This document shows positions 1-64,000 of a DNA stretch of 64,000 nt, one piece after another. Within the stretch, counting starts at the first letter, position 1. Each line of letters opens with the position of its first letter. The stretch is from Planctomycetota bacterium. Lineage in GTDB: Bacteria; Planctomycetota; Planctomycetia; Gemmatales; Gemmataceae. The DNA is taken from the NCBI GenBank assembly GCA_021413735.1, contig JAIOPV010000287.1, forward strand, positions 1-64,000, written 5' to 3'. The translations under genes and the position numbers were made by a program. The notes under the pieces are model-generated. The model had not been told where the DNA came from. It saw nothing but the letters and a program-made list of their open reading frames with translations, and did no database searches.

Positions 1-384
1 GTCCGAGGTCGTGCGGGTGCCATCTGCGAATATTGTCACCTGCCAGAATCGCTGCATCCTGGCCCGTTCGAGGTCGAGCACATCATTCCGATTCAACACG
101 GTGGCGGCGACGGGTTGGGAAACCTCGCATACTCATGTCTGCGCTGCAACCGGCACAAGGGACCTAACCTCGCGAGCATCGACCGGCAAACATCCCGAAC
201 CCGGTTGGTCAGGCTCTTCAACCCTCGTCGGCACGTCTGGGACTATCACTTTCGATGGGACGGCCCACGGATTGTTGGGCGAACTCGCATTGGAAGAGTC
301 ACGGTTGAGCTGCTCTCGATGAACGACCCTGTGAGAATCACCCTCCGCGAGGAATTGATCGACGAAGGTGTTTTCCCCGTCTGA
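1..384 (+). CDS. HNH endonuclease family protein (5' partial)
   Basis: The frame is open from base 1, so the N-terminus lies outside the window. The visible 127 residues hold a classic HNH fold: a CEYC zinc knuckle, the EVEHIIPIQHGG segment with the catalytic histidine, and CLRCNRHKG with the second zinc knuckle and the N..K of the motif. Such proteins cleave DNA with a beta-beta-alpha-metal active site. Free-standing HNH genes occur in restriction, mobile and unknown contexts. The remaining ~60 residues (RRHVWDYHFRWDGPRIVGRT) resemble the tail common in planctomycete and cyanobacterial HNH proteins. No methylase is visible, but the upstream neighbour is unseen. The family call is firm; the biological role is not known. 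Confidence 0.85.
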   Translation, partial: VRGRAGAICEYCHLPESLHPGPFEVEHIIPIQHGGGDGLGNLAYSCLRCNRHKGPNLASIDRQTSRTRLVRLFNPRRHVWDYHFRWDGPRIVGRTRIGRVTVELLSMNDPVRITLREELIDEGVFPV

Positions 385-462
385 ATCGCGTCACGAAGTG
401 GTTATGATGTTGGGAACGATTTGCCGCGCGGGAACTATCCTACCCCTAATTGCGTCTCACTG

Positions 463-915
463 ATGAGGCCGCTCGCTGTCGAATTCGAGATCACCGACCC
501 CACCCGCTTTGAACCCTTACGCCTCGTGTTTGAGGCTCTCCGCAATACCAAGGCTCACGAGCAATTTGGCGAAGATCACTCAGACTGGATCAAGTGGTTC
601 GATTACGACGCCCGTTCGTATTTCTGCTGGCATTCAGCCGAAGAGAACGCATTGCACTGGCAACAATGGAATGCCACACCAGTTCCACAGAGATGGACTG
701 ATCCACGACTCAATCGTGGCTGGCACTTTGAATCCATGATCGAAGCGTTTTCGAATGGCGAATACGATTTGCTTTCCTGCGAGCGAATCACCGAGACCAC
801 TGGACGCCTGACGTTTCAGGAACACTCCTTTCCGTTTGGTGGCACTGGTTGCATGCGGGCATTGATTGAGTGCTTCGGTCATCGCGTAACTCGCGACTGG
901 GAAGATGAAGACTGA
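463..915 (+). CDS. hypothetical protein
   Basis: A 150-residue acidic, tryptophan-rich soluble protein with no signal peptide or membrane segment. I do not recognise the family. The ATG at 463 was chosen over an in-frame TTG at 421 because hydrophobic, regular sequence begins there; neither has a clear Shine-Dalgarno. It follows the HNH gene by 78 bp on the same strand and its end sits 25 bp before the ATG used for the oxidoreductase. The sequence alternates short charged and aromatic stretches (HWQQWNATPVPQRW) without recognisable catalytic clusters. An immunity-like or SMI1-like role cannot be excluded, but nothing shows it. Confidence 0.55.
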   Translation: MRPLAVEFEITDPTRFEPLRLVFEALRNTKAHEQFGEDHSDWIKWFDYDARSYFCWHSAEENALHWQQWNATPVPQRWTDPRLNRGWHFESMIEAFSNGEYDLLSCERITETTGRLTFQEHSFPFGGTGCMRALIECFGHRVTRDWEDED

Positions 916-940
916 CCCTGAATCCTTTGTGAGAAATCGG

Positions 941-2476
941 ATGGCGACGAACTCAGCTCTTGATCGCCGCAAGTTCTTCGGTTCGGCTGCCGCGTTGTCG
1001 TTGTCGGCGTCGAGCTACGCCAGCGTCACCGGCAGCAACGAGCGCGTTCGCGTCGGCTTCCTCGGCTGCGGGGGTCGTGCTCAGGCTCACATCGACCTCA
1101 TCACACGCTTCTCGGCAGACGGAAAGCCCGTCGTGCCGGTCGCAGTGTGCGACGTTTGGGATGGTCTCGAAGACGAATACGAAGTGAACTTCGGCGGGAA
1201 GGTCACGCGACGGCGATACGCCCAGGGGTTGTATCCGTCGGCACGCAAGATCGGCGTCGATGTCAACGACAAGAGCCGCGTCAGCAAGGATTATCGCGTC
1301 ATCCTCGATCGGAAAGATGTCGATGCCGTGTGCATTTCGACGCCCGATCACTGGCACGGCCGCATGACGGTCGATGCTATGAACGCCGGCAAGGATGTGT
1401 ACGTCGAGAAGCCGATGACCCGCACACCCGAGGAGGCGGTTGCGGTCTGCGACGCAGCTCAGCGGACAGGGCGAGTGGTCACGGTTGGCGTGCAGTCGAT
1501 GGCCGACGGCGTGTGGATGCGTGCCTTCGACACGATTCGCACTGGCGGGATTGGTCACGTCGCGCACGCACAGGGCGGCGTCTTCCGAAACGATGCTCGT
1601 GGCCAGTGGCGATACTACCGGCTCGCAAAGGAAATGACCCCGAAGACCGTGGACTGGAATCTCTTCCTCGGGCACGGCTTCGAGGTTGGCGGACGACGCA
1701 TCGGCCCCACCGCGAAGGAACAGCCATTCGATCGCGCAGCGTTCGCGCAGTGGCGAACACTGTGGGCGTTCTCGGGTGGTCCATTCGCGGATCTGCTGAC
1801 GCATTCGATGACGCATCTCTCGGCTGCGATGGGCGTGCGGTTCCCGGCTCGCGTGACGGCTGGCGGCGGCGTCTTCCTTGAAACCGATGGCCGTGAAGTT
1901 CCGGATGTAGGCACCATCATCGCGGACTACGAGGAGGGCTGTCAGCTTGTGCTGACCAGTTCGACGATTAGCGGCTATCCGGTGGAAGAAGTAATCCGGG
2001 GCAGGCTCGGAACGATCAAGTTCGTGAAGGGCGGCTACCAGTTGTTCCGCGACGACCCGACACGTGGCGCGAGCTTCCCGCCGCGACTCGAACAACAGCC
2101 GACGCCGACGGAATTGGTGACGGTCGAGCCGCCGCGAAACGAGACGGAAACGTTGTGGGAAAACTTCCTGTCATGCGTGCGGAGTCGTCAGCAATCGACG
2201 TTCTGCCCACCGGATTTGGGAGCTGTGGCAGTCGCGACCGCAGCGATGGCGACACAAAGTTACCGCACGGGTCAGGCGTTGTTCTGGGATCGCGAACGGC
2301 GTGTTGTGACGACCGCAGATTCGAGTTGGGCCGCAAGATGTGAACAGCGAAGTAAGGCTCGTGCGAAGCCGAATCAAGTCTTCGGCTGGTCGGGCGGCGA
2401 CACCGGCAGCACACTGACGCCACCGATGCACCAGAAGCTCGCTGGCCCGTGGGTGAATGGCAAAGAACCAACCTGA
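941..2476 (+). CDS. Gfo/Idh/MocA family oxidoreductase, Tat-exported
   Basis: A 511-residue NAD(P)-dependent sugar or polyol dehydrogenase-like protein. The N-terminus has a twin-arginine signal (DRRKFFGSAAALSLSASSYA), so export by Tat is likely. The Rossmann fold starts at about residue 37 with VRVGFLGCGGRAQ. A STPDHWHG segment precedes the hallmark EKP at residues 156-158 (VYVEKPMTRTPEE). The C-terminal half is the usual alpha/beta substrate domain. Planctomycetes encode many such exported paralogues, thought to act on polysaccharide-derived sugars; the substrate cannot be read here. ATG 941 was chosen because it opens the Tat signal, whereas the earlier ATG at 905 would overlap the upstream gene and add 12 unrelated residues. 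Confidence 0.92.
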   Translation: MATNSALDRRKFFGSAAALSLSASSYASVTGSNERVRVGFLGCGGRAQAHIDLITRFSADGKPVVPVAVCDVWDGLEDEYEVNFGGKVTRRRYAQGLYPSARKIGVDVNDKSRVSKDYRVILDRKDVDAVCISTPDHWHGRMTVDAMNAGKDVYVEKPMTRTPEEAVAVCDAAQRTGRVVTVGVQSMADGVWMRAFDTIRTGGIGHVAHAQGGVFRNDARGQWRYYRLAKEMTPKTVDWNLFLGHGFEVGGRRIGPTAKEQPFDRAAFAQWRTLWAFSGGPFADLLTHSMTHLSAAMGVRFPARVTAGGGVFLETDGREVPDVGTIIADYEEGCQLVLTSSTISGYPVEEVIRGRLGTIKFVKGGYQLFRDDPTRGASFPPRLEQQPTPTELVTVEPPRNETETLWENFLSCVRSRQQSTFCPPDLGAVAVATAAMATQSYRTGQALFWDRERRVVTTADSSWAARCEQRSKARAKPNQVFGWSGGDTGSTLTPPMHQKLAGPWVNGKEPT

Positions 2477-2485
2477 GTGAATCTG

Positions 2486-2791
2486 ATGGGAGCGGACAAC
2501 CACTCGGTAGCGTGCTTCCTTGGGCGACCTTTGGGTGAATTGCTTTCCGTGTACGGCGTGCCGTTTAGTTCGACAATAAAAGTAGACGAGCCGCCGTATT
2601 ACCTGTCTTCGGTTGCCTTCAGGCTGTCTGAAACGGGCAAATACGTCCGAGTGTGGTTGAAGGATCACACTGCGTTGTATTGTGAACGGGCAGCCTGGAA
2701 CGAAGTGATCATTTTGCGTGAAGGCATCGTCCGGAAAATCGCATTCGGAAACAACGTGCTGTGCTTGGATCCGACACACATCATTGAATGA
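2486..2791 (+). CDS. small hypothetical protein
   Basis: A soluble protein of about 101 residues. A GTG at 2477 directly abuts the oxidoreductase stop and is in frame; the ATG at 2486 is used here. The sequence contains a DxPPYYLSS strand and a KIAFGNNVLCLDPTHIIE C-terminus. No signal peptide, transmembrane segment or known motif is visible. The adjacency suggests co-transcription with the oxidoreductase, and a strong terminator follows one base after the stop. Function unknown. Confidence 0.55.
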   Translation: MGADNHSVACFLGRPLGELLSVYGVPFSSTIKVDEPPYYLSSVAFRLSETGKYVRVWLKDHTALYCERAAWNEVIILREGIVRKIAFGNNVLCLDPTHIIE

Positions 2792-2825
2792 AAGAAGCCC
2801 ACCCGCAGCAACGGGTGGGCTTCTT
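2792..2825. terminator. bidirectional hairpin terminator
   Basis: A perfect 14-bp stem (2792-2805 with 2812-2825) and a 6-nt loop, with GCCCACCCG in the upper stem and AAGAAG/CTTCTT at the base. It lies between two convergent genes, one ending at 2791 and one at 2842, so it probably serves both. The core stem is the same as in the hairpin at 30622-30657. Confidence 0.85.
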
Positions 2826-2841
2826 GTTGTGCGTCATATCA

Positions 2842-3324
2842 TCAGTTGCTCAGTGCTGCTCCCGTTGTCGGAGTGCTCACGCTCACGGCGGGAACGGGCG
2901 TGCTTGCCGGGGCAGGGGTGTTCAGCGTCGTTTCGGCCTGTCCAAGCAAGTTCTTGATGTTCTTGCGGAACGACTCGTACTGCGCCGTCAGGTTGTCGCG
3001 TTCGGTCGTGCGGGCCTTAAGGTCTGCCTTCAGTGTGTCGCGTTCGGTCGATGTGCTCACGAATGCCGTGCGAGATTCGTCGAACTGCGTCTGAAGTTGG
3101 TTCGCGCGATTCTCCGCCGACGCCAGCTTCTCCTCCATCGCCACCAACTTCTGACGGAACTGATCGCGTGCAGCAGTCGCTGCGCGGAAGTCTTCCTCAA
3201 GGCGTTTCGCCTTGGCTTCCAAAGAAGGATTCGTTTCTTGCGTCGCGGTCGGCACCTTGGAACAACCCCAGGCACCCACCAACATCACCAGCATAAAACC
3301 CAAAGCCTTGTGCGAACGATTCAT
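2842..3324 (-). CDS. coiled-coil envelope protein, probable lipoprotein
   Basis: 160 residues. The N-terminus (MNRSHKALGFMLVMLVGAWGC) is a signal sequence ending at a cysteine in a lipobox-like VGAWGC context. The Trp at -2 makes it a non-ideal lipobox, so lipidation is likely but not certain. Residues ~35-125 form a heptad-rich coiled coil full of E/K/A/Q, followed by a Pro/Thr/Val-rich low-complexity tail. An earlier in-frame ATG at 3351 was rejected because GGAG sits 9 nt before ATG 3324 and the signal peptide starts there. The layout resembles periplasmic spacer or tether proteins. There is no enzyme motif. Confidence 0.72.
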   Translation of the reverse strand: MNRSHKALGFMLVMLVGAWGCSKVPTATQETNPSLEAKAKRLEEDFRAATAARDQFRQKLVAMEEKLASAENRANQLQTQFDESRTAFVSTSTERDTLKADLKARTTERDNLTAQYESFRKNIKNLLGQAETTLNTPAPASTPVPAVSVSTPTTGAALSN

Positions 3325-3351
3325 GGATAAGTTCTCCAGCAGACCGGGCAA

Positions 3352-3735
3352 TCGGCCGTCCCGCCGCGGTGGGGCCCGGTAAATTGGGAAAGGTTCACCC
3401 GAAGTCTATCGGTTACGTAATTTCTCTCGACATGCCCAAATCACCCACTTAACCAGAATCCGCGAAATTATGGAGGCGGAACAAATACCCAGGCTTCACA
3501 GGCTCCCCAGGACATCAAAATGAACTAACCACAGAGGCACCGAGACACAGAGAAGTCCGAGGAAAGCACTCCCATCTCGGTTTTCTCTGTGTCTCGGTGC
3601 CTCTGTGGGTTAGGTTCTCTTTTGTCATTTCATCTGTGTCCATCCGCGTAATCTGCGGATAACTCTGTCTTGTAGCCTCCACCCCGCCGACCGGATAGCA
3701 TTTCGGACTGACCCCCCGCTCCAAGGTCCTCCCCC
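3352..3735. repeat. gene-free region with a 26-bp inverted repeat
   Basis: This gap holds an inverted repeat with perfect 26-bp arms at 3529-3554 and 3583-3608 (CCACAGAGGCACCGAG...). The following 3630-3665 segment contains TGTGTCCATCCGCGTAATCT. Sequences of this kind are recurrent intergenic repeats in many environmental genomes. Short reading frames through them give stereotyped spurious peptides such as LTHRGTETQR, which is the case for the minus-strand frame here. Promoters for the flanking divergent genes (starts at 3324 and 3736) should also lie in this gap, but none stands out. Confidence 0.8.
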
Positions 3736-5577
3736 ATGTTGTTTGCTACCTACGTCCAGGATCTGAACCCGCTTTCGATAAATGGGTACACGATCCTCTC
3801 GACGCTCGTCGCTGCGTTGCCGGTCCTCGTCCTCTTCTATCTGCTCGTCGCCAGACGCTGGCTCGCGAGCTGGGCCGGGGCAGCCGGAAGTGTCGTCGCG
3901 CTCGTGCTGGCCGCGCTCGTCTACAAGATGCCAATCGAAATGGCAGGCGCGTCGTTCGTCTACGGTGCCGCGTTCGGGTTGCTGCCCATCGGGTGGACCG
4001 TCTTCGCAGCGATGTTGCTGTACAACGTCACGGTTGAAACCGGACAGTTCACGATCATTCGGCGGTCGATTGGTGGCCTCAGCAAAGATGCTCGCGTACA
4101 GGCCGTGCTGATCGGGTTTGCGTTTGGTGCATTCATGGAAGGGGCTGCGGGTGCGGGTTCGCCTGTCGCCATCTGCGGCGCGATGCTCGTGGGGCTTGGC
4201 GTGCCACCGTTTAGGGCGGCTGTGATCTGCCTCATCGCGAACACCTCACCAGTGTGTTACGGCGGTCTTGGCGTACCGATCATCACGCTGCAAACATCGA
4301 GCGGAATCGAGGCGGACAAGATCAGCATCATGTGTGGGCACCAGTTGCCGTTCCTGTCGTGTCTGATTCCGCTGTACATGGTCAAGACGATATGTACCTG
4401 GCGACAGACGCTCGCCATCTGGCCGGCGCTCCTGGTAGGTGGCGGATCGTTCGCGATGTTCCAGTTCATCTTTGCAACGGCCCACGCTTACGGCTTCCCA
4501 CCGATCTGGCAGCTCACTGACATCGGCGGCGGCATCTTCTCGCTCATCAGTCTGGCGTTGTTCCTCAAGTTCGTGTGGAAGCCCAAGGAAGAATGGCGTT
4601 TCCCCGAGGAAGCTGAGTTAGCCGCGACAAAAAGCGCAGCGAGTCAACCACACGACGCAATCACCGATCACGCCCGTGAAGAAGTTCGTGAGTTACTCGA
4701 TACACCAAAAGGAATCCCGGAAGCGCCACTGACGTTCCGCTCGGTCACGATTGCGTGGAGTCCGTGGATTCTGATGGCGTTGTGTCTCGTGGGTTCCGGC
4801 GTCATCAAGCAACTCGAAACCGACAACAAGGGACCGCTCGACCTGTTCGGACTGAAGTCCTATTACGACGTGAAGATTCCCGACCTCCACAAGCAAGTGC
4901 AGCGAGCCGAGGCGCTTGTTCCCCCAGGAACCAAGGACGAAGACAAGCTCGAATCGGCGGTGTTCAAGTTCATCTGGCTGACCGCACCCGGAACGCCCGT
5001 GTTGCTCGCGGCGCTGCTCTCGATGGTGATGCTTGGCATGTCGAAAAAGCAAGTCGGGGGCGTGTTCCGCAAGACGGTCTATCAAATGCGGATTCCGATT
5101 CCGACGATCGCGTTCATGCTCGGACTCAGCTATGTGACGAAGTATGCGGGCATGGATGCGACGCTGGGCGTGGCGTTCGCAGCAACGGGAGTGCTGTATC
5201 CGTTCTTCGCGGCGATGCTCGGCTGGCTGGGTGTCTTCCTCACGGGCACCGACGCGGGCAGCAACGCCCTGTTCGGCGGCTTGCAGAAGATCACCGCAAC
5301 AGAAGTGTGGACTCAGAACCAAGCTGCAATGAGTAACCTGACGTTGGAGCAGGCACAGACGTTGATTTGCACAGCGAACAGCACGGGCGGCGTGATGGGG
5401 AAGATGATCGACGCTCAAAGTATTTGCGTAGCGACAGCAGGCACGAATCAGATTGGCAAGGAAGCGGACATCTTCAAGGCCGTGATCTGGCACAGCGTTT
5501 TGTTGGCGAGCATCGTTGGGCTAATCACCGCGTTGCAGGCGTTCGTGTTCCCGTTTACGCTAATGGTTCCGAAGTAG
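3736..5577 (+). CDS. lctP: L-lactate permease
   Basis: A 613-residue polytopic membrane protein of the LctP family, a proton-coupled importer of lactate and, in some members, glycolate. Family hallmarks are visible: FGAFMEGAAGAGSPVAI around residue 140, ANTSPVCYGGLGVPIITL just after, and the late FLTGTDAGSNALFGGLQ block, followed by QSICVATAGT. About 14 hydrophobic segments are separated by a charged central loop (residues ~285-330). The length is somewhat above the usual 530-590 because of an extra soluble loop near residues 370-410 (ETDNKGPLDLFGLKSYYDV). It stands alone, without lactate dehydrogenase genes next to it. Confidence 0.93.
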   Translation: MLFATYVQDLNPLSINGYTILSTLVAALPVLVLFYLLVARRWLASWAGAAGSVVALVLAALVYKMPIEMAGASFVYGAAFGLLPIGWTVFAAMLLYNVTVETGQFTIIRRSIGGLSKDARVQAVLIGFAFGAFMEGAAGAGSPVAICGAMLVGLGVPPFRAAVICLIANTSPVCYGGLGVPIITLQTSSGIEADKISIMCGHQLPFLSCLIPLYMVKTICTWRQTLAIWPALLVGGGSFAMFQFIFATAHAYGFPPIWQLTDIGGGIFSLISLALFLKFVWKPKEEWRFPEEAELAATKSAASQPHDAITDHAREEVRELLDTPKGIPEAPLTFRSVTIAWSPWILMALCLVGSGVIKQLETDNKGPLDLFGLKSYYDVKIPDLHKQVQRAEALVPPGTKDEDKLESAVFKFIWLTAPGTPVLLAALLSMVMLGMSKKQVGGVFRKTVYQMRIPIPTIAFMLGLSYVTKYAGMDATLGVAFAATGVLYPFFAAMLGWLGVFLTGTDAGSNALFGGLQKITATEVWTQNQAAMSNLTLEQAQTLICTANSTGGVMGKMIDAQSICVATAGTNQIGKEADIFKAVIWHSVLLASIVGLITALQAFVFPFTLMVPK

Positions 5578-5641
5578 CAATGGGCAGTGTCGGAAGGCCG
5601 TCAAACCATAGTCGTGAACCGAAGTCGAAGCGACCTCAACA

Positions 5642-6400
5642 ATGAACGATGGGTTCACGAATTGGGCGCTCCTCTACCGGATGGCAGGTGAACATCCTGC
5701 AGAATTCTGCGAGATTCGGTTCGTCGACTCTGCCGTTTGGGTTCGTTCCGGGAACGTCAAAACGTGGGGCAAACGCGAGGTAACTGAGTGCGACAGCGTT
5801 CGCGACGCAACCGCTCGGTTCCAAGCGATTCGAGAGCAGAAGTTGGTAGAAGGTTACGTACTCACACGAGAGGGTCACTACGATCCGGCACAGTTCGATT
5901 ACGAACAACTCAGGAATGAAATCCGAGAGGGTGCCCGTAAGGCGTTCACTGCCATCAAGAGCGCGCACCCTCACCACCAGATCAACGCCTTCGCACTCGT
6001 GAGCGACGGAGACGCCATGACGATTGCGCATTGTGCGAATAGCGTCGAATCGCATCGCGAAACAGGAGGGGGCAACGATTACTTGTGGAACGCTTTCGAA
6101 TGGCCGTTCGATGAGGGGGGTGGCTTCCTCGACATCGCATATCGCCTAATTTTGACGCAGTGCCAAGGCCTGCCATCGACAATCAATACGGGTGACTTTC
6201 GATCCGGTGTTTTTGAAGCCTGTGTTCGGGCTCTGGAAGACCTCGAACGAGAAGGCTGCTTTGGCAGTGAAGCCGAACGAGAGAAGGTCGTCCTGCTGTT
6301 TCAGGTTGCCGATTCCGACTACCTTCAACACGCAATCGAGCGATTGAATACCCCTCGCATGTACGAACGATTTCAGGCGTGGTGGCAATCGTGGAATTGA
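5642..6400 (+). CDS. WGR-like and DUF4303-like domain protein
   Basis: 252 residues, soluble. Residues ~18-72 (FCEIRFVDSAVWVRSGNV, then a GKREV strand and KLVEGYV) match the pattern of a WGR domain, a nucleic-acid-associated module. From about residue 82 (FDYEQLRNEIREGARKAF, then HHQINAFALVSDGDA) the pattern is that of DUF4303, a family of unknown function. Both assignments rest on recognised sequence pattern only. The weak start context (no clear Shine-Dalgarno) leaves the N-terminus slightly uncertain. It overlaps the region upstream of the next gene closely (14 bp gap), so co-transcription is likely. Confidence 0.6.
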   Translation: MNDGFTNWALLYRMAGEHPAEFCEIRFVDSAVWVRSGNVKTWGKREVTECDSVRDATARFQAIREQKLVEGYVLTREGHYDPAQFDYEQLRNEIREGARKAFTAIKSAHPHHQINAFALVSDGDAMTIAHCANSVESHRETGGGNDYLWNAFEWPFDEGGGFLDIAYRLILTQCQGLPSTINTGDFRSGVFEACVRALEDLEREGCFGSEAEREKVVLLFQVADSDYLQHAIERLNTPRMYERFQAWWQSWN

Positions 6401-6414
6401 ACCAGAGGTTCCTC

Positions 6415-7044
6415 ATGATCCGTCTACTTTCGCTTCTCGCAGTGCCGTTGCTGGCCGCCCTCGCACCAACCGCCGTTGCGGGTCCGGGCAAGTTCAACAA
6501 GATGCTCGCCCCCGGCGACAAAGCCCCCACCTGGGAAAACCTCGAAGGCACCGACGGCAAGAAACACTCCCTCGCCGACTTCAAGGATAAGGAGATCGTC
6601 GTCGTGGTGTTCACGTGCAACGGCTGCCCCGTCGCGAAGGACTACGAAGACCGCATCATCGCGTTCGCGAAGACACACGCAGGCTCAGACTCGAAGGTTG
6701 CCTTCGTGGCCATCAATGTCAACACCGGCAAGGAAGACTCATTGCCCGCGATGAAGGTCCGCGCCGAAAAGAAGAAGTTCCCGTTTCCGTATCTGTACGA
6801 TCCCACGCAAGACATCGCACGCAATTACGGAGCGATGTTCACTCCCGAGTTCTTCGTGCTCGATAAGGAACGCAAGGTTCTCTACACCGGGTCGATGGAT
6901 GACAAATCGCCACCGGAAGAACCGAAGTCGCTGTACCTCGAACTCGCCGTGAAGGCCGCACTCGCGGGCAAGAAAATCGACACACCCGAAACCGCCGCCG
7001 CTGCCGGCTGCAAGATCAAGTTCAACCCCAAGAAGGATGATTGA
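6415..7044 (+). CDS. secreted thioredoxin-fold (redoxin/AhpC-TSA) protein
   Basis: 209 residues with an N-terminal signal peptide (MIRLLSLLAVPLLAALAPTAVA). A redoxin domain follows: APGDKAPTWENLEGTDGKKH, then VVVFTCNGCPVAKDYEDR with a CxxC pair at residues 68 and 71. The C-terminal part has the expected FTPEFFVLDKERKVLYTG strand. The family carries out thiol-disulfide exchange or peroxide reduction outside the cytoplasm; the CNGC motif with a following proline is typical of the planctomycete group. ATG 6415 was chosen for its signal peptide and the AGAGG seven bases upstream. The partner reductase is not seen nearby. Confidence 0.85.
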   Translation: MIRLLSLLAVPLLAALAPTAVAGPGKFNKMLAPGDKAPTWENLEGTDGKKHSLADFKDKEIVVVVFTCNGCPVAKDYEDRIIAFAKTHAGSDSKVAFVAINVNTGKEDSLPAMKVRAEKKKFPFPYLYDPTQDIARNYGAMFTPEFFVLDKERKVLYTGSMDDKSPPEEPKSLYLELAVKAALAGKKIDTPETAAAAGCKIKFNPKKDD

Positions 7045-7072
7045 TACCAAGTCCGGTTGATCCGAATACTTA

Positions 7073-7134
7073 GTCTGAGTCCGAGCGCCAAGCGAGGGAC
7101 CAGTAAAATCCTCGCTTGGCGCTCGGGCTCGGAC
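7073..7134. repeat. dispersed palindrome, family A copy 1
   Basis: Perfect 17-bp arms at 7081-7097 and 7110-7126 (CCGAGCGCCAAGCGAGG and its complement), extended by imperfect pairing to about 62 bp in all. Related copies occur at 46794-46845 and 48490-48547. Confidence 0.85.
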
Positions 7135-7262
7135 GGAGACTCACTAACCCAACTGGGACTGACGCCCCCCGTGGAAACCCACGCCATCGGGTATCTGGCA
7201 ATTCGCGCCCGCATTAGTATTGTAACAATTGCCCTTTGCGCCTTACCCGGAGACGCCTCGTC

Positions 7263-8354
7263 ATGCCGACGGTCCTGGACTGGAGCCCGACCGTCGATCC
7301 GTCCGAACTCCTGCGCGTAACTCGGGAAGCAATCGCCGCAGGTGCCGTGGTCGTGTTGCCCGGCGATTGCGGATACGTCGCCCTCGTAAACCCCACGAGT
7401 TCACACGCGGTCGAACGCCTCGCAGCCCTCAAAGCCGGCGGTGGCGCTCCGCCAGCCATTCTCGCTTGGGGTGCCGACGACCCCGCCGGACTCGGGCTTC
7501 GCGTCTCGACCATCGGCCGACGTTTGACGTTCCGTGCGTGGCCCGGTCCAATTGTCGTGGCGGTTGCGGGCGAACCAGATTGGCCGTCGGAATGGCCGAC
7601 AACTGTACGAGCGGCACTCACCGCGAACGGACCGGTTCGGTTTCGTTGCCCCGAGCATCCGTTGTGCGAAACGATTATTCCGGCGCTCGACATCCCTGTC
7701 CTGATTGTGGACACGTTCCTCTCCACTGTCGAAGCCGTTTTGGACACCCTGAACGATCCTGACGCACTCGCGGTGTCCGTTGGTGAGTTGCCGCCAGAAG
7801 GTAAACCGACACTCGTGACGCTTCGCGGTGCAAGTTACGAAGTGACCGAACCAGGGCTATTTCCCGCTGAGGAACTCGAGAAATTCGCGGCCAAGCTCGT
7901 GTTATTCGTCTGTACGGGAAACACCTGCCGAAGCCCCCTCGCGGAAGCGTTGGCAAAGAAATTGCTCGCGGATCGTCTTGGGTGCAGTCCAGACGAACTC
8001 CCCACGCGCGGTTTGTGGATGCTCTCGGCTGGTGTCGCGGCTCAGGCTGGCGATCCGGCTGCGGAAGATTCGATCACGGTTGCGGAAGAGTTCGGAGCGA
8101 GCCTCGGCAATCACGAAGGCCGAGTGGTAAACCCGGAACTGCTCGCCGCAGCAGACGAAGTGATTACCATGACTCGGGCACACGCCCAGGCACTGGTAGC
8201 AAGATATCCGGGTGTTGGCCCAACGCCTCGATTGTTGTGCGGGAACACCGACCTGGACGACCCCATTGGGGCCGGACTTGTTGTCTACCGGGCGTGTGCC
8301 CGCACAATTGTAACGCATCTCGAACGATTACTTCCGGAGTGGATAGGCCAATGA
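7263..8354 (+). CDS. fusion of YrdC/Sua5-like domain and low-molecular-weight phosphatase (YwlE-like)
   Basis: 363 residues. Residues ~1-200 have the YrdC/TsaC fold pattern (EAIAAGAVVVLPGDCGYVAL), which in TsaC makes threonylcarbamoyl-AMP for tRNA t6A. Here the canonical PTDT and KxR positions read PGDC and KAGG, so that activity is doubtful. From residue ~210 comes a low-molecular-weight phosphatase with the P-loop CTGNTCR (Cys217-Arg223) and a C-terminal DLDDPIG acid loop. Thr at the position seen in B. subtilis YwlE suggests protein-arginine phosphatase specificity. It overlaps rpiB by 4 bp (ATGA), mirroring the ywlC-ywlE-rpiB order of Bacilli. ATG 7263 was preferred to TTG 7236. Confidence 0.85.
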   Translation: MPTVLDWSPTVDPSELLRVTREAIAAGAVVVLPGDCGYVALVNPTSSHAVERLAALKAGGGAPPAILAWGADDPAGLGLRVSTIGRRLTFRAWPGPIVVAVAGEPDWPSEWPTTVRAALTANGPVRFRCPEHPLCETIIPALDIPVLIVDTFLSTVEAVLDTLNDPDALAVSVGELPPEGKPTLVTLRGASYEVTEPGLFPAEELEKFAAKLVLFVCTGNTCRSPLAEALAKKLLADRLGCSPDELPTRGLWMLSAGVAAQAGDPAAEDSITVAEEFGASLGNHEGRVVNPELLAAADEVITMTRAHAQALVARYPGVGPTPRLLCGNTDLDDPIGAGLVVYRACARTIVTHLERLLPEWIGQ

Positions 8355-8812
8355 AGATTGCCGTGGGCAACGACCACCGCGGGGTTGCCATCAAACACCG
8401 GCTACTCGGCCTCTTGAGGGATCTCGGCCACGAGGTTTCCGATCTGGGGGCGAACGCCCAGGCCAGCGTCGATTATCCGGACTTCGCGATCACCGTTGCT
8501 GAGGCTGTCAGCAAGGGGAATGTTGATCGTGGCATCCTGATTTGTGGCACGGGTCACGGTATGTGCATTGCCGCGAACAAGGTCGTCGGCATCCGTGCCG
8601 CGAATTGCCGTGACATGGTTGATGCCGAACTGAGCCGTCGGCACAACGACTCGAACGTGATGTGTCTGTCGGCTGATCTGATCGGCGAAGAGCAGATCGA
8701 GAAGATGGTTCAGGCGTGGGTCGCGACTGAGTTCGAGGGTGGCCGTCACGCTCGCCGCATCGAGAAGGTCGCCACTTACGAGAAGAACCACGGAACGACT
8801 TCCGGGAGTTGA
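8351..8812 (+). CDS. rpiB: ribose-5-phosphate isomerase B
   Basis: 153 residues, the normal length for RpiB/LacA-LacB. It interconverts ribose 5-phosphate and ribulose 5-phosphate in the pentose phosphate pathway. Visible active-site features are DHRG at residues 8-11, the catalytic cysteine in CGTGHGMCIAANK (Cys65), and NCRDMVDAELSRRHND with His98. The start codon overlaps the previous stop in an ATGA arrangement, indicating translational coupling with the YrdC-phosphatase fusion. The C-terminal tail after GRHARRIEKV is standard. Confidence 0.95.
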   Translation: MKIAVGNDHRGVAIKHRLLGLLRDLGHEVSDLGANAQASVDYPDFAITVAEAVSKGNVDRGILICGTGHGMCIAANKVVGIRAANCRDMVDAELSRRHNDSNVMCLSADLIGEEQIEKMVQAWVATEFEGGRHARRIEKVATYEKNHGTTSGS

Positions 8813-8912
8813 TTGCAGTTTGTGGGTTGTTGGTGGTAAGCTGTAACGGAGTTTGGCGGACAACGATCAGATAATTCGTTGTCCATCACATCGCCACTCC
8901 GGAGAGCCCATC

Positions 8913-9440
8913 ATGTCTACTCGCCCGGCAACGGAACTCGTCGAAGCTGATCTGCCAATCACGCCGATGCTGGATATGTCGTTCCAGCTCCTCTCGTTCT
9001 TCATCATGACGTTCCATCCGTCGCCAACCGAAGGCCAGATCGCCCTCGCGCTCCCCCCCTCGGACAACCCAGGAGGAAACGAACGGTTTGACGTTCAGAT
9101 CGAAAAGCCAACGCGGTACATCTCGCAGATCATCGCCGACGATCAGGGTAAGATCAGCGGCATCACGCTCCGCGAAGAAGGCGCACCCGACGACGGTGCT
9201 CGTCAACTCGGCGCTGACGTCGCAGTTCTGATGAAGGAACTGAAAGCCATCACGACAGCCGAGCAGAAACGCCGCGACAAAGAAACGGCTCGCGGGAACG
9301 TCGCACCGCCGCCGCCGAAACTCACCTTCGAGATGAGCGACAAACTCGTGCAGGCCTATGTCGTGCAGGTCTTCGACGCGGCTGTTCAAGCGGGATTCGC
9401 CGACATCACCACCGTTCCCATCGACAGAGCCCGACGCTGA
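8913..9440 (+). CDS. ExbD/TolR-type biopolymer transport protein
   Basis: 175 residues. The single N-terminal membrane segment and its preceding motif PITPMLDMSFQLLSFFIMTF are diagnostic of ExbD/TolR, including the membrane aspartate (LDM) that carries protons in ExbB-ExbD and TolQ-TolR motors. The rest is a periplasmic domain ending FADITTVPID, as in ExbD. No ExbB/TolQ gene is nearby; instead two TPR proteins follow 14 bp downstream. GGAG lies 10 bp before ATG 8913. The upstream in-frame ATG at 8853 would add residues with no family resemblance. Confidence 0.88.
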   Translation: MSTRPATELVEADLPITPMLDMSFQLLSFFIMTFHPSPTEGQIALALPPSDNPGGNERFDVQIEKPTRYISQIIADDQGKISGITLREEGAPDDGARQLGADVAVLMKELKAITTAEQKRRDKETARGNVAPPPPKLTFEMSDKLVQAYVVQVFDAAVQAGFADITTVPIDRARR

Positions 9441-9454
9441 ATCCGGTACGTCTG

Positions 9455-11695
9455 ATGTCGCTGCCAACCTCAACAACTATCCCCTCCGCTGCCGCCAGTT
9501 CAGGCACACCACCCAGCAGCCGACACCGTCGGCTGCGTTGGGTCAGCGTGCAATTCCACCGATTCCGGCAGTGGTTCACACACCAACCGCGTGTCGTCCG
9601 AAACGGACTGGTCGTGGTGACCGCTCTCGGACTGATCGCGAGTGCGGTGTATACGCAAATCTATCTGAAGCGGCGTGCGACAACGCAAGCCACGGTCACC
9701 GCCTGGAAAGCCTATCAGGAAGCCGCGGAAAAGACCGACCTCGACGGAATGCAGGCCGCCCTAAACGCCGTCAGTGCCGTGACGCCCGGCGACCCAACGC
9801 CCGCCCGCTATCGCGAGATGATCGACCGCGGCGAAGCCGACGCTGACAACGCGGAGCTCGCCGTCGTGCTGATGACGTATCATCGGAGCAATGAGCGGTT
9901 GCCCGAAGCCGCTCGCGAAGCCGAGAAGGTGCTGGTGAAGTATCCCAAGCACTGGCTCGCTCGCTGTTTCCTCGCACATCACGCGCTGCAAGAGCTGCAC
10001 AACCCCGCACGCGCCGAACAGATCCTCAACCAGCTCCCCGATCCCGAAGACCCGCAGGCAAAGGTTCGCCTCGATGGTGTGCTGTACGCACTGCGATTGT
10101 TCGACATCCTCGGCCGCGACGCGACCCAACTTCGCGGTGTCGTGCTTCGCAAGCTCGTTCCGCTTCTCAAGACGCCCGCTGCCGCAAATGCCTCAGCCGC
10201 AGCCAAGGTTCAACTCGTCACCTGCTACCTCGAACCGTTCGCCGACCCGAGCGCAATTTCGCAACTCAGTGGCTACTGGGCCGCTGCCGACAAGCTCACC
10301 GATGACGCAGCAACCGAAGCCATCGCCACCGGCGACGTCGGTGCGATGGTTCGCATCGCGGAACTCGGATCGCCAATGCGAATCGCGCTCGCCCTGCTCC
10401 GCGACAACGACCCCGAACGACTGCCGCCGGACCGATTTCAAACGCTCCTCAAAGCGCTCGACGACCGCACTCGTCGTCTGTGGCAAGCCATTCGCGAGAA
10501 GGAACCACAGCGTCCGGAATCGTATCGCGGCATCGCCCGACTCGCCCTGCAAGACAACAAGCCTGTCGAGGCGATTCAGGCAATTCTCGACGGGTTGGCG
10601 GCATGTGGCGACCAACCGGAATTTCTCGAACAGCTCGTCACGCTGGTTGCGAGGTTCGGCACCGAAGACAGCATCCAAAACCTCGCGAATCGCATCTGGA
10701 AATCAGCCGAAGCCACGAAGACCGACCCCGTGAAGTGGTGCCTCGCTGCGGAAGCGGCACTCGTCGTTAATCGCCCAGACAAGGCTTCGCTGGCGTGCCG
10801 AAATGCACTCGCCGTGCGTCCGAATGATCCGTGGGCGTGCGCGACGCTGGCACGCATTCTCGTCCGCAATGGAAAGTTCATCGAAGCACGCGAAGCTCTT
10901 GCTCCGCTCGGTGCAACCACGATCCTGTTGAGCCCGACGCTAACTCGCCTTCACGCTCGCATCCTCGTCGGCTCTGGTCTGTGGATTCTCCACGACGACG
11001 AATACAAGAAGGTCACCGATGCACAGGCAAAACTGAAAGTGAAGTCCTCGATCCCGAGTGTCGCGTTTCTGCAGGGTGTGCTCGATGCATCGCCCGACGT
11101 TGAACGTGCTGCGTGGGTCGCAGCGCGAGCAGAACTCATTCTCGCTGCCGACCCCAACGCTTCAGGCGCAGCCCTCGCACGAGCGGAAGCGCTGCATCGT
11201 CTCGCGAACCTGACCGTGACCGCACACCCAGAAGATCGGTCGCAACCGCCGGTGTGGAACGCGAGCCGAGTCACGGCTGCGCTCCGAGCGATCGGTCAGC
11301 TCACGCTGGAGCAACGAGCGGAACCCGAATGGATCACGACCGTTGCCATGCTTCAGTTGAAGGGTGAAGGCAATGCCGGCGCAGCACTGCGAACGATCAC
11401 GCCGCTCCTCGCGAGGCAAGCAACCGCAACACCTGCGCAACTTGAAATCTTGGGTCAGGTGTTGAGCGCGAACAATCGGCCCGCGGAAGCCGTTCGACTA
11501 CTGGAACCCGCCGCACGAGTGCATCGTCCGTCGGCGGGATGTCTGGTCGCGCTGGCGTTGGCGTATCACAAGAATCACCAGCCAATCGACGCTGCGCGGA
11601 CGCTCAAAGAAGCGGAAGACATTCCGAACCGCACCGATCGCGAACAAGCCGAATTGATTGCCGCGAAGTTCATGTTCCTCCGAGAGAAGCCGTAA
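9455..11695 (+). CDS. membrane-anchored TPR-repeat protein
   Basis: 746 residues. A basic N-terminus (HRRLRWVSVQFHRFRQW) precedes one transmembrane helix at about residues 49-67 (NGLVVVTALGLIASAVYTQI), giving an N-in, C-out protein. The remainder is alpha-helical, Ala/Leu/Arg-rich and repeats in TPR-like pairs, for example around AAREAEKVLVKYPKHWLARC and the late AEAVRLLEPAARVHRP. It probably acts as a periplasmic scaffold. It starts 14 bp after exbD and its stop overlaps the next start (TAATG), so the three form an operon. Partners are unknown. Confidence 0.8.
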   Translation: MSLPTSTTIPSAAASSGTPPSSRHRRLRWVSVQFHRFRQWFTHQPRVVRNGLVVVTALGLIASAVYTQIYLKRRATTQATVTAWKAYQEAAEKTDLDGMQAALNAVSAVTPGDPTPARYREMIDRGEADADNAELAVVLMTYHRSNERLPEAAREAEKVLVKYPKHWLARCFLAHHALQELHNPARAEQILNQLPDPEDPQAKVRLDGVLYALRLFDILGRDATQLRGVVLRKLVPLLKTPAAANASAAAKVQLVTCYLEPFADPSAISQLSGYWAAADKLTDDAATEAIATGDVGAMVRIAELGSPMRIALALLRDNDPERLPPDRFQTLLKALDDRTRRLWQAIREKEPQRPESYRGIARLALQDNKPVEAIQAILDGLAACGDQPEFLEQLVTLVARFGTEDSIQNLANRIWKSAEATKTDPVKWCLAAEAALVVNRPDKASLACRNALAVRPNDPWACATLARILVRNGKFIEAREALAPLGATTILLSPTLTRLHARILVGSGLWILHDDEYKKVTDAQAKLKVKSSIPSVAFLQGVLDASPDVERAAWVAARAELILAADPNASGAALARAEALHRLANLTVTAHPEDRSQPPVWNASRVTAALRAIGQLTLEQRAEPEWITTVAMLQLKGEGNAGAALRTITPLLARQATATPAQLEILGQVLSANNRPAEAVRLLEPAARVHRPSAGCLVALALAYHKNHQPIDAARTLKEAEDIPNRTDREQAELIAAKFMFLREKP

Positions 11696-13059
11696 TGCGT
11701 TTCCAAACCGATCTCCCGCGTCTGGGCGGTGCTTCATTACTCGCCGCGTTCCTGTTCGTGTTTGCGTCCACAGTGTCGGCACAGCAGCCGAAGGATCCAC
11801 CCAAGGATCCGCCAAAAGAGACCCCCGGTGCGACCGACGAACTCAAAGCACGCGAAGCGTTCCTCGCCGGGAAGCTCGACGACTCGTTGAAACTGCTTCA
11901 AGCGGCCGTGAAGGCCAATCCGGCACTGTCGCCGCCAAAGGTGATCCTCGCACGCTGGTTCGTGGAGGTGCGTCAGGGAGACAAGGCTCGCCTGATGATC
12001 GAGCAAGCGGCGATCGAGGAGCCAGGCCACCCCGATGTGTTCCTCACGAACGCGAGTTTCGCACTCGCTGAGGGTCGCGTCACCGACACCATTTTGAACT
12101 GCGGCACTGCTCTGAGTCTGTCCGAAAGCGCACGCTGGGATGCCGACACCAAAAAGCGATATCAGCGTGAAGCTCGCCTCGGGCTGGCTGCCGCGTTCGA
12201 GCGACGAGGCGATTACGCATCGGTAAAGACGCACTTGGTCGCCCTGCTCGAAGCCGACCCGAAAAACGCGGGGCTTCGTCAACGGCTCGCGACTGCCTAC
12301 TTCTTGCTCGATCGCTCCGAAGACGCCTTCGCCGAACTGCAAGCCGCTGTAAAAGAAGACCCGACGCTCGATCCGCCGCAACTTACGATGGCGCAATTGT
12401 GGACCGTGAAGCAGGATTTCACCAAGGCCGACGAGTGGTACGCGAAGGCTGTTGCGGCACATCCGAACTCAGCGAAGGTTCATCGCGGTCTCGCGGGTTA
12501 TTCGATTGACCGAGCACGGATCGACACGGCGAAAGCGCATCTCGCCGCTGCTCAAAAGCTCGAACCAACCGCTCGTGAAACGAAGGCGCTCACGGGTTTG
12601 GTCGCTCGCTGCACGAAGGACTACCCAACCGCAACGACCATTTTCGAGGAGTTGGTGAAGGATTATCCGTCGTTCGGGTTCGGCGTGATGAACCTCGCTC
12701 TCACGCTGGCCGAGTCGGGCGATATGACGGGGAAACGCCGTGCAACGGAACTTGCCGAGGGATTCGCGACGCAGAATCAACGTGACGGTCCGGCTCGTGC
12801 GGTGTTAGCGTATTGCCTGTACAAAGCGGGCCGCGTCGCCGACGCCGAGAAAGTGGCACGGTCTGTTGAAGGGCTGAGTGCCCTGAATCCGGATGCTGCG
12901 TACTTCGTGGCAAGGATTCTGGCTGATCGCGAAGCGATCGAGCCAGCGCACAAGCTCATGAAGGCTGCGTGCGAGAGCAAGGACGGATTCATCTATCGCA
13001 AGGACGCCGAGGCACTGCTCGCGGAACTCGACAAGAAGTTGCCCCCACCAAAGAAGTAG
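11695..13059 (+). CDS. secreted TPR-repeat protein
   Basis: 454 residues with a signal peptide (GGASLLAAFLFVFASTVSAQQ) and a short lysine/proline spacer (PKDPPKDPPKETP). TPR repeats run from about residue 45 to the end: AREAFLAGKLDDSLKLLQAA, then YFLLDRSEDAFAELQAA and further on KAHLAAAQKLEPTARETK. The start overlaps the previous stop by one base. The protein is likely periplasmic or outer-membrane associated and functions with the anchored TPR protein and ExbD encoded upstream. No catalytic motif is visible. Confidence 0.82.
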   Translation: MRFQTDLPRLGGASLLAAFLFVFASTVSAQQPKDPPKDPPKETPGATDELKAREAFLAGKLDDSLKLLQAAVKANPALSPPKVILARWFVEVRQGDKARLMIEQAAIEEPGHPDVFLTNASFALAEGRVTDTILNCGTALSLSESARWDADTKKRYQREARLGLAAAFERRGDYASVKTHLVALLEADPKNAGLRQRLATAYFLLDRSEDAFAELQAAVKEDPTLDPPQLTMAQLWTVKQDFTKADEWYAKAVAAHPNSAKVHRGLAGYSIDRARIDTAKAHLAAAQKLEPTARETKALTGLVARCTKDYPTATTIFEELVKDYPSFGFGVMNLALTLAESGDMTGKRRATELAEGFATQNQRDGPARAVLAYCLYKAGRVADAEKVARSVEGLSALNPDAAYFVARILADREAIEPAHKLMKAACESKDGFIYRKDAEALLAELDKKLPPPKK

Positions 13060-13077
13060 GCAGCGGTGTTGGTTCAC

Positions 13078-13096
13078 CCCAGGCCAACGGCCTGGG
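13078..13096. terminator. short hairpin between convergent genes
   Basis: CCCAGGCC-AAC-GGCCTGGG (8-bp stem, 3-nt loop) followed by TTCTTGTT. It sits between the TPR gene ending at 13059 and the transhydrogenase gene ending at 13130. The core is the same as in the longer palindrome at 16081-16113. Confidence 0.6.
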
Positions 13097-13129
13097 TTCT
13101 TGTTACCCAGACCCGGCCTTGATGGGTTT

Positions 13130-14584
13130 TCACCAGCCGCCGATTTCTTCGAGTATGTTCGCACTCTTGCCGAGCTTGTTTCGCTTCAACAGTGCATCCG
13201 CGGTCGCCAACTTGTAAAGATCGCCCAGCGTCGGATAGTTGAAACACGTCGCCATGAAGATGTCCGCACCGCCGCCCGACATCAACACGATCAGTCCGAT
13301 GTGAACCACTTCCGTTGCCTGTTCGCCAATGACGTGAACGCCAAGCAACTTCATGTCCGACGACTGGAAGATCAGCTTCAAGAACCCCGTCTTGTCGCCA
13401 ATAATCTGGCCTCGCGGATTGTGGCCGTAGTCGCCACGACCAACCACATACTCGATGCCCTTCTCGCGGACTTGCACTTCTGTGAGCCCGGCCGTACTCA
13501 CTTCCGGGATCGTGTAGATGCCAGCAGGCAACACTGGTGCGAGCCGTTGCTTGAAATTCGAGCCATAAGCATGACACGCCGCAACACGACCCTGCTCGGA
13601 ACTCGTCGAAGCCAGCGCCGGGAAACCGATCACATCGCCAACCGCGTAGATATGCGGAATCGTCGTGCGGTAATGTTCATCCACCGGAATCAGGCCACGG
13701 CTCGAAAGACCCACACCAGCCGCACCCGGATTCAACTCGGCCGTCGGACTTGTTCGACCAGCGCACACGAGCAGATGATCGACCGTCAACTCCTCGCCGG
13801 ACGTGAGCGTCAGTTCGATTGAGCCGATCTTCGGAGCGTTGCACTTCACCACGTTTTCCTTCCAGTGGAAAACGACGCCCTGCTTGGTCATCGCATCAGC
13901 GAGTCCCTTCGAGAGATCGTGATCGAGAAACGGAAGCAACGCATCGCGGCCGTCGATGAGGTGAACACGAGTGCCAAGCGTCGCGAACATGCAGGCGTAT
14001 TCGCTGCCGATCACTCCGGCCCCAATGACCGCCAACGATCGCGGCATCGCGGTGAGATACAGCAGTTCGTCAGAATCGTGAACGCGGCTGTGCTCGAATG
14101 GAAACAGCGTCGGACGACTCGGTACGGAACCAATCGCGATGATGACCTTCTCTCCCCGAAGGAGGGAAGTTCCACCCGGTGGCGACGGATGAGTGACCTT
14201 CACGGTGTGGGCATCAACGAAGCAGCCGCTCCCCTGAATGACGGTGACGCCAAAGCGTTCGAGGAGGAGCCGGGATTGCGCTGCTTCGACCGTGCGAACC
14301 TGTCGTTCGTGTCGGAGGAAGTCATCGACAGTTGCTTCGCGACGAAGCGACAGATCGACTCCGTAGAGGGCGCGTGCCTTGAGTCCGGAGAAAGCGAGAG
14401 CGGTTTCGCGAAGTGTCTTGCTTGGGATCGTGCCCGTGTTGATGGCCGCACCACCGACCACCGCGTTGCGTTCGACGATGGCGACATTCTTGCCGAGGAG
14501 TGCCGCGGTGTTTGCCGCAGCGCATCCGCCCGGTCCAGCCCCGATCACGACGAGATCGAACTCTTGCACGGTCGGTGTCGGCAT
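13130..14584 (-). CDS. sthA: Si-specific NAD(P)+ transhydrogenase (soluble pyridine nucleotide transhydrogenase)
   Basis: 484 residues of the FAD-dependent pyridine nucleotide-disulfide oxidoreductase fold. FAD binding is at VIGAGPGGCAAANTA (residues ~13-27). The position of the redox-active CxxxxC of lipoamide dehydrogenases reads NTGTIPSKTLRE, the known signature of SthA, which lacks the disulfide and exchanges hydride between NADPH and NAD+. A second Rossmann motif AVIGAGVIGSEYACMFA and the C-terminal dimer domain are intact. GGAG lies 7 nt before the start. It is probably monocistronic, with a palindrome on each side. Confidence 0.92.
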   Translation of the reverse strand: MPTPTVQEFDLVVIGAGPGGCAAANTAALLGKNVAIVERNAVVGGAAINTGTIPSKTLRETALAFSGLKARALYGVDLSLRREATVDDFLRHERQVRTVEAAQSRLLLERFGVTVIQGSGCFVDAHTVKVTHPSPPGGTSLLRGEKVIIAIGSVPSRPTLFPFEHSRVHDSDELLYLTAMPRSLAVIGAGVIGSEYACMFATLGTRVHLIDGRDALLPFLDHDLSKGLADAMTKQGVVFHWKENVVKCNAPKIGSIELTLTSGEELTVDHLLVCAGRTSPTAELNPGAAGVGLSSRGLIPVDEHYRTTIPHIYAVGDVIGFPALASTSSEQGRVAACHAYGSNFKQRLAPVLPAGIYTIPEVSTAGLTEVQVREKGIEYVVGRGDYGHNPRGQIIGDKTGFLKLIFQSSDMKLLGVHVIGEQATEVVHIGLIVLMSGGGADIFMATCFNYPTLGDLYKLATADALLKRNKLGKSANILEEIGGW

Positions 14585-14640
14585 GGGAGAACTCCGCGAC
14601 GTGAGATTTCACATTGATGTAGGAGTTCTGCCCTCAGGAT

Positions 14641-14710
14641 GCGAGCCACGGGGTTATCCCCGTGGTCCTCGTAAATGCAAAAGACCACGGGGATAAACCC
14701 CGTGGCTCGC
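14641..14710. repeat. nested palindrome (27-bp arms)
   Basis: Arms at 14641-14667 and 14683-14710 match over 27 bp apart from one bulged A. Each arm is itself a near-palindrome (CCACGGGG...CCCCGTGG), so a four-way cruciform is possible. It lies between two co-directional genes (next stop at 14736). Confidence 0.85.
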
Positions 14711-14735
14711 AAACTGTTCTCGTTTTGAGTTCCAA

Positions 14736-15767
14736 TCACGGTCGGCCGGTTCGCGGCAACTCAGGCGGACCAAGCACAGGCGGGGGATAATCCGGAGCCT
14801 GCGGACGAACCACTGGTCGGCTTGGCTCGTTGTCTGGAGCTGTTCCGCGAGCCGCACGCACTGGCGGTTCGAGCAACGGCATCGCAGGTGCGGCCGATGT
14901 GCGAAGTTCCGTTCGGTTGCCAGCGGTCGTGGCGCTGGCGAAACCCTGCACTGGCTTCTCAGCACCAGGCTGCGTTCCGCGTGCCACGGTGCGAGCCGGC
15001 GGCGTGCGAAGCGCGTCGAGCCATGCTTTCTCAAGCCCATCCACCGACTCGAAACCGTAAACTTTTCGGGCTGCTTCGTTCCAGCTATCGGGCGTGTTGC
15101 CGTTCATGCCGCCGCCAAGGAACTGAAGCAACTTCCCGCGACCTTCCCGACCGCTGCCACCCTTCTCGACCAAGTACGCGGTGATCGAGTAGCCTTGAGC
15201 GTAGAGCACGGTCATGTCGCGTGGGTATTCGGTCATGCGGAACAACGTTCGCAGCACAAAAGCCCGACCCGCGTTCAGAATCTCACGGCAACGCACATCG
15301 TGGCTGAACCGTTCCTCGTCGTTCTCGCTAAGAACGCTGCCACCTTCGTCGGCCCATCGTGGCACCGGACGACCGAAGTGTTGAGCCAGCACGGTGTGCG
15401 TAACTTCGTGGGGCAGAACGCTATTGAGAAGCTGTTTGGCGTCGCCGCGGATTTCCATTCGTTGCGATGCAACAACTGGGCGTCCGCCTTCGGAGCCGAA
15501 CGTGAATGTGGTGGCCCCGCCGGCCGAGCCCATCGACACTTGTACCTGAAGGGGACACTTGCGTGCCCATTGTGGCATCTCGTGGCCGAGCCATTCGAGT
15601 GCTTTTTCCTTCCGGTAGAACTCAGCCATCTCGCCGAACTTGCGAGCAAGTTCCGGTGAGGGGGCATCGACAACAAAGTTTGCTGTCTCGAAATTCGCGG
15701 CTGTGGCAACGCTTGGCGATACCAGGACCGCGAGGACCAGCGCAGGGGTAAACCTACGAAGCGTCAT
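14736..15767 (-). CDS. secreted HExxH metallopeptidase-like protein
   Basis: 343 residues. A signal peptide (LVLAVLVSPSVATAANF) is followed by a peptidase MA-like domain with HEVTH at residues 120-124 and WADEG at 138-142, the second glutamate being the usual third zinc ligand of gluzincins. The last ~90 residues are a Pro/Ala-rich low-complexity tail. This pattern is common in planctomycete exported proteins annotated as hypothetical with HExxH. GGAGG 8 nt before ATG 15767 supports the start. The substrate is unknown. Confidence 0.8.
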   Translation of the reverse strand: MTLRRFTPALVLAVLVSPSVATAANFETANFVVDAPSPELARKFGEMAEFYRKEKALEWLGHEMPQWARKCPLQVQVSMGSAGGATTFTFGSEGGRPVVASQRMEIRGDAKQLLNSVLPHEVTHTVLAQHFGRPVPRWADEGGSVLSENDEERFSHDVRCREILNAGRAFVLRTLFRMTEYPRDMTVLYAQGYSITAYLVEKGGSGREGRGKLLQFLGGGMNGNTPDSWNEAARKVYGFESVDGLEKAWLDALRTPPARTVARGTQPGAEKPVQGFASATTAGNRTELRTSAAPAMPLLEPPVRAARGTAPDNEPSRPVVRPQAPDYPPPVLGPPELPRTGRP

Positions 15768-16240
15768 TCCCTTGACCTCCGTGGAGACGACGCCGAGCCG
15801 GATGATCGGCTGTGGTGCAAAAGCAAGGGGCGTCAGGAGTCTAACCGCAAGCAGTGTGCCAGGAATGGAACTGGGCGGATCCGCACAGAATTCTGGCGGC
15901 TTAACGTGCGATTCAGACAGGTGTTCGGAATCTCGCGGAGATTAGCGATCGAAGCGACAGGCCGAATGAGTGGTGTAGAAGTTACAGTTCACCGGAACAA
16001 ACCAGCCGACGTGAAACAATTACAAGTGCCGTGAGGCGAAAGTAAGAGCCTTCGGGGCAACCCAGGCCGTTGGTTGCGACCAAAGATCCCAGGCCAACGG
16101 CCTGGGATCTTTGGCGAATCCAAAGCCAATGCGAAATACGGAGCCGCCCTTCGCCGGGACTGCTCTTGGCTCCCCGACTACTTCCGGCGAGAATACCCCG
16201 ACGGGTCGGTTGGCCCGTGCTGTGACCCCGGAGTCGTTCA
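15768..16240. other. gene-free divergent intergenic region with hairpin
   Basis: 473 bp between divergent starts. It contains a perfect 15-bp stem hairpin with a 3-nt loop at 16081-16113 (see separate entry). Short open frames at the right end are in other frames of the kinase gene start and lack coding character. Promoters for both neighbours must be here, but I could not pick out a convincing -35/-10 pair. Confidence 0.6.
16081..16113. repeat. 15-bp stem palindrome
   Basis: CAAAGATCCCAGGCC (16081-16095), loop AAC, then the exact complement (16099-16113). It shares the CCCAGGCC-AAC-GGCCTGGG core with the hairpin at 13078-13096. Confidence 0.85.
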
Positions 16241-18508
16241 GTGGCCATTGTCAATCCGCTCCTCGACCCCACATCGCCGCAAACGCACCATCACGCGGCA
16301 CACCAAGGGCAAACTGCCGAGCAGCCGAACATCCTCCTCGGTGTCCTCCGACGATGGCCCTGGCTCGTCCTCGGCTTAACGGTTGGCGTCGTTCTCGGAT
16401 TGCTCTACCACATGCAGCAAGCGCCGATCTACCAGTCGACCGCAAAACTCATGGTGATTAAGAACCGACCCGATCTCGTGTCCGGTGGTGCTGGCGATGC
16501 GCGTGTGCAATACGTCGAGGACTACGTTGGCCCGCAGGTGATCCTCCTCCAATCGGAAATCATCCTGAAGATCGCCGCCGAGAAACGCCTCGACGAACAG
16601 AAGCCGTTCCAGGTGCCGCCCCCGGATGGCATCCCCGAGCGAGTCGCGTACATGAAGGCACGACTGAGCGTGGCACGCGAGAAGGAATCCGGCTTGAACA
16701 TCCCCAGCAACGTTCTGGTGCTCTCGTTCAAGTCGCTGCATCCCGCCGACGCACCGAAGTACCTGAACGCGATCATCGCGGCCTACAAGGATGATCTCTC
16801 TGGTGTGTTTGAAGATGCTTCGACTCGGCAACTGAAGATCCTCGACGAGGAAATCGCCCGTTTGAAGAAAGCGCAACAGAACAATGAAGTTCTGCTCGAC
16901 CAAGCGGAGCGGAAACTTCGCGGCGTTCCCGATCCAGCCACCGGTGGTATCCTTGTGCCGGGGATCAGTCAGGAAACGCCCGAACGAGTTCAGCAACGTA
17001 TCAGCGACAGTCGCGGCGCTCAGATCAAGCTCGAACTCGACCGCATCGCCATCGAGATCAAGTTGAAGCAGATTCGCGAAGCTGGGAAGACGCGCAGTGA
17101 ACGGCTCGCAACGATGGCCCGACTCGGCGTGCAAACCGAACGACCGTCGATCTTCGGCGACCTGCGAGATCCTGAGTCGATGCTCGCGCATCTCAAATAC
17201 AAGCGTGGCGAATTGGGGGCCCGCCTCGGGCCAGGCCATCCAGACATGCTCGGCCTGACGAGCCAGATCAAGGTGCTGGAAGACGAAATCGCACATCGCG
17301 GCGGACCAGCCGACGACGAACTCGAACGCTACCGTCGGAAGTTGGAAAGCGACCTCGCCGGCATCGTGGCACAGCTCGAAGTGCTCGGAAAGGCGATGGC
17401 CACGGACGAGGAAGTCTTTCGCCGCATGGCTCCCATCCAACTCGACATCAAGACGCTGACAGAGAAGGGCCGGCAAATCGCAACCGAGCTTCAGACGGCC
17501 ACCCGCGAGCAAGCCAGGGTAGCCGGTAGCCGAACATCGGGCGGCTACGAAGTGCGTGACGTCTCGAAGCCAGCAGACGGCGTGCAAGTCGCACCCATGA
17601 TGATGCAATCGCTGCTCCTCGGGGGAGTCCTCGGCTTACTCTTCGGAGGCGCAATTGCACTCCGATCGGAACTCGGCGATCGGGGTTTCCGCTCCCCGGA
17701 CGACATTCGCCGTCGGCTGGGTTTACCGATCCTCGCGCACATTCCGCTGATTCGCATCGCCCAACCGCCGGAGGTAAAGCCCACTGCGGCTCTCGATCCC
17801 GTGTTGGCGGTCTTCCTTCGCCCGAAGTCGGCCGAAGCCGAAGCGATTCGCGGACTGCGGACGCAGTTGTTGTTCAGCGTGGCGAACCGCAGTCATCAGG
17901 TGGTTCAGATCACAAGCCCCACTGCGGGCGATGGTAAAAGTTCGATCGCGGCGAACCTGGCGATTGCCCTCGCACGGGCAGACAAGCGGGTCGTGCTGGT
18001 CGATTGCGACTTCCGCAAGCCACGGGTTCACAAGCTGTTCGCCCTTGCGGATGCGACTGCGGGGCTGGCATCAGTCGTCGCGGATCAGGCCGACCTCGGC
18101 GACGCAATTCAGACGTGCGAAATCGAGAACCTGTCGCTGTTGCCGTGCGGTCCACGGCCAGCGAATCCCGCGGAACTGCTCACAAGCCCGAAGTTCCAGG
18201 AGATCCTCACCGATCTGCGAGCGAGTTACGATTTCGTGCTGCTCGACACGCCACCGGTGTTGGCTGTCTCCGATCCCGCCGCGGTAGCGCCTCGTGCTGA
18301 TGGCGTCATCATCGTGTTCCGAATGACAGCCGCAGCAGGCCCGAACGCCGAGCGAGCGAAAGAAGAGTTGGTTGCGGTGAGCGCTCGAATCCTCGGAGTT
18401 GTCGTAAACGCTTCGACCGAGCAAAACATGGGCTACGGTTACGGCTACACTTACAAGTACGACTATCAGTATTCCGACTCGTACACCGACCCGCAAAAGC
18501 CCCAGTGA
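16241..18508 (+). CDS. polysaccharide-type BY-kinase (Wzc-like tyrosine autokinase)
   Basis: 755 residues, the one-chain (Gram-negative) layout. An N-terminal Wzz domain has a first membrane helix near residues 40-58 and a long periplasmic coiled coil (residues ~200-430). A second membrane helix lies near 450-470 (SLLLGGVLGLLFGGAI). The cytoplasmic kinase has Walker A SPTAGDGKSSIAANLA (Lys ~565), Walker A' VVLVDCDFRKP and Walker B FVLLDTPPV. The C-terminus is a tyrosine cluster (YGYGYTYKYDYQYSDSY), the autophosphorylation tail. Such kinases control export and chain length of exopolysaccharide. The start is GTG 16241, with GGAG 8 nt upstream. The phosphatase gene follows after 3 bp. Confidence 0.93.
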   Translation: MAIVNPLLDPTSPQTHHHAAHQGQTAEQPNILLGVLRRWPWLVLGLTVGVVLGLLYHMQQAPIYQSTAKLMVIKNRPDLVSGGAGDARVQYVEDYVGPQVILLQSEIILKIAAEKRLDEQKPFQVPPPDGIPERVAYMKARLSVAREKESGLNIPSNVLVLSFKSLHPADAPKYLNAIIAAYKDDLSGVFEDASTRQLKILDEEIARLKKAQQNNEVLLDQAERKLRGVPDPATGGILVPGISQETPERVQQRISDSRGAQIKLELDRIAIEIKLKQIREAGKTRSERLATMARLGVQTERPSIFGDLRDPESMLAHLKYKRGELGARLGPGHPDMLGLTSQIKVLEDEIAHRGGPADDELERYRRKLESDLAGIVAQLEVLGKAMATDEEVFRRMAPIQLDIKTLTEKGRQIATELQTATREQARVAGSRTSGGYEVRDVSKPADGVQVAPMMMQSLLLGGVLGLLFGGAIALRSELGDRGFRSPDDIRRRLGLPILAHIPLIRIAQPPEVKPTAALDPVLAVFLRPKSAEAEAIRGLRTQLLFSVANRSHQVVQITSPTAGDGKSSIAANLAIALARADKRVVLVDCDFRKPRVHKLFALADATAGLASVVADQADLGDAIQTCEIENLSLLPCGPRPANPAELLTSPKFQEILTDLRASYDFVLLDTPPVLAVSDPAAVAPRADGVIIVFRMTAAAGPNAERAKEELVAVSARILGVVVNASTEQNMGYGYGYTYKYDYQYSDSYTDPQKPQ

Positions 18509-18511
18509 TTC

Positions 18512-19291
18512 ATGACACCGCTTGCCGATACCCACGTCCATTTGCTCGCGGGGCTTGACGATGGCCCGTCGAGCATGGATGAAGCGGTTGCCATGTGTCG
18601 AATGCTCGTCACCGAAGGGGCACGACACGCGACCGCTCTCGCTCACCAAAACGAAGGCTACCCCGAGAACGTCGCCGACCGTCTGCGTTACGCAACGACC
18701 CTTCTGACCGCCAAACTCACCGAGAAGCAGATTCCGCTGGCGGTCTATCCGACGGGCGAGGTCATGCTGTCGCCGACCACCTTCGAGGACTGGCAGGCCG
18801 GCTACCTGCTCACGGTGGGAGGTCACAATCAGTGGATGCTCGTCGAGATGCCGCACGGCATGTTCCTCGATGTGCTGCCAATCGTGGAACAGTTCCGACC
18901 GCACGGAATACGCCTCATCATCGCGCACGCTGAACGCTATCAGGAATTGCTCTACGATCCGGCCCTCACCGAGAAGTGGATCGCGGCTGGTTGCATGATT
19001 CAAGTCACTGCGGGGGCACTCGCTAACCCGTGGGAAGCCGGCATGGAGAAGGCGCTGCACAACTGGGTCACGGGCGGATTCGTTCACGTCATCGGTTCGG
19101 ATGGTCACGGCCTCGAATGGCGTCGTCCGGTGCTGGCTGCTGGATACGAGCGATTGGTCTCGTGGGTCGGTCATGCTGCGGCAGAGCGCATCGGAAGTCT
19201 GTGGGGCGTGTCGGTGTTGCAGGGGTTACCGGTGCAGGTGCCGTCGCCGAAGCCACCGCAACGAAGTTGGTTCTCGCGACTTTTCGGCTGA
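18512..19291 (+). CDS. PHP-type tyrosine-protein phosphatase (CpsB/YwqE family)
   Basis: 259 residues. Metal-binding motifs of the PHP fold are in order: DTHVHLLAGLDDGP near the start, HQNEGYP, IIAHAERYQ, and SDGHG near residue 198. These enzymes dephosphorylate BY-kinases and close the phosphorylation cycle controlling polysaccharide assembly. It starts 3 bp after the kinase stop, so the pair is an operon. CpsB-type phosphatases are usual in Firmicutes, where Gram-negatives often use low-molecular-weight phosphatases (Wzb); here the PHP type is paired with a one-chain kinase. Confidence 0.9.
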   Translation: MTPLADTHVHLLAGLDDGPSSMDEAVAMCRMLVTEGARHATALAHQNEGYPENVADRLRYATTLLTAKLTEKQIPLAVYPTGEVMLSPTTFEDWQAGYLLTVGGHNQWMLVEMPHGMFLDVLPIVEQFRPHGIRLIIAHAERYQELLYDPALTEKWIAAGCMIQVTAGALANPWEAGMEKALHNWVTGGFVHVIGSDGHGLEWRRPVLAAGYERLVSWVGHAAAERIGSLWGVSVLQGLPVQVPSPKPPQRSWFSRLFG

Positions 19292-19624
19292 ACTCATCTC
19301 GCTTCATCATCCGGTCACAATTTCTTCCCAGGTGGTTGACGCGCGACCATGCGCCGGACAACAATAGCGTCTGTTGGTTCGGTGCCCCCCCAAATCGCTG
19401 CCACGGTTTCGGGCCACGTTCCACGCCACGGGCGATTTCTGCCGCGCCCTGCGAACGTCGCCTACCTGATTCCGGACGATCACACCACCCTGCGAGAACG
19501 ATGAACGATGAACGATGAATGATGAACCGAACCAACTCATGGTCTTGATTCATCGTTCTTCGTTCATCACTCATCGTTTCCCCAAGACGATTTTCCTTCC
19601 CTCCTGTGGGAGTGATTCACACAG
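19292..19624. repeat. gene-free region with ATGAACG-type inverted repeat
   Basis: 333 bp without a supportable gene. At about 19498-19578, tandem heptamers of the type GATGAAC form the left arm and their complement (TTCATCGTTCTTCGTTCATC) the right arm of a large imperfect hairpin. The repeat lies just upstream of the TPR gene at 19625. The first 200 bp show nothing recognisable. Confidence 0.65.
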
Positions 19625-22600
19625 ATGATCCTCACCCGTTTCCGCGGTCCCGCCGCGCTCGCACTTTTCGGCTTCATGTACTTGCTCATCGGTCCGGCGA
19701 AAGCACAGCCAACCGCTGACCAGCAAGCCGAGATGCTCTTGAACATTGCCCGCAAGGGATACGCGGAGGCGAACCCACAATTTGCCGCCGACCGCTTCAA
19801 GGAGTTCCTCACGAAGTTCGGCGGGCACAAGGAAGCGCACTCGGCACGGCTCGGTCTCGCCATTGCGTTGCTCGATCTGCCGGATCGCAACTTCCAGGCA
19901 GCGCTCGACACGATCACACCCGCCGCGAACGATGGCAACTTCGCGGATCGCGGATTGGCGCTCTACTACGCTGGCGTGTGTCGTCGTGGACTCGCACAGA
20001 AGGAGTTGGCTGAAGGCATCGCGAAGCCGAACGAAATGCCTCAGCGACAGAACACCGCGAACGCACACTTCACGGAAGCCGGCAAGTTCTTCAACGCTGC
20101 CCGCGAAGCGTTCGAGAAGAAGATGCCCGTCGAGGCGGAATGGGCTGCCCGCAGTCGCTGCGATACCGCCGAGACCGAACTGCGGCTGAATAAGACCAAA
20201 GAAGCTCGCGCGATGACCGAGCCGTTCGTGAAAGATGCCGCGTTCGCCAAGAGTAAGTTCAGGCCACTCGGGCTGTACTACCACGGCTTCGCCGCGTTCC
20301 TGATGCACGACATTCCCGCAGCGGAAAAGGCGCTCGGCCAACTCGCACCATACAATCAGCCGTTCGGATTGCACGCACGCTATCTGATGGGTCGCGTTCT
20401 CAGCAACGATCAGAAGGCCGAGGCCGCTGCCGCATTCAACGCTGTGCTCACGGGCTACGACGAACAGAAGAAAGCCGCAACGGTCGCGCTTCAGCAACCG
20501 GACAAGTTCAAGAACGACCCGTGGGAGAAGACGCGCCTCGAAGCAATCGTGAAGGGGCCAGCGCCGGACTACGTCGGTGGTGCCGCGTTCTACGGAGCGT
20601 GTCTGAACTACGAAGCCGGCAAGTTCGGCGAGGCACTCCCGAAATTCCAGACGTTCACGAAAGACTTCCCCACGTCCGCACTGAAAGACGATGCCCTCCT
20701 GCGAACCGGCTTCTGCCAGGTTCAATCGAAGGCTTACGACGATGCCGTGAAGACGCTGCAGCCGCTCGTCGGGCATCCGAAGGTCGCCGATCAGGCGCTG
20801 TACTGGCTCGGGAAAGCACAACTCGCGCAGGCCATTGCGGTCGATCCCGCGAACCCGAACCTTCGCACGCAATCGTTCAACAACGCCATCGCTTCGCTAC
20901 GGGCTGCTGCGGACAAAGCGAATCAGTTCGCCGCACAAGATCCCGACGCGAAAGCACGGCGACCCGAGATTATGCTCGAACTCGCCGACGCTCTGCTAAC
21001 CGCAAAACAACCAGCACCCGCTGCCCAGATTTACGATCAGATCACCAATGAGAAGCTGCTTCCCGCGAAGTCAGAAGAGTTGCTTCAGCGAGCCGCGACC
21101 GCGTATCACCTTGCGAACGACGTGAACAACTCGGACGCTCGCATCGCGACGTTCCGCCAATTGCATCCGAACAGTCCGCTGTTGCCATTGGTGTTATTCC
21201 GCAGCGCCGAGAACGCCTTCCATAAAGCGGAAGCCGTCGCCAAGCAGAACAACGCCGCCGCCACGAAAGCCGCGTATGCCGAAGCTGCGAAGAAGTTCGA
21301 TGAAGTGGTCGCGAAGTTCCCGGAGTTCGAGCGTGTGAGCCGTGCCCGCTACGGATTGGCTCAGTGCTTCATCGCCCAGGAAGAATGGGAAAAGGCCGCG
21401 GCCGTGCTGGAAGGCATCGCAGGGCCGGACCGCAACGGCGATCTCGCGCCGGTGAACTACATCCTCGGAGATTGTCTGATTCGCCTCGCACCCGCCAAGG
21501 CCGAGGACGCACTGCAGGACAACATCCTTCGCGAGAAACTGAGCGCTGCCGCCGGTCTGTTCGATGGCTTCGTGGCCGCGAACCCCAAAGCCGAACAGGC
21601 ACCGGATGCGCTCATCAAGTACGCGCTGTGTCAGAAGCGACTCGGCATCCAGCTCGCGCCAGGGAACGAGCGCAATGACGCTCTGAACAAGGCTCGCGGT
21701 GCTCTCGAAAAGATCATCAACGATCCCGGTTACAACAAGTCGCCGTTGCTGGGTGCCGCTCATCTGGAACGCGCGAAGGTGCTGATTCTTCAGGGCGACA
21801 AGAACAACGCGATCAACGTGCTGCGTCAGTTCGCGAACGACCCGTTGCAGAAGTCGCCGGTCGCGGCACTCGCACACATCGCGCTCGCGACACTGCTCCG
21901 CGAGCAGAACCAGTTCCAGCCCGCGGCCGATACGCTCCTTCAAGCGAGGCAGAAGTTCGAGGGCTCGCTGGCGTCTGATCCGGCGAGAGTCGACTGGATT
22001 GCGCTGCTGCGATACCACCACGGGGTCGCGCTGTTCGAGGCGGGCAAGCCCGCGGAGGCACGCACCGCATTCGAGCAATCGATGCAAGCGGGCGGCAACA
22101 GGCCGATCAGTGCCGAGGCCGCGTTGAAGTCTGCACAGTGCAACGCAGAGGAGGGGAAGAAGAAGATCGCGGAGATCGAGAAGGAAAAGACCAAGCCGAA
22201 CCTGACGCAAGCGCAGGTCGCCGAGATCGACAACCGCGTGAAGCACGCGAAGGCAGAACTGAACAACGTCGCCCAGCAGTTCAATCAGCGTGCGGAACAG
22301 TTCAAGGCAGCGCTTCCCACGAGCGAAGCTCGGGCCCGGATGCTTTACGATTCCGCGTGGACGAGCCGCGCTGCTGACACCGACCCGACCCCCGCTTATA
22401 CGAAGCTGATTGCGGAGTTCCCCGACTTGGCTCTTGCGGTCGAGGCACGTCTGGAACTGGCCGAGTTGCTTGCGGAGAAGAAGCCCGACGAAGCGATTGC
22501 ATTGTTGAAGGCAGCCATCGACAAGGAACCAACCGACAAGGCAACGCCCGCGGAATCGCTCGAACGGATCCGACTGCGGCTCGGCGTGGCACTGTTCGAC

Positions 22601-23287
22601 AAGAAGGATTACGCTGCGGCACAGGGTCAGTTCGACTCGGTCGGTAACAACGAGAAGTCGCCGCATCGCGGTCAGGGCTTGTATCGAGCGTCGGAGGCGT
22701 TGTTGGCACAGGGCAAGGCCGAGGACGCCGCGAAGAAGCTCGTCATCTTCCGCGACAACGGAGCGTTCCACAACATTCCCGGTGTCAGTGATCGGGCGTT
22801 GTTGCGGCTGGGTCATGCGTATCTGGAGCTGAAGCAATGGGAGCCAGCGCGACAGGCGTTGGAGTTGGTGATTGCCCGTTACGGCAACAACAACCCGTGG
22901 TCGATTGACGCTCGCTACGGCCTGGGGTTGGCGCTTCAGAATCAGAACCGGTTCCCAGACGCGATCAACGTGTATGTGCAGATCACGACACTCACGCAGG
23001 ACGAACGAGCTGGTCGTGCGCGGTTGCAGATTGGCGAGTGCTACGCGAAGCAGAGCAAGTGGAAAGAAGCGGGTTCGGAGTTCCAGACGGTGTATCTGGG
23101 CTACGACATTCCGGAGTTGAAGTGGACCGCGATGTTGGAGCACGCTCGCGTGCTGGCTGAGGAGAAGAACACGGAGGGCGCGGCGAAGCTGTTGGAGCGA
23201 GTGGTGAAGGACGCCCCGAAGGACAGCGAGTGGACGAAGGCCGCGACGGAGCGATTGGGCAAGTTGCCCGCGCCACCGAAGAAGTGA
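19625..23287 (+). CDS. large secreted TPR-repeat protein
   Basis: 1220 residues with a signal peptide (ALALFGFMYLLIGPAKAQ). The whole mature chain is TPR or TPR-like helical pairs, with YbgF/BamD-style units such as AAADTLLQARQKFEGS and AINVLRQFANDPLQKSP. A coiled-coil stretch near residues 840-900 is rich in K/E/Q. It is probably a periplasmic or outer-membrane scaffold. Many planctomycetes encode similar giant TPR proteins; no partner can be named. The gene is followed by a short hairpin (23302-23324). Base composition is even throughout, with no sign of truncation. Confidence 0.85.
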   Translation: MILTRFRGPAALALFGFMYLLIGPAKAQPTADQQAEMLLNIARKGYAEANPQFAADRFKEFLTKFGGHKEAHSARLGLAIALLDLPDRNFQAALDTITPAANDGNFADRGLALYYAGVCRRGLAQKELAEGIAKPNEMPQRQNTANAHFTEAGKFFNAAREAFEKKMPVEAEWAARSRCDTAETELRLNKTKEARAMTEPFVKDAAFAKSKFRPLGLYYHGFAAFLMHDIPAAEKALGQLAPYNQPFGLHARYLMGRVLSNDQKAEAAAAFNAVLTGYDEQKKAATVALQQPDKFKNDPWEKTRLEAIVKGPAPDYVGGAAFYGACLNYEAGKFGEALPKFQTFTKDFPTSALKDDALLRTGFCQVQSKAYDDAVKTLQPLVGHPKVADQALYWLGKAQLAQAIAVDPANPNLRTQSFNNAIASLRAAADKANQFAAQDPDAKARRPEIMLELADALLTAKQPAPAAQIYDQITNEKLLPAKSEELLQRAATAYHLANDVNNSDARIATFRQLHPNSPLLPLVLFRSAENAFHKAEAVAKQNNAAATKAAYAEAAKKFDEVVAKFPEFERVSRARYGLAQCFIAQEEWEKAAAVLEGIAGPDRNGDLAPVNYILGDCLIRLAPAKAEDALQDNILREKLSAAAGLFDGFVAANPKAEQAPDALIKYALCQKRLGIQLAPGNERNDALNKARGALEKIINDPGYNKSPLLGAAHLERAKVLILQGDKNNAINVLRQFANDPLQKSPVAALAHIALATLLREQNQFQPAADTLLQARQKFEGSLASDPARVDWIALLRYHHGVALFEAGKPAEARTAFEQSMQAGGNRPISAEAALKSAQCNAEEGKKKIAEIEKEKTKPNLTQAQVAEIDNRVKHAKAELNNVAQQFNQRAEQFKAALPTSEARARMLYDSAWTSRAADTDPTPAYTKLIAEFPDLALAVEARLELAELLAEKKPDEAIALLKAAIDKEPTDKATPAESLERIRLRLGVALFDKKDYAAAQGQFDSVGNNEKSPHRGQGLYRASEALLAQGKAEDAAKKLVIFRDNGAFHNIPGVSDRALLRLGHAYLELKQWEPARQALELVIARYGNNNPWSIDARYGLGLALQNQNRFPDAINVYVQITTLTQDERAGRARLQIGECYAKQSKWKEAGSEFQTVYLGYDIPELKWTAMLEHARVLAEEKNTEGAAKLLERVVKDAPKDSEWTKAATERLGKLPAPPKK

Positions 23288-23301
23288 GGCCAACCGTTTA
23301 G

Positions 23302-23324
23302 CGGTGACCACAACGGGGTCACCG
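23302..23324. terminator. small hairpin after TPR gene
   Basis: CGGTGACC and GGTCACCG form an 8-bp stem with a 7-nt loop, 15 bp after the TPR gene stop. There is no T-run, so termination is only a possibility. It resembles the hairpin at 51799-51823. Confidence 0.45.
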
Positions 23325-23344
23325 AACGTGGAACCGGAGATCGA

Positions 23345-24310
23345 ATGCCAATCAAAGGGCGATACACGGCAGGTGCGTGCGTTCTCTTTGAACGGCAGGT
23401 GTCGCTCGACGCGCTCGTCGGTGCGCTGCAGAACTTCGACATCGCGAAACGCAACAACGAAATCGTTCACTGGGCGTTTGGCGGTCCTTCGGTTTCGCTT
23501 TCATTTCGCCCCGAGGTCAATGGGTATATCTCGGTCGACATCACAGACCGACCCTGGCCCGATGACATGGGCGGTCCCGACAGCGACACGATGCTGTTCG
23601 GAGCCTGGTCGATGGGCCACTTCGGTCCGTTCACGTTTCCGCAGGGATTGCAGCGAGCAGCCCAACAATCCTGGGCGTGGCCCGAAGGAAAGAGCATCCC
23701 GCAGAAACACACGGCGTTCGTCCGTATTCTGGCGAGTTATGTGTTTGGGAATGTGTCAGGCAACACGCCGATTTTCCCTGAGAACTACGACGCAATTGGA
23801 GAACTGGAATTCATCACGGATGTCGCACAAGCGGTGCTGAAGTTGCCTGGAGCGCTGTGCTACTTCAACCCGAATGGCGAGACATTACGAACGAGTCAAA
23901 GCATCGTGGAATCTCGGGCATTCGCGGCTGAGCGGAATGTGCCTCCGCTCGACGTGTACTGCAACGTTCGACTGTACAACGTCGATGAAGGCTGGCTCGT
24001 GATGGATACCGTTGGCAACGGTCAACTTGGCTTGCCGGACTTGCCGGACCTGGAAGTGTGTCTGAAGAAAGCCAAGAAATACGACCTTCAGGAAATCGAT
24101 GCGTTCCTCCGCAATACGACCCTCTATGTCTGGCGACGCGGCGAGGTCTTCCGGGATGGCGACACGATCGACGGTCCTGGTGGCGTGAAGTGGCGGGCAC
24201 GAGTGCGAAAGAATGGCTTGCTTTCACCGCCTCGCCGAACGATCCGGTTCTTTCCGGAGGATGGAACTGAACCGCCGGTCGTATTGTTCCGCGAACTCGA
24301 AACGGAATAG
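23345..24310 (+). CDS. DUF4261-like domain protein
   Basis: 321 residues, soluble, without signal peptide. The middle (FGAWSMGHFGPF) and the C-terminal half (LPGALCYFNPNGETL, then PPLDVYCNVRLYNVDEGW and MDTVGNGQLGLPDLPDLEVC) fit the DUF4261 pattern as I know it. DUF4261 proteins have no established function and often lie near SUKH/immunity-type genes. The assignment is by recognised motif only. A small gene of unknown function follows after 11 bp. Confidence 0.6.
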   Translation: MPIKGRYTAGACVLFERQVSLDALVGALQNFDIAKRNNEIVHWAFGGPSVSLSFRPEVNGYISVDITDRPWPDDMGGPDSDTMLFGAWSMGHFGPFTFPQGLQRAAQQSWAWPEGKSIPQKHTAFVRILASYVFGNVSGNTPIFPENYDAIGELEFITDVAQAVLKLPGALCYFNPNGETLRTSQSIVESRAFAAERNVPPLDVYCNVRLYNVDEGWLVMDTVGNGQLGLPDLPDLEVCLKKAKKYDLQEIDAFLRNTTLYVWRRGEVFRDGDTIDGPGGVKWRARVRKNGLLSPPRRTIRFFPEDGTEPPVVLFRELETE

Positions 24311-24321
24311 GATTCGTCGCC

Positions 24322-24708
24322 ATGTTCTCGGACGCTGCGTTAGTGGTACTCGACGAGCAACAATACGACCCAATCGCGAAGGGACAGTACGAGATAATGT
24401 CGGGCGGGTTAGTTTGGCGCGACGACTTCCCCGAAATGGGATCACCCGAATGGAAGCTGATCGCGAGGAGTTTTTTCTACCGGTATCTCATTGCGTTTCG
24501 TGCTGACCTGACCTTGGGTAAAGAACGAGTTGAGTTTCGACCGTTGTGGGAACAAGTTGAAATGCACGCTCCGAATTGGCCGGGGTTGCGCCCCGAACGA
24601 CGCGGAGAGAAAGTTCGAAGACGACTGCTAGCAGCAAAGCGGCGCTCAGACGTGTGCCTTGATGAACTTGAACGACGGCTCGCGGAAACCGAACCGAAAG
24701 AGGAATAA
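24322..24708 (+). CDS. hypothetical protein
   Basis: 128 residues, charged, with a basic helical C-terminus (RRGEKVRRRLLAAKRRSD then ELERRLAETEPKEE). Central FFYRYLIAFRADLTLGKERV may be a buried helix-strand core. No signal peptide or known motif. It starts 11 bp after the DUF4261-like gene on the same strand and is probably co-transcribed with it. Confidence 0.6.
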   Translation: MFSDAALVVLDEQQYDPIAKGQYEIMSGGLVWRDDFPEMGSPEWKLIARSFFYRYLIAFRADLTLGKERVEFRPLWEQVEMHAPNWPGLRPERRGEKVRRRLLAAKRRSDVCLDELERRLAETEPKEE

Positions 24709-24834
24709 CTGAAGGGTGGGACAGGCAAAGCCCCCTTACCCACAAGGGGGAGGGCAAAACCAAAAGCGGCTGACACAGTTCGCAATGTGTTCGCCCCGAA
24801 TAGCTTGCGTTCACGATACAGCTGGCTGGCGTTA
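24709..24834. other. intergenic with small hairpin
   Basis: This is the first part of the 324-bp gap before the VCBS gene. CCCCCTT-ACCCAC-AAGGGGG around 24740-24760 could terminate the upstream pair. The rest of the gap is the modular element of the next entry plus the 5' leader. Confidence 0.5.
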
Positions 24835-24953
24835 TTCTGATGTAGTTTCTTCCGGACGAGAGAGATGGTTCCGGAGCTGAAACGATGATTCCGGGGCTGA
24901 AACGATTGGTTCCGGACGTGGGGTGGGGAAGTGCCCCGGAACCAATGAGAATC
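24835..24953 (+). repeat. modular upstream element, copy 1
   Basis: A 119-bp element sharing extended identity with the reverse complement of 32503-32677. It begins TTCTGATGTAGTTTCTTCCG, then has two full 20-bp units (24864-24883 and 24884-24903, consensus GATGRTTCCGGGNCTGAAAC) and a partial third. A hairpin follows with perfect 11-bp arms ATTGGTTCCGG (24905-24915) and its complement (24936-24946). It ends 79 bp before the start codon of the VCBS gene and points the same way. Confidence 0.8.
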
Positions 24954-25032
24954 GTTCGATCTGCTTGACGCTGCGGGTTCCATCATGTCGCTGCACTTCG
25001 TGCCGCGACGAACTTGGTAGGAGGTTCCTGCG

Positions 25033-27501
25033 ATGACCAACCGTTCCATGTATCGCCGAGTTTGGGTGGTCGCGCTTGCGGCTGCCTTCGCTGCGGTACT
25101 CGCATCGCCACAGAAGGCGTCGGCATACGTCGAGGTGCCAATCACTCTCGCCGACGTCATCAAGCAATCGACCAACATCGTCCAGATGCAAGTGACGAAG
25201 GTGGACCGCGAAAAGAACCTCATCATCTACACGAAGCTGCAAGACATCAAAGGCAAGCACCCGCAGAACGAGATCAAGCACAACATCGGTCGCGGCGGGC
25301 TGCGGGCTGGCGAGTGGGAAGAGATCATGAAGTGGGCCGAGGTCGGCAAGCTCGCGACCTTCTTCCACAACGGCGGGGCCAGCGAAACGTATTTCGGCAC
25401 ATCGTGGTACCAGGCGTACCCGCAAGGCGAATGGTGGGGCATGTCGCACGGCGAGCCGTTCATGCTTCGCAGCTACGCTGGCAAGATCGACAAGCTCCCC
25501 GGTGTCTGCGCCGAGATCATGGACAACAAGGAAGTCATCGTGCCGTGCATGGTCGATGGCGACAAGGAAGCCATCCACAAGAAGACGGCCCGAATTCAGC
25601 GCCTGAAGACGAGCCTCAAGAACCTCGACTACAACCCGAAGCGTGACTTCGTCGGCTGGGGTGGCGAAGACATTCGCGCTCTCAAGGGGATGCCCGGCTT
25701 CGACCGCTACGCCGGCCTGCCCAAGCTCGACGCCGAGGCTCAATCGGTGTCCACGATCGACTTCGACAACGACGGCAAAATGGATATCTGCCTGTGTGGC
25801 GCGAACAAAGTGTCGCTGCTGCAAAACGGCGGCGACGGGTTCATCGAAACGGCTTTGCCTGGCTTGTCGGGCGGTGCTCGCTCTGCGGTGTGGGCGGATG
25901 TCAACGGCGACGGCTTGCCCGACTTGTTGCTCGCCACAGCGAACGGTCCGAAGCTGTACGCGAATCTCGGCAAGGGGCAGTTCCGTGACGAAAGCGCCCG
26001 GCTTCCGTTGGAACTGGCGTACAACCTGACGGCTGCTGCGTTCGGCGACTTCGACGGCGACGGCAAGCCCGACATCCTGCTCGCGAACGGCTTCCACGGT
26101 CTGCGGCTGTACCGCAATTCGCGAGCAGAAGTGGCGAAGGTCGTGGTGCCGAAGTTCAGCGAATGGCACGCGATCGGCATGTTCCGCGCTGCTGTTCCAG
26201 CTGAGAACTTCAAGACAGCGTTCCCGGTGGAAACCGAGAAGTTCGACGTGGAGAAGACGTACAAGGGCAAGCGCGACATGCCGGTGAAGTGGGCGAAGAA
26301 AGATTTCAAGGACGGCGAGATTAGCAGTCTCGCGGAACTCGGCGGCAACTCCGCTGCGTATCTGTATCGCGAAGTCGAAGTGAGCGCCGCGGCTGTTGTG
26401 CCGGTTACGTTCACTTGTGCGAATCCGTTCGTGGTGTGGGTGAACGGCGAGAAGGTTCACTCGCAAGATGCCGCGAAGCCGGAGGGGGTCGCGGTGGCTC
26501 TGAAGCTGCCGGCTGGCAAGAGCACGCTGCTCATCAAGATGACGAACGCGGAAGTGCCGCACGCCTTCAACTTCTCCACGGGACTGAACGGCGGCGGGCC
26601 TCCCGGACCGTGGTTCGAGAACGTTTCCGAAACGTGGGGTCTCGGGGCCGAGGGCCTCGCAGCCGACGTGAAAGCCGACTCGCTTACCGTGGCTGACTTC
26701 AATGGCGACGGCAAGCCTGACTTCCTGTTCGGTGGCGGCACCGGCGCGTTGTTCATCAACACGAACGGCAAGTTCGTCCAGAAGGTCAACGCGGGCATCA
26801 GCTACAAGACTGGCAAGGTTGGCCCGTCGCTGTGCGACTTCAACAACGATGGCCACATGGACATCTTCGTTCCGCAGGCCGACGGTAACTGCAAGCTCCT
26901 GAAGAATGACGGCACCGGCAAATTCACCGATGTGACCGCAAGCACGGGCGATCTCGCGAAGGGGGTCGCGGGAGCGGTGTCGGCTGCGTGGGGCGACTTC
27001 GACAATGACGGTAAAGCCGACTTGGCTGTGTGTTGCTTGAAAGGCAGCAACCGCTACTTCAAGAACAACGGCAACGGCACGTTCACTGACAAGTCCGCCG
27101 ACATCGGGCTGACGCAGAAGATCTACAACTCGCAGGCTGCAGCGTTCGCAGACCTCAACGGCGACGGCCAACTCGACCTCATCCTGAACAACGAGGGGCA
27201 GGAGTCGTGCGTGCTGTTCGGTCTGATGACTCCAGGCGGTCCGATGACGGCAGTGACGGTGATCCTGAACGGGACTGTGGGTCTGAACGGCGGCAAGATC
27301 GTCGTGAAGGACGCGGCTGGCAAAGTGGTCACGACATCGGCGATGGCTGGTGGTGATGGCCGTGGTGGTCAGTCGGGGCAGTCGCCGCGATTCGTGCTGG
27401 CACCGGGTGCGTACAAGCTCGAACTGGTCGGTACCGACGGCAAGACATTGGTGAAGGACGTGACCGTGACGAACTCGCCGATGAACGTGAAAGTGCAGTA
27501 A
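25033..27501 (+). CDS. secreted VCBS/FG-GAP repeat protein
   Basis: 822 residues with a signal peptide (VALAAAFAAVLASPQKASAY). Residues ~30-200 form an N-terminal domain of unknown type. Then come at least seven VCBS/FG-GAP units with calcium-type DxDxDG loops, such as DFDNDGKMDICLCG, DVNGDGLPDLLLATA, DFDGDGKPDILLANG and DLNGDGQLDLILNN, building a beta-propeller. An intervening segment (residues ~370-530) carries a jelly-roll-like domain with WVNGEKVHS. It is likely extracellular and calcium-stabilised. AGGAGG lies upstream of ATG 25033. The modular element at 24835-24953 sits directly upstream. Confidence 0.88.
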   Translation: MTNRSMYRRVWVVALAAAFAAVLASPQKASAYVEVPITLADVIKQSTNIVQMQVTKVDREKNLIIYTKLQDIKGKHPQNEIKHNIGRGGLRAGEWEEIMKWAEVGKLATFFHNGGASETYFGTSWYQAYPQGEWWGMSHGEPFMLRSYAGKIDKLPGVCAEIMDNKEVIVPCMVDGDKEAIHKKTARIQRLKTSLKNLDYNPKRDFVGWGGEDIRALKGMPGFDRYAGLPKLDAEAQSVSTIDFDNDGKMDICLCGANKVSLLQNGGDGFIETALPGLSGGARSAVWADVNGDGLPDLLLATANGPKLYANLGKGQFRDESARLPLELAYNLTAAAFGDFDGDGKPDILLANGFHGLRLYRNSRAEVAKVVVPKFSEWHAIGMFRAAVPAENFKTAFPVETEKFDVEKTYKGKRDMPVKWAKKDFKDGEISSLAELGGNSAAYLYREVEVSAAAVVPVTFTCANPFVVWVNGEKVHSQDAAKPEGVAVALKLPAGKSTLLIKMTNAEVPHAFNFSTGLNGGGPPGPWFENVSETWGLGAEGLAADVKADSLTVADFNGDGKPDFLFGGGTGALFINTNGKFVQKVNAGISYKTGKVGPSLCDFNNDGHMDIFVPQADGNCKLLKNDGTGKFTDVTASTGDLAKGVAGAVSAAWGDFDNDGKADLAVCCLKGSNRYFKNNGNGTFTDKSADIGLTQKIYNSQAAAFADLNGDGQLDLILNNEGQESCVLFGLMTPGGPMTAVTVILNGTVGLNGGKIVVKDAAGKVVTTSAMAGGDGRGGQSGQSPRFVLAPGAYKLELVGTDGKTLVKDVTVTNSPMNVKVQ

Positions 27502-27506
27502 CCCCG

Positions 27507-27628
27507 ACGTAGGGCTTCCACCCTACGCTACAAAAGTCGGCCCCTCCGGGGCGAAAACAAAGGTCGCTTGGGTTTGGTATTCACCCCGGAGGGGTCGTCT
27601 TTCGTAGCACAGGGCGGAAGCCCTGTGT
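27507..27628. repeat. compound palindrome (three nested hairpins)
   Basis: Outer hairpins CGTAGGG-CTTCCAC-CCTACG (about 27508-27527) and CACAGGG-CGGAAG-CCCTGTG (27608-27627) flank a long-range pairing between 27538-27551 and 27584-27597 (one mismatch). It lies between the VCBS gene and the PQQ-type propeller gene. Confidence 0.75.
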
Positions 27629-27652
27629 TCTGCGAGTTCAAGAAAGGCTAGT

Positions 27653-29074
27653 ATGTTGCTTCGATCTCTCCTGTCTTCCCTCTGTGTTCTCTGCGTCCTC
27701 TGCGGTGAATCCAACGCCGCTGATCCCGGCCCGTGGGCCACTTACCGCGGCAACCCGCAACGCACCGGCAACACCGACAACGTTGCCGGTCCCGAAAAGC
27801 CCGCCGTTCTGTGGGCGATCAAGTCAAACGACCACTTCTTGGCTGCACCCGTGCCGGTCAAGGATTCGATCTACGTTTCCGGCGTCGGCGCATTCAACCG
27901 ACCCACGATCACGCTGTTCCCACTCGCTGCGAAGCCACCAACACAGCCCACATGGTCGAAGTCAGCTCCATATCTCAAGCTCGCGTCGGTCAGCTCACCG
28001 GCGGTCAGTGGCGATTACCTGATCTTCGGCGACGGCATGCACCAGGACTCAGGCGGCTTACTCCACTGCATCAACGCAACGACCAGCAAACCGCTGTGGC
28101 AACTGCCACTCCCGGGCGATCTGATCCACCTCGAAGGCGGACCGGTGGTTGCTGGCAATCGCGTGTTCATTGGCGGCGGTGCTGCGGGTGCGATGTGTGT
28201 CGAACTCGATAAGGGCACGCTCGACGGCAAGGAGTACGACCTGCCGACGATCACCAAGATGCAAGACGCCAAGTGGAAGGAACTCGTCGCGAAGTACGAG
28301 GAATTGAAAGCCAAGAAGGACGACTTCGCGATTCCACCCGACGATAGCCAACTGCTAAAGTTCACGCCGAAAAAGGTCTGGCAAAAGGGCGAGATGAAAT
28401 GGCACGTCGATGCACCCGTGAACCTCGCGGGAGACAAGCTCCTCGTGCCGACATCGTTCCTCGACAAAGAGAAAGTCGGCGAGCGGGCACTGTACGCACT
28501 GAATGCCGAGACCGGCGAAACCGTCTGGAAACGTGAACTGGCCCTGAACCCTTGGGGTGGCGCAACGGTTGCGGGTGATCTGGCCATCGTGCCGGGTAGT
28601 TCGATCGGCTACTACCTCAAGGAACTCAAGGGTGCAAAGGGCGACGTAACCGCACTTGATCTGAAGACGGGTGAGGTGAAGTGGAAGAAGGACGTTCCCG
28701 GAGGTGTTGTCGGAGCTGTGGCAGTCGCGGATGGGCTTGCGATCTGCACCGCGACCGACGGCAAAGTGCGTGCATTCAAGCTCGCGGACGGCGAACGAAC
28801 CCTGCTTTACGACTGCAAGATGCCAGTATTCGCACCGCCTGCTGTCGCTGCGGGTGTCGCGTATGTCGCAGATCTCAGCGGCACGGTTCACGCCATCGAC
28901 CTGAAGTCAGGCAACGCAAAGTGGACGCTGGCAGCCGCGAAAGAGGGCGGAGCACCCGGAATGGTTTACGGCGGCGTCACGGTTCACGGTGGCAAGATCA
29001 TCGTCGCGACGTGCAATCTCGAAGGCCCAACCGCTGGCAAGGAAACCGTCGTCATCTGCATTGGAACAAAGTAA
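27653..29074 (+). CDS. secreted PQQ-like beta-propeller protein
   Basis: 473 residues with a signal peptide (LLSSLCVLCVLCGESNAAD). The mature part has blades of the PQQ/BamB type: WATYRGNPQRTGNTD near the start, then repeated DxxTGexxWkk units (NAETGETVWKRELALNP and ALDLKTGEVKWKKDVPGG). No enzyme residues or haem motif are visible, so a structural or binding propeller is more likely than a quinoprotein dehydrogenase. It is followed by a YdjY-domain gene after 12 bp, suggesting an operon. Confidence 0.85.
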   Translation: MLLRSLLSSLCVLCVLCGESNAADPGPWATYRGNPQRTGNTDNVAGPEKPAVLWAIKSNDHFLAAPVPVKDSIYVSGVGAFNRPTITLFPLAAKPPTQPTWSKSAPYLKLASVSSPAVSGDYLIFGDGMHQDSGGLLHCINATTSKPLWQLPLPGDLIHLEGGPVVAGNRVFIGGGAAGAMCVELDKGTLDGKEYDLPTITKMQDAKWKELVAKYEELKAKKDDFAIPPDDSQLLKFTPKKVWQKGEMKWHVDAPVNLAGDKLLVPTSFLDKEKVGERALYALNAETGETVWKRELALNPWGGATVAGDLAIVPGSSIGYYLKELKGAKGDVTALDLKTGEVKWKKDVPGGVVGAVAVADGLAICTATDGKVRAFKLADGERTLLYDCKMPVFAPPAVAAGVAYVADLSGTVHAIDLKSGNAKWTLAAAKEGGAPGMVYGGVTVHGGKIIVATCNLEGPTAGKETVVICIGTK

Positions 29075-29086
29075 GGAACAACAAAT

Positions 29087-29785
29087 ATGAAGCGTCTCGC
29101 AATTGCGTTCGGGCTGTTCGTGGCCATCGTGTCGGCCGAAGGCAGCATCGCGCAAGACAAGAAAGACCCACCCAAGGCGAGTGGCGTCACCGTCGATGAG
29201 GCCAAGAAGTGCGTGTTCATCGATGCGAAGGTCGCACCGCGAAAGCTGCCCAATCTCGATCAGGTTTATCCCATTGAACTGATCGCAGGCTGGGGCGCAC
29301 CCAAGGGCAAGAAGGCTCACGAGATCGTCGTAGCCATCGACGTGGACCCCTCCGAAGTTCACAAGGGTCTCGAAAAGCTCGGACTGAAAGCTGGCAAGCC
29401 CGCACGCGGTGAGAACACCAAAGCCGAGGGGCCAATCGTCAACGTGTTCGTTGAGATGCCAGACGGAGCTGGTGGCAACAAGCGAGTGCCTCTCGAAAAG
29501 ATCCTCTGGGATCCCAAGACGAAGAAAGCGCCGCCGAAGATGACGTTCGTGTTCACCGGATCAATCATGACGGCCATCGACCCCAACAAACCCGACGACA
29601 AGAAATACGGAGCCGACGTCACCGGCAGTCTGATCGTGTTGTTCCCGGTGTCGGATGAAGTTGTGTTGCAGACCGCCTGGACGATGAAGGAAGAAAAGTT
29701 CCTCAAACTCGATGTGAATCCCGAGGCGTTGCCCAAGGAAGGAACCGCCGTGAAGTTGGTGATTGAAGTGCCGGAGAAGAAGTAA
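29087..29785 (+). CDS. secreted YdjY-domain protein
   Basis: 232 residues with a signal peptide (LAIAFGLFVAIVSAEGSIAQ). The body matches the YdjY pattern: VTVDEAKKCVFIDAKVAPRK, then a PIELIAGW strand, AHEIVVAIDVDPSEVHKGLE and KLGLKAGKP, then a PLEKILWDPK strand. YdjY domains are found in exported proteins near quinone or iron-sulfur redox genes, but their function is not settled. An A-rich Shine-Dalgarno (AAGGAAC) precedes ATG 29087. The gene lies 12 bp after the propeller gene and 41 bp before the lipoprotein gene. Confidence 0.75.
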   Translation: MKRLAIAFGLFVAIVSAEGSIAQDKKDPPKASGVTVDEAKKCVFIDAKVAPRKLPNLDQVYPIELIAGWGAPKGKKAHEIVVAIDVDPSEVHKGLEKLGLKAGKPARGENTKAEGPIVNVFVEMPDGAGGNKRVPLEKILWDPKTKKAPPKMTFVFTGSIMTAIDPNKPDDKKYGADVTGSLIVLFPVSDEVVLQTAWTMKEEKFLKLDVNPEALPKEGTAVKLVIEVPEKK

Positions 29786-29826
29786 CCAGAGTTTGGCGAG
29801 CGGCCCTCCTCTCCATGAGACCACAC

Positions 29827-30603
29827 ATGATTACTCGCACCCTTGTTCTCGGCGTCTTCGGTCTGGCTGGGTGTTCACAGAATGCTGAGCCAGCACCGAC
29901 AACGCCACCGGTCGCGATCACGGCACCCGTGCCCACGCCAGCGGATCGGCCACCCGTCGCTGTGCCTCCGAGTGTCACGACGCAGCCCGTCGAGCCAATC
30001 GCGACACAACCACCGAAGCCACCCGAACCGCCGACGGTGTTCGACTATCCGACGGACCTCGGCGGGAAAGCCGTCGTGAAAGCCGTCACGCCCGCGATCG
30101 GCAAACTGCTACCCGAGAAACTCGGGGCAACTCCGAAACCTCGCGTTCCGCCGGCTCGCCTATTGGACCCAGACGCAATCCCGAAAGCAGAATACGTTCC
30201 ACCGCCGATTCTGCCGACAAAGCCTGTCGAGGCGAAACCCACGCCTCCCGCCGAGCGAGTGCCACTCGACATCGGTCAACTCGCCGACGCCATTCCCGCG
30301 AAGCCGACGTTCCCCGTTGCCCCTGGAATCGCGGACCGGGCACGCGACGTGAAGCTGCCGCCCACAATGGCCATCCTCGGGCGACCGTTCAACGAGCGGG
30401 TCAGTCTCGAAGATCCGACCGCCGAGTTCGGCAACACCGGAATCGTGGCTCCGCTCGTGCGGGTGCCGGTTGCACAAACAGGCTTCCTGCGAGTGAGTCT
30501 GCCAGACCCGTTTGAACTTGGCGAACAGGTGAAACCACGAGTGCCACCGGCGTCCGATCCAGGGTTGGCTCCCGTGGTCGTGAATCCGCAACGAGTGAAG
30601 TGA
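29827..30603 (+). CDS. proline-rich lipoprotein
   Basis: 258 residues (or 262 from the ATG at 29815). The signal MITRTLVLGVFGLAGC ends in a good lipobox (LAGC). The mature chain is a Pro/Val/Thr/Ala-rich extended region followed by a C-terminal half with regular PxxP spacing and no recognisable fold. Its likely place is as a periplasmic tether anchored in the outer or inner membrane. It closes the cluster that starts with the VCBS gene; a strong hairpin terminator follows. Confidence 0.72.
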   Translation: MITRTLVLGVFGLAGCSQNAEPAPTTPPVAITAPVPTPADRPPVAVPPSVTTQPVEPIATQPPKPPEPPTVFDYPTDLGGKAVVKAVTPAIGKLLPEKLGATPKPRVPPARLLDPDAIPKAEYVPPPILPTKPVEAKPTPPAERVPLDIGQLADAIPAKPTFPVAPGIADRARDVKLPPTMAILGRPFNERVSLEDPTAEFGNTGIVAPLVRVPVAQTGFLRVSLPDPFELGEQVKPRVPPASDPGLAPVVVNPQRVK

Positions 30604-30621
30604 GCGGACAGCAGGTCATCA

Positions 30622-30657
30622 GAAACAGCCCACCCGCAAGAACGGGTGGGCTGTTTC
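30622..30657. terminator. bidirectional hairpin terminator
   Basis: A perfect 15-bp stem (30622-30636 with 30643-30657), a 6-nt loop, and T-run pairing A-run at the base. It lies between convergent stops at 30603 and 30662. The stem core GCCCACCCG and the loop start CA match the terminator at 2792-2825. Confidence 0.88.
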
Positions 30658-30661
30658 GATT

Positions 30662-32395
30662 TCACGGCAGGTTGATCTTTCGCAGAATCAGCTTGGTTCG
30701 GTCGCCGCTGAGGATCACCAACAGCTTCGCCTCGGGAACGAGGAAGAAGTGTTGGTCGAGAATCGGCTTGGGCATCCCGTTCGGCTCGAACAAACCATCA
30801 AATTCAGGCAGGTTGGAGATCATCGGTGTGTTCGGAACAATTGCCAAGGTGTTCCCTCCTGTGTGGATGCTTACCATCAGAGTTGGCTTGTATTGCCGAA
30901 CAGGTTGCACGGGTTGTGTCGGTGGCATCACGGGCGGTGTCACTGGCTGCACGACGGATGCTGCGTCGGCTTGCGAAACTGCTTGAGCTGGTTCCATAAC
31001 GGGTTTCGCCCCAGGTTGTGGAACGGCCGGAACTGCGGGTTGCGGTTGCGGAGCTGGTTGCACCGGCGGCGGAACCGGTTGCTGAACCAGACGCATCGTC
31101 GTGATCGCTCGCACAACGTATCCCTGCTGAGTCAGCGGAAGCTCGCTCATTCGCGTGATCTGCGGAATGAACCAAGTTCGGCCAGGAGCCACGCCCATTC
31201 TCGCGGCCGTCGGCAACTGCTGTCCGTTCCGATCCAATGGCGGTGAGCAGCTTCCGTAGAAGTTACCATCCGGCCCCGGAGTGGTGACGGCTGCATCCAC
31301 GAGGTTCGTGACCACCCAATCGCGATTCGACTCCGTCAGAACTTTCGCGTTCCGCGTTTGCGGGAATTGATCGAGCGTGTGGGCATACGAAAGGAACGCG
31401 GTGCCGTCCGGCGTCGCTCGAATGTTGGCGGGAACGATTCCCGGCTTCTTCCTCGCTCCTTCGACCTCCCGCAAGTTTGTCGTGCCGATGTTAAGCAGCG
31501 CGATCTCACCGAACGAGTTACTCACCAGCAGTGGCCCATCGGTTCGATTTCCCATCGCAATCGCGTTGATGCCTGCGAACAGATCGACGGTCGCATCGTA
31601 TCGCCGTTGCAGATTCGGCAGCGTGAACACACGAAGATTGTTTCCCGATGGCGACGTAATCACCCACGAAATCCCAGCGACGAGTTTTACATCACCCTTG
31701 TCGGTTTCGACGCCACCGAGGAATCGCCCTTCGGAAACGTCGAACACATTGAGCATTCCCTTATCCGGAAAGTGCATCACGATGTAGCGACCGCCACCAC
31801 CCACCGAGATCGCTCCAACGCGGCCACCCAGCGGATCAAGGTCGATCGTCGTCGAGTCAGCAACGAGTTCGGGAGCCGTGATCGCGGGGATCGTTCCCGT
31901 GACCGGTTTCAGGTTGAACGTCTCCTTCTTCGGTGGCAGTTCGTTCACCGGATCGGCTGGCGTTTGTACTGGTGGCGGCGTGGTTCGCACGGGATTGGTT
32001 GGCGTTGATCGGTTGGAAGCACGCCCCGCGGCAGCGTCACCGGAACCAGCGATGTTGGCGAACAGGTAGTAACCGGTCGCGCCGAGACCGCCAATGCTCA
32101 CCAGCAAAGTCAACAGGCTCGCAACCATCACGCCGAGCATCGAATTTCGATTGATTTGTTGGATGCGCTTTCGAGCGGGGGTGGGTTTCCGTCGAGTCCC
32201 GAGAGCTGCGTAGGCAGTTCGAGATGGTGGATAACCGATTGTCACGCGGAGTTGCGGCAATCTTTGACCCGGAACCTTCAAGAACTCAGCAGCGAGTTCC
32301 GCATCGCACTTTGGACACTCGATTCCAACAGCGTGCCGAGCTTCAGTTATCGGGAACACACGCTGGCATCGTGGGCAGGTCGCATCCAACGGCAT
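30662..32395 (-). CDS. zinc-ribbon, single-pass membrane protein with WD40-like propeller
   Basis: 577 residues. The N-terminus is a zinc ribbon with CPRC (Cys7, Cys10) and CPKC (Cys27, Cys30). A basic linker is followed by one membrane helix near residues 94-118 (MLGVMVASLLTLLVSIGGLG). After a Pro/Thr-rich spacer comes a propeller-like region with strands such as GGGGRYIVMHFPDKGMLNVF. A second Pro/Gln-rich stretch (residues ~430-490) and a final domain ending LRKINLP follow. The cytosolic zinc ribbon and outside propeller suggest a membrane-spanning sensor. ATG 32395 was chosen over a GTG one codon earlier. The modular element lies upstream. Confidence 0.75.
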   Translation of the reverse strand: MPLDATCPRCQRVFPITEARHAVGIECPKCDAELAAEFLKVPGQRLPQLRVTIGYPPSRTAYAALGTRRKPTPARKRIQQINRNSMLGVMVASLLTLLVSIGGLGATGYYLFANIAGSGDAAAGRASNRSTPTNPVRTTPPPVQTPADPVNELPPKKETFNLKPVTGTIPAITAPELVADSTTIDLDPLGGRVGAISVGGGGRYIVMHFPDKGMLNVFDVSEGRFLGGVETDKGDVKLVAGISWVITSPSGNNLRVFTLPNLQRRYDATVDLFAGINAIAMGNRTDGPLLVSNSFGEIALLNIGTTNLREVEGARKKPGIVPANIRATPDGTAFLSYAHTLDQFPQTRNAKVLTESNRDWVVTNLVDAAVTTPGPDGNFYGSCSPPLDRNGQQLPTAARMGVAPGRTWFIPQITRMSELPLTQQGYVVRAITTMRLVQQPVPPPVQPAPQPQPAVPAVPQPGAKPVMEPAQAVSQADAASVVQPVTPPVMPPTQPVQPVRQYKPTLMVSIHTGGNTLAIVPNTPMISNLPEFDGLFEPNGMPKPILDQHFFLVPEAKLLVILSGDRTKLILRKINLP

Positions 32396-32502
32396 CACAG
32401 CACCGGTTTAGTCCGGACATGAGAGGAGCCTGTTGGAGAGGAAGTGGGGAGGAAAGTAATTCTGACGCATCTCAGAGTGGAATGCAAGTGCGCGAAATGG
32501 AA
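32396..32502. other. 5' leader region of zinc-ribbon gene
   Basis: The ~107 bp between the start codon of the minus-strand gene and the modular element. On the minus strand it includes the pyrimidine-rich stretch CTTTCCTCCCCACTTCCTCT. No hairpin or Shine-Dalgarno of strength is seen. Confidence 0.35.
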
Positions 32503-32677
32503 ATGGTTCTCATTGGTTCGCGAGGGGGCACAACGACTGAGCCGTTTGATTCCGGCCCACTTCCCCACCCCACGTCCGGAACCAATCGTTTCAGACCCGG
32601 AACCATCCATTTCAGACCCGGAATCATCGTTTCAGTCCCGGAACCACCACTCTCGTCCGGAAGAAACTATATCAGAA
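32503..32677 (-). repeat. modular upstream element, copy 2
   Basis: The minus-strand copy of the element at 24835-24953. On the minus strand it starts TTCTGATATAGTTTCTTCCG, then has three full 20-21 bp units (at about 32629-32647, 32609-32628 and 32588-32608) and a partial fourth. The hairpin outer arms ATTGGTTC/GAACCAAT (32579-32586 and 32512-32519) are kept, but the interior is about 40 bp longer than in copy 1. It ends 108 bp upstream of the zinc-ribbon gene and points the same way. Confidence 0.8.
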
Positions 32678-32823
32678 CATCGCGATGACGGTCCGTATCC
32701 GAAATGCATCTCTGACAGAGCAAATCACTTGCGAAAAGTGCTGACAAAGTTGATGAACAAAGGATGGAAATTTCGCATCTCCGGAACCAACGAGACAGCC
32801 CCGGAATCAACGCGGCAGCGGGC

Positions 32824-34182
32824 TCACTCGGCGAGCGAGACGCAGATGATTTCATGATCGTTGCGAACGAAAATGCACTTGTCGGCGAATGCGGGATGAC
32901 TCCAAACGACCTTGCGCCCGAACGCGGCCCCGGTCGCATCAAGGAGTTTCATACGACCGATCTCTTCATACTTCTCCGGGGATAACTTCGCGATCGCCAG
33001 TTCTCCCGTTTCGGTAAACAGGAAGTATCGCTCGCCATTCTTCACGAGAAACGCTGTCCCGGAACCCGCTCCCTTGAAGTCTTCGGCTTCTTCTTTTCCA
33101 ATCACTGGCTTGAACGTGAACCACAACTTCTTGCCCGTCTCCAGTTCCACTGCTCGAAGCATGCCAGGCTGATCGACGCCATAAATCACACCCTTGTCGA
33201 TGAACGGAGTCATGTTCACCGGATAGAGACCTCGCGGTTTCGTCGCCATTCCCTTCACCTTGTCGGTCACTTCCTGCCAAATCGGAGTGACCTTTTCGCC
33301 ACTCGGATCGAGCTTCAGAACAACTCCGGCACCACCGATGCCCGCTGCGAACAGTTTGTCGCCAACTTGCCGAGGAGCCATGATCGACATGCCGAACATC
33401 GGTTCGAGGCCGAACGTCCAGAGTACCTTACCCGTGAGCGGATCGAGGCCATTGATGGCCTGAGCATGCCAGATCACGAGTTGGTCCTTACCCCCAACCG
33501 AGATGATTGTCGGCGGCGAATAACCGAGCTCACGCGAGTTGAGTGCCCGCCATTTCTCTTTGCCAGTTTTCTTATCGAACGCCACGGCAACTGAACCATC
33601 ACCACCGCACAGACAGATCACGAGATCCTTGTACACAAGTGGATGCCCGCAATAGCCCCACATCGGCACCTTCACCTTGTAATCGTGGGGAAAGTTCTTC
33701 GACCAGACCACGCTGCCGCTGTCGGCTGCCATGCAAACCAGATCGCCCATCGCCCCGAGAGAGTAGACCTTTCCGTCGTTCACGTTGGGTGTGCAGCGTG
33801 GCCCCGCCGGGTAGCTGATCTGATAAGGGCAATCGTACTCGTGCTTCCATAATTGTTGACCGGTCTTCGCGTCCAGACACAGCACTCGCTCGGTGCTCAC
33901 GACTTTAGTTTTGGTGTCGAACGGATCAGCCGGGTTCATCGAGCCTTTGGGAAGCACGCGATCAGTGACGTAGACCTTGCCGCCAACAACCGCGGGGCCG
34001 GAGTAACCCGACGAAATCGGCGTTCGCCAGAGAACCTTGGGCTTTTCGGGGAGGGTCTTCACGATGCCGGTTTCGGGCCAGATCGCGTCGCGATTCGGAC
34101 CCATCCACTGTGGCCAATCGCTTGCTTGGAGGCAGGGAAGAGGCAGAACGAACAACAGCGTGAGAACGAACAGACGAAGCAT
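32824..34182 (-). CDS. secreted PQQ-like beta-propeller protein
   Basis: 452 residues. The signal peptide MLRLFVLTLLFVLPLPCLQA is followed by SDWPQWMGPNRDAIWPETGI, the standard opening of planctomycete PQQ-propeller proteins. Blades carry LCLDAKTGQQLWKHEYDCPY, then VAFDKKTGKEKWRAL and further on LDPLTGKVLWTF and VELETGKKLWFTF. There is no haem or quinoprotein active site, so binding or scaffolding is likely. ATG 34182 has GGAG 6 nt upstream; the earlier frame start at 34236 would extend in front of the signal peptide. Confidence 0.88.
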   Translation of the reverse strand: MLRLFVLTLLFVLPLPCLQASDWPQWMGPNRDAIWPETGIVKTLPEKPKVLWRTPISSGYSGPAVVGGKVYVTDRVLPKGSMNPADPFDTKTKVVSTERVLCLDAKTGQQLWKHEYDCPYQISYPAGPRCTPNVNDGKVYSLGAMGDLVCMAADSGSVVWSKNFPHDYKVKVPMWGYCGHPLVYKDLVICLCGGDGSVAVAFDKKTGKEKWRALNSRELGYSPPTIISVGGKDQLVIWHAQAINGLDPLTGKVLWTFGLEPMFGMSIMAPRQVGDKLFAAGIGGAGVVLKLDPSGEKVTPIWQEVTDKVKGMATKPRGLYPVNMTPFIDKGVIYGVDQPGMLRAVELETGKKLWFTFKPVIGKEEAEDFKGAGSGTAFLVKNGERYFLFTETGELAIAKLSPEKYEEIGRMKLLDATGAAFGRKVVWSHPAFADKCIFVRNDHEIICVSLAE

Positions 34183-34395
34183 GGCGGCTCCGGGCGGCGT
34201 GCGAAGGCGAGTTGAATAGAGGATACCAACCGCCAAGCGATCAGCTTACAGCAGACGGGTGCGGGAGTTACAATTCACGCATCGACCCGGTGAGGAGCTA
34301 GCCATGTCCGTGACCGCAGCGAATAAGTAGCTCGCCGCGATCACAAACCCACCCGCAGCACCGTGAAGCGAAAACACACTTGGTGAGGCATATCG

Positions 34396-34782
34396 ATGAC
34401 TCCGAAAGCAATTGAGACGTTCAGCACCTTCGGCGTCGGCGTCCTGTGTGCTGTCCTTGGCATCATTGCACTGGCGATATTCTTCACGGCCCTGAACTGG
34501 CTCACGAGTAGCGGAGCGAAGCCGGAGACGATGGCTGTCCGCGGGGTGCTCAGGAAAGATACATGGGTTGCGGTCCACATGCAGGGTGGGGAAACGTTCG
34601 AGCGAGTCCGGTTCATCGGGTTCACGAACACGGAAAGCATCAAGACACACCTCCCATATGACCTCAACGGCATGGTCATCCTGGAGGATTTGGAGGGGAG
34701 GCGGTCTCTCGTCCGTGCAAAGGCGATCCGAATGATTGTCATTTCACCACCAACCGAAGGGGTCGGGGGAAAAGCAGCGTGA
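34396..34782 (+). CDS. small single-pass membrane protein
   Basis: 128 residues. One membrane helix near residues 10-36 (FGVGVLCAVLGIIALAIFF) is followed by a soluble beta-rich domain (VAVHMQGGETFERVRFIGF and GMVILEDLEGRRSLVRAKAI). I do not recognise the family. It is convergent with the next gene, with a hairpin between them. GTGAGG lies upstream of the ATG. Confidence 0.6.
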   Translation: MTPKAIETFSTFGVGVLCAVLGIIALAIFFTALNWLTSSGAKPETMAVRGVLRKDTWVAVHMQGGETFERVRFIGFTNTESIKTHLPYDLNGMVILEDLEGRRSLVRAKAIRMIVISPPTEGVGGKAA

Positions 34783-34803
34783 TGCACTTGCTCGAAATGA
34801 AGC

Positions 34804-34831
34804 GAGCCGCCGGAACGAGTTCCGACGGCTC
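34804..34831. terminator. hairpin between convergent genes
   Basis: GAGCCGCCGGAA pairs with TTCCGACGGCTC (one mismatch in 12), loop CGAG. It lies between stops at 34782 and 34838. Confidence 0.7.
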
Positions 34832-34837
34832 GGGACT

Positions 34838-35230
34838 TCACAGCACGTCAAACACCAACTCCGGAGCGTGTCGCCGACAGATCGCCGACGCCACTTCTCC
34901 CCGCAAGAACCCCGCCGCCCGAATCAGCGCCGCTTCCAACGCTGCCCGGTCAGCCTCGCCTGCGGACACAATCACCAGTAACCGCCCCGTGTGCGGTGCT
35001 GGCTCCACCGACAACACACTCGCACCTTGAAGTAGCTCGTCGGCACAACCCAGAAGCGTGCTGTGCAGAGCTTCGCGGACCTGAGCACACAGTTGACGCC
35101 CCTTGCGGGTCGCTTGCTTCGGTGCGTTCCACGGCTTTGCGTGAAATTCCCTCGGATCGCTGCCGTCTTCGCGGCACAGTTCATCCGCAAGACTGCTCAA
35201 ATCGCCTGATTTCTTTCGTCTGCGACTCAT
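34838..35230 (-). CDS. rbfA: ribosome-binding factor A-like protein
   Basis: 130 residues. The pattern is that of RbfA, a KH-type 30S maturation factor: a basic start MSRRRKKSGD, then RQLCAQVREALHSTLLGCA as the first helix, GASVLSVEPAPHTGRLLVIV as strands, and the diagnostic end AAGFLRGEVASAICRRHAPE followed by LVFDVL. The ATG has only a weak GAGG at 11 nt; a GTG at 35296 in frame has a GGAGGT 9 nt upstream and would add 22 hydrophobic residues. No infB, nusA or truB is next to it, unlike the usual operon. The family call is moderately sure. Confidence 0.65.
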   Translation of the reverse strand: MSRRRKKSGDLSSLADELCREDGSDPREFHAKPWNAPKQATRKGRQLCAQVREALHSTLLGCADELLQGASVLSVEPAPHTGRLLVIVSAGEADRAALEAALIRAAGFLRGEVASAICRRHAPELVFDVL

Positions 35231-35300
35231 CAGAATCTTTGCCTCGAAAAGAATGGGACACACATGCGACACTGCGGACAGTGATGACAGAAGCACGCAT
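35181..35300 (-). CDS. possible short ORF upstream of rbfA
   Basis: 39 codons from ATG 35300, with a strong GGAGGT (complement of 35306-35311) spaced 5 nt. It overlaps the rbfA start by 50 bp in another frame, so it could be a coupled leader, or the Shine-Dalgarno may instead serve the GTG at 35296 in the rbfA frame. The peptide has no family resemblance. Confidence 0.3.
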   Translation of the reverse strand: MRASVITVRSVACVSHSFRGKDSDESQTKEIRRFEQSCG

Positions 35301-35546
35301 AGGCCACCTCCTTTCGAGGAACCGCACACCAGTCTTTGCGAGCGTCGGGCCGTCAGGCCGATGGTGGGTTCACGATCCAACCCAAAACGTACCGTCGGGC
35401 TTACGCCTCAACGCTCACAACACGCTCAACAAATGGAGTGCGTCTGACAGGGACAATCGCCACACGAAAAGGTTCGCGGCGCGACGCACGGAACCACTTC
35501 GCATACAACAACTACGTTCGATTGTTACTCCCAGAAAGGACGTGTG
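35231..35546. other. divergent intergenic region
   Basis: 316 bp between rbfA and the aminotransferase. Apart from the possible leader ORF and its Shine-Dalgarno (35306-35311) I see no hairpin, repeat or RNA gene. Open frames through it on the plus strand lack start signals. Confidence 0.45.
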
Positions 35547-36680
35547 ATGAAGCCTCGCCTGTTCACTCCTGGCCCGACCCCGGTTCCTGAGGAAACGCTT
35601 CTCGAACTCGCCAAACCGGTGACGTATCACCGCGCTGCCGAGGCGAAAGCGATTCTCGCCGAAGTGTCCGAAGACCTGAAGTACGTCTTCCAGACATCGC
35701 AGCCGGTGTTCACGATCACGAGTTCGGGCACGGGCGGAATGGAAGCAGCCGTCGCGAACACGCTGGCCGCTGGCGAGAAAGTGATTCTGCTCACAGCCGG
35801 TCGTTGGGGCGAACGCTGGCGTGGCGTCCTCAAGGCGTTTGGAGCGAACATTGTCACCGTGGAAGTACCATACGGCAAAGCGGTCACACCCGACATGCTC
35901 GCGGCGGCGCTCGGAGCCAACCCCGACACCAAGGCCGTGTTCGCGACGCTCAGCGAAACCAGCACGGGCGTCGGTCACGATGTCGAAGCGTTCGGCAAGC
36001 TGGTCGCGAAGACCGACGCGCTGCTGATCGTGGACGGAATCAGCGGCCTCGGTGCGATGGAATGCAAGGTCGATGCGTGGGGCATCGACGTGTGCGTGAC
36101 CGGTTCGCAGAAGGCGTTGATGTTGCCGCCGGGCTTGGCGTTCGTGAGTGTCTCCGAGAAGGCCTGGAAGAAAATCGACGCGACGCCGATTCGCAGCTTC
36201 TACTTCGACCTGCGGCGCTACAAGAAGTCGTATGCCGAGAGCGACACGCCGTTCACGCCAGCGAACACGTTGATCCGTGCCCAGCGAGCGAGCCTGAAGC
36301 GTATTCGCACTGAGGGCATCGAGAACCTGTGGGCTCGCCACTCGCGGATTGCGGCGGCGTGCCGTGCAGGCGTGAAGGCGATGGGGCTGGAGCTGTTCGC
36401 CGAGCGACCGAACAGCGGGCTGACGGTGATTACGGTGCCTGCGGGAATGGATGGCAGCGCGATCCTGAAGAAGATGGAGAAGCAGCACGGCTTCAAACTG
36501 GCGGATGGCCAGGACAACATGAAGGGCAAGATCTGGCGTCTCTCGCACATGGGCTACACCGACGCGTTCGACGTGTTGGGTGCGTTGAGTGCGTTGGAGT
36601 TGGTGCTGATCGAGAGCGGCTTCAAGGTTGAAGCTGGCAGTGGCGTGGCAGCGTTCCAGAAGGCTTACGCCGCGAAGTGA
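35547..36680 (+). CDS. class V aminotransferase (alanine-glyoxylate/serine-pyruvate type)
   Basis: 377 residues. It begins MKPRLFTPGPTPVPEETL, the typical start of AGXT-like enzymes. The substrate and PLP features are in order: SGTGGMEAAVANTL, then DGISGLGAMECKVDAWGIDV and VTGSQKALMLPPG with the Schiff-base lysine at residue 189. Reactions in the family include alanine-glyoxylate and serine-pyruvate transamination and the archaeal phosphoserine route; which applies here cannot be read. AAAGGA precedes ATG 35547. It is followed, 67 bp on, by the exosortase gene. Confidence 0.88.
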   Translation: MKPRLFTPGPTPVPEETLLELAKPVTYHRAAEAKAILAEVSEDLKYVFQTSQPVFTITSSGTGGMEAAVANTLAAGEKVILLTAGRWGERWRGVLKAFGANIVTVEVPYGKAVTPDMLAAALGANPDTKAVFATLSETSTGVGHDVEAFGKLVAKTDALLIVDGISGLGAMECKVDAWGIDVCVTGSQKALMLPPGLAFVSVSEKAWKKIDATPIRSFYFDLRRYKKSYAESDTPFTPANTLIRAQRASLKRIRTEGIENLWARHSRIAAACRAGVKAMGLELFAERPNSGLTVITVPAGMDGSAILKKMEKQHGFKLADGQDNMKGKIWRLSHMGYTDAFDVLGALSALELVLIESGFKVEAGSGVAAFQKAYAAK

Positions 36681-36747
36681 GCCATGGTAGCATTGGGTTG
36701 GGTGCGAGTTCGTCGCACCCAACCAATGGCCACAAGTTTCGCTAACC

Positions 36748-38358
36748 ATGCCCCTCACCGCGAAGTCGCCGGCCATTTCGCTGACGCTCCTCGCGGTGGG
36801 AGCCGCGGCGCTGGTGTACTCACTCACTCGATTCTGGGGCGCGAACCCCGAATACGTTGACCGCTTCCTGATCCTCGCGGGCGCTGCGTACGCTGTCTCG
36901 GAAGCGTGGCCCACACTCCGCGAACTGCCCCTCAAGCCAACTCGCCTCGGGTATCTTCCGCTGCTCATCGGTGCGATCGCGTTCCCGATCGGGTGGTTTC
37001 TTCAGGCACAGATTGCGCCAAAGCCCATCGTGTTGTGGTGGCTCGCGGGTGCGTGGGTGCTGACTGCTGCCGGGCTGATTCTTCTCGGTGGTGGGCGGTC
37101 ACATCTCCGAAAGCTCGCGTTCCCGCTCGGGTTTCTCTTGTTCGCATTGCCTGTGCCCAACCGCATCCTCGGACCACTTCAATTCCTGTTGCAGTCCGCG
37201 ACCACGACTGCCGCGGAATGGCTGCTGCCGATTCTTGGAGTCCCGGTCGAACGACATGGCTTCATGCTGAGTCTTCCGGGCGGCGATCTTGGTGTCGCGG
37301 AGGCGTGCAGCGGCGTGCGCTCCGTCACAGCGCTCACGGCAATCGCGGCGTTCGTCGCATGGTGGCGACAGTTCGGGTTCGTTCGCGGAATGCTGCTTGT
37401 GGTGCTGTCGGTTCCGGTGATCGCTGCGGTGAACGTCGTGCGTGTGGTGGCCAGCGGTTTGATTCAGGAACACTTCAGCACCGAGTATGTTCGCGGGAAC
37501 TGGCACGAAGCGTTCGGCGTCGTGATGGTGCTGGTTGGTCTCGGGTTGCTCGTGGCGCTGGCAAGTTTGATGGCACCGCGAAGCAACCCCCAAGGGGAGA
37601 GGGGACTTTGTCTTGCTCCCCCTTCCTTCTCAGGGAAGGGGGTTGGGGGGTTAGGTTCCAACCTCCTCCTTGTGTGTTCCGCAATCGCTTCTGTCGCAGC
37701 ACAGTTTCTCGGAGTGGGCACGGAACAGGAACTCGTCGCGGCTGCTCCGCTCGATCAGATTCCGCACCAGATCGGTCGGTGGAAGGCAACCGACTTGCCG
37801 GTTCCCGAAGATGTTTCGGAGATGCTCACTGCGGATTCGATCACGCGGCGAGTGTACAGCGATCTCGGGTACGAGGTTCACGTTTGGGTGATCTACTGGT
37901 CATCGCGAAACATGGTGAAAGGCTACCATCACCCGGATGTGTGCTGGCCAAACCGTGGGTTCCGGTTGTCTCGCCGCGACACGATCAACGTGACTGTCGG
38001 CACCGATACCATCTCCGTAACGCTTCGTGAATTTAACCGCGGAAGCGAGCAGACCGCAAAACCAGGCCGCGAAAAGGATCAGCAGCTAATCCTGTACTGG
38101 ACGCAAGAAGGACGACGTATCTGGACCGAAGACGACGAACGGCAAGCGCAGGCAACCGGTGGCGCTTCGCACGACTGGCTCGGCGAACGACTCACACGTC
38201 AGGAACAGCGGACACCAAGCGGGCGAATCACTGTGTTGTTTGGAACGCAACTTTGGGGTGATGGGATAACGATCCGAAAGCAAACGCTTGAACTGGCTGG
38301 CGGAATCGCGAGCGAACTGTACCGCGTCTGCCCTTGGGCGAGGCCGCGAGAACAATAA
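36748..38358 (+). CDS. exosortase fused to EpsI-like (DUF3485) domain
   Basis: 536 residues. The N-terminal half is polytopic (about 8 helices) with the exosortase triad: Cys187 in AEACSGVRS, Arg232 in NVVRVVAS and His253 in WHEAFG. Exosortases are membrane transpeptidases that process PEP-CTERM-type sorting tails, usually in organisms making exopolysaccharide. The C-terminal half matches EpsI (YHHPDVCWPNRGFRL). Residues ~279-305 between the halves are translated from a palindromic, intergenic-type repeat (37585-37654). The neighbouring sugar-phosphate transferase fits an exopolysaccharide locus. No PEP-CTERM substrate was seen in the window. Confidence 0.9.
   Translation: MPLTAKSPAISLTLLAVGAAALVYSLTRFWGANPEYVDRFLILAGAAYAVSEAWPTLRELPLKPTRLGYLPLLIGAIAFPIGWFLQAQIAPKPIVLWWLAGAWVLTAAGLILLGGGRSHLRKLAFPLGFLLFALPVPNRILGPLQFLLQSATTTAAEWLLPILGVPVERHGFMLSLPGGDLGVAEACSGVRSVTALTAIAAFVAWWRQFGFVRGMLLVVLSVPVIAAVNVVRVVASGLIQEHFSTEYVRGNWHEAFGVVMVLVGLGLLVALASLMAPRSNPQGERGLCLAPPSFSGKGVGGLGSNLLLVCSAIASVAAQFLGVGTEQELVAAAPLDQIPHQIGRWKATDLPVPEDVSEMLTADSITRRVYSDLGYEVHVWVIYWSSRNMVKGYHHPDVCWPNRGFRLSRRDTINVTVGTDTISVTLREFNRGSEQTAKPGREKDQQLILYWTQEGRRIWTEDDERQAQATGGASHDWLGERLTRQEQRTPSGRITVLFGTQLWGDGITIRKQTLELAGGIASELYRVCPWARPREQ
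37585..37654. repeat. palindromic repeat inside the exosortase gene
   Basis: A stretch of C and G runs (ACCCCCAAGGGGAGAGGGGA, later a GGGTTGGGGGGTTAGG end) with a 9-bp perfect hairpin CCCCCTTCC (37618-37626) and GGAAGGGGG (37634-37642). It differs in composition from the surrounding coding sequence and resembles the hairpins seen between genes. It keeps the frame open. Confidence 0.75.
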
Positions 38359-38504
38359 CCAGAACCCAAATTCCAATCCAACAAATCAAAACAAGAACTT
38401 CTCATTTTTCTCGAGTGCAAGACATTCGGACGTGGTTATAATTCTAACCCAGACGCGATTCTCTCCAACGCGGCATCCACCTCGACTCGCAACCGAGAGC
38501 CCGA

Positions 38505-40028
38505 ATGCCAGCATACGAAACGGTGATCGGACTCATCGCCTTTGCTGCCGGCTTTGGGCTGATCTTCACACGCATCGCCAGAGGCGTCGCCAGTACGGTC
38601 GGTTTGGTTGATCCCCCAGACGGTCATCGCAAAAAGCAAACCACATCCGTTCCCGCGGCAGGCGGAATTGCTGTTCTCGCAGCCGCGCTGTTGACGCTAC
38701 TCATCGTCGCGCTCGAAGATCCGGCCGTCGCCGAAACCCTCACCGCCAACCTGCGGAAATCGCTGGCCCTTCTCGCCGCCGCTGTGCTCATCACATTCGT
38801 CGGCGCGCTCGACGACCGCTACAACCTCCGGGCGCGCCACAAACTCGGCGGCCAACTTGTCGCGATTTTCGTGCTGGTGATCGGCGGCGATTTCGTCATC
38901 CGCAGCATCGGGCTGTTCGGCTACCGGGTCGAACTCAGTTGGTTCGACATTCCTTTTACCGTGTTCTGGCTTCTCGCGTGCGTGAACGCTCTGAACCTCA
39001 TCGACGGCATGGACGGCTTGCTCGGAACCGTCGGGACCATCGCATTAGTGTCGTTGGCGATTATCGCCGCAATGACCGAGCACCTGTTCGCGGCAAGCGT
39101 GGCCCTGGCTTTGGCCGGCGCGATGTTGGGGTTCCTGTGGTGGAACCTGCCGCCAGCCACGATCTACATGGGCGACTCGGGAAGCATGTTGATCGGGTTC
39201 GTCATCGGTGCGGTGGCCATTCCCGCGTCTCTCAAGGGGCCAGCGATGATCTCGCTGGGCGCTCCGCTCGCGATCCTCATCTTGCCAGTGTTCGACACGG
39301 CAGCGGCAATCATTCGACGAAAGCTCACCGGTCGCGGAGTGGCGTCTCCGGACACCGGGCACATGCACCACAAGATGATGGATCGTGGACTGACTCCGCC
39401 ACGTGTGCTCACAGTCGTGGCCGGCCTTGGAGTGTTCGCGGCAACCGGTGCCCTCATCAGCACCGTCTGGAGTAACGACCTCTACGCGTTTGTGGCCGCG
39501 GGTGGCGTCATAGTTGCTCTCGTTGCGAGCAACCTGTTCGGGAACGCAGAACTTGGACTGATCCGAACCCGTGTCTCGAAATTCGGTCGAAAGCTGCTCG
39601 TTGGCGATGTGAGCGCGTGGGGCTTGTCGGTGCGATTGCAGGGCAGCGCCGACTGGGAACGAATCTGGAGCGAATTGACGACACTTGTGGGCCGGCTCCA
39701 GCTTCAATCGCTTTGTCTCAACGTGAACTCACCGGTACTGCGGGAGAATTATCACGCGAGATGGAACAATCCCGTCGCGGTTCGAGCAAACTACATCTTG
39801 CAACTCGAGATCCCGTTGTTTGGCAGCCATGGCACGCCCCTGGGTCAACTGACAATTGCGATCGCACGCGATGCACGTCCCATAACCGAGGCGTTTGCGA
39901 CAATTGGGAAACTGGTGGAAACCCTCGAGCATCGTGCTGCCACGCTGACTGGTTCAGTGGCACATCAAGCACCACAAACGAACGCTCCCGTATCCGTTCC
40001 GCTTCAAACGGAAACTCTGCCCATCTGA
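38505..40028 (+). CDS. UDP-sugar:undecaprenyl-phosphate sugar-1-phosphate transferase (WecA/TagO-like)
   Basis: 507 residues. The first ~330 are a polytopic GT4-type transferase with the conserved cytosolic motifs GALDDRYNLRARHKLGGQ, NALNLIDGMDGLLG, IYMGDSGSMLIGF and HMHHKMMDRGLTP. These enzymes attach a hexosamine-1-phosphate to undecaprenyl phosphate, the first step of O-antigen, teichoic acid or exopolysaccharide synthesis. The last ~170 residues are an extra soluble domain of unknown type (VSKFGRKLLVGDVSAWGLSV). It follows the exosortase gene by 146 bp, consistent with an exopolysaccharide locus. The substrate sugar is not determinable. Confidence 0.88.
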   Translation: MPAYETVIGLIAFAAGFGLIFTRIARGVASTVGLVDPPDGHRKKQTTSVPAAGGIAVLAAALLTLLIVALEDPAVAETLTANLRKSLALLAAAVLITFVGALDDRYNLRARHKLGGQLVAIFVLVIGGDFVIRSIGLFGYRVELSWFDIPFTVFWLLACVNALNLIDGMDGLLGTVGTIALVSLAIIAAMTEHLFAASVALALAGAMLGFLWWNLPPATIYMGDSGSMLIGFVIGAVAIPASLKGPAMISLGAPLAILILPVFDTAAAIIRRKLTGRGVASPDTGHMHHKMMDRGLTPPRVLTVVAGLGVFAATGALISTVWSNDLYAFVAAGGVIVALVASNLFGNAELGLIRTRVSKFGRKLLVGDVSAWGLSVRLQGSADWERIWSELTTLVGRLQLQSLCLNVNSPVLRENYHARWNNPVAVRANYILQLEIPLFGSHGTPLGQLTIAIARDARPITEAFATIGKLVETLEHRAATLTGSVAHQAPQTNAPVSVPLQTETLPI

Positions 40029-40074
40029 GAAGTCTTCGCCGCCTCTAAAACATCCTTCTTTCAGCACGGAATCG

Positions 40075-40201
40075 TGCAAAGTGCAAAATTCGGACAGCAA
40101 AATCCGAAATGAAAAACTTGAAGCCAACACACATTGTTGAGGCATGAGCCTTGCTTCTCTTTTCGATTTTGCACTTTCTAGTCCGTATTTTGCACTTTGC
40201 A
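40075..40201. repeat. inverted repeat upstream of rsmH
   Basis: TGCAAAGTGCAAAATTCGGA (40075-40094) pairs with 40182-40201 (one mismatch); a third GCACTTT copy lies inside (about 40170-40177). The segment is A/T-rich against its neighbours and ends about 50 bp before the rsmH start. Confidence 0.75.
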
Positions 40202-40254
40202 GTCTCTGCTCCATCCAAGAGCACCTCGCCTTGACCTGCTTACCAGGACACCGT

Positions 40255-41139
40255 ATGTCCGCACCCCGCGAGCCTCGTCACGCACCCGTGCTTGTGGCCG
40301 ATGTCCTGCGTCTGCTCGATCCGCAACCGGGCCAAACCTGGGTCGATTGCACGGTCGGAGCTGGCGGGCACAGCAAGCTCATCGCGGAACGCCTGACGGG
40401 AACCGGAACGCTGATCGGGCTCGACCAGGATCCGACGATGCTCGAACTGGCTCGGCCACGATTGGCCGAAGTGCCAGCGAAAATCACGCTGGTTCACGCG
40501 AACTTCGACCAACTGGCCGAAGTGCTTGCGAACCTCAGCATCGGAACTGTTGACGGTGTCCTCGCCGATCTCGGGTTCGCGTCGGATCAGATACAAGCAG
40601 CGGGTCGCGGCTTCAGCTTTCGCGAAGACGGCCCGCTCGATATGCGGCTCGATCCCAGTACTGGAGCAACCGCCGCGGACATGGTGAACACGATGAGCGA
40701 AGGCGGGCTCGCCGACGTGTTCTACGAGTACGGCGAGGAACGACTGAGCCGCCGAGTCGCGCGAAAGATCGTCGAGCGGCGCACGACGAAACCATTCGCC
40801 ACGACCGCAGACCTTGCGAACATCGTGCGGAGTTGTGTGCCGCGTTCGGGAAGCATCGACCCTGCAACCCGCGTGTTTCAAGCATTGCGGATCGCGGTCA
40901 ACGATGAACTCGGAGCCCTCGATCGCTTGCTGGCCGCGTTGTCGCGAATTGTGAAACCTGGCGGACGAGCAGGCATCATCAGTTTTCATTCGCTCGAAGA
41001 TCGACGGGTAAAGCAAGCGTTCCGCACTGCGAACGTGTGGGAACCGCTGAACAAGAAGCCGGTCGAAGCCGGCGAGGAAGAACTGGCACACAATCCCCGC
41101 AGTCGAAGTGCCAAGTTGCGGGTTGCGGTGCGAATCTGA
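40255..41139 (+). CDS. rsmH: 16S rRNA (cytosine(1402)-N4)-methyltransferase
   Basis: 294 residues of RsmH (MraW), which methylates C1402 of 16S rRNA. Motifs in order are HAPVLVADVLRLLDPQPG, VDCTVGAGGHSKLI (SAM binding), LIGLDQDPTMLELAR, VDGVLADLGFASDQIQ with GRGFSFREDGPLDMRL, FQALRIAVNDELGALD and IISFHSLEDRRVKQAF. The ATG at 40255 was chosen; the open frame extends upstream only through the inverted repeat. RsmH normally opens the division and cell wall (dcw) cluster after mraZ; neither mraZ nor ftsL/ftsI is here. Confidence 0.95.
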   Translation: MSAPREPRHAPVLVADVLRLLDPQPGQTWVDCTVGAGGHSKLIAERLTGTGTLIGLDQDPTMLELARPRLAEVPAKITLVHANFDQLAEVLANLSIGTVDGVLADLGFASDQIQAAGRGFSFREDGPLDMRLDPSTGATAADMVNTMSEGGLADVFYEYGEERLSRRVARKIVERRTTKPFATTADLANIVRSCVPRSGSIDPATRVFQALRIAVNDELGALDRLLAALSRIVKPGGRAGIISFHSLEDRRVKQAFRTANVWEPLNKKPVEAGEEELAHNPRSRSAKLRVAVRI

Positions 41140-41191
41140 CCTGGCGTATCCGTCGCCATGATTCTGGTTCGCCAACATCTGAGGGTCAAGG

Positions 41192-43036
41192 ATGACCGAA
41201 CCAATTGCTGTCGATGTTTCGACCAAACCACGCCCTGCGGTTGCGCCGATTCCACCGCTGTTGCCGTTGCCGAAACTCGCGGACAAACCACCCGAACCAG
41301 CGAAGCCCACAACCCCGGCCCCCGTCGCCGTGACAACTCCAACTGCCCCACCGGCCGCAAAGCCGGATTCGCCGGCTCACGCGCCGGCGCACGCTCCCGC
41401 TCACAAAAAAACATCCTTCAAGAGACAGCTCACCATTGGGGCATCGGCCCTGCTGAGTCTCGGAGCGGGAGTTGCCGGGGTTCGATACTTCGCCCCCGGT
41501 CACGAACCGACCAGCCCAGCAACGCCGGTTACAGCAGTCGCGAAGGCTGCCCCCAAGACACCAAAATCAACCAGTCAGCAGGAAGAACCGAAGCCGTTGC
41601 CTGAATCTCAACACATTCAAGCAACGTCGCTCCCGGTCACGCCGGTCTCGGTTGTGCCAGCCACGACACCATCGGTTCATTCAACGCCAAGCGTGCCGCT
41701 CGCGCCGGGCGGTCTTCCCGAACCCGCACCTCTGGTGTTGCCGGTCCCCCCCGCTGGGCCGATGAATCACTCGCCGCCAGCTCTTCCAACTGGCCCCGGT
41801 GCTTTGCCACCACCAGCGTTGGGAAACGACAACCCGCACGCGGCGAAACCCGATCACACTCCGCTGCCTGAACCAGTGACGATGCGATCGCCACACGATC
41901 ACACTCCGCTGCCAGAACCGGCGACGATGAAACCGCCCACGATTTCGCTGGTGGGCGGTGTCGAACCCACGACACCCGTTCCACCAGCAGTCGGCCCTCC
42001 AGGTGTCCCGCCACCAATTCCGATGGGACCAACCAGCCCAGTCGTTCCTGGGATCGGACCAGCGGCACCAAGCGGCCCAATGCTCCCTCCGCTTCCCGGT
42101 GGAAGCAGTAGCCCTGTCCCTCCGGTCATTCCCACAGCTCCACACGACACGCAGCCACCGCGTCCGGACCTGGGAATTCCACCCGCGATTGACGTGGCGC
42201 CGAAGATTCCGTCCCCGGCGCCGACAACGCTTCCACCAATGCCGATGTTTGAAACGGCGATCCCCGCACCGCCAACCACGCCTCCGAAGCCCTCGACCGG
42301 ACCAGTCATTGGTTTGCCCGTGGGCAGCGGTCCCGCAGTGCCAGCCGTGCCGGTGTCGCCTCCGGAGTTTGGTCCAGCGTCGCCGAGTACTCCGGTGAAA
42401 CCCATCAGCAGTAAACCAGTGTCGCCCGCGCCCGATCTGCTTCCGACACCTGTGGGAACTGGAACCAAGCCAGAACCAAAACCCGATCCGCTTCCGACTC
42501 CTGTGGGAATCGGCACGAAACCCAAGCCAGAATCGAAGCCCATGCTGGTTCCGGTTGCTGGGATCGAGCGTTCGCCGACGACGTCTTACGATGTTGATCT
42601 GCACGAACCGAAAGCCGGCGACACGTATGAGTCGATCAGTCGCGAGTTCTACAACGACACGCGTTATGCCACAGCGCTGCGAGCGTACAACCGAAACAAA
42701 CCACTGCAAGGCTCGGGTCCGGTGGATGTGCCACCGTTGCATGTGTTGAAGCGTTCCTCGCAAAACGCTCCCCATGGTGGCGGTGGAGTTGTGCCAGCAG
42801 GTCAGTCGGGTTCGGTTCCGGAATGGGGAAGTGCAGCACCGGTAGTCCGAACAGGTGGCGAACGCTCGTTCCGCATCCCGCAAGGCGGCATGAGTATGCG
42901 AGCGGTCGCGCGATTGACGTTGAGCAACGAGCAGCGCTGGAAGGATATCTACGAATTGAATCCGCAACTACGCCCTGACGAAATCCTGCCAGCGGGCACG
43001 GATCTTCGCCTGCCTGCTGATGCTCGCAGCCCGTGA
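41192..43036 (+). CDS. proline-rich membrane-anchored protein with LysM-like domains
   Basis: 614 residues. A Pro/Ala-rich cytosolic start precedes one membrane helix at about residues 80-98 (TIGASALLSLGAGVAGVRY). A very long Pro-rich extension (residues ~105-450) includes a duplicated DHTPLPEP unit. Two LysM-like segments follow: AGDTYESISREFYNDTRYA with later LQGSGPVDVPPLHVL, and FRIPQGGMSMRAVARLTLSN then WKDIYELNPQLRPDEILPAG. LysM domains bind peptidoglycan-type glycans. It follows rsmH by 52 bp, where ftsL lies in many bacteria, and has a bitopic layout as FtsL does, but no sequence likeness to it. Confidence 0.75.
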   Translation: MTEPIAVDVSTKPRPAVAPIPPLLPLPKLADKPPEPAKPTTPAPVAVTTPTAPPAAKPDSPAHAPAHAPAHKKTSFKRQLTIGASALLSLGAGVAGVRYFAPGHEPTSPATPVTAVAKAAPKTPKSTSQQEEPKPLPESQHIQATSLPVTPVSVVPATTPSVHSTPSVPLAPGGLPEPAPLVLPVPPAGPMNHSPPALPTGPGALPPPALGNDNPHAAKPDHTPLPEPVTMRSPHDHTPLPEPATMKPPTISLVGGVEPTTPVPPAVGPPGVPPPIPMGPTSPVVPGIGPAAPSGPMLPPLPGGSSSPVPPVIPTAPHDTQPPRPDLGIPPAIDVAPKIPSPAPTTLPPMPMFETAIPAPPTTPPKPSTGPVIGLPVGSGPAVPAVPVSPPEFGPASPSTPVKPISSKPVSPAPDLLPTPVGTGTKPEPKPDPLPTPVGIGTKPKPESKPMLVPVAGIERSPTTSYDVDLHEPKAGDTYESISREFYNDTRYATALRAYNRNKPLQGSGPVDVPPLHVLKRSSQNAPHGGGGVVPAGQSGSVPEWGSAAPVVRTGGERSFRIPQGGMSMRAVARLTLSNEQRWKDIYELNPQLRPDEILPAGTDLRLPADARSP

Positions 43037-43124
43037 CTGTGAATCTGAATCCGGCTATCATCGGGGCGTGTAGGTCTACCTGACCAGCACGCCCCGTTCG
43101 CATTCCGAGGTCATCGGACAAAAA

Positions 43125-43610
43125 GTGAACGAAGCACCGCCCCAACCCGAAACGGCAACTCCCACTCAAAAGCGGCAACTCACCGGCATCCGTCGCATCC
43201 TGTTCGTCGTCGCCGGGGTGCTCTGCGTCGGGATGGCGTACCTCGGAGTCCTCCTCCCCGGTCTGCCCGCGACTCCATGGGTTCTCCTCGCAAGCTACTG
43301 CTTCTCGAAATCGTCCACTCGACTCGAACGCTGGCTGCGACGATCCCCCATCTTCGGCCGACTCCTTCGCGACTGGCACGAACACAGAGGCATTCGCAAA
43401 CCCGTGAAGATCATCGCCGTGTGCTTGGTGGTCACCATGGTCAGCCTGAGCATCGTGCTGGGTGGCTTGCCCGTGTGGGTGAAGTGCGTCATCGCGGGGC
43501 TGGCGATCATCGGGCTTTGCACGATCACGTTCCTCGTCCCGACCATCCGACCCCCACAACCAACTCGGTCATCAACCGACGGCACACCGTTTGCTCCGGA
43601 GGATAAGTAA
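43125..43610 (+). CDS. YbaN/DUF454 family membrane protein
   Basis: 161 residues. The motif LLPGLPATPWVLLASYCFSK following the first helix and RWLRRSPIFGRLLRDWHEHR is diagnostic of the DUF454/YbaN family. Three to four helices are visible. The function is unknown, though the family is widespread. The start is GTG 43125. Confidence 0.85.
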   Translation: MNEAPPQPETATPTQKRQLTGIRRILFVVAGVLCVGMAYLGVLLPGLPATPWVLLASYCFSKSSTRLERWLRRSPIFGRLLRDWHEHRGIRKPVKIIAVCLVVTMVSLSIVLGGLPVWVKCVIAGLAIIGLCTITFLVPTIRPPQPTRSSTDGTPFAPEDK

Positions 43611-43640
43611 GGGGAATCCCCAACGCAAGTGGGAACAATC

Positions 43641-44126
43641 ATGGTCGGTAAAGGTGGTTGGCTGGAACGAGTCTCCAGAAAGGTAACAGAGTGGGCTGGC
43701 AGTTCAGTTGCGTTTGCGATCGCTTTCGGTGTGATCGTGATCTGGGGCGTGACTGGCCCCATCTTCAACTACTCCGATACCTGGCAACTCGTCATCAACA
43801 CCAGCACCACCATCGTCACGTTCCTGATGGTGTTCCTCATCCAGCGCTCGCAAAACAAGGATTCTTACGCGATTCACATGAAGCTCAACGAGTTGGTTGC
43901 GGCGATTGAAGGAGCGAGTAACCGCCTCATCAGCGCGGAAGATTTGAGCGAAGATGAAGTGAAAGTGATCCGCGACCACTTCCGCAAGCTCGCGGACTTG
44001 GCGAAGCAGGACGAAGACGTGACGTGTTCGCATTCCATTGAAGAAGCGGAAGCCGATCACCAACGGAAGCGAACCGCCCGTGCCCGCGAGAAGCTGACAA
44101 AACCACCAAAGTCGAAGGCGAACTAG
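43641..44126 (+). CDS. low-affinity iron permease family protein
   Basis: 161 residues. Two membrane helices (VAFAIAFGVIVIWGVTGPIF and NTSTTIVTFLMVFLIQRSQN) are followed by KDSYAIHMKLNELVAAIEGA and the acidic segment AEDLSEDEVKVIRDHF. This is the COG5478 pattern, named after yeast Fet4; the transport role in bacteria is mostly by homology. The ATG at 43641 is used; a GTG at 43629 is also in frame. It converges with ruvB, two bases apart. Confidence 0.82.
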   Translation: MVGKGGWLERVSRKVTEWAGSSVAFAIAFGVIVIWGVTGPIFNYSDTWQLVINTSTTIVTFLMVFLIQRSQNKDSYAIHMKLNELVAAIEGASNRLISAEDLSEDEVKVIRDHFRKLADLAKQDEDVTCSHSIEEAEADHQRKRTARAREKLTKPPKSKAN

Positions 44127-44127
44127 T

Positions 44128-45168
44128 TCATTCAAATAGCCCCGGTTGCGGCTTCTCTTCGGGCTTCGGCTTGGGAGCAGTCTTGCCGAGAATCGCGAAC
44201 CCCTTCGGCATCGCAACCCGTCCCCGCCGATCTCGACTGATGTACTGTTCGCGAAGCAGATACGGCTCGATCTCATCCGAGAGCGTGTCGGCCGCGAGGT
44301 TCATGGTTGCAGCGAGCGCTTCCACACCCGTCGGCCCGCCGCCGTACAAGTCGATCAGCGTTTCCAGATACTTGCGGTCGTTGCGGTCGAGACCGTCGCG
44401 ATCCACTTCGGCCATGTCGAGCGCCGCACGAGCAACGGCTTCGTTGATGCTGCCATCGTGTCGAGCCGCAGCGTAACTGCGTGCCCAATACAGTCGGCTA
44501 TTCGCAACACGCGGCGTGCCACGGCTTCGCTGTGCGAGTTCAAGCGCGGCACCGGGTGTCATTGGCGTGCTCAGCTTCGCGGCGTTGATCGTGACGATGC
44601 GTGCCAGCTCCTCGACGCTGTAGAACTCCAAGTGTTCATGAATCTTGAAGCGGTCGCGCATCGGGCTACTGAGCATCCCGCTGCGAGTGGTCGCACCGAT
44701 AAGCGTGAACCGCTTGAGAGCCATCGAAATGGTGCGGGCGCTCATGCCATCGCCGAGGACGATGTCGATGCGAAAGTCTTCCATCGCGGGATAGATGAAC
44801 TCCTCGACGATCCGCGGCATCCGGTGGATTTCGTCGATGAAGAGGATCGACCCTTCTTCGAGGTTCGTGAGGAATGGCAGCATGTCAGCGGGCTTCGACA
44901 GGGCTGGCCCGCTCGTCATCTGGATGCTGGTGCCGAGTTCATTCGGAAGCACAGTAGCGAACGTGGTCTTACCGAGTCCGGGCGGCCCGTCGAACAGAAT
45001 GTGCCCGAGTGGTTCCTTGAGCTTCTTGCAGCCAGCGACGGCAACCTCAAGGCGTTCGCCGACCTTGCGCTGCCCGATGACTTCCTTGAGGAGCTTCGGG
45101 CGCAGCGCGGCGTCCTGCTTCTGGACTTCTTCGGCGGGAACGGTGGTGATGACTTTTTCACGGCCCAT
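44128..45168 (-). CDS. ruvB: Holliday junction branch migration helicase RuvB
   Basis: 346 residues, normal length. AAA+ motor of the RuvAB complex: Walker A FDGPPGLGKTTFA, Walker B SILFIDEIHRMPR, arginine-finger region GATTRSGMLSSPMRDRF and the C-terminal winged helix ending REQYISRDRRGRVAMPKGF. Order on the minus strand is ruvC, ruvA, a small ORF, ruvB, consistent with one operon. Confidence 0.97.
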   Translation of the reverse strand: MGREKVITTVPAEEVQKQDAALRPKLLKEVIGQRKVGERLEVAVAGCKKLKEPLGHILFDGPPGLGKTTFATVLPNELGTSIQMTSGPALSKPADMLPFLTNLEEGSILFIDEIHRMPRIVEEFIYPAMEDFRIDIVLGDGMSARTISMALKRFTLIGATTRSGMLSSPMRDRFKIHEHLEFYSVEELARIVTINAAKLSTPMTPGAALELAQRSRGTPRVANSRLYWARSYAAARHDGSINEAVARAALDMAEVDRDGLDRNDRKYLETLIDLYGGGPTGVEALAATMNLAADTLSDEIEPYLLREQYISRDRRGRVAMPKGFAILGKTAPKPKPEEKPQPGLFE

Positions 45169-45195
45169 GGGTGCCTTCGTATCGAGTGCAAGATC

Positions 45196-45435
45196 TCAAA
45201 TCAATTTGGGAAACGTCTCGCGGATCAACTGCAAGAGTTGCCTCGCTGAATCCTCATCAAATTGAACAGACTGGCTCACCTTCTCTGTGAATGTGCGGTC
45301 TTCTGAACCGTAAGTATCGAGTTGGAGAATCGCTTTCCCTTCATCGGTTGTGAACGAAGAGGCGAGACACCTGGTTGGCGAATGTAGTTTTTGCCGCTCT
45401 TTCGTTGATTGCTCGATCGAAGCGATCAGTGCCAT
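45196..45435 (-). CDS. small protein in ruv operon
   Basis: 79 residues, soluble, between ruvA (4 bp away) and ruvB (27 bp away). The C-terminal half (KVSQSVQFDEDSARQLLQLI then RETFPKLI) is a helix with regular spacing, reminiscent of other short uncharacterised planctomycete proteins. The tight spacing argues that it is expressed with the ruv genes. I do not recognise a named family. Confidence 0.65.
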   Translation of the reverse strand: MALIASIEQSTKERQKLHSPTRCLASSFTTDEGKAILQLDTYGSEDRTFTEKVSQSVQFDEDSARQLLQLIRETFPKLI

Positions 45436-45439
45436 TGTG

Positions 45440-46150
45440 CTATCCCTTCTGACTGTAGATCAACGTGAGCGCGTCTTGCAGCGTCTTGAACGGCTTGCCA
45501 CACGTCAGCAAGCCATCGAGCTTCGTGCGGGCTTCGATCGGATTGTGACCCAACCCCATCAACGCCTGATACACGTCCTCGACCAGTTGCCCCTCGGTCT
45601 CCATCGCAATCACAACGGGCTGCACTTCGGGTGCAGGTTCCGCTGCTGCTTTCTTCTTCGTGGTTGCTTTGGGCTTCGGTTCTTCAGGTGGTGTTGTGGG
45701 GGTTGCTGCCGGGGTCGCTGACATCGCGAACTGCGTCACCTTGCGCTTCAGCGTCGTGACGATCTGCTCGGCCGTCGTTGCTCCAATGCCCGGAAGCGTA
45801 CTCAGCCAGCGTGCATCCTGACGAGCAATCGCGTCGGCAATCTCCTTCACGGGCCGAGCCATTGCCTTGAGTGCCTTCTTCGAGCCGATCTTCTCGACCG
45901 TGCAGAACAGGTCGAAGAAATCGAGTTCCGCCTCGGTGTTGAAACCGAGCTTCCGCGGAATGAAGCGATTGCCGCCGGAGTTGCCTTCGAGGTATTCCGT
46001 GATGTGGAACGTCACTTCCTGGCCGATCTTCATCTGAATCACGCGGCGAACGCTCTCGGGCACGAGCACCTGATACTCGAACGCACCGATTTGCAGACGC
46101 ACTTCGTCGTCGAGAACGCGAGTCAGCACGCCTGTCATTTTGGTTATCAT
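45440..46150 (-). CDS. ruvA: Holliday junction DNA-binding protein RuvA
   Basis: 236 residues, longer than the usual ~200. The OB domain MITKMTGVLTRVLDDEVRLQ and the helix-hairpin-helix segment ARWLSTLPGIGATTAEQIVT are clear. The extra length is an Ala/Pro/Lys-rich linker (residues ~145-180) before domain III (QLVEDVYQALMGLGHNPIEA), which contacts RuvB. It overlaps ruvC by 4 bp (ATGA). Confidence 0.93.
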   Translation of the reverse strand: MITKMTGVLTRVLDDEVRLQIGAFEYQVLVPESVRRVIQMKIGQEVTFHITEYLEGNSGGNRFIPRKLGFNTEAELDFFDLFCTVEKIGSKKALKAMARPVKEIADAIARQDARWLSTLPGIGATTAEQIVTTLKRKVTQFAMSATPAATPTTPPEEPKPKATTKKKAAAEPAPEVQPVVIAMETEGQLVEDVYQALMGLGHNPIEARTKLDGLLTCGKPFKTLQDALTLIYSQKG

Positions 46151-46755
46151 GCTGCGTCGTCCGTGGAGTCTTGGTCTTCGATTTTGTCGGGGTCAGGACC
46201 GAACAGCGCCTCGCGATTCACGCCGGTGAACGTCGCGCCGCGAGCCCCGCCCATGATGCCGTTGCCACTCAAAAAGTAGTGACACAATGCGATGCCCAGA
46301 GCATCAGCGACGTCATGCGGTTCGGGTGGTCCCGCAAGCTTTAGCTCCCTCGCGATGGCGTACTGCATCTGTTCCTTGCTCGCACGACCACTGCCGGTCA
46401 CGGTCTTCTTCACCCTTGTGGCGGCATAGCTCATCACGGGAATGTCTCGCTGTGCGCCCGCCAGGAAAAACGCCCCGCGAGCGTGAGCCATGAGGATCGC
46501 CGTTCGCGGATGATCGTAGTGTGCGTAAAGCTGTTCCACGGCCATCGCGGTTGGCGAGTATTGATCCAGAACTTCACACAGGCCATCGTAAAGCGTCTTG
46601 ATGCGGCGAGCCATGTCAGCAGGATCGCGACCCTCGGCTGAACGAATCACACCAGCTTCGCAGACCTTCGGCCCGCTGTCGGTGATTTCGAGAAGGCCGT
46701 ACCCCGTGACTTGCAAGCCGGGGTCAAGGCCGAGAATGCGTTTGACTGCGGCCAT
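46147..46755 (-). CDS. ruvC: crossover junction endodeoxyribonuclease RuvC
   Basis: 202 residues. Catalytic acids of the RNase H-like fold are in place: ILGLDPGLQVTGYG with the first Asp, AVEQLYAHYDHPRTA with Glu, and HDVADALGIALCHY with the last Asps. A C-terminal extension of ~35 residues after the core is acidic (PDKIEDQDSTDDAA). It resolves Holliday junctions with RuvAB; its stop overlaps ruvA. Confidence 0.95.
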   Translation of the reverse strand: MAAVKRILGLDPGLQVTGYGLLEITDSGPKVCEAGVIRSAEGRDPADMARRIKTLYDGLCEVLDQYSPTAMAVEQLYAHYDHPRTAILMAHARGAFFLAGAQRDIPVMSYAATRVKKTVTGSGRASKEQMQYAIARELKLAGPPEPHDVADALGIALCHYFLSGNGIMGGARGATFTGVNREALFGPDPDKIEDQDSTDDAA

Positions 46756-46793
46756 GGTCGTCCTCGAACAGGTTGCGTTGCGAGACCCCAGCT

Positions 46794-46845
46794 GAGCCCG
46801 AGCGCCCGCGAGTGTGAACGTTTCTCCTCGCTGGCGCTCGGGCTC
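46794..46845. repeat. dispersed palindrome, family A copy 2
   Basis: 19-bp arms at 46794-46812 and 46827-46845 with one mismatch (GAGCCCGAGCGCCCGCGAG). It lies between ruvC and cysS on the minus strand and may act as a terminator for cysS. Confidence 0.8.
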
Positions 46846-46877
46846 GGAATTACGATCTGGAGGACCGCCGAGGTGCG

Positions 46878-48437
46878 TTATCCGACTCGCCAGGTCGTGC
46901 CACCGGGGCGATCTTCGAGCGTGACCTTGAGTTCCGCGAGCCGCTTGCGAATGAGGTCCGTCTGGTCGAACATCGCCTTCTTCAGCGGGTTATCCTTCGC
47001 GGCCGTCTTCGCCTCCGTGCGGAGGTTGTTCCGCAGGTCGAGAAGCAATTGCACCAACCCCGACACGAGAGCACCGCCGAGCGCGGCCTGCGGAATCTCG
47101 AATGTCAGCCCAAGAACACCCGCGATCTCCTTCACCAGCGTTGCACCTTCGATGAACTCGGCCTTCGCTGCAGGGTTGTTCGTCGAAGGATCTTCGAGCT
47201 TCGCATTGTCCGCGGCCTTGTTCAGACTTGTGACTAGCGTACTGAGCGCACCAACCGCGCCGCCCGTGTTGAAGTCATCATCGAGATACTCGCGGAACTC
47301 GCGATACGCTTCAGTGAACACCGCCTGCGAAAACTTGCGAGCAGGATCAACTGTCGTCAGCGCTTTCAACTCCGCGAACGGTTTTCCTGTGATTCGCTGA
47401 ACCCGCTCGGTGAAGCGTGCGAACGAAGCGTGTGCGGTCTGTGCCTCAATTAGCCCATCGGGAATCGGAGTCGCTGGGTTCTTCCAATCCCAGATGCCGA
47501 GGTCGATTGGCGAACGGTAATGCGTCTTGAGCATGAAGAAACGCAGGGCATCGCCAGAAACGTGCGTCAGCGCATCGACCACGTTCAGCACGTTGCCAAG
47601 CGAACCAGCCATCTTCGCTTCGTTACCGTCCTTGTCCTTGAGTTTCAGCAGACCATTGTGCATCCACACCTTCGCGAATGGCTTGTCGGTCCAGCTTTCG
47701 CTCTGAGCCAGTTCGTTCTCGTGATGCGGGAACTGCAGGTCGAGACCGCCGCCGTGGATGTCGAGCGTTTCGCCCAGCATCTTGATCGCCATGCAGGTGC
47801 ACTCGATGTGCCAGCCCGGACGACCACGACCGCACTTGAACGGACTCGGATACTGCACCTCCACCGGCTCATCAGGCTTCGCACCCTTCCACAGCGCGAA
47901 GTCGCCGGGGTTTCGCTTGCGGGAGTTCACTTCGAGCCGTGCCCCAGCCTCCATCTGCTCGGGATCGCGATTGCTCAACGCGCCGTAGTCCGCATCCTTC
48001 GACACATCGAAGTACACGCCATCGTCGACCTGATAGGCGTAGCCCTTCTCTTCGAGCTTCTGAATCACCTCGATCATGCCAGTAACGTGTTCCGTCGCTC
48101 GCGGGAAATGGTCGATGCCGGTGACGTTCAGCGACTTGAGGCACTTGAAGTAATCTTCCGTCATCTCCGCAGCGAGATCCGGCACGGTTCGCTTCAGTTC
48201 GCGTGCCCGCACGATGAGCTTGTCATCGACGTCCGTGATGTTGACGACCCATTTCACCTTGTAGCCGAGGTAGGTGAGGTAGCGCTTCACTGTGTCGAAG
48301 ATGACCGGCCCGACCATGTGCCCGATGTGGCTCGGCTTGTAAACCGTCGGCCCGCAAACGTACATCGTCACCACTTCGCCGGGCTGCTTGTGGAACGGTT
48401 CCTTCTTGCGGGTCAGCGTCGAGTACACTTGCAACAT
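46878..48437 (-). CDS. cysS: cysteinyl-tRNA synthetase
   Basis: 519 residues. Class I synthetase charging tRNA-Cys. Zinc ligands are in MYVCGPTVY, CTCMAIKM and FPHHENELAQSES; HIGH is intact in PSHIGHMVG. The KMSKS loop reads KMAGS (47601-47615), with the second lysine replaced. The ATG at 48437 gives the standard MLQVYSTLTRKKE start; the longer frame extends through the repeat upstream and was rejected. The usual DALR-type anticodon-binding domain follows and ends ELKVTLEDRPGGTTW. Confidence 0.94.
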   Translation of the reverse strand: MLQVYSTLTRKKEPFHKQPGEVVTMYVCGPTVYKPSHIGHMVGPVIFDTVKRYLTYLGYKVKWVVNITDVDDKLIVRARELKRTVPDLAAEMTEDYFKCLKSLNVTGIDHFPRATEHVTGMIEVIQKLEEKGYAYQVDDGVYFDVSKDADYGALSNRDPEQMEAGARLEVNSRKRNPGDFALWKGAKPDEPVEVQYPSPFKCGRGRPGWHIECTCMAIKMLGETLDIHGGGLDLQFPHHENELAQSESWTDKPFAKVWMHNGLLKLKDKDGNEAKMAGSLGNVLNVVDALTHVSGDALRFFMLKTHYRSPIDLGIWDWKNPATPIPDGLIEAQTAHASFARFTERVQRITGKPFAELKALTTVDPARKFSQAVFTEAYREFREYLDDDFNTGGAVGALSTLVTSLNKAADNAKLEDPSTNNPAAKAEFIEGATLVKEIAGVLGLTFEIPQAALGGALVSGLVQLLLDLRNNLRTEAKTAAKDNPLKKAMFDQTDLIRKRLAELKVTLEDRPGGTTWRVG

Positions 48438-48489
48438 GGGAAGCTCTTGTCTTTCGTGACGAAATAAACTCTGTCGTAGAATCAATTTG

Positions 48490-48547
48490 TCGGAGCCCGA
48501 GCGCCAAGCGAGGACCACATTTCCCTCGCTTGGCGCTCGGGCTCCGA
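48490..48547. repeat. dispersed palindrome, family A copy 3
   Basis: Perfect 24-bp arms at 48490-48513 and 48524-48547 with a 10-nt loop. It lies between the ispF stop and the cysS start, 53 bp before the cysS start codon. Confidence 0.88.
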
Positions 48548-48562
48548 CGAACTACCTGTCGA

Positions 48563-49057
48563 TCACACCTCGAAGCCAATGAGCTTGCTCACCAGCACAA
48601 CCGCGTGCGTCGCAATCGCCTCACCGCGACCAATGTGACCAACCTTCTCGCCGGTCTTCGCCTTCACGTTCACGCGATCTGTCGGCACGCCCAACAACGA
48701 TGCAAGGCTATCGCGAATCGCCAGCTTCACCGGACCGAGCTTCGGTTCCTGTGCGAAGATCGTCACATCCATATTGACCACGTACCAGCCAAGTTGGTTC
48801 AACTTCGCGACCGTTTCCGTGAGGAACAGCCGCGAATTCGCACCCTTGTAGCGTGGATCGGTGTCGGGGTAAGCATCGCCGATGTCGCCGAGGCCAACCG
48901 CTCCGAGCAGCGCATCCGTGATGGCGTGCAGCACCGCGTCGGCATCCGAATGGCCAACCAGACCCTTCGTGTGCGGAATCTTGATTCCACCGAGGATGAG
49001 CGGCAGACCTTCGGCGAGTCTATGCGAATCGTGGCCGCTGCCAACGCGAAATGACAC
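48563..49057 (-). CDS. ispF: 2-C-methyl-D-erythritol 2,4-cyclodiphosphate synthase
   Basis: 164 residues, normal length. MEP-pathway enzyme of isoprenoid synthesis. Zinc-binding GSGHDSHRL and GHSDADAVLHAITDALLGA, LGDIGDAYPDTDP, and the ending VNVKAKTGEKVGHIGRGE-IATHAV are in place. Upstream of cysS on the same strand. The N-terminus begins directly at MSFRVGSGHD, which fits the family. Confidence 0.96.
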   Translation of the reverse strand: MSFRVGSGHDSHRLAEGLPLILGGIKIPHTKGLVGHSDADAVLHAITDALLGAVGLGDIGDAYPDTDPRYKGANSRLFLTETVAKLNQLGWYVVNMDVTIFAQEPKLGPVKLAIRDSLASLLGVPTDRVNVKAKTGEKVGHIGRGEAIATHAVVLVSKLIGFEV

Positions 49058-49131
49058 CGTGCGTCTCCGTGCGAAGGTCGGTAACCTGCGTAGATTCTAC
49101 CGGTGCACGGGGAGATGGGAAAAGCCCAATG

Positions 49132-49218
49132 ACGAATGCGGAGGGCGGAAGGCAGAAGGCGGAAAGAAGATGGTTTTGGTCTTTCTTCAGCCTTCTGCCT
49201 TCCGCCCTCCGCATTCGT
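49132..49218. repeat. 29-bp inverted repeat
   Basis: Perfect 29-bp arms (49132-49160 and 49190-49218), purine-rich on the left (GGAGGGCGGAAGGCAGAAGG). It lies 5 bp beyond the gyrB stop and probably acts as its terminator, or is a dispersed repeat of the kind found elsewhere in the window. Confidence 0.85.
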
Positions 49219-49222
49219 AAAA

Positions 49223-51757
49223 TCAAGCTCCGTAGTCGATGTCTTCGGGGTTGTTCAACGGCTTGTCGAAGATGAAGCGTCGGCGACCATCGACGTCTTC
49301 GCCCATGAGCCGCTTGAACTCCTTCTCGGCTGCCAGGGCATCGTTCAGGGTCACCTTCAGCAGCGTGCGGTATTGCGGATCGAGCGTCGTCGACCACAGT
49401 TCCTCGGGGTCCATTTCACCGAGACCCTTGAACCGCGTGACGCTGATACCCTTCTCGCCAAACTTGCGGATCTCGGCCACCAACACCTGCAAGTGCGGCA
49501 AGTCGCGTCGAATGTCGCCGTGAGCAACCACGAACCGCACCGCCGGCTCACGCCCCGCGATTCGTGGGAGTGCCACCAGGTCCGCAGCCTCGAACCCAGC
49601 TTCCTTGAGCTTCCCAATGGCACGATTCAGCACTCGAACCTCGTGCCAATCGTCTTGCGTGTAGCTCTCAACAGCAACGGGAGCTACCACGGACCCAGCC
49701 TCGGCAGCCGTGGGGTCTTCCGGGGTACTCACGACATCGTGAGCCAGCACCAGCTCCTTGCCGAGCTTCTTCGACTCAGCAGCACGGAAGGCATCCACAT
49801 CGGCTTGTGAATGGAACCAGTGCTCTTTGCCCGCGAACTGAACGTGATACGATGGCAGCAGCCCATCCTTCGCTTTGTGCAGATACGATTCGAGCGTGTG
49901 CCCGCGTCGTTCGAGGTTCACCACAGCCGTTTCGACATCCGCGAGCAACGGCAGCAACTTCGACAAATCTTCGCCCGTGACATCACGATTCGCCCGACCA
50001 TTCACCGCCTGAATGTGCAGAATGGTGTCCTTCAGCCCGCGAGTCATCAGTTCGGCCACCATCTCTTCTTTAGTCTGCACGAACCGAGATTCCTTCTTCT
50101 GCGTGACCTTGTACAGCGGTGGCCGTGCCACAAACAAGTGCCCGTCTTCGACCAGCTTTCGCATCTGCCGGAAGAAGAACGTCAGCAGCAACGTGCGGAT
50201 GTGCTGACCGTCCACGTCGGCATCAGTCAGGATGATGATCTTGCCATAACGGATCCCGCTGACATCCTCGACGTTCTCGATGTCGATGCCCGTCGCGGAG
50301 ATCAGAGCCGAGATTTCGTTGTTCTTGAGGAGCTTGTCGAGCTTCGCCTTCTCGACATTGAGAACCTTACCCCGCAACGGCAACACTGCTTGATATTTGC
50401 TGTCGCGACCCTCCACGGCAGAGCCACCGGCCGAATCACCTTCGACGAGGAATAGTTCGCTCTTGTCGCGTTCGCGGTTCGTGCAATCGAACAGCTTGCC
50501 TGGCAGCCCACCACCACTGAGGAGCGACTTGCGATCCTTCACGGCATCGCGGGCTTTCTTCATCGCAATCCGCATCTCGGCCGCGAGTGCGATTCGCTTG
50601 CAGATGCGACCCGCTTCCTTCGGGTTCTTCTCCAGGTACTCCGACAGGAAATCGTAAACAACGCTGCTGACAATTCCCTCGACTTCCGGGTTGTTCAGCT
50701 TGGTCTTGGTCTGCGATTCGAACATCGGATCTGGGTGACCAACGCTCACCACTGCGGTCAACCCCGAACGGAAGTCGTCGCCGCGAACTTCGAGTTCCGG
50801 CTTGAAGTGGCCTTCCTTTTTGCCGTACGCGTTGAGGGCCCTGGTCAGCCCCGCACGGAAGCCCGAAAGGTGTGTTCCGCCAACCGGGTTGAAAGCGTTA
50901 TTCGTGTAGCAGCGAACCGTTTCGTCGTCATTGTTCGTGTATTGCAGTGACATCTCGACCGCGATCTTCAGCCCCTTCCCGGTCGTTTCGGGCGTGGTGT
51001 GTTCGACTTCCTTCTTCACGTAGATCGGCTCATGCTCGACCGTTTCGCCGATGTTCAGGAAAAGCACGTACTCAGCGATACCGCCATCGAACTTGAAGTT
51101 CTCAACCTTCCCGTCTCGCTCGTCGTGCAGACTGATCGACAGCCCACGATTCAGGTATGCCAGCTCCCGGAAGCGAGTTGCAAGCGTGTCGTAGTTGAAC
51201 GTCAGATCGCCGAAGATTTCGGGATCGGGCTTGAACGTGATCGTGGTGCCGGTCTTCTTGTCCGAAGACGGTCCGAGATCCTGTAGCGCACTGCTGGCGT
51301 AGCCGCGCTCGAACTCCATCTTGTAGACGCGACCGTCACGCCGAACTTCAGCCTCGCACCACTCGGCAAGGGCAGTCATGGCCTTCGCACCCATGCCGTG
51401 AAGCCCAGCCGAAACGCGATACGCCTCGTTGTCGAACTTTCCGCTGTTCCCCGCAACCGTGAGAGCTTCTTCGAGTGCCGATTTGCCCGTGTCCTTCTTG
51501 ATACCCACGGGAATGCCGCGTCCGTCATCGATTACGGCAATGGAGTTATCAGGATGCAGCACGACGCGGATGTGGGTGCAGTACCCCGCGAGGGCTTCGT
51601 CAACAGAGTTGTAAACGATCTCGTAGACGAGGTGGTGCAGCCCTGAGGACTGCGTATTGCCGACGTACATGCCGGGATTCTGGCGAATGTGAGCCGCATC
51701 CTTGAGGCTCTTCATGTTGTCTTCGGTGTATTTCGCTGCCGCGAGTTCCGTGCTCAT
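49223..51757 (-). CDS. gyrB: DNA gyrase subunit B
   Basis: 844 residues. GHKL ATPase with IAVIDDGRGIPVGI and GLHGMGAKAMTALAEWCE; TOPRIM with LFLVEGDSAGGSAVEG and DADVDGQHIRTLLLTFFFRQ; end FKGLGEMDPEELWSTTLDP. The insert between TOPRIM and the C-terminal motif (residues ~550-740) is large, as in the long GyrB type of Gram-negatives. It forms a cluster with dnaN and the DUF721 gene, in the order seen near many origins. AGGA precedes ATG 51757. Confidence 0.97.
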   Translation of the reverse strand: MSTELAAAKYTEDNMKSLKDAAHIRQNPGMYVGNTQSSGLHHLVYEIVYNSVDEALAGYCTHIRVVLHPDNSIAVIDDGRGIPVGIKKDTGKSALEEALTVAGNSGKFDNEAYRVSAGLHGMGAKAMTALAEWCEAEVRRDGRVYKMEFERGYASSALQDLGPSSDKKTGTTITFKPDPEIFGDLTFNYDTLATRFRELAYLNRGLSISLHDERDGKVENFKFDGGIAEYVLFLNIGETVEHEPIYVKKEVEHTTPETTGKGLKIAVEMSLQYTNNDDETVRCYTNNAFNPVGGTHLSGFRAGLTRALNAYGKKEGHFKPELEVRGDDFRSGLTAVVSVGHPDPMFESQTKTKLNNPEVEGIVSSVVYDFLSEYLEKNPKEAGRICKRIALAAEMRIAMKKARDAVKDRKSLLSGGGLPGKLFDCTNRERDKSELFLVEGDSAGGSAVEGRDSKYQAVLPLRGKVLNVEKAKLDKLLKNNEISALISATGIDIENVEDVSGIRYGKIIILTDADVDGQHIRTLLLTFFFRQMRKLVEDGHLFVARPPLYKVTQKKESRFVQTKEEMVAELMTRGLKDTILHIQAVNGRANRDVTGEDLSKLLPLLADVETAVVNLERRGHTLESYLHKAKDGLLPSYHVQFAGKEHWFHSQADVDAFRAAESKKLGKELVLAHDVVSTPEDPTAAEAGSVVAPVAVESYTQDDWHEVRVLNRAIGKLKEAGFEAADLVALPRIAGREPAVRFVVAHGDIRRDLPHLQVLVAEIRKFGEKGISVTRFKGLGEMDPEELWSTTLDPQYRTLLKVTLNDALAAEKEFKRLMGEDVDGRRRFIFDKPLNNPEDIDYGA

Positions 51758-51798
51758 ATTGGTGTTTATCCTGTTAGGATCAGTTCAATTGGTTTCCG

Positions 51799-51823
51799 GC
51801 GGTGACGCCGTTGGCGTCACCGC
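51799..51823. repeat. perfect 11-bp hairpin between dciA and gyrB
   Basis: GCGGTGACGCC-GTT-GGCGTCACCGC. It lies between the DUF721 stop (51835) and the gyrB start (51757), so it could attenuate gyrB or end the dnaN-dciA message. A weaker relative is at 23302-23324. Confidence 0.75.
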
Positions 51824-51834
51824 TAAACATGCCG

Positions 51835-52149
51835 TTACCACGTACCGGCGCGGAACTTGATGTCAGTGAGCGTGACGCCAACCAACACCTTGCGGAGCTT
51901 CGCAAGCAAACCCCGCTTGTGAAACTGTGTCAGTTCCGACAGCATCACCGCGTTCCGCACGTCCACTTCCAAAACGCCACGCTTGAGCCCCAGCACGCGA
52001 GTGCTCTTCATCAGTTCCGGACCCGCAGCATCAGCCCATGCCGATTCCAGACGCATCCGGTCGTTCTTGCGGCCCCATCCCCGCGACATGAACAGCCGCC
52101 CGAGGATGTCGGCGATGTTCTCCGGCCCCTTGTTGCCGTCGCCAGCCAT
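51835..52149 (-). CDS. dciA: DUF721/DciA-family protein
   Basis: 104 residues with the DUF721 pattern: LGRLFMSRGWGRKNDRMRLE, then WADAAGPELMKSTRVLGLKR and GVLEVDVRNAVMLSELTQ. DciA proteins load or manage the replicative helicase in bacteria that lack DnaC/DnaI, with genes often near dnaA, dnaN or gyrB. It starts 3 bp after the dnaN stop. The cluster dnaN-dciA-gyrB fits that role. Confidence 0.85.
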   Translation of the reverse strand: MAGDGNKGPENIADILGRLFMSRGWGRKNDRMRLESAWADAAGPELMKSTRVLGLKRGVLEVDVRNAVMLSELTQFHKRGLLAKLRKVLVGVTLTDIKFRAGTW

Positions 52150-52152
52150 AGG

Positions 52153-53280
52153 TCACCCCGCTAAAGGCATCACGAGGTACACGTACCCATCGCCACACTT
52201 GAACAGCGCCGGCTTCGTGCCGTCGGTCATTTCCAGCATCACGGTTGGTTCGCCTTCGAGCGCTCGCAGGAACTCCACGAGGTACGATGGATCGAATGCG
52301 ATGTTCACTTCCGGCCCGTCGTATTCCGGCAACAGCAACTCCACTTCGCTCGAACCGGTGTCGGCACCGCGGGCTTGCATTGCCACCTTGCCTGGCGAGA
52401 ACCGCATCTCAACGCGCTTGCTTTCGTCGTCGGTCACGATGGCCGCTTGCCTGACGCGGGACAGGAACCCTTCGACCGGCAATGGGATCTGCACCGCTGC
52501 CCCCTTGCGGGTCTGCCCGATGATGTCCTTGTACGGCGGGTAACGCCCCTGCACGAGCGTCGTGTAGATCATCGCACGTTCGGTCTGGAACACGGCGTCG
52601 TTTGTTCGCAATCCCACGCGGACGAGTTCGCCGTCGTCAGTGAGATTGCGTTCAAGCAATGCAATGGCCTTCGGCGGTACGAGGTGCGTCGCCTTCACCG
52701 AATCCGCAACGCCATAGACCGATGCCGGCCCTTCACAGAGAGCGAGTCGTTTTGTGTCGGTGGCCACCAACCGAGCCACGCGTCCCTCGGCTTCCCACAG
52801 CACCCCCTTGAGAGCGAACCGACCGCCGCTATCTTTCTTGTCTGCGGCGAATGCTGTGCGTCGAATCATCGCTCGGAGAATGCCTGCCGTGATCTCGTGG
52901 TAACGACCAGCGTCGTCGAACGCAGGTAGGTCGGGGAATTCATCCACGGGTCGCGTCGGGAGTTCGTACCGACTGGTTCCGACCTTTACCTTTGTGACTT
53001 CGGTTCCCGTATCGAGGCTGATCTCGTCGTCGTTGCTGTTCTTGAGGATGTCCGTGAGCTGTGCGATGGGAAGAATCGCTGATCCTGCTCGGCTCACGGT
53101 GTTGCCACGCAGCTCATAGCGAATGCCCACTTCGGTATCGAAGGCAATGAGCGTCAGGGCATCGTCCTGAGCTGTAGCCTTGATGCTGCTGAGAATCTCT
53201 TTCGTGGTTCGTGCGGGAACCGCTGCCGAAACTAACTGGCACGCTGTCAGCAAACTATTCCGTGGGCATGTGAGCTTCAT
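52153..53280 (-). CDS. dnaN: DNA polymerase III sliding clamp (beta subunit)
   Basis: 375 residues. MKLTCPRNSLLTACQLVSAA begins the first clamp domain; three repeats of the clamp fold follow, with RAMIRRTAFAADKKDSGGRF and FLRALEGEPTVMLEMTDGTK. The C-terminus DGYVYLVMPLAG is the hydrophobic partner-binding end. AAGGA precedes the start. It lies next to the putative origin. Confidence 0.96.
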   Translation of the reverse strand: MKLTCPRNSLLTACQLVSAAVPARTTKEILSSIKATAQDDALTLIAFDTEVGIRYELRGNTVSRAGSAILPIAQLTDILKNSNDDEISLDTGTEVTKVKVGTSRYELPTRPVDEFPDLPAFDDAGRYHEITAGILRAMIRRTAFAADKKDSGGRFALKGVLWEAEGRVARLVATDTKRLALCEGPASVYGVADSVKATHLVPPKAIALLERNLTDDGELVRVGLRTNDAVFQTERAMIYTTLVQGRYPPYKDIIGQTRKGAAVQIPLPVEGFLSRVRQAAIVTDDESKRVEMRFSPGKVAMQARGADTGSSEVELLLPEYDGPEVNIAFDPSYLVEFLRALEGEPTVMLEMTDGTKPALFKCGDGYVYLVMPLAG

Positions 53281-53458
53281 GGTTAAGTCCTTTCACCCGT
53301 CCTGGGTTGAAGGCTTCACCTTGCGGTTAGCCTCTTATTTAATCCTTAATTGTAAACAACAAGTAGTGGTAGTAAGGTGACGCCCATTTCTGGCGCGCAC
53401 GCACCACGAACTACTACCAACCCCTGCAAATCCCAGCACCCCAGATGATTACCCAGCC

Positions 53459-53467
53459 TGTGGAAAA
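53459..53467 (-). promoter_or_regulatory. DnaA box-like site 1
   Basis: TTTTCCACA on the minus strand, one mismatch from TTATCCACA. It is the left arm of the inverted repeat. Confidence 0.65.
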
Positions 53468-53591
53468 CTTGACGCGCAGATGGCGCGCCCGTGGTTTCCT
53501 GTGCGAGTCCAACTCGGGCCCCTGTTCACTGTTCCCAACTGCCCCGGATGCGCGCCAGCCGTGATAACGTGCGCGTCACTTGCGCGCCAAG

Positions 53592-53600
53592 TTTTCCACA
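53592..53600 (+). promoter_or_regulatory. DnaA box-like site 2
   Basis: TTTTCCACA on the plus strand, mirror of site 1, 133 bp away. The two face each other. Confidence 0.65.
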
Positions 53601-53608
53601 GGCTTACC

Positions 53609-53627
53609 GTCGTCCCGTTGGGACGAC
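53609..53627. terminator. hairpin at end of dnaA
   Basis: GTCGTCCC-GTT-GGGACGAC, 8-bp stem, directly after the dnaA stop on the minus strand. No T-run, so its role is uncertain. Confidence 0.45.
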
Positions 53628-53629
53628 TG

Positions 53630-54712
53630 CTACACCAACTCATTTCGCAATTGTCGCACTCGCGAACTCAGTTCCGCATTCGTCTTCATCGCATCTTCGA
53701 TCTTTACGCACGCATGCAAAACCGTCGTGTGATCGCGTCCAAAGGCAGCCCCGATTCGCGGGAACGACAGCCCAACCAGTTCCCGTGCGAGGTACATGGC
53801 AACCTGCCGTGAGAGCAGCACGTTTCGCAGTCGGCTCGGTCCGAAGAGTGTCTTTTCCGTGACGCCGAACACGGCAACCACACGTTTGATGATCGCATCC
53901 AGCGTGGTGCCGGCCGATGTTGGTAGACCGCTTCCCGTCAGAATGTTCTCGACGGTTGCGAGGTCGAGCGGACCCGGGAACTGCGACGCAATCAACGCCA
54001 GATTCTGAAGCAATCCGAGTGCGGCTCGCAAGCCACCGGTTTGATTCGCGAGGCAATCGAGGGCGTCGGGTTCAAGCCTCACGTTCCGCGTCTTTGCTGT
54101 CGCCGCAAGCACCGCCCGACGGCTTGCGATTCCGAGCGGTTCGAGCTTCACGATCAATCCCGCGACGAGCCTGGAAGTAAGGCGTCGCGGCAGGTGAGTG
54201 AGTTCGCCTGGGCTGGTGCTGCTCGTGATGACGAACATCTGGCGATGGCGAATGCGGTGGTCGAGTAGCTCGCACACGTTGTCGGCTGCACGTTCGGGGA
54301 GGTGCTGAATGTCTTCGAGAACGAGAACATCGCACTCTTGCAAGTTGGCATCGGCGAAGCCCGAGTCTTCAGTCAGCACATCGGGCTTGGCCAGATCACC
54401 AGCCGACTCAGAACGAATCGTGATCTCGGGGGAGGTCTGCATCAACGCGGCGAGGAATGCCTTCGTGAGATGCGACTTGCCGCTGCCTGGGGTGCCGTGC
54501 AACACCAAGGGGCACACCGACACACGCTTTCCGAGGCTCACGGCACGAGCAAGGGTCTTCACCGCACGCACAGCAGAGCGATTCTCGGGGAGAATCTGGA
54601 AGTTGCCGAGGTTGAATTTGGGTGGTTGGGATGCTGTGGCGAGGGGGGGCGTTCGCCCCTCGTCCCTGAGAGCGTGGCGGGCATCAGATTTCGTCCGCCG
54701 TGGTGTGCTCAT
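53630..54712 (-). CDS. dnaA: replication initiator DnaA, lacking domain I
   Basis: 360 residues against the usual ~440-500. The AAA+ core is present: HGTPGSGKSHL (Walker A, residues 73-80), VLVLEDIQHLPE (Walker B), the sensor segment ITSSTSPGELTHLPRRLTSR, and domain IV ending FGRDHTTVLHACVKI, the DnaA-box-reading signature. What is missing is domain I, the DnaB- and DnaA-interaction part. Residues 1-30 are short, charged and probably disordered. The frame has no upstream extension resembling domain I. DUF721/DciA, two genes on, may supply helicase loading. Confidence 0.93.
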   Translation of the reverse strand: MSTPRRTKSDARHALRDEGRTPPLATASQPPKFNLGNFQILPENRSAVRAVKTLARAVSLGKRVSVCPLVLHGTPGSGKSHLTKAFLAALMQTSPEITIRSESAGDLAKPDVLTEDSGFADANLQECDVLVLEDIQHLPERAADNVCELLDHRIRHRQMFVITSSTSPGELTHLPRRLTSRLVAGLIVKLEPLGIASRRAVLAATAKTRNVRLEPDALDCLANQTGGLRAALGLLQNLALIASQFPGPLDLATVENILTGSGLPTSAGTTLDAIIKRVVAVFGVTEKTLFGPSRLRNVLLSRQVAMYLARELVGLSFPRIGAAFGRDHTTVLHACVKIEDAMKTNAELSSRVRQLRNELV

Positions 54713-54826
54713 TCCACTGAAAATTATAGCGATTTGAGTGGGTCACGTAAAGCCCAACACACATCGCGCAAGTGCTTCTGAATTGGTGAGATGCGAACGA
54801 AAAATTGGGAATGATTCTGACGGCAT

Positions 54827-55951
54827 TCACGGCGTCGTCAATTTCCACATCGAACGCACCACCGAGCCGATGCGACTCGCCGCTTCGTCGATGTCTTCAA
54901 GCTCGAATCGCGGCGACAAACTGAACCGCAACGCGGAGTGGAGCAACTCGTCGGAAAGGCCCATCGCTCGCAGCGCCGGACTCGGGAGCAAGCTGCCACT
55001 GGAACACGCGGAACCGGTCGAACACGCGACGCCAGCGAGGTCAAGCGCCATGAGCAAAAGATCGGCGCGGCAACCTGGGAACGACACGTTTAGCGTTGTC
55101 GGCACCACATCAGTCGCGCCGATCTCTGGGCCATTCAGCACAGCCGGTCCGAGTTCGCGGAGGCGTTCCCAGAGTTGTGTGCGCAGTGCGGTCAGTTTCG
55201 CAAGGTTCGCCGTCATGTTTCGCGTGGTATGTTCCAGCGCCGCGACCATTCCTGCTGCGAGCGGTGCTGATTCGGTGCCAGGCCGCTTGCCCTGCTGCTG
55301 ATGACCGCCGAACATCAACGGGTGAAGTTTCGTGCCGCGTTTCGTGAGCAGAACTCCGACGCCTTTCGGGCCACCAAACTTGTGAGCCGATGCCGTGAGG
55401 GTGGTTACGCCAAGTTCGCGGAAGTTCACAGCAATCTTGCCGACGGCTTGGACCGCGTCGCAATGGAGTGCCGTTCCCGCTGCCAGTGAAGCCGCGATTT
55501 CCCGAACTGGCTGAATTGCCCCCGTTTCGTGGTTGACCAACATTACGCAAACGAGTTTGGTGTCTGGGTGAATGGGGTGAGCTGCGACGATGCCGCGAGG
55601 ATTCACCGGCCACCAATCGACCGACACACCACGCGCTTCGAGCTGCCGTAGCGGTTCCACGACGCACGGATGCTCGATGAGCGAAGCCGCGACGCGACCC
55701 GTTGCCAGCGAGAACACCGCGAGGTTGTTCGCTTCGGTCGCGCCGCTCGTGAATGTCACTTCTTCGGGATCGGCACCGAGCAATGCGGCGATTCGTTCCC
55801 GAGCATCTTCGAGTGCTCGGCGGGCAGCACGGCCAATGTGGTGCGCCGACGCGGGATTGCCGAATGCTTCAGCCTCGACACGCCGCATTGCGTCGGCTGC
55901 TTCGGGAAGCAATGGCGTCGTTGCGTTGTGGTCGAGGTAGATGCTCCGCAT
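54827..55951 (-). CDS. cysteine desulfurase (NifS/IscS class V aminotransferase)
   Basis: 374 residues. PLP enzyme that releases sulfur from cysteine for Fe-S clusters and thio-modifications. Key features are IYLDHNATTPLLPEA, HCDAVQAVGKI, the Schiff-base lysine in SAHKFGGPKG (about residue 191) and the persulfide cysteine in STGSACSSGS (about residue 318). The loop around this cysteine is short, as in the NifS-like (group II or I short) forms, so the subgroup is left open. No IscU or other Fe-S gene is adjacent. Confidence 0.93.
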   Translation of the reverse strand: MRSIYLDHNATTPLLPEAADAMRRVEAEAFGNPASAHHIGRAARRALEDARERIAALLGADPEEVTFTSGATEANNLAVFSLATGRVAASLIEHPCVVEPLRQLEARGVSVDWWPVNPRGIVAAHPIHPDTKLVCVMLVNHETGAIQPVREIAASLAAGTALHCDAVQAVGKIAVNFRELGVTTLTASAHKFGGPKGVGVLLTKRGTKLHPLMFGGHQQQGKRPGTESAPLAAGMVAALEHTTRNMTANLAKLTALRTQLWERLRELGPAVLNGPEIGATDVVPTTLNVSFPGCRADLLLMALDLAGVACSTGSACSSGSLLPSPALRAMGLSDELLHSALRFSLSPRFELEDIDEAASRIGSVVRSMWKLTTP

Positions 55952-56008
55952 GGAGTCATCCTAGCCAATAATTTTGGTGAGATGCACTTGCGAGAATGCA
56001 ACTTTCTT

Positions 56009-56024
56009 GTGAGAATCTTCTCAC
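56009..56024. promoter_or_regulatory. 16-bp palindrome in divergent promoter region
   Basis: GTGAGAATCTTCTCAC (7-bp arms, 2-nt centre), between the cysteine desulfurase (start 55951) and the DUF1559 gene (start 56078). It has the look of a dimeric regulator site. No regulator is identified. Confidence 0.35.
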
Positions 56025-56077
56025 TTTCCCATCCGTAGGTTTTTCGTCTTCGGTTCACTTCTCTCCCGGAGTCTCCG

Positions 56078-57097
56078 ATGTTTTATCTTTTCCAATCTGG
56101 AGTGCCCTCACGCACAGGCAGGCGCGCATTCACGCTGATTGAACTGCTCGTCGTGATTGCAATCATTGCGATTCTGATTGGGTTATTGCTGCCGGCCGTG
56201 CAGAAGGTCCGCGATGCGGCCGCACGTTCCATGTGCAGCAATAATCTCAAGCAAATCGGGTTGGCTGCCCATAACTATCACGACAGCATTGGCCGGTTCC
56301 CTTACGGATCGGAGACTGCCGCGATCTGGGGGCCGTCGCCGCATGCGTTCCTGCTCCCCGTGATTGAGCAAGGGAATGTCAGCGCGCTGATGACGCTGAC
56401 GCTCGCGGAAGGGGCATCGTCGTCGGGCGTGGCCAGTCACGAAGCGGCTTCTGCAGCGCGGCCCAAAGTGTTTACATGCCCGTCCGACGTGAACACATAT
56501 GCGGGGCAAGTCTATGGGTACACGAATTACCACACGAATTACGGGCGCTGGGTTGGTCTTCAGAGTCAGTGGGATGGCGTGTTCGGCACGAACTTCGTTC
56601 CTTACGGGAGTGTGCCCGCGGTGCCAGCCGCGAAGATCACCAGCATTTCGGATGGAACGAGTAACACGGTGATGTTTGCTGAGGTCGCGAATGGACTCGG
56701 TACCGATCCGACCATCCGCAATCCACGTCGGGATTGCTACGACGCCGGGACGATTACGACGGGTGGAAACAACCCGGCTGCGATCCGAACTGCGTTGCAA
56801 GCCGTGCCGTGGCAGACTGCGGGTACCCTTGGTGGCTGGAACTGGCGTGGCTACCCGTGGCGTGAGGGTTCGATCTGGCGGAACGGCTTCAACACGCTCA
56901 CGCCACCGAACAGCGCGTGTTACCGACCGAATGGCCAATGGTGGCAACTCATCACACCTGCGAGCAGCTACCACACGGGTGGTGTGAATGTGTGTCTGGC
57001 TGATGGCTCCGTGCGGTTTGTTCGCGATTCGGTTACTCCCGATGCCTGGACCGCTGCCGGTTCGTTGGCGGGCGGCGAAACGCTGGCTCTCGATTGA
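56078..57097 (+). CDS. DUF1559 pseudopilin-like protein
   Basis: 339 residues. The N-terminus has the type IV/II pilin-like cleavage and helix [19 protein letters not shown], with the processing Gly/Ala before Phe. The C-terminal [12 protein letters not shown] is the conserved DG motif of DUF1559. Planctomycetes have tens of these genes; they are thought to be surface or secretion pseudopilins. GGAG precedes the start. A perfect hairpin follows the stop. Confidence 0.92.
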
Positions 57098-57158
57098 TGG
57101 TCTTCGCCGTTTGCTGCGTAGCGCACCGGTTACGCTACGCAGCAAGCGATGAAGACCA
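57098..57158. terminator. long inverted repeat after DUF1559 gene
   Basis: TGGTCTTCGCCGTTTGCTGC (from 57099) pairs with the complement ending at about 57158 (GCAGCAAGCGATGAAGACCA), with a mismatch or two. It probably acts as a terminator. Confidence 0.65.
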
Positions 57159-57195
57159 TAACCCCTCGCACTTTCCCATTCCAAATAGGTCAGCC

Positions 57196-57369
57196 ATGTT
57201 CCGCATGTTGTGCGTTCTGGTGTTCATTTCGATGGTGGTTGGTTGCGGCAGTGAGCCCGAGCCAACGGGCCCAAAGGAAACCCTCACCGAGAAGGAAAAG
57301 CAGCAGGTTCAAGACCTGAACAAACAGCGCCAGGAAGAATGGAAGAGTACCCCGGTGCAGAAGAAGTAG
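57196..57369 (+). CDS. small lipoprotein
   Basis: 57 residues. Signal MFRMLCVLVFISMVVGC ends in a good lipobox (VVGC). The mature 40 residues are charged (EKEKQQVQDLNKQRQEEWKS), likely a helix. Short lipoproteins of this type commonly accompany DUF1559 genes in planctomycetes; here it lies just downstream of one. The ATG at 57196 was chosen because the frame upstream runs through the terminator hairpin. Confidence 0.7.
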   Translation: MFRMLCVLVFISMVVGCGSEPEPTGPKETLTEKEKQQVQDLNKQRQEEWKSTPVQKK

Positions 57370-57501
57370 GCGAGGCGGTTGCGACAATTGATCCCGCAAT
57401 TGTGTTGCAAGATCGGCAGCATCGCAGTATTCCGATGCGGCCCAATTCCGGGTGGTTTTCGCACTGATTGGGCTTCGCCGCTTGCGGCGAGGAGATCTCC
57501 G

Positions 57502-58209
57502 ATGACCGCACAGGAAGTGCTCGCGGAACTCAAGACGCTCGGCAGCGAGCAAACGAAGAAGACATTTCTGCGTCATGGGGCGAAGGAACCGTTCTTCGGC
57601 GTGAAGGTCGGTGACCTCAAGACGATTCAAAAGCGAATCAAGAAGAACCACGCGCTCGCGCTCGAACTCTACGACAGCGGCAACTCCGACGCGATGTATC
57701 TGTCGGCGCTCATTTCCGATCCTGCGAAGATGACGAAGGCCAACCTTCGCAAGTGGGCCAAGGGTGCGTACTGGTACATGCTCAGTTGCTACACCGTGCC
57801 GTGGGTGGCGTCCGAGTCGCCGCACGGTCGAGAGATGGCGCTGGAATGGATGGATTCGGACACTGAGCAAATCGCAGCGGCTGGCTGGTCGACATACGGT
57901 TGCCTTGTGGCGATCAAGCCAGACGCGGATCTCGATTTGCCCGAGATCGAGAAGCTGCTTGCCCGCGTGAAGGCCGAGATCGGCAGCGCTCCGAATCGGG
58001 CGCGAGCAAGCATGGTTCATTTCATCATTGCGGTCGGCGGATATGTTGCGGCACTCACCGCAAAGGCGAAGGCAACCGCGAAGGCAATCGGCAAAGTTGA
58101 TGTCGATGTTGGCGACACGTCGTGCAAGATTCCGGATGCCGTGGAGTATATCGCGAAGATCGAGAAGATGGGCCGCGTTGGGAAGAAGCGCAAAACCGCG
58201 ATGTGCTGA
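57502..58209 (+). CDS. DNA alkylation repair (AlkD-like) protein
   Basis: 235 residues, soluble, helical repeat architecture. VLAELKTLGSEQTKKTFLRH, FFGVKVGDLKTIQKRI and YLSALISDPAKMTKANLRKW fit the AlkD/COG4912 family of HEAT-like DNA glycosylases that act on alkylated bases. Lineage members vary in activity, so a structural homologue without glycosylase activity is possible. The ATG at 57502 has AGGAG 9 nt upstream. Confidence 0.75.
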   Translation: MTAQEVLAELKTLGSEQTKKTFLRHGAKEPFFGVKVGDLKTIQKRIKKNHALALELYDSGNSDAMYLSALISDPAKMTKANLRKWAKGAYWYMLSCYTVPWVASESPHGREMALEWMDSDTEQIAAAGWSTYGCLVAIKPDADLDLPEIEKLLARVKAEIGSAPNRARASMVHFIIAVGGYVAALTAKAKATAKAIGKVDVDVGDTSCKIPDAVEYIAKIEKMGRVGKKRKTAMC

Positions 58210-58295
58210 CCGCTCGCCAAAGAGTTCCACTGCCACTATGCTGATTCGTGTGTGAACCATCGGCTCGGGCATTGTGTCCCGAAGATGGTGCCGCC

Positions 58296-58382
58296 GGAGC
58301 GGTGGCAGAGTGGTCGATTGTGCAGCACTGGAAATGCTGTGTACGGGTAACCGTACCGAGGGTTCGAATCCCTCCCGCTCCG
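58296..58382 (+). tRNA. tRNA-Ser(GGA)
   Basis: 87 nt. Acceptor GGAGCGG (58296-58302) pairs with CCGCTCC (58375-58381), discriminator G. Anticodon loop CTGGAAA with anticodon GGA at 58330-58332, stem CAGCA/TGCTG. A long variable arm (TACGGGTAACCGTA) and T-loop TTCGAAT confirm a class II serine tRNA. The 3' CCA is not encoded. Confidence 0.95.
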
Positions 58383-58392
58383 CTGATGATCT

Positions 58393-58427
58393 ACCGCCCG
58401 CCGGGCTTTCGGTGGGCGGTTTGCATT
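58393..58427 (+). terminator. terminator of tRNA-Ser
   Basis: ACCGCCCGCC (58393-58402) pairs with GGTGGGCGGT (58411-58420) with one G-T pair, loop GGGCTTTC, then TTGCATTTCT. It lies 10 bp after the tRNA. Confidence 0.75.
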
Positions 58428-58433
58428 TCTCGC

Positions 58434-58512
58434 GGTCAGTTGTCGGTCAGGCTTTCGAGCCTGACTCCAGAAACCTCAGCGTCAGGCTCGAAAGCCTGAC
58501 CGACAACTGACC
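58434..58512. repeat. 32-bp perfect inverted repeat
   Basis: Arms at 58434-58465 and 58481-58512 (GGTCAGTTGTCGGTCAGGCT...) with a 15-nt loop. Each arm also contains GTCAGGCTTTCGAGCCTGAC, itself a palindrome. Confidence 0.9.
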
Positions 58513-58537
58513 TGTGACAGAATCTCCAGAGGCTCAC

Positions 58538-58948
58538 ATGCGCTCCATCATTGTTCTTGGACTACTTGCGATTGCGGGCTGTGGTCCTGGTGAACCACAA
58601 GTCTATCCCGTGAGTGGCACCCTCAAACTCGCGGATCGTGCTTCCCCGCTTGGATGTGTTGTCGAGTTGTCTTCGCAAGCGGAAGCGACGAAGGGGATGA
58701 ACGCGCGAGGGGAAGTTGGAGCCGATGGTAGCTTCACGCTCATGACGATGATTCATGGCAAGGAAAAGGTTGGGGCGGTTGTGGGCACGCACAAAGTTGT
58801 GGTAATCCCACCACCGGCGAGTTCATCGGGTGGCCCACCACCGCCCGCGATTGCCGTGAAGTACATCGACTACAGCACGTCGGGCCTCACCTTCGAGGTG
58901 AAGCCCAGTGATACGAACACGTTCCCGATCACGCTAACCGCGAAATAG
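58538..58948 (+). CDS. small lipoprotein
   Basis: 136 residues. Signal MRSIIVLGLLAIAGC ends in lipobox IAGC. The mature domain (VYPVSGTLKLADRASPLGCV then EVGADGSFTLMTMIHGK) is the beta-sandwich type seen in planctomycete small lipoproteins next to DUF1559 genes, as here. GGCTCAC upstream is a weak Shine-Dalgarno. A GTG at 58514 is in frame but lacks a signal sequence of its own. Confidence 0.78.
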   Translation: MRSIIVLGLLAIAGCGPGEPQVYPVSGTLKLADRASPLGCVVELSSQAEATKGMNARGEVGADGSFTLMTMIHGKEKVGAVVGTHKVVVIPPPASSSGGPPPPAIAVKYIDYSTSGLTFEVKPSDTNTFPITLTAK

Positions 58949-58954
58949 TCACGT

Positions 58955-59887
58955 TCAAGGCAGGGTGAAGGTATTCCCGTCGTTCCGCTGACTCATGTTC
59001 CCGAGAACCGTGGTGTCCGTGCCGTTCTGAAGGGCGCGGACACTCCCATCGCAGAACACGAACATACACACGCCCGTGTGCCAGCTTCCGAACCGAACAC
59101 CGGGACTACCTGTGGTGTCTGTGGGACCATTGCCCAAGGCATATCCTGGGCCGGCAACGCGTGCGTAGTTCCATTCGTGGTCCCCATTGAAGATTGCCCC
59201 ATCCCCGGCTCCTCCACCGATCCCGATGCTCGCCTTGATGAGATGCTTTTCTCCGAGCATTGCGGTGTTGCTTGTCCCGTCGGTGATTGCCTGGAATGAC
59301 ACCAATCCCTTGAAGGTTGCCACGTTTCCACCCGGCAGGCATGCACTTGATCCGATGATTGCGCCGTTGCCCCAAGGGCCGTCGTACCACGTCGGGCTGA
59401 CGCCGGAATAGACTCCCATGCTCCCCGTACTTCCCGCGTAATCCGCGAGTGAGCCAGCGTAGTGGTTTGCGCTTGGGTTGCTGTTGTCGGGTTTGTCGCC
59501 ACTCGTGCTGAGGGCGCCGGCTGGTCGTCCGCGGCTCGGGCAAATGAACGCTTTCACCGGTGCTTGCTGCACGGACGTTGTTTGGAGGTAGTAGGGTTGC
59601 GCGATGTTCCATTGGTTGAAGAGCGCACCTTGCTCCATGTATGGCAGAATCACGACGGCCCACGTTGCCCAGTGATCTGCGACGCGGCTCGGGGGAAGCG
59701 CTCCCGCGACATCGTGATAGGCGTGGCAGGCGATACCGAGTTGTTTCAGGTTGTTGCTGCACTGGGTGCGGGCGGCGGCCTCGCGCACTTTTTGCACAGC
59801 CGGCAGCAGTAGACCAATCAAGATGGCAATGATGGCGATGACAACCAGCAATTCGATCAGAGTAAAACCGGCACGCGGACGTGACAT
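58955..59887 (-). CDS. DUF1559 pseudopilin-like protein
   Basis: 310 residues. The pilin-like start [20 protein letters not shown] and the cysteine-bearing segment [14 protein letters not shown] match the first DUF1559 protein. The C-terminal part has [15 protein letters not shown], the DG motif. It converges with the lipoprotein gene, 6 bp between stops. This pair, with the first DUF1559 gene, encloses the tRNA and AlkD-like gene. Confidence 0.92.
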
Positions 59888-60051
59888 CTGAAGAATCCAT
59901 CAAGGGAGAAATTGAAAGACGGGAGCGACAGGAATATCAATTGTATCGCACTTTGACCGAATCGCGAACCCAAATACCCCCGGTTGCCGCGTCGTCATAT
60001 CAGCGGTAGCCTCAACTTGAGCCTTCACTCTCCACCACGGAGCACTTCAAG

Positions 60052-63000
60052 ATGTCCCGCCTCGTTTGCGCGGTTTCCGCGTTTGCAATCATTGGCCTCC
60101 TCGCGCTGAGTCCAGCCGACAAGCCGACGGCTTACGCACAAGACCCACCTGCGAAGAAGTCGCCAGCCGAAGACGCTGCCGGTGCTGTTCGCCTTGCCGA
60201 CAAGAACTTGAAGGTCGAAGTTTGGGCCAGCGAGCCGCACCTTGCGAATCCCGTTGCATTCGCCTTTGACGAAAAGGGACGCTGTTTTGTGGTGGAAACA
60301 TTTAGGCACACTCAGGGCGTTCCCGACACACGCGGCAAGCCGTGGCTTGATGACGACCTCGCAGCCCGCACCGTGGCCGATCGCGTCGCGATGTACAAGA
60401 AGTTCAAGTATGGCCAGTATCCCGAGAACAGCGAACGGCTCCGGTTACTTTGGGATAGCACTGGTAGCGGGAAGGTGGACAAGGACAGCGTGTTTGCGGA
60501 TGGGTTCAACCGCTACGAAGACGGCATCGCGGCAGGCGTGCTCGCTCGCAAGGGCGACGTGTTCTTCGCGTGCATTCCCGATCTGTATCGCTTCCGCGAT
60601 CCGAAGGGCGAGAACAAGGGCACTGAAAAGACTTCGCTTGCGACGGGGTTCGGTATTCACGTTCAGTTCATCGGGCACGACTTGCACGGGCTGCGAATGG
60701 GGCCGGATGGCAAGCTGTATATGTCGATCGGCGACCGCGGCTTGAACATCATTACGAAGGAACAGCGCCACCTGATGAACCCGGATAGCGGGGCTGTCTT
60801 GCGTTGCGATCCGGATGGGAGCAATCTCGAAATCGTTCACATGGGGTTGCGGAATCCGCAAGAGATCGCGTTCGACGATTTCGGCAATCTCTTCACCTAC
60901 GACAACAACTGCGACTCCGGCGACCGTGCCCGTTGGGTTCAGATCGTCGAGGGCGGCGACAGCGGTTGGCGCTGCGGCTTCCAGTACGGCACGGGTTACC
61001 ACACGCCGGCTGTGCAGCAAGGAAATCGCGGACCCTGGAACACGGAGAAGCTCTGGTTGCCGCAATGGGATGGACAACCCGCGTACATCCTGCCGCCGTT
61101 GCTGAACTTCGGCAGCGGTCCGTCGGGGATGACGCACTACCCCGGCATCGGCCTGAACGAGAAGTACAAAGATCACTTCTTCTGCACGGACTTCACCGGC
61201 GGTCCTGGCGGCAGCAAAATCTGGACGCTCGCCGTGAAGCCGAAGGGCGCGACCTTCGAGGTGATCGGCGGCAGCCCGAAGGAGTTCATCGGGAACATGC
61301 TGCCAACGGACTGCGAGTTCGGCCCGGATGGCGCGTTCTACTGGAGCGACTGGACAACCGGTTGGGACAAGCCGGGCAAGGGTCGCATCTTCCGTGTGAC
61401 CGACCCAGAGGCGATGAAGAACCCCGCTGTTGCCGAGGCGAAGAAGCTGATTGCGGAAGGCTTCGACAAGCGAACCGCCGACGAACTGGAGAAGCTGCTC
61501 GAACATCCGCATCATCAGGTTCGGCAAGAAGCGCAGTACGAATTGGTGAGTCTGGGAGCCGACGGGCGATTCGCCAAGGTAGCACGAGATTCGCGAAATC
61601 GTCTTGCGAGGCTGCATGCTGTGTGGGGTCTTGGCGCGATTGCTCGCAAGCAAAAGGATCGCGACCCGGTGGCCCGGCTGTTCACCCTGGTGAACGACAC
61701 CGACGTCGAAGTGCGGCGAGCTGCGATTGAACAACTGGGGAACGCTGCGGGCCTGCGGATGACGCTGGGTGATCCTTCGACTCAAGCACTCCACGTTGAG
61801 TTGGCGAAGCTCATGACCGATGCCGATCTGCGAGTGCGTGCCGCTGCCGCTGTCACTTATGGAAAAGTGGGCCAGCCCGAACCTTTGATCCGACGTCCCA
61901 CGATTGAACAGGTCTATTACGCGCCGCTGTTCGAGGTGTTGAAGGCGAACGACGACAAGGATCCATACCTTCGTCACGCGGCCGTGATGGGCTTGTTTCA
62001 CGCGGCCCGCAATCCAGTGGATCTGTGGAATGTCTGGGTGTTGTCGAAGGACAAGTACGACATCGCTTCGGTCCGAATGGGCGTGTTGCTCGCCCTGCGG
62101 AAAGCCGGCAGCGATAAGGTTGCCGAGTTCCTCAACGACCCCGAACCGAAGATCGTCGCGGAAGCTGCTCGCGCCATTTACGACGACCGACTCACGTCAG
62201 CACTTCCCGCTCTCGCCAAACTCGCGGACAAATCAGCGCTGAGTGATGCAACTGCGTTCCGAGCGATTGCTGCGAACACATGGCTCGGCACACCGGAACC
62301 GATCGCTCGCTTTGCGGGTCGCGCTGGCGAACCTGACTACACGCGAGCCTTCGCGCTCGAACTGCTCGGGAAGTGGGCCGATCCGGGGCGTCGTGATCCG
62401 ATCACCGGTATCACGATGGAACTCAAACCGCGTGAAGCGAAAGGTGCTGCCGAGGCAGTGAAGACCGTGGGAGTCGGGATCTTCGCAGGGTCGGATATTG
62501 TGCGGAAGCAAGCGGCGCAGGTCGTTGCGAAGCTCGGCATCAAGGAATTCGGTCCGCTGCTCGCGGGGTTGGTGAAGGACGAAAAAACACCGGTTTCGCT
62601 GCGAGTCGATGCGCTGTTCGCGGTCGATGCGATCAATTCGCCCGAAACGAAAGACCTCGCGGCGCTCGCGCTGGCTTCGACTGAGCCGAAACTTCGCGCT
62701 GCTGGCCGTGGCGTGAAGGCGAAGGCCGACCCGATTGCGGTGATGAAAGAGCTTCCCGAGTTGCTGAAGGACACTCAGACCTCACTCGCGGAGAAGCAGG
62801 GGGCGTTCGCAATTCTGGCCGGAATGAAGAGTTCCGAGGATGCCGACAAGCTGCTCGACGAATGGCTCGATGCGGCGATTGCGGCGAAGGTGCCTGGCGA
62901 CGTGGTTCTCGATGTGTTGGATGCTGCCGACAAGCGAGCAAGCGCGAAACTGAAACTGTTCGCGCCGCTGAAGGCGAAGGTGGATAAGTACCGCGCCGCC

Positions 63001-63504
63001 CAGAACAAGATCGCGGCCGACCCCAAGGGCGACAAACTTGCCGGGCATTTGGAGTCGCTTGCGGGCGGTGACGCGGATCGCGGGCGTTCGATCTTCCTGA
63101 ACAATTCGTCGGTGTATTGCCAGCGCTGTCACAAGCTCGACGGCCAGGGCGGCGAAGTTGGCCCGCAGCTTAACGGCATCGCGGCCGAGAAGGAGAAGGA
63201 TCGTCGCTACTTGCTCGAAGCGATCGTGTTGCCGTCGGCGAACATCGCGAAGGGCTTCGAGACGGTGATTCTCGTGCTTCAAGATGAACGCACGGTGTCC
63301 GGCATCATCAAGGCTGAAGACAAGAAGACCATCAAGCTCCTCACCGCAGAGAACAAGGAGATCGTGATTCCAGTTGAGGATGTGGCTTCGCGGCGAACTG
63401 GCCCGAGTGCGATGCCAGCAGACTTGCACACGAAACTCTCTCGCCGTGAGTTACGCGATGTGGTCGAGTTCTTGTCGAGCTTGAAGGAGCCGTTGAAGAA
63501 GTGA
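60052..63504 (+). CDS. large secreted propeller-HEAT-cytochrome c protein (PVC type)
   Basis: 1150 residues with a signal peptide (VSAFAIIGLLALSPADKPTAYA). Residues ~40-450 form a sugar-dehydrogenase-like beta-propeller (EVWASEPHLANPVAFAFDEK, DLHGLRMGPDGKLYMSIGDR). Residues ~470-1000 are HEAT-like helical repeats (TADELEKLLEHPHHQVRQEA). A cytochrome c domain then carries one haem site, CQRCH at 1023-1027. The C-terminal ~110 residues are the usual NIAKGFETVILVLQDERTVS segment. Such proteins are abundant in planctomycetes and verrucomicrobia; they are thought to oxidise sugars outside the cytoplasm. GGAG precedes the start. Confidence 0.92.
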   Translation: MSRLVCAVSAFAIIGLLALSPADKPTAYAQDPPAKKSPAEDAAGAVRLADKNLKVEVWASEPHLANPVAFAFDEKGRCFVVETFRHTQGVPDTRGKPWLDDDLAARTVADRVAMYKKFKYGQYPENSERLRLLWDSTGSGKVDKDSVFADGFNRYEDGIAAGVLARKGDVFFACIPDLYRFRDPKGENKGTEKTSLATGFGIHVQFIGHDLHGLRMGPDGKLYMSIGDRGLNIITKEQRHLMNPDSGAVLRCDPDGSNLEIVHMGLRNPQEIAFDDFGNLFTYDNNCDSGDRARWVQIVEGGDSGWRCGFQYGTGYHTPAVQQGNRGPWNTEKLWLPQWDGQPAYILPPLLNFGSGPSGMTHYPGIGLNEKYKDHFFCTDFTGGPGGSKIWTLAVKPKGATFEVIGGSPKEFIGNMLPTDCEFGPDGAFYWSDWTTGWDKPGKGRIFRVTDPEAMKNPAVAEAKKLIAEGFDKRTADELEKLLEHPHHQVRQEAQYELVSLGADGRFAKVARDSRNRLARLHAVWGLGAIARKQKDRDPVARLFTLVNDTDVEVRRAAIEQLGNAAGLRMTLGDPSTQALHVELAKLMTDADLRVRAAAAVTYGKVGQPEPLIRRPTIEQVYYAPLFEVLKANDDKDPYLRHAAVMGLFHAARNPVDLWNVWVLSKDKYDIASVRMGVLLALRKAGSDKVAEFLNDPEPKIVAEAARAIYDDRLTSALPALAKLADKSALSDATAFRAIAANTWLGTPEPIARFAGRAGEPDYTRAFALELLGKWADPGRRDPITGITMELKPREAKGAAEAVKTVGVGIFAGSDIVRKQAAQVVAKLGIKEFGPLLAGLVKDEKTPVSLRVDALFAVDAINSPETKDLAALALASTEPKLRAAGRGVKAKADPIAVMKELPELLKDTQTSLAEKQGAFAILAGMKSSEDADKLLDEWLDAAIAAKVPGDVVLDVLDAADKRASAKLKLFAPLKAKVDKYRAAQNKIAADPKGDKLAGHLESLAGGDADRGRSIFLNNSSVYCQRCHKLDGQGGEVGPQLNGIAAEKEKDRRYLLEAIVLPSANIAKGFETVILVLQDERTVSGIIKAEDKKTIKLLTAENKEIVIPVEDVASRRTGPSAMPADLHTKLSRRELRDVVEFLSSLKEPLKK

Positions 63505-63558
63505 ACAATGGGTTGAAGCAAGCGGGGGACGTGAGTCCCCCGGTTCTTTGAGGGCAAG

Positions 63559-64000
63559 ATGATGCCAGTGCTGATTTGCGATCCGGTACTTGAAGGCGAG
63601 GTGCGGGCGGATCGCGACAAGCGATTCCCGAACAACCGAGACGAGGTGTGGGAGGGTGTGTTGGTCATGCCACCGTTACCAAACAACGAACACCAAGTCA
63701 TTGCGGGGGATTTGGGGTTTGCGTTTCACTTTGTGGTCAATCGCGCTGGTGGCGACCGGATACTTCCGGGTTGCAATGTGAGCGATCTCGACCAAGGTTG
63801 GCTCACGAATTACCGCGAGCCAGATGTGGCTGTGTATCTTTCGACAACACACGCGAAGAACTGCGGCACGCACTGGATGGGTGGGCCGGATCTCGCGGTT
63901 GAGATCACAAGCCCCGGAGAAGACCCGCGCCAGAAACTGGCTTTCTATTCGAAGGTGGGAACTCGCGAATTACTGATTGTTGACCGCGATCCCTGGGAAA
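63559..64000 (+). CDS. Uma2-family (DUF820) endonuclease-like protein (3' partial)
   Basis: 147 residues visible; the end lies outside the window. The PD-(D/E)XK-type pattern of Uma2/DUF820 is present: YREPDVAVYLS, PDLAVEITSPGEDPRQKLA, then VGTRELLIVDRDPW. These genes are numerous in cyanobacteria and planctomycetes and are often linked to mobile or restriction-like functions, but no reaction has been proven for most. A second in-frame ATG immediately follows the first (63562). Confidence 0.88.
   Translation, partial: MMPVLICDPVLEGEVRADRDKRFPNNRDEVWEGVLVMPPLPNNEHQVIAGDLGFAFHFVVNRAGGDRILPGCNVSDLDQGWLTNYREPDVAVYLSTTHAKNCGTHWMGGPDLAVEITSPGEDPRQKLAFYSKVGTRELLIVDRDPWE

Follow-up and report, generated by a model that had tools for sequence, protein, structure and literature searches.

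A candidate YwlE-type arginine phosphatase carrying a probably retired YrdC domain in a planctomycete that encodes an McsB-type kinase

One open reading frame in the stretch of planctomycete DNA analysed here (64,000 nucleotides in full, hereafter the window) joins a YrdC-like domain, a fold associated with TC-AMP synthesis, to a small phosphatase whose active-site loop resembles that of the protein-arginine phosphatase YwlE. The arrangement raises two questions: whether the phosphatase half could act on phospho-arginine in a phylum for which our literature search of open-licence PMC papers found no report of arginine phosphorylation or McsB, and what the YrdC half attached to it might do. A sequence-only reading of the locus had described both the fusion and an overlap with rpiB, and these are borne out by the features below.

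7263..8354, + strand: fused gene for a YrdC-like domain and a YwlE-type phosphatase; open reading frame with an ATG start, 363 amino acids plus stop
7263..7877, + strand: YrdC/Sua5-fold half, residues 1-205 (PF01300 match and structural superposition)
7893..8351, + strand: YwlE-type half of the low-molecular-weight phosphatase family, residues 211-363 (PF01451 match and YwlE superposition)
7911..7931, + strand: P-loop CTGNTCR, read from the sequence, with the codon of Thr221 (the PX5 position) at 7923-7925
8259..8261, + strand: codon of the putative general acid Asp333 in the DP motif (DPIG), an invariant column in alignment A1
8351..8812, + strand: rpiB, ribose-5-phosphate isomerase B (PF02502, 186 bits; TIGR01120, 162 bits, over the cut-off)

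The ATG start is supported by the N-terminus MPTVLDW, which the window protein has in common with a relative that is 68% identical to it (L180). Pfam recognizes both halves: Sua5_yciO_yrdC (PF01300) matches residues 22-149 with 42.1 bits, a partial match limited to the first 123 of the 178 profile positions, and LMWPc (PF01451) matches residues 213-357 with 69.2 bits. The P-loop CTGNTCRSP occupies residues 217-225, and C217, R223 and D333 are invariant across alignment A1. An AlphaFold2 model built with 20 natural homologs is confident along the whole length of the protein (mean pLDDT 92.9, pTM 0.87). The stop codon of the fused gene overlaps the rpiB start in the sequence ATGA at 8351, and rpiB lies directly downstream of the fused gene in at least 37 of 56 relatives.

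The gene had been read as ywlC and ywlE in a single polypeptide. The fusion part of that claim stands, and the implied working YrdC enzyme does not. Functional TsaC/Sua5 TC-AMP synthases are marked by a KxR/SxN tetrad (PMC10321239, PMC3223725). At the corresponding positions the window protein has K57-x-G59 and D150-x-F152, so the tetrad is absent and the protein does not belong among functional TsaC/Sua5 enzymes; the PTET loop of YrdC is replaced by PGDC, and where Sua5 would carry its SUA5 domain the phosphatase stands instead. A complete, separate Sua5 is encoded elsewhere in the genome (contig C112, 206 bits). Judged by these residues, the catalytic role of the YrdC half appears to be lost in the window protein. 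The half is degenerate in sequence, yet it retains a complete YrdC fold in the model, in which residues 1-210 superpose on Pyrococcus abyssi Sua5 with Z 21.6 and an rmsd of 2.6 Å over 201 residues.

Relatives of the window protein suggest how this state arose, since many of them have an intact fused domain and no other enzyme of this kind. Across 82 genomes we asked how strongly the fused domain matches PF01300 and whether the genome also has a TsaC/Sua5 gene of its own, setting frames of HypF length aside. In 51 genomes the fused YrdC has no other TsaC-type gene beside it, and there its score never drops below 110 bits; in the 31 genomes with a separate Sua5 the score ranges from undetectable (0) to 147 bits and is below 100 in 26 of them. 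A low score thus goes with a separate Sua5 (Fisher p = 1e-16, a value that ignores kinship). The SxN motif is intact in all 50 sequences in which the fused YrdC stands alone, 44 of which have the full KxR/SxN tetrad, as against 1 of 28 in genomes that also carry a separate Sua5. Mapped on the gene tree, these states require about 10 changes of "separate Sua5" and about 9 of "SxN lost"; independent pairs that contrast decay with a separate Sua5 number 10 on the best tree and 4 on supported branches and are concordant, in a comparison that is underpowered (p = 0.125). From the SxN counts we conclude that the ancestor probably served both in t6A synthesis and in arginine dephosphorylation. The simplest account is that the synthase of this bifunctional ancestor was displaced several times by a separate Sua5 and that its fold was put to some other use.

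Within the family of the window protein, 6 of 29 members lack the YrdC half altogether and keep the phosphatase, and across the family the YrdC half changes more quickly than its partner; compared with L085, for example, identity is 27% in the YrdC half and 52% in the phosphatase half. Both observations would suit a pure remnant that aids the solubility or expression of the phosphatase and has no specific role. Against such a remnant, which we consider possible if rather unlikely, dN/dS relative to L180 is about 0.17 for the YrdC half, near the value of about 0.14 for the catalytic half (dS being near saturation for this pair), and most family members retain the length and fold of the domain. 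The YrdC half is thus under purifying selection, and it most likely serves the phosphatase as a module for structural support, docking or the sensing of a ligand.

For the phosphatase half, the residue of interest is the one at the PX5 position of the loop. A threonine at this position directs YwlE and Staphylococcus aureus PtpB to phospho-arginine, and its replacement by isoleucine increases activity on pNPP (PtpB) or phospho-tyrosine (YwlE) (PMC8001253). The window protein has Thr221 here, in place of the hydrophobic isoleucine of low-molecular-weight (LMW) protein-tyrosine phosphatases. The threonine to which the earlier reading had drawn attention is indeed present and is no accident of this one protein, for it recurs in 28 of 30 fused homologs sampled across the phylum, in 29 of 29 members of the protein's own family, and in 91 of 105 fused relatives in a wider, unbiased set, the other 14 having a different residue or a changed loop. 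The solved structures closest in sequence to this half are of the YwlE type, and residues 211-363 of the model superpose on Bacillus subtilis YwlE (4kk4) with Z 24.6 and an rmsd of 1.3 Å over 143 residues. Among the LMW phosphatase genes of this genome the CxGNxCR loop is limited to the fused protein, the others being ArsC-like or without this loop, so the fused protein is the only YwlE candidate here. Taken together with the loop, these features make it likely that the C-terminal half erases phosphate from arginine.

That this half is instead an ordinary tyrosine or broad-specificity phosphatase in which the threonine is incidental strikes us as quite unlikely, though it has some points in its favor. 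The model is matched by the Thermus LMW protein-tyrosine phosphatase 2cwd (Z 24.6, 32% identity) as closely as by YwlE, so the fold alone does not discriminate, and the 14 of 105 relatives that depart from threonine or alter the loop point the same way. On the other side, LMW protein-tyrosine phosphatases split off in a phosphatase-domain tree at a branch with 100/99 support and the window protein is not among them; its acid motif is DPIG, without the DPY(Y/F) of the tyrosine phosphatases; and the one isoleucine-type enzyme found in the phylum search (L115, with CMGNICRSP and DPYF) sits in a genome without McsB (G004). We do not use the same tree as proof of kinship with YwlE, for the domain is too short to settle how the fused proteins relate to it, and the tree does not join them in one clade with YwlE of Firmicutes.

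An arginine phosphatase is thus the reading we prefer for this half, and its likeness to known enzymes has limits. With YwlE of B. subtilis and Geobacillus stearothermophilus and PtpB of S. aureus it shares the LMW phosphatase fold (Z 22-25), the CTGNTCRSP loop with threonine at PX5, the DP acid motif, an McsB encoded in the genome and an adjoining rpiB; it differs in being only about 30% identical to them, in having DPIG where they have DPFG or DPYG, in its N-terminal YrdC-fold domain, and in that no CtsR was found in its genome. By sequence the phosphatase half matches best the YwlE-like 4egs of Thermoanaerobacter tengcongensis (61.6 bits), which is likewise tied to rpiB; going by its deposited name alone, that protein is joined to RpiB, where the window protein is joined to YrdC. 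Some relatives have altered P-loops, namely L260 and L264 of family f61 (CTGNTDRS/CAGNTDRS) and L275 and L296 of family f30 (CSANRCRS). In L260, L264 and L275 the YrdC tetrad persists beside the altered loop, the reverse of what the window protein shows. This genome also encodes a small LMW phosphatase-like protein with the degenerate loop CTGNYYRSRHAE (contig C52 of this genome, G000:C52; L004/L114), which occurs in one other genome as well (G326, L139).

A phosphatase of this kind would require a kinase to counter, and a search of this genome family by family with profiles found the McsB-type gene that the earlier reading had suggested looking for, with its active-site residues intact; the lack of an arginine kinase, which that reading had named as part of what would refute it, is thereby ruled out:

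G000:C98:36988-37593: McsB-type protein-arginine kinase gene (PF00217 match, the one such gene in the genome; 355 amino acids)

The kinase lacks the N-terminal domain that phosphagen kinases have. It scores 424.1 bits against the NCBIfam model for protein arginine kinase (NF002194, cut-off 385) and falls below the cut-off of the McsB model (NF053707, 371.6 against 500); over its full length it matches solved McsB chains with 272 bits, as compared with at most 165 for arginine and taurocyamine kinases. The NEEDH, CPTN and GEG catalytic residues are invariant in 31 of 31 McsB proteins (this genome and 30 relatives). All 31 also have the allosteric motif R(D/N)xxRA, which reads RNAARA here and has Asp or Asn in the relatives, and which, from structural work on McsB, we take to be its phospho-arginine-binding site.

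Directly upstream of mcsB lie two McsA-like genes, a tandem arrangement that is usual in this family; an McsA-like frame precedes mcsB in 29 of the 31 loci. Both McsA-like proteins score below the cut-off of the McsA model NF053706 (130 and 131 bits against 210), with alignments that are near full-length. The genes resemble McsA/McsB of Firmicutes and Chlamydia in the catalytic and phospho-arginine-binding residues of McsB and in the adjoining McsA, and differ from them in the second McsA-like gene and in the zinc finger, where the fourth cysteine is Asp. Across planctomycete McsA copies (loci L001:180-1354 on G000:C98, L053-L079 and L140-L169), Asp stands in place of the fourth cysteine of the C-terminal finger (CPHD, CPND and similar sequences) in 70 of 72; of the other two, one retains Cys and one has Glu, the S. 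aureus counterpart being C105-x2-C108.

The genome further encodes, elsewhere, a ClpC with an N-domain and both GTEH motifs. Mycobacterial ClpC1 also carries GTEH motifs, and no McsB is known there (PMC9604228); the motifs therefore do not discriminate, and the ClpC pockets were dropped as evidence for a phospho-arginine system. A profile search found no CtsR in 21 genomes (this one and 20 relatives), and neither ctsR nor clpC lies within about 1.4 kb upstream or 1.2 kb downstream of mcsB. Without CtsR a McsB-CtsR switch of the Bacillus kind is unlikely, and tagging for degradation via ClpC is the more likely use of arginine phosphorylation here. The genes for McsB, Clp_N and CtsR form a standard operon in B. 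subtilis. Our control genome labelled Bacillus subtilis gave no PF00217, Clp_N or CtsR match; its copy seems to lack or mask the operon, so we did not rely on this genome as a positive control for it. Overall, the planctomycete set resembles the McsA/McsB/YwlE/ClpC system of Firmicutes and departs from it in the YrdC fusion, in the second McsA-like gene, in the Asp of the McsA zinc finger and in the lack of any CtsR found.

Neither the fused protein nor the kinase is a local oddity; both are widespread in the phylum. McsB (PF00217) occurs in 280 of 294 sampled Planctomycetota genomes, and in 151 of the 155 of good quality, the 14 genomes without a match being mostly incomplete assemblies; a homolog of the fused protein occurs in 225 of the 294. 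In the family of the window protein the corresponding counts are 37 and 32 of 41 genomes. Because McsB is near-universal, and its absences fall mostly in incomplete assemblies, the co-occurrence of kinase and phosphatase has little statistical weight, and we dropped it as an argument. Nor are the two strictly paired: a search for a YwlE-like phosphatase beside McsB found none in six members of the family with good assemblies (G294, G301, G307, G322, G315 and G299), nor in G070, G088, G106, G168 and G275 (family f45), G138 and G206 (f76) and G032 (f35). The six family members, and families such as f45, have only ArsC-like proteins or no LMW phosphatase at all. Such genomes imply either another arginine phosphatase or a mark that runs one way. 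A scan of contigs with the pattern CTGNTCRS returned none titled outside Planctomycetota among its best 80 matches, which neither shows nor excludes a YrdC-phosphatase fusion outside the phylum; its threonine counts are biased and were kept out of the tallies given above. An McsA/McsB kinase with a YwlE-type phosphatase is probably standard in Planctomycetota.

We are fairly confident that the window protein is an arginine phosphatase of the YwlE/PtpB type that counters McsA/McsB and carries a retired N-terminal domain, formerly a TsaC/Sua5. McsA/McsB would phosphorylate arginines and thereby commit proteins to degradation by ClpC-ClpP, and the fused protein would balance this by removing the mark. 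By analogy with YwlE, Cys217 would attack the phosphate, which Arg223 and the P-loop would bind, with Thr221 selecting phospho-arginine over phospho-tyrosine and Asp333 acting as the general acid; Cys222 may form a redox switch with Cys217. The N-terminal half would descend from a TC-AMP synthase whose work passed to the separate Sua5 in this lineage, while in most of the phylum the fused domain would still be the only TC-AMP synthase of the cell. It is very improbable that the fused protein is still bifunctional here, with a divergent YrdC half that retains TC-AMP synthase or YciO-like activity, since the complete modelled fold (which also matches 1k7j, a structural-genomics entry of the YrdC/YciO fold, with Z 21.5) and the purifying selection that favor this idea stand against the lost tetrad and PTET loop, the complete Sua5 and the relatives that consist of the phosphatase half only.

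Beyond the arginine phosphatase itself, one may entertain a functional coupling of the two halves, a tentative idea that we think unlikely to hold. Most Planctomycetota would then use one polypeptide for TC-AMP synthesis and for the removal of arginine phosphate, which would link translation fidelity physically to protein quality control. In the lineage of the window protein the synthase half would have become a pseudo-enzyme and would steer the phosphatase, either by sensing ATP, threonine or TC-AMP or by docking on enzymes of the t6A pathway. It would fit such a coupling that TsaD of B. subtilis, which catalyses the following step of t6A synthesis, is reported to be phosphorylated on arginine as a target of McsB/YwlE (PMC7546277).

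The earlier reading had supposed that a planctomycete counterpart of the arginine-phosphorylation system would be new. This holds insofar as the literature search turned up no report for planctomycetes, and it must be tempered: McsAB has already been noted outside Firmicutes, in Chlamydia, where it is partly present (PMC10128030, PMC5177608), and McsB is found in nearly all of the genomes sampled here. An NCBI model moreover already names the planctomycete kinase as a protein arginine kinase. What we describe is thus a well-conserved, little-noticed variant of a known system. Protein-arginine phosphorylation is usually regarded as a Gram-positive system and has so far been shown mainly there. 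If our interpretation is correct, it would extend this modification to a phylum whose cells follow the Gram-negative plan and, together with Chlamydia, more widely to the PVC group. The fusion with a t6A enzyme, repeatedly decayed where a separate Sua5 is present, amounts to a natural experiment: from the pattern one can predict whether a given planctomycete has a bifunctional enzyme or a pseudo-enzyme, and the fusion opens a direct test of a link between tRNA modification and protein quality control.
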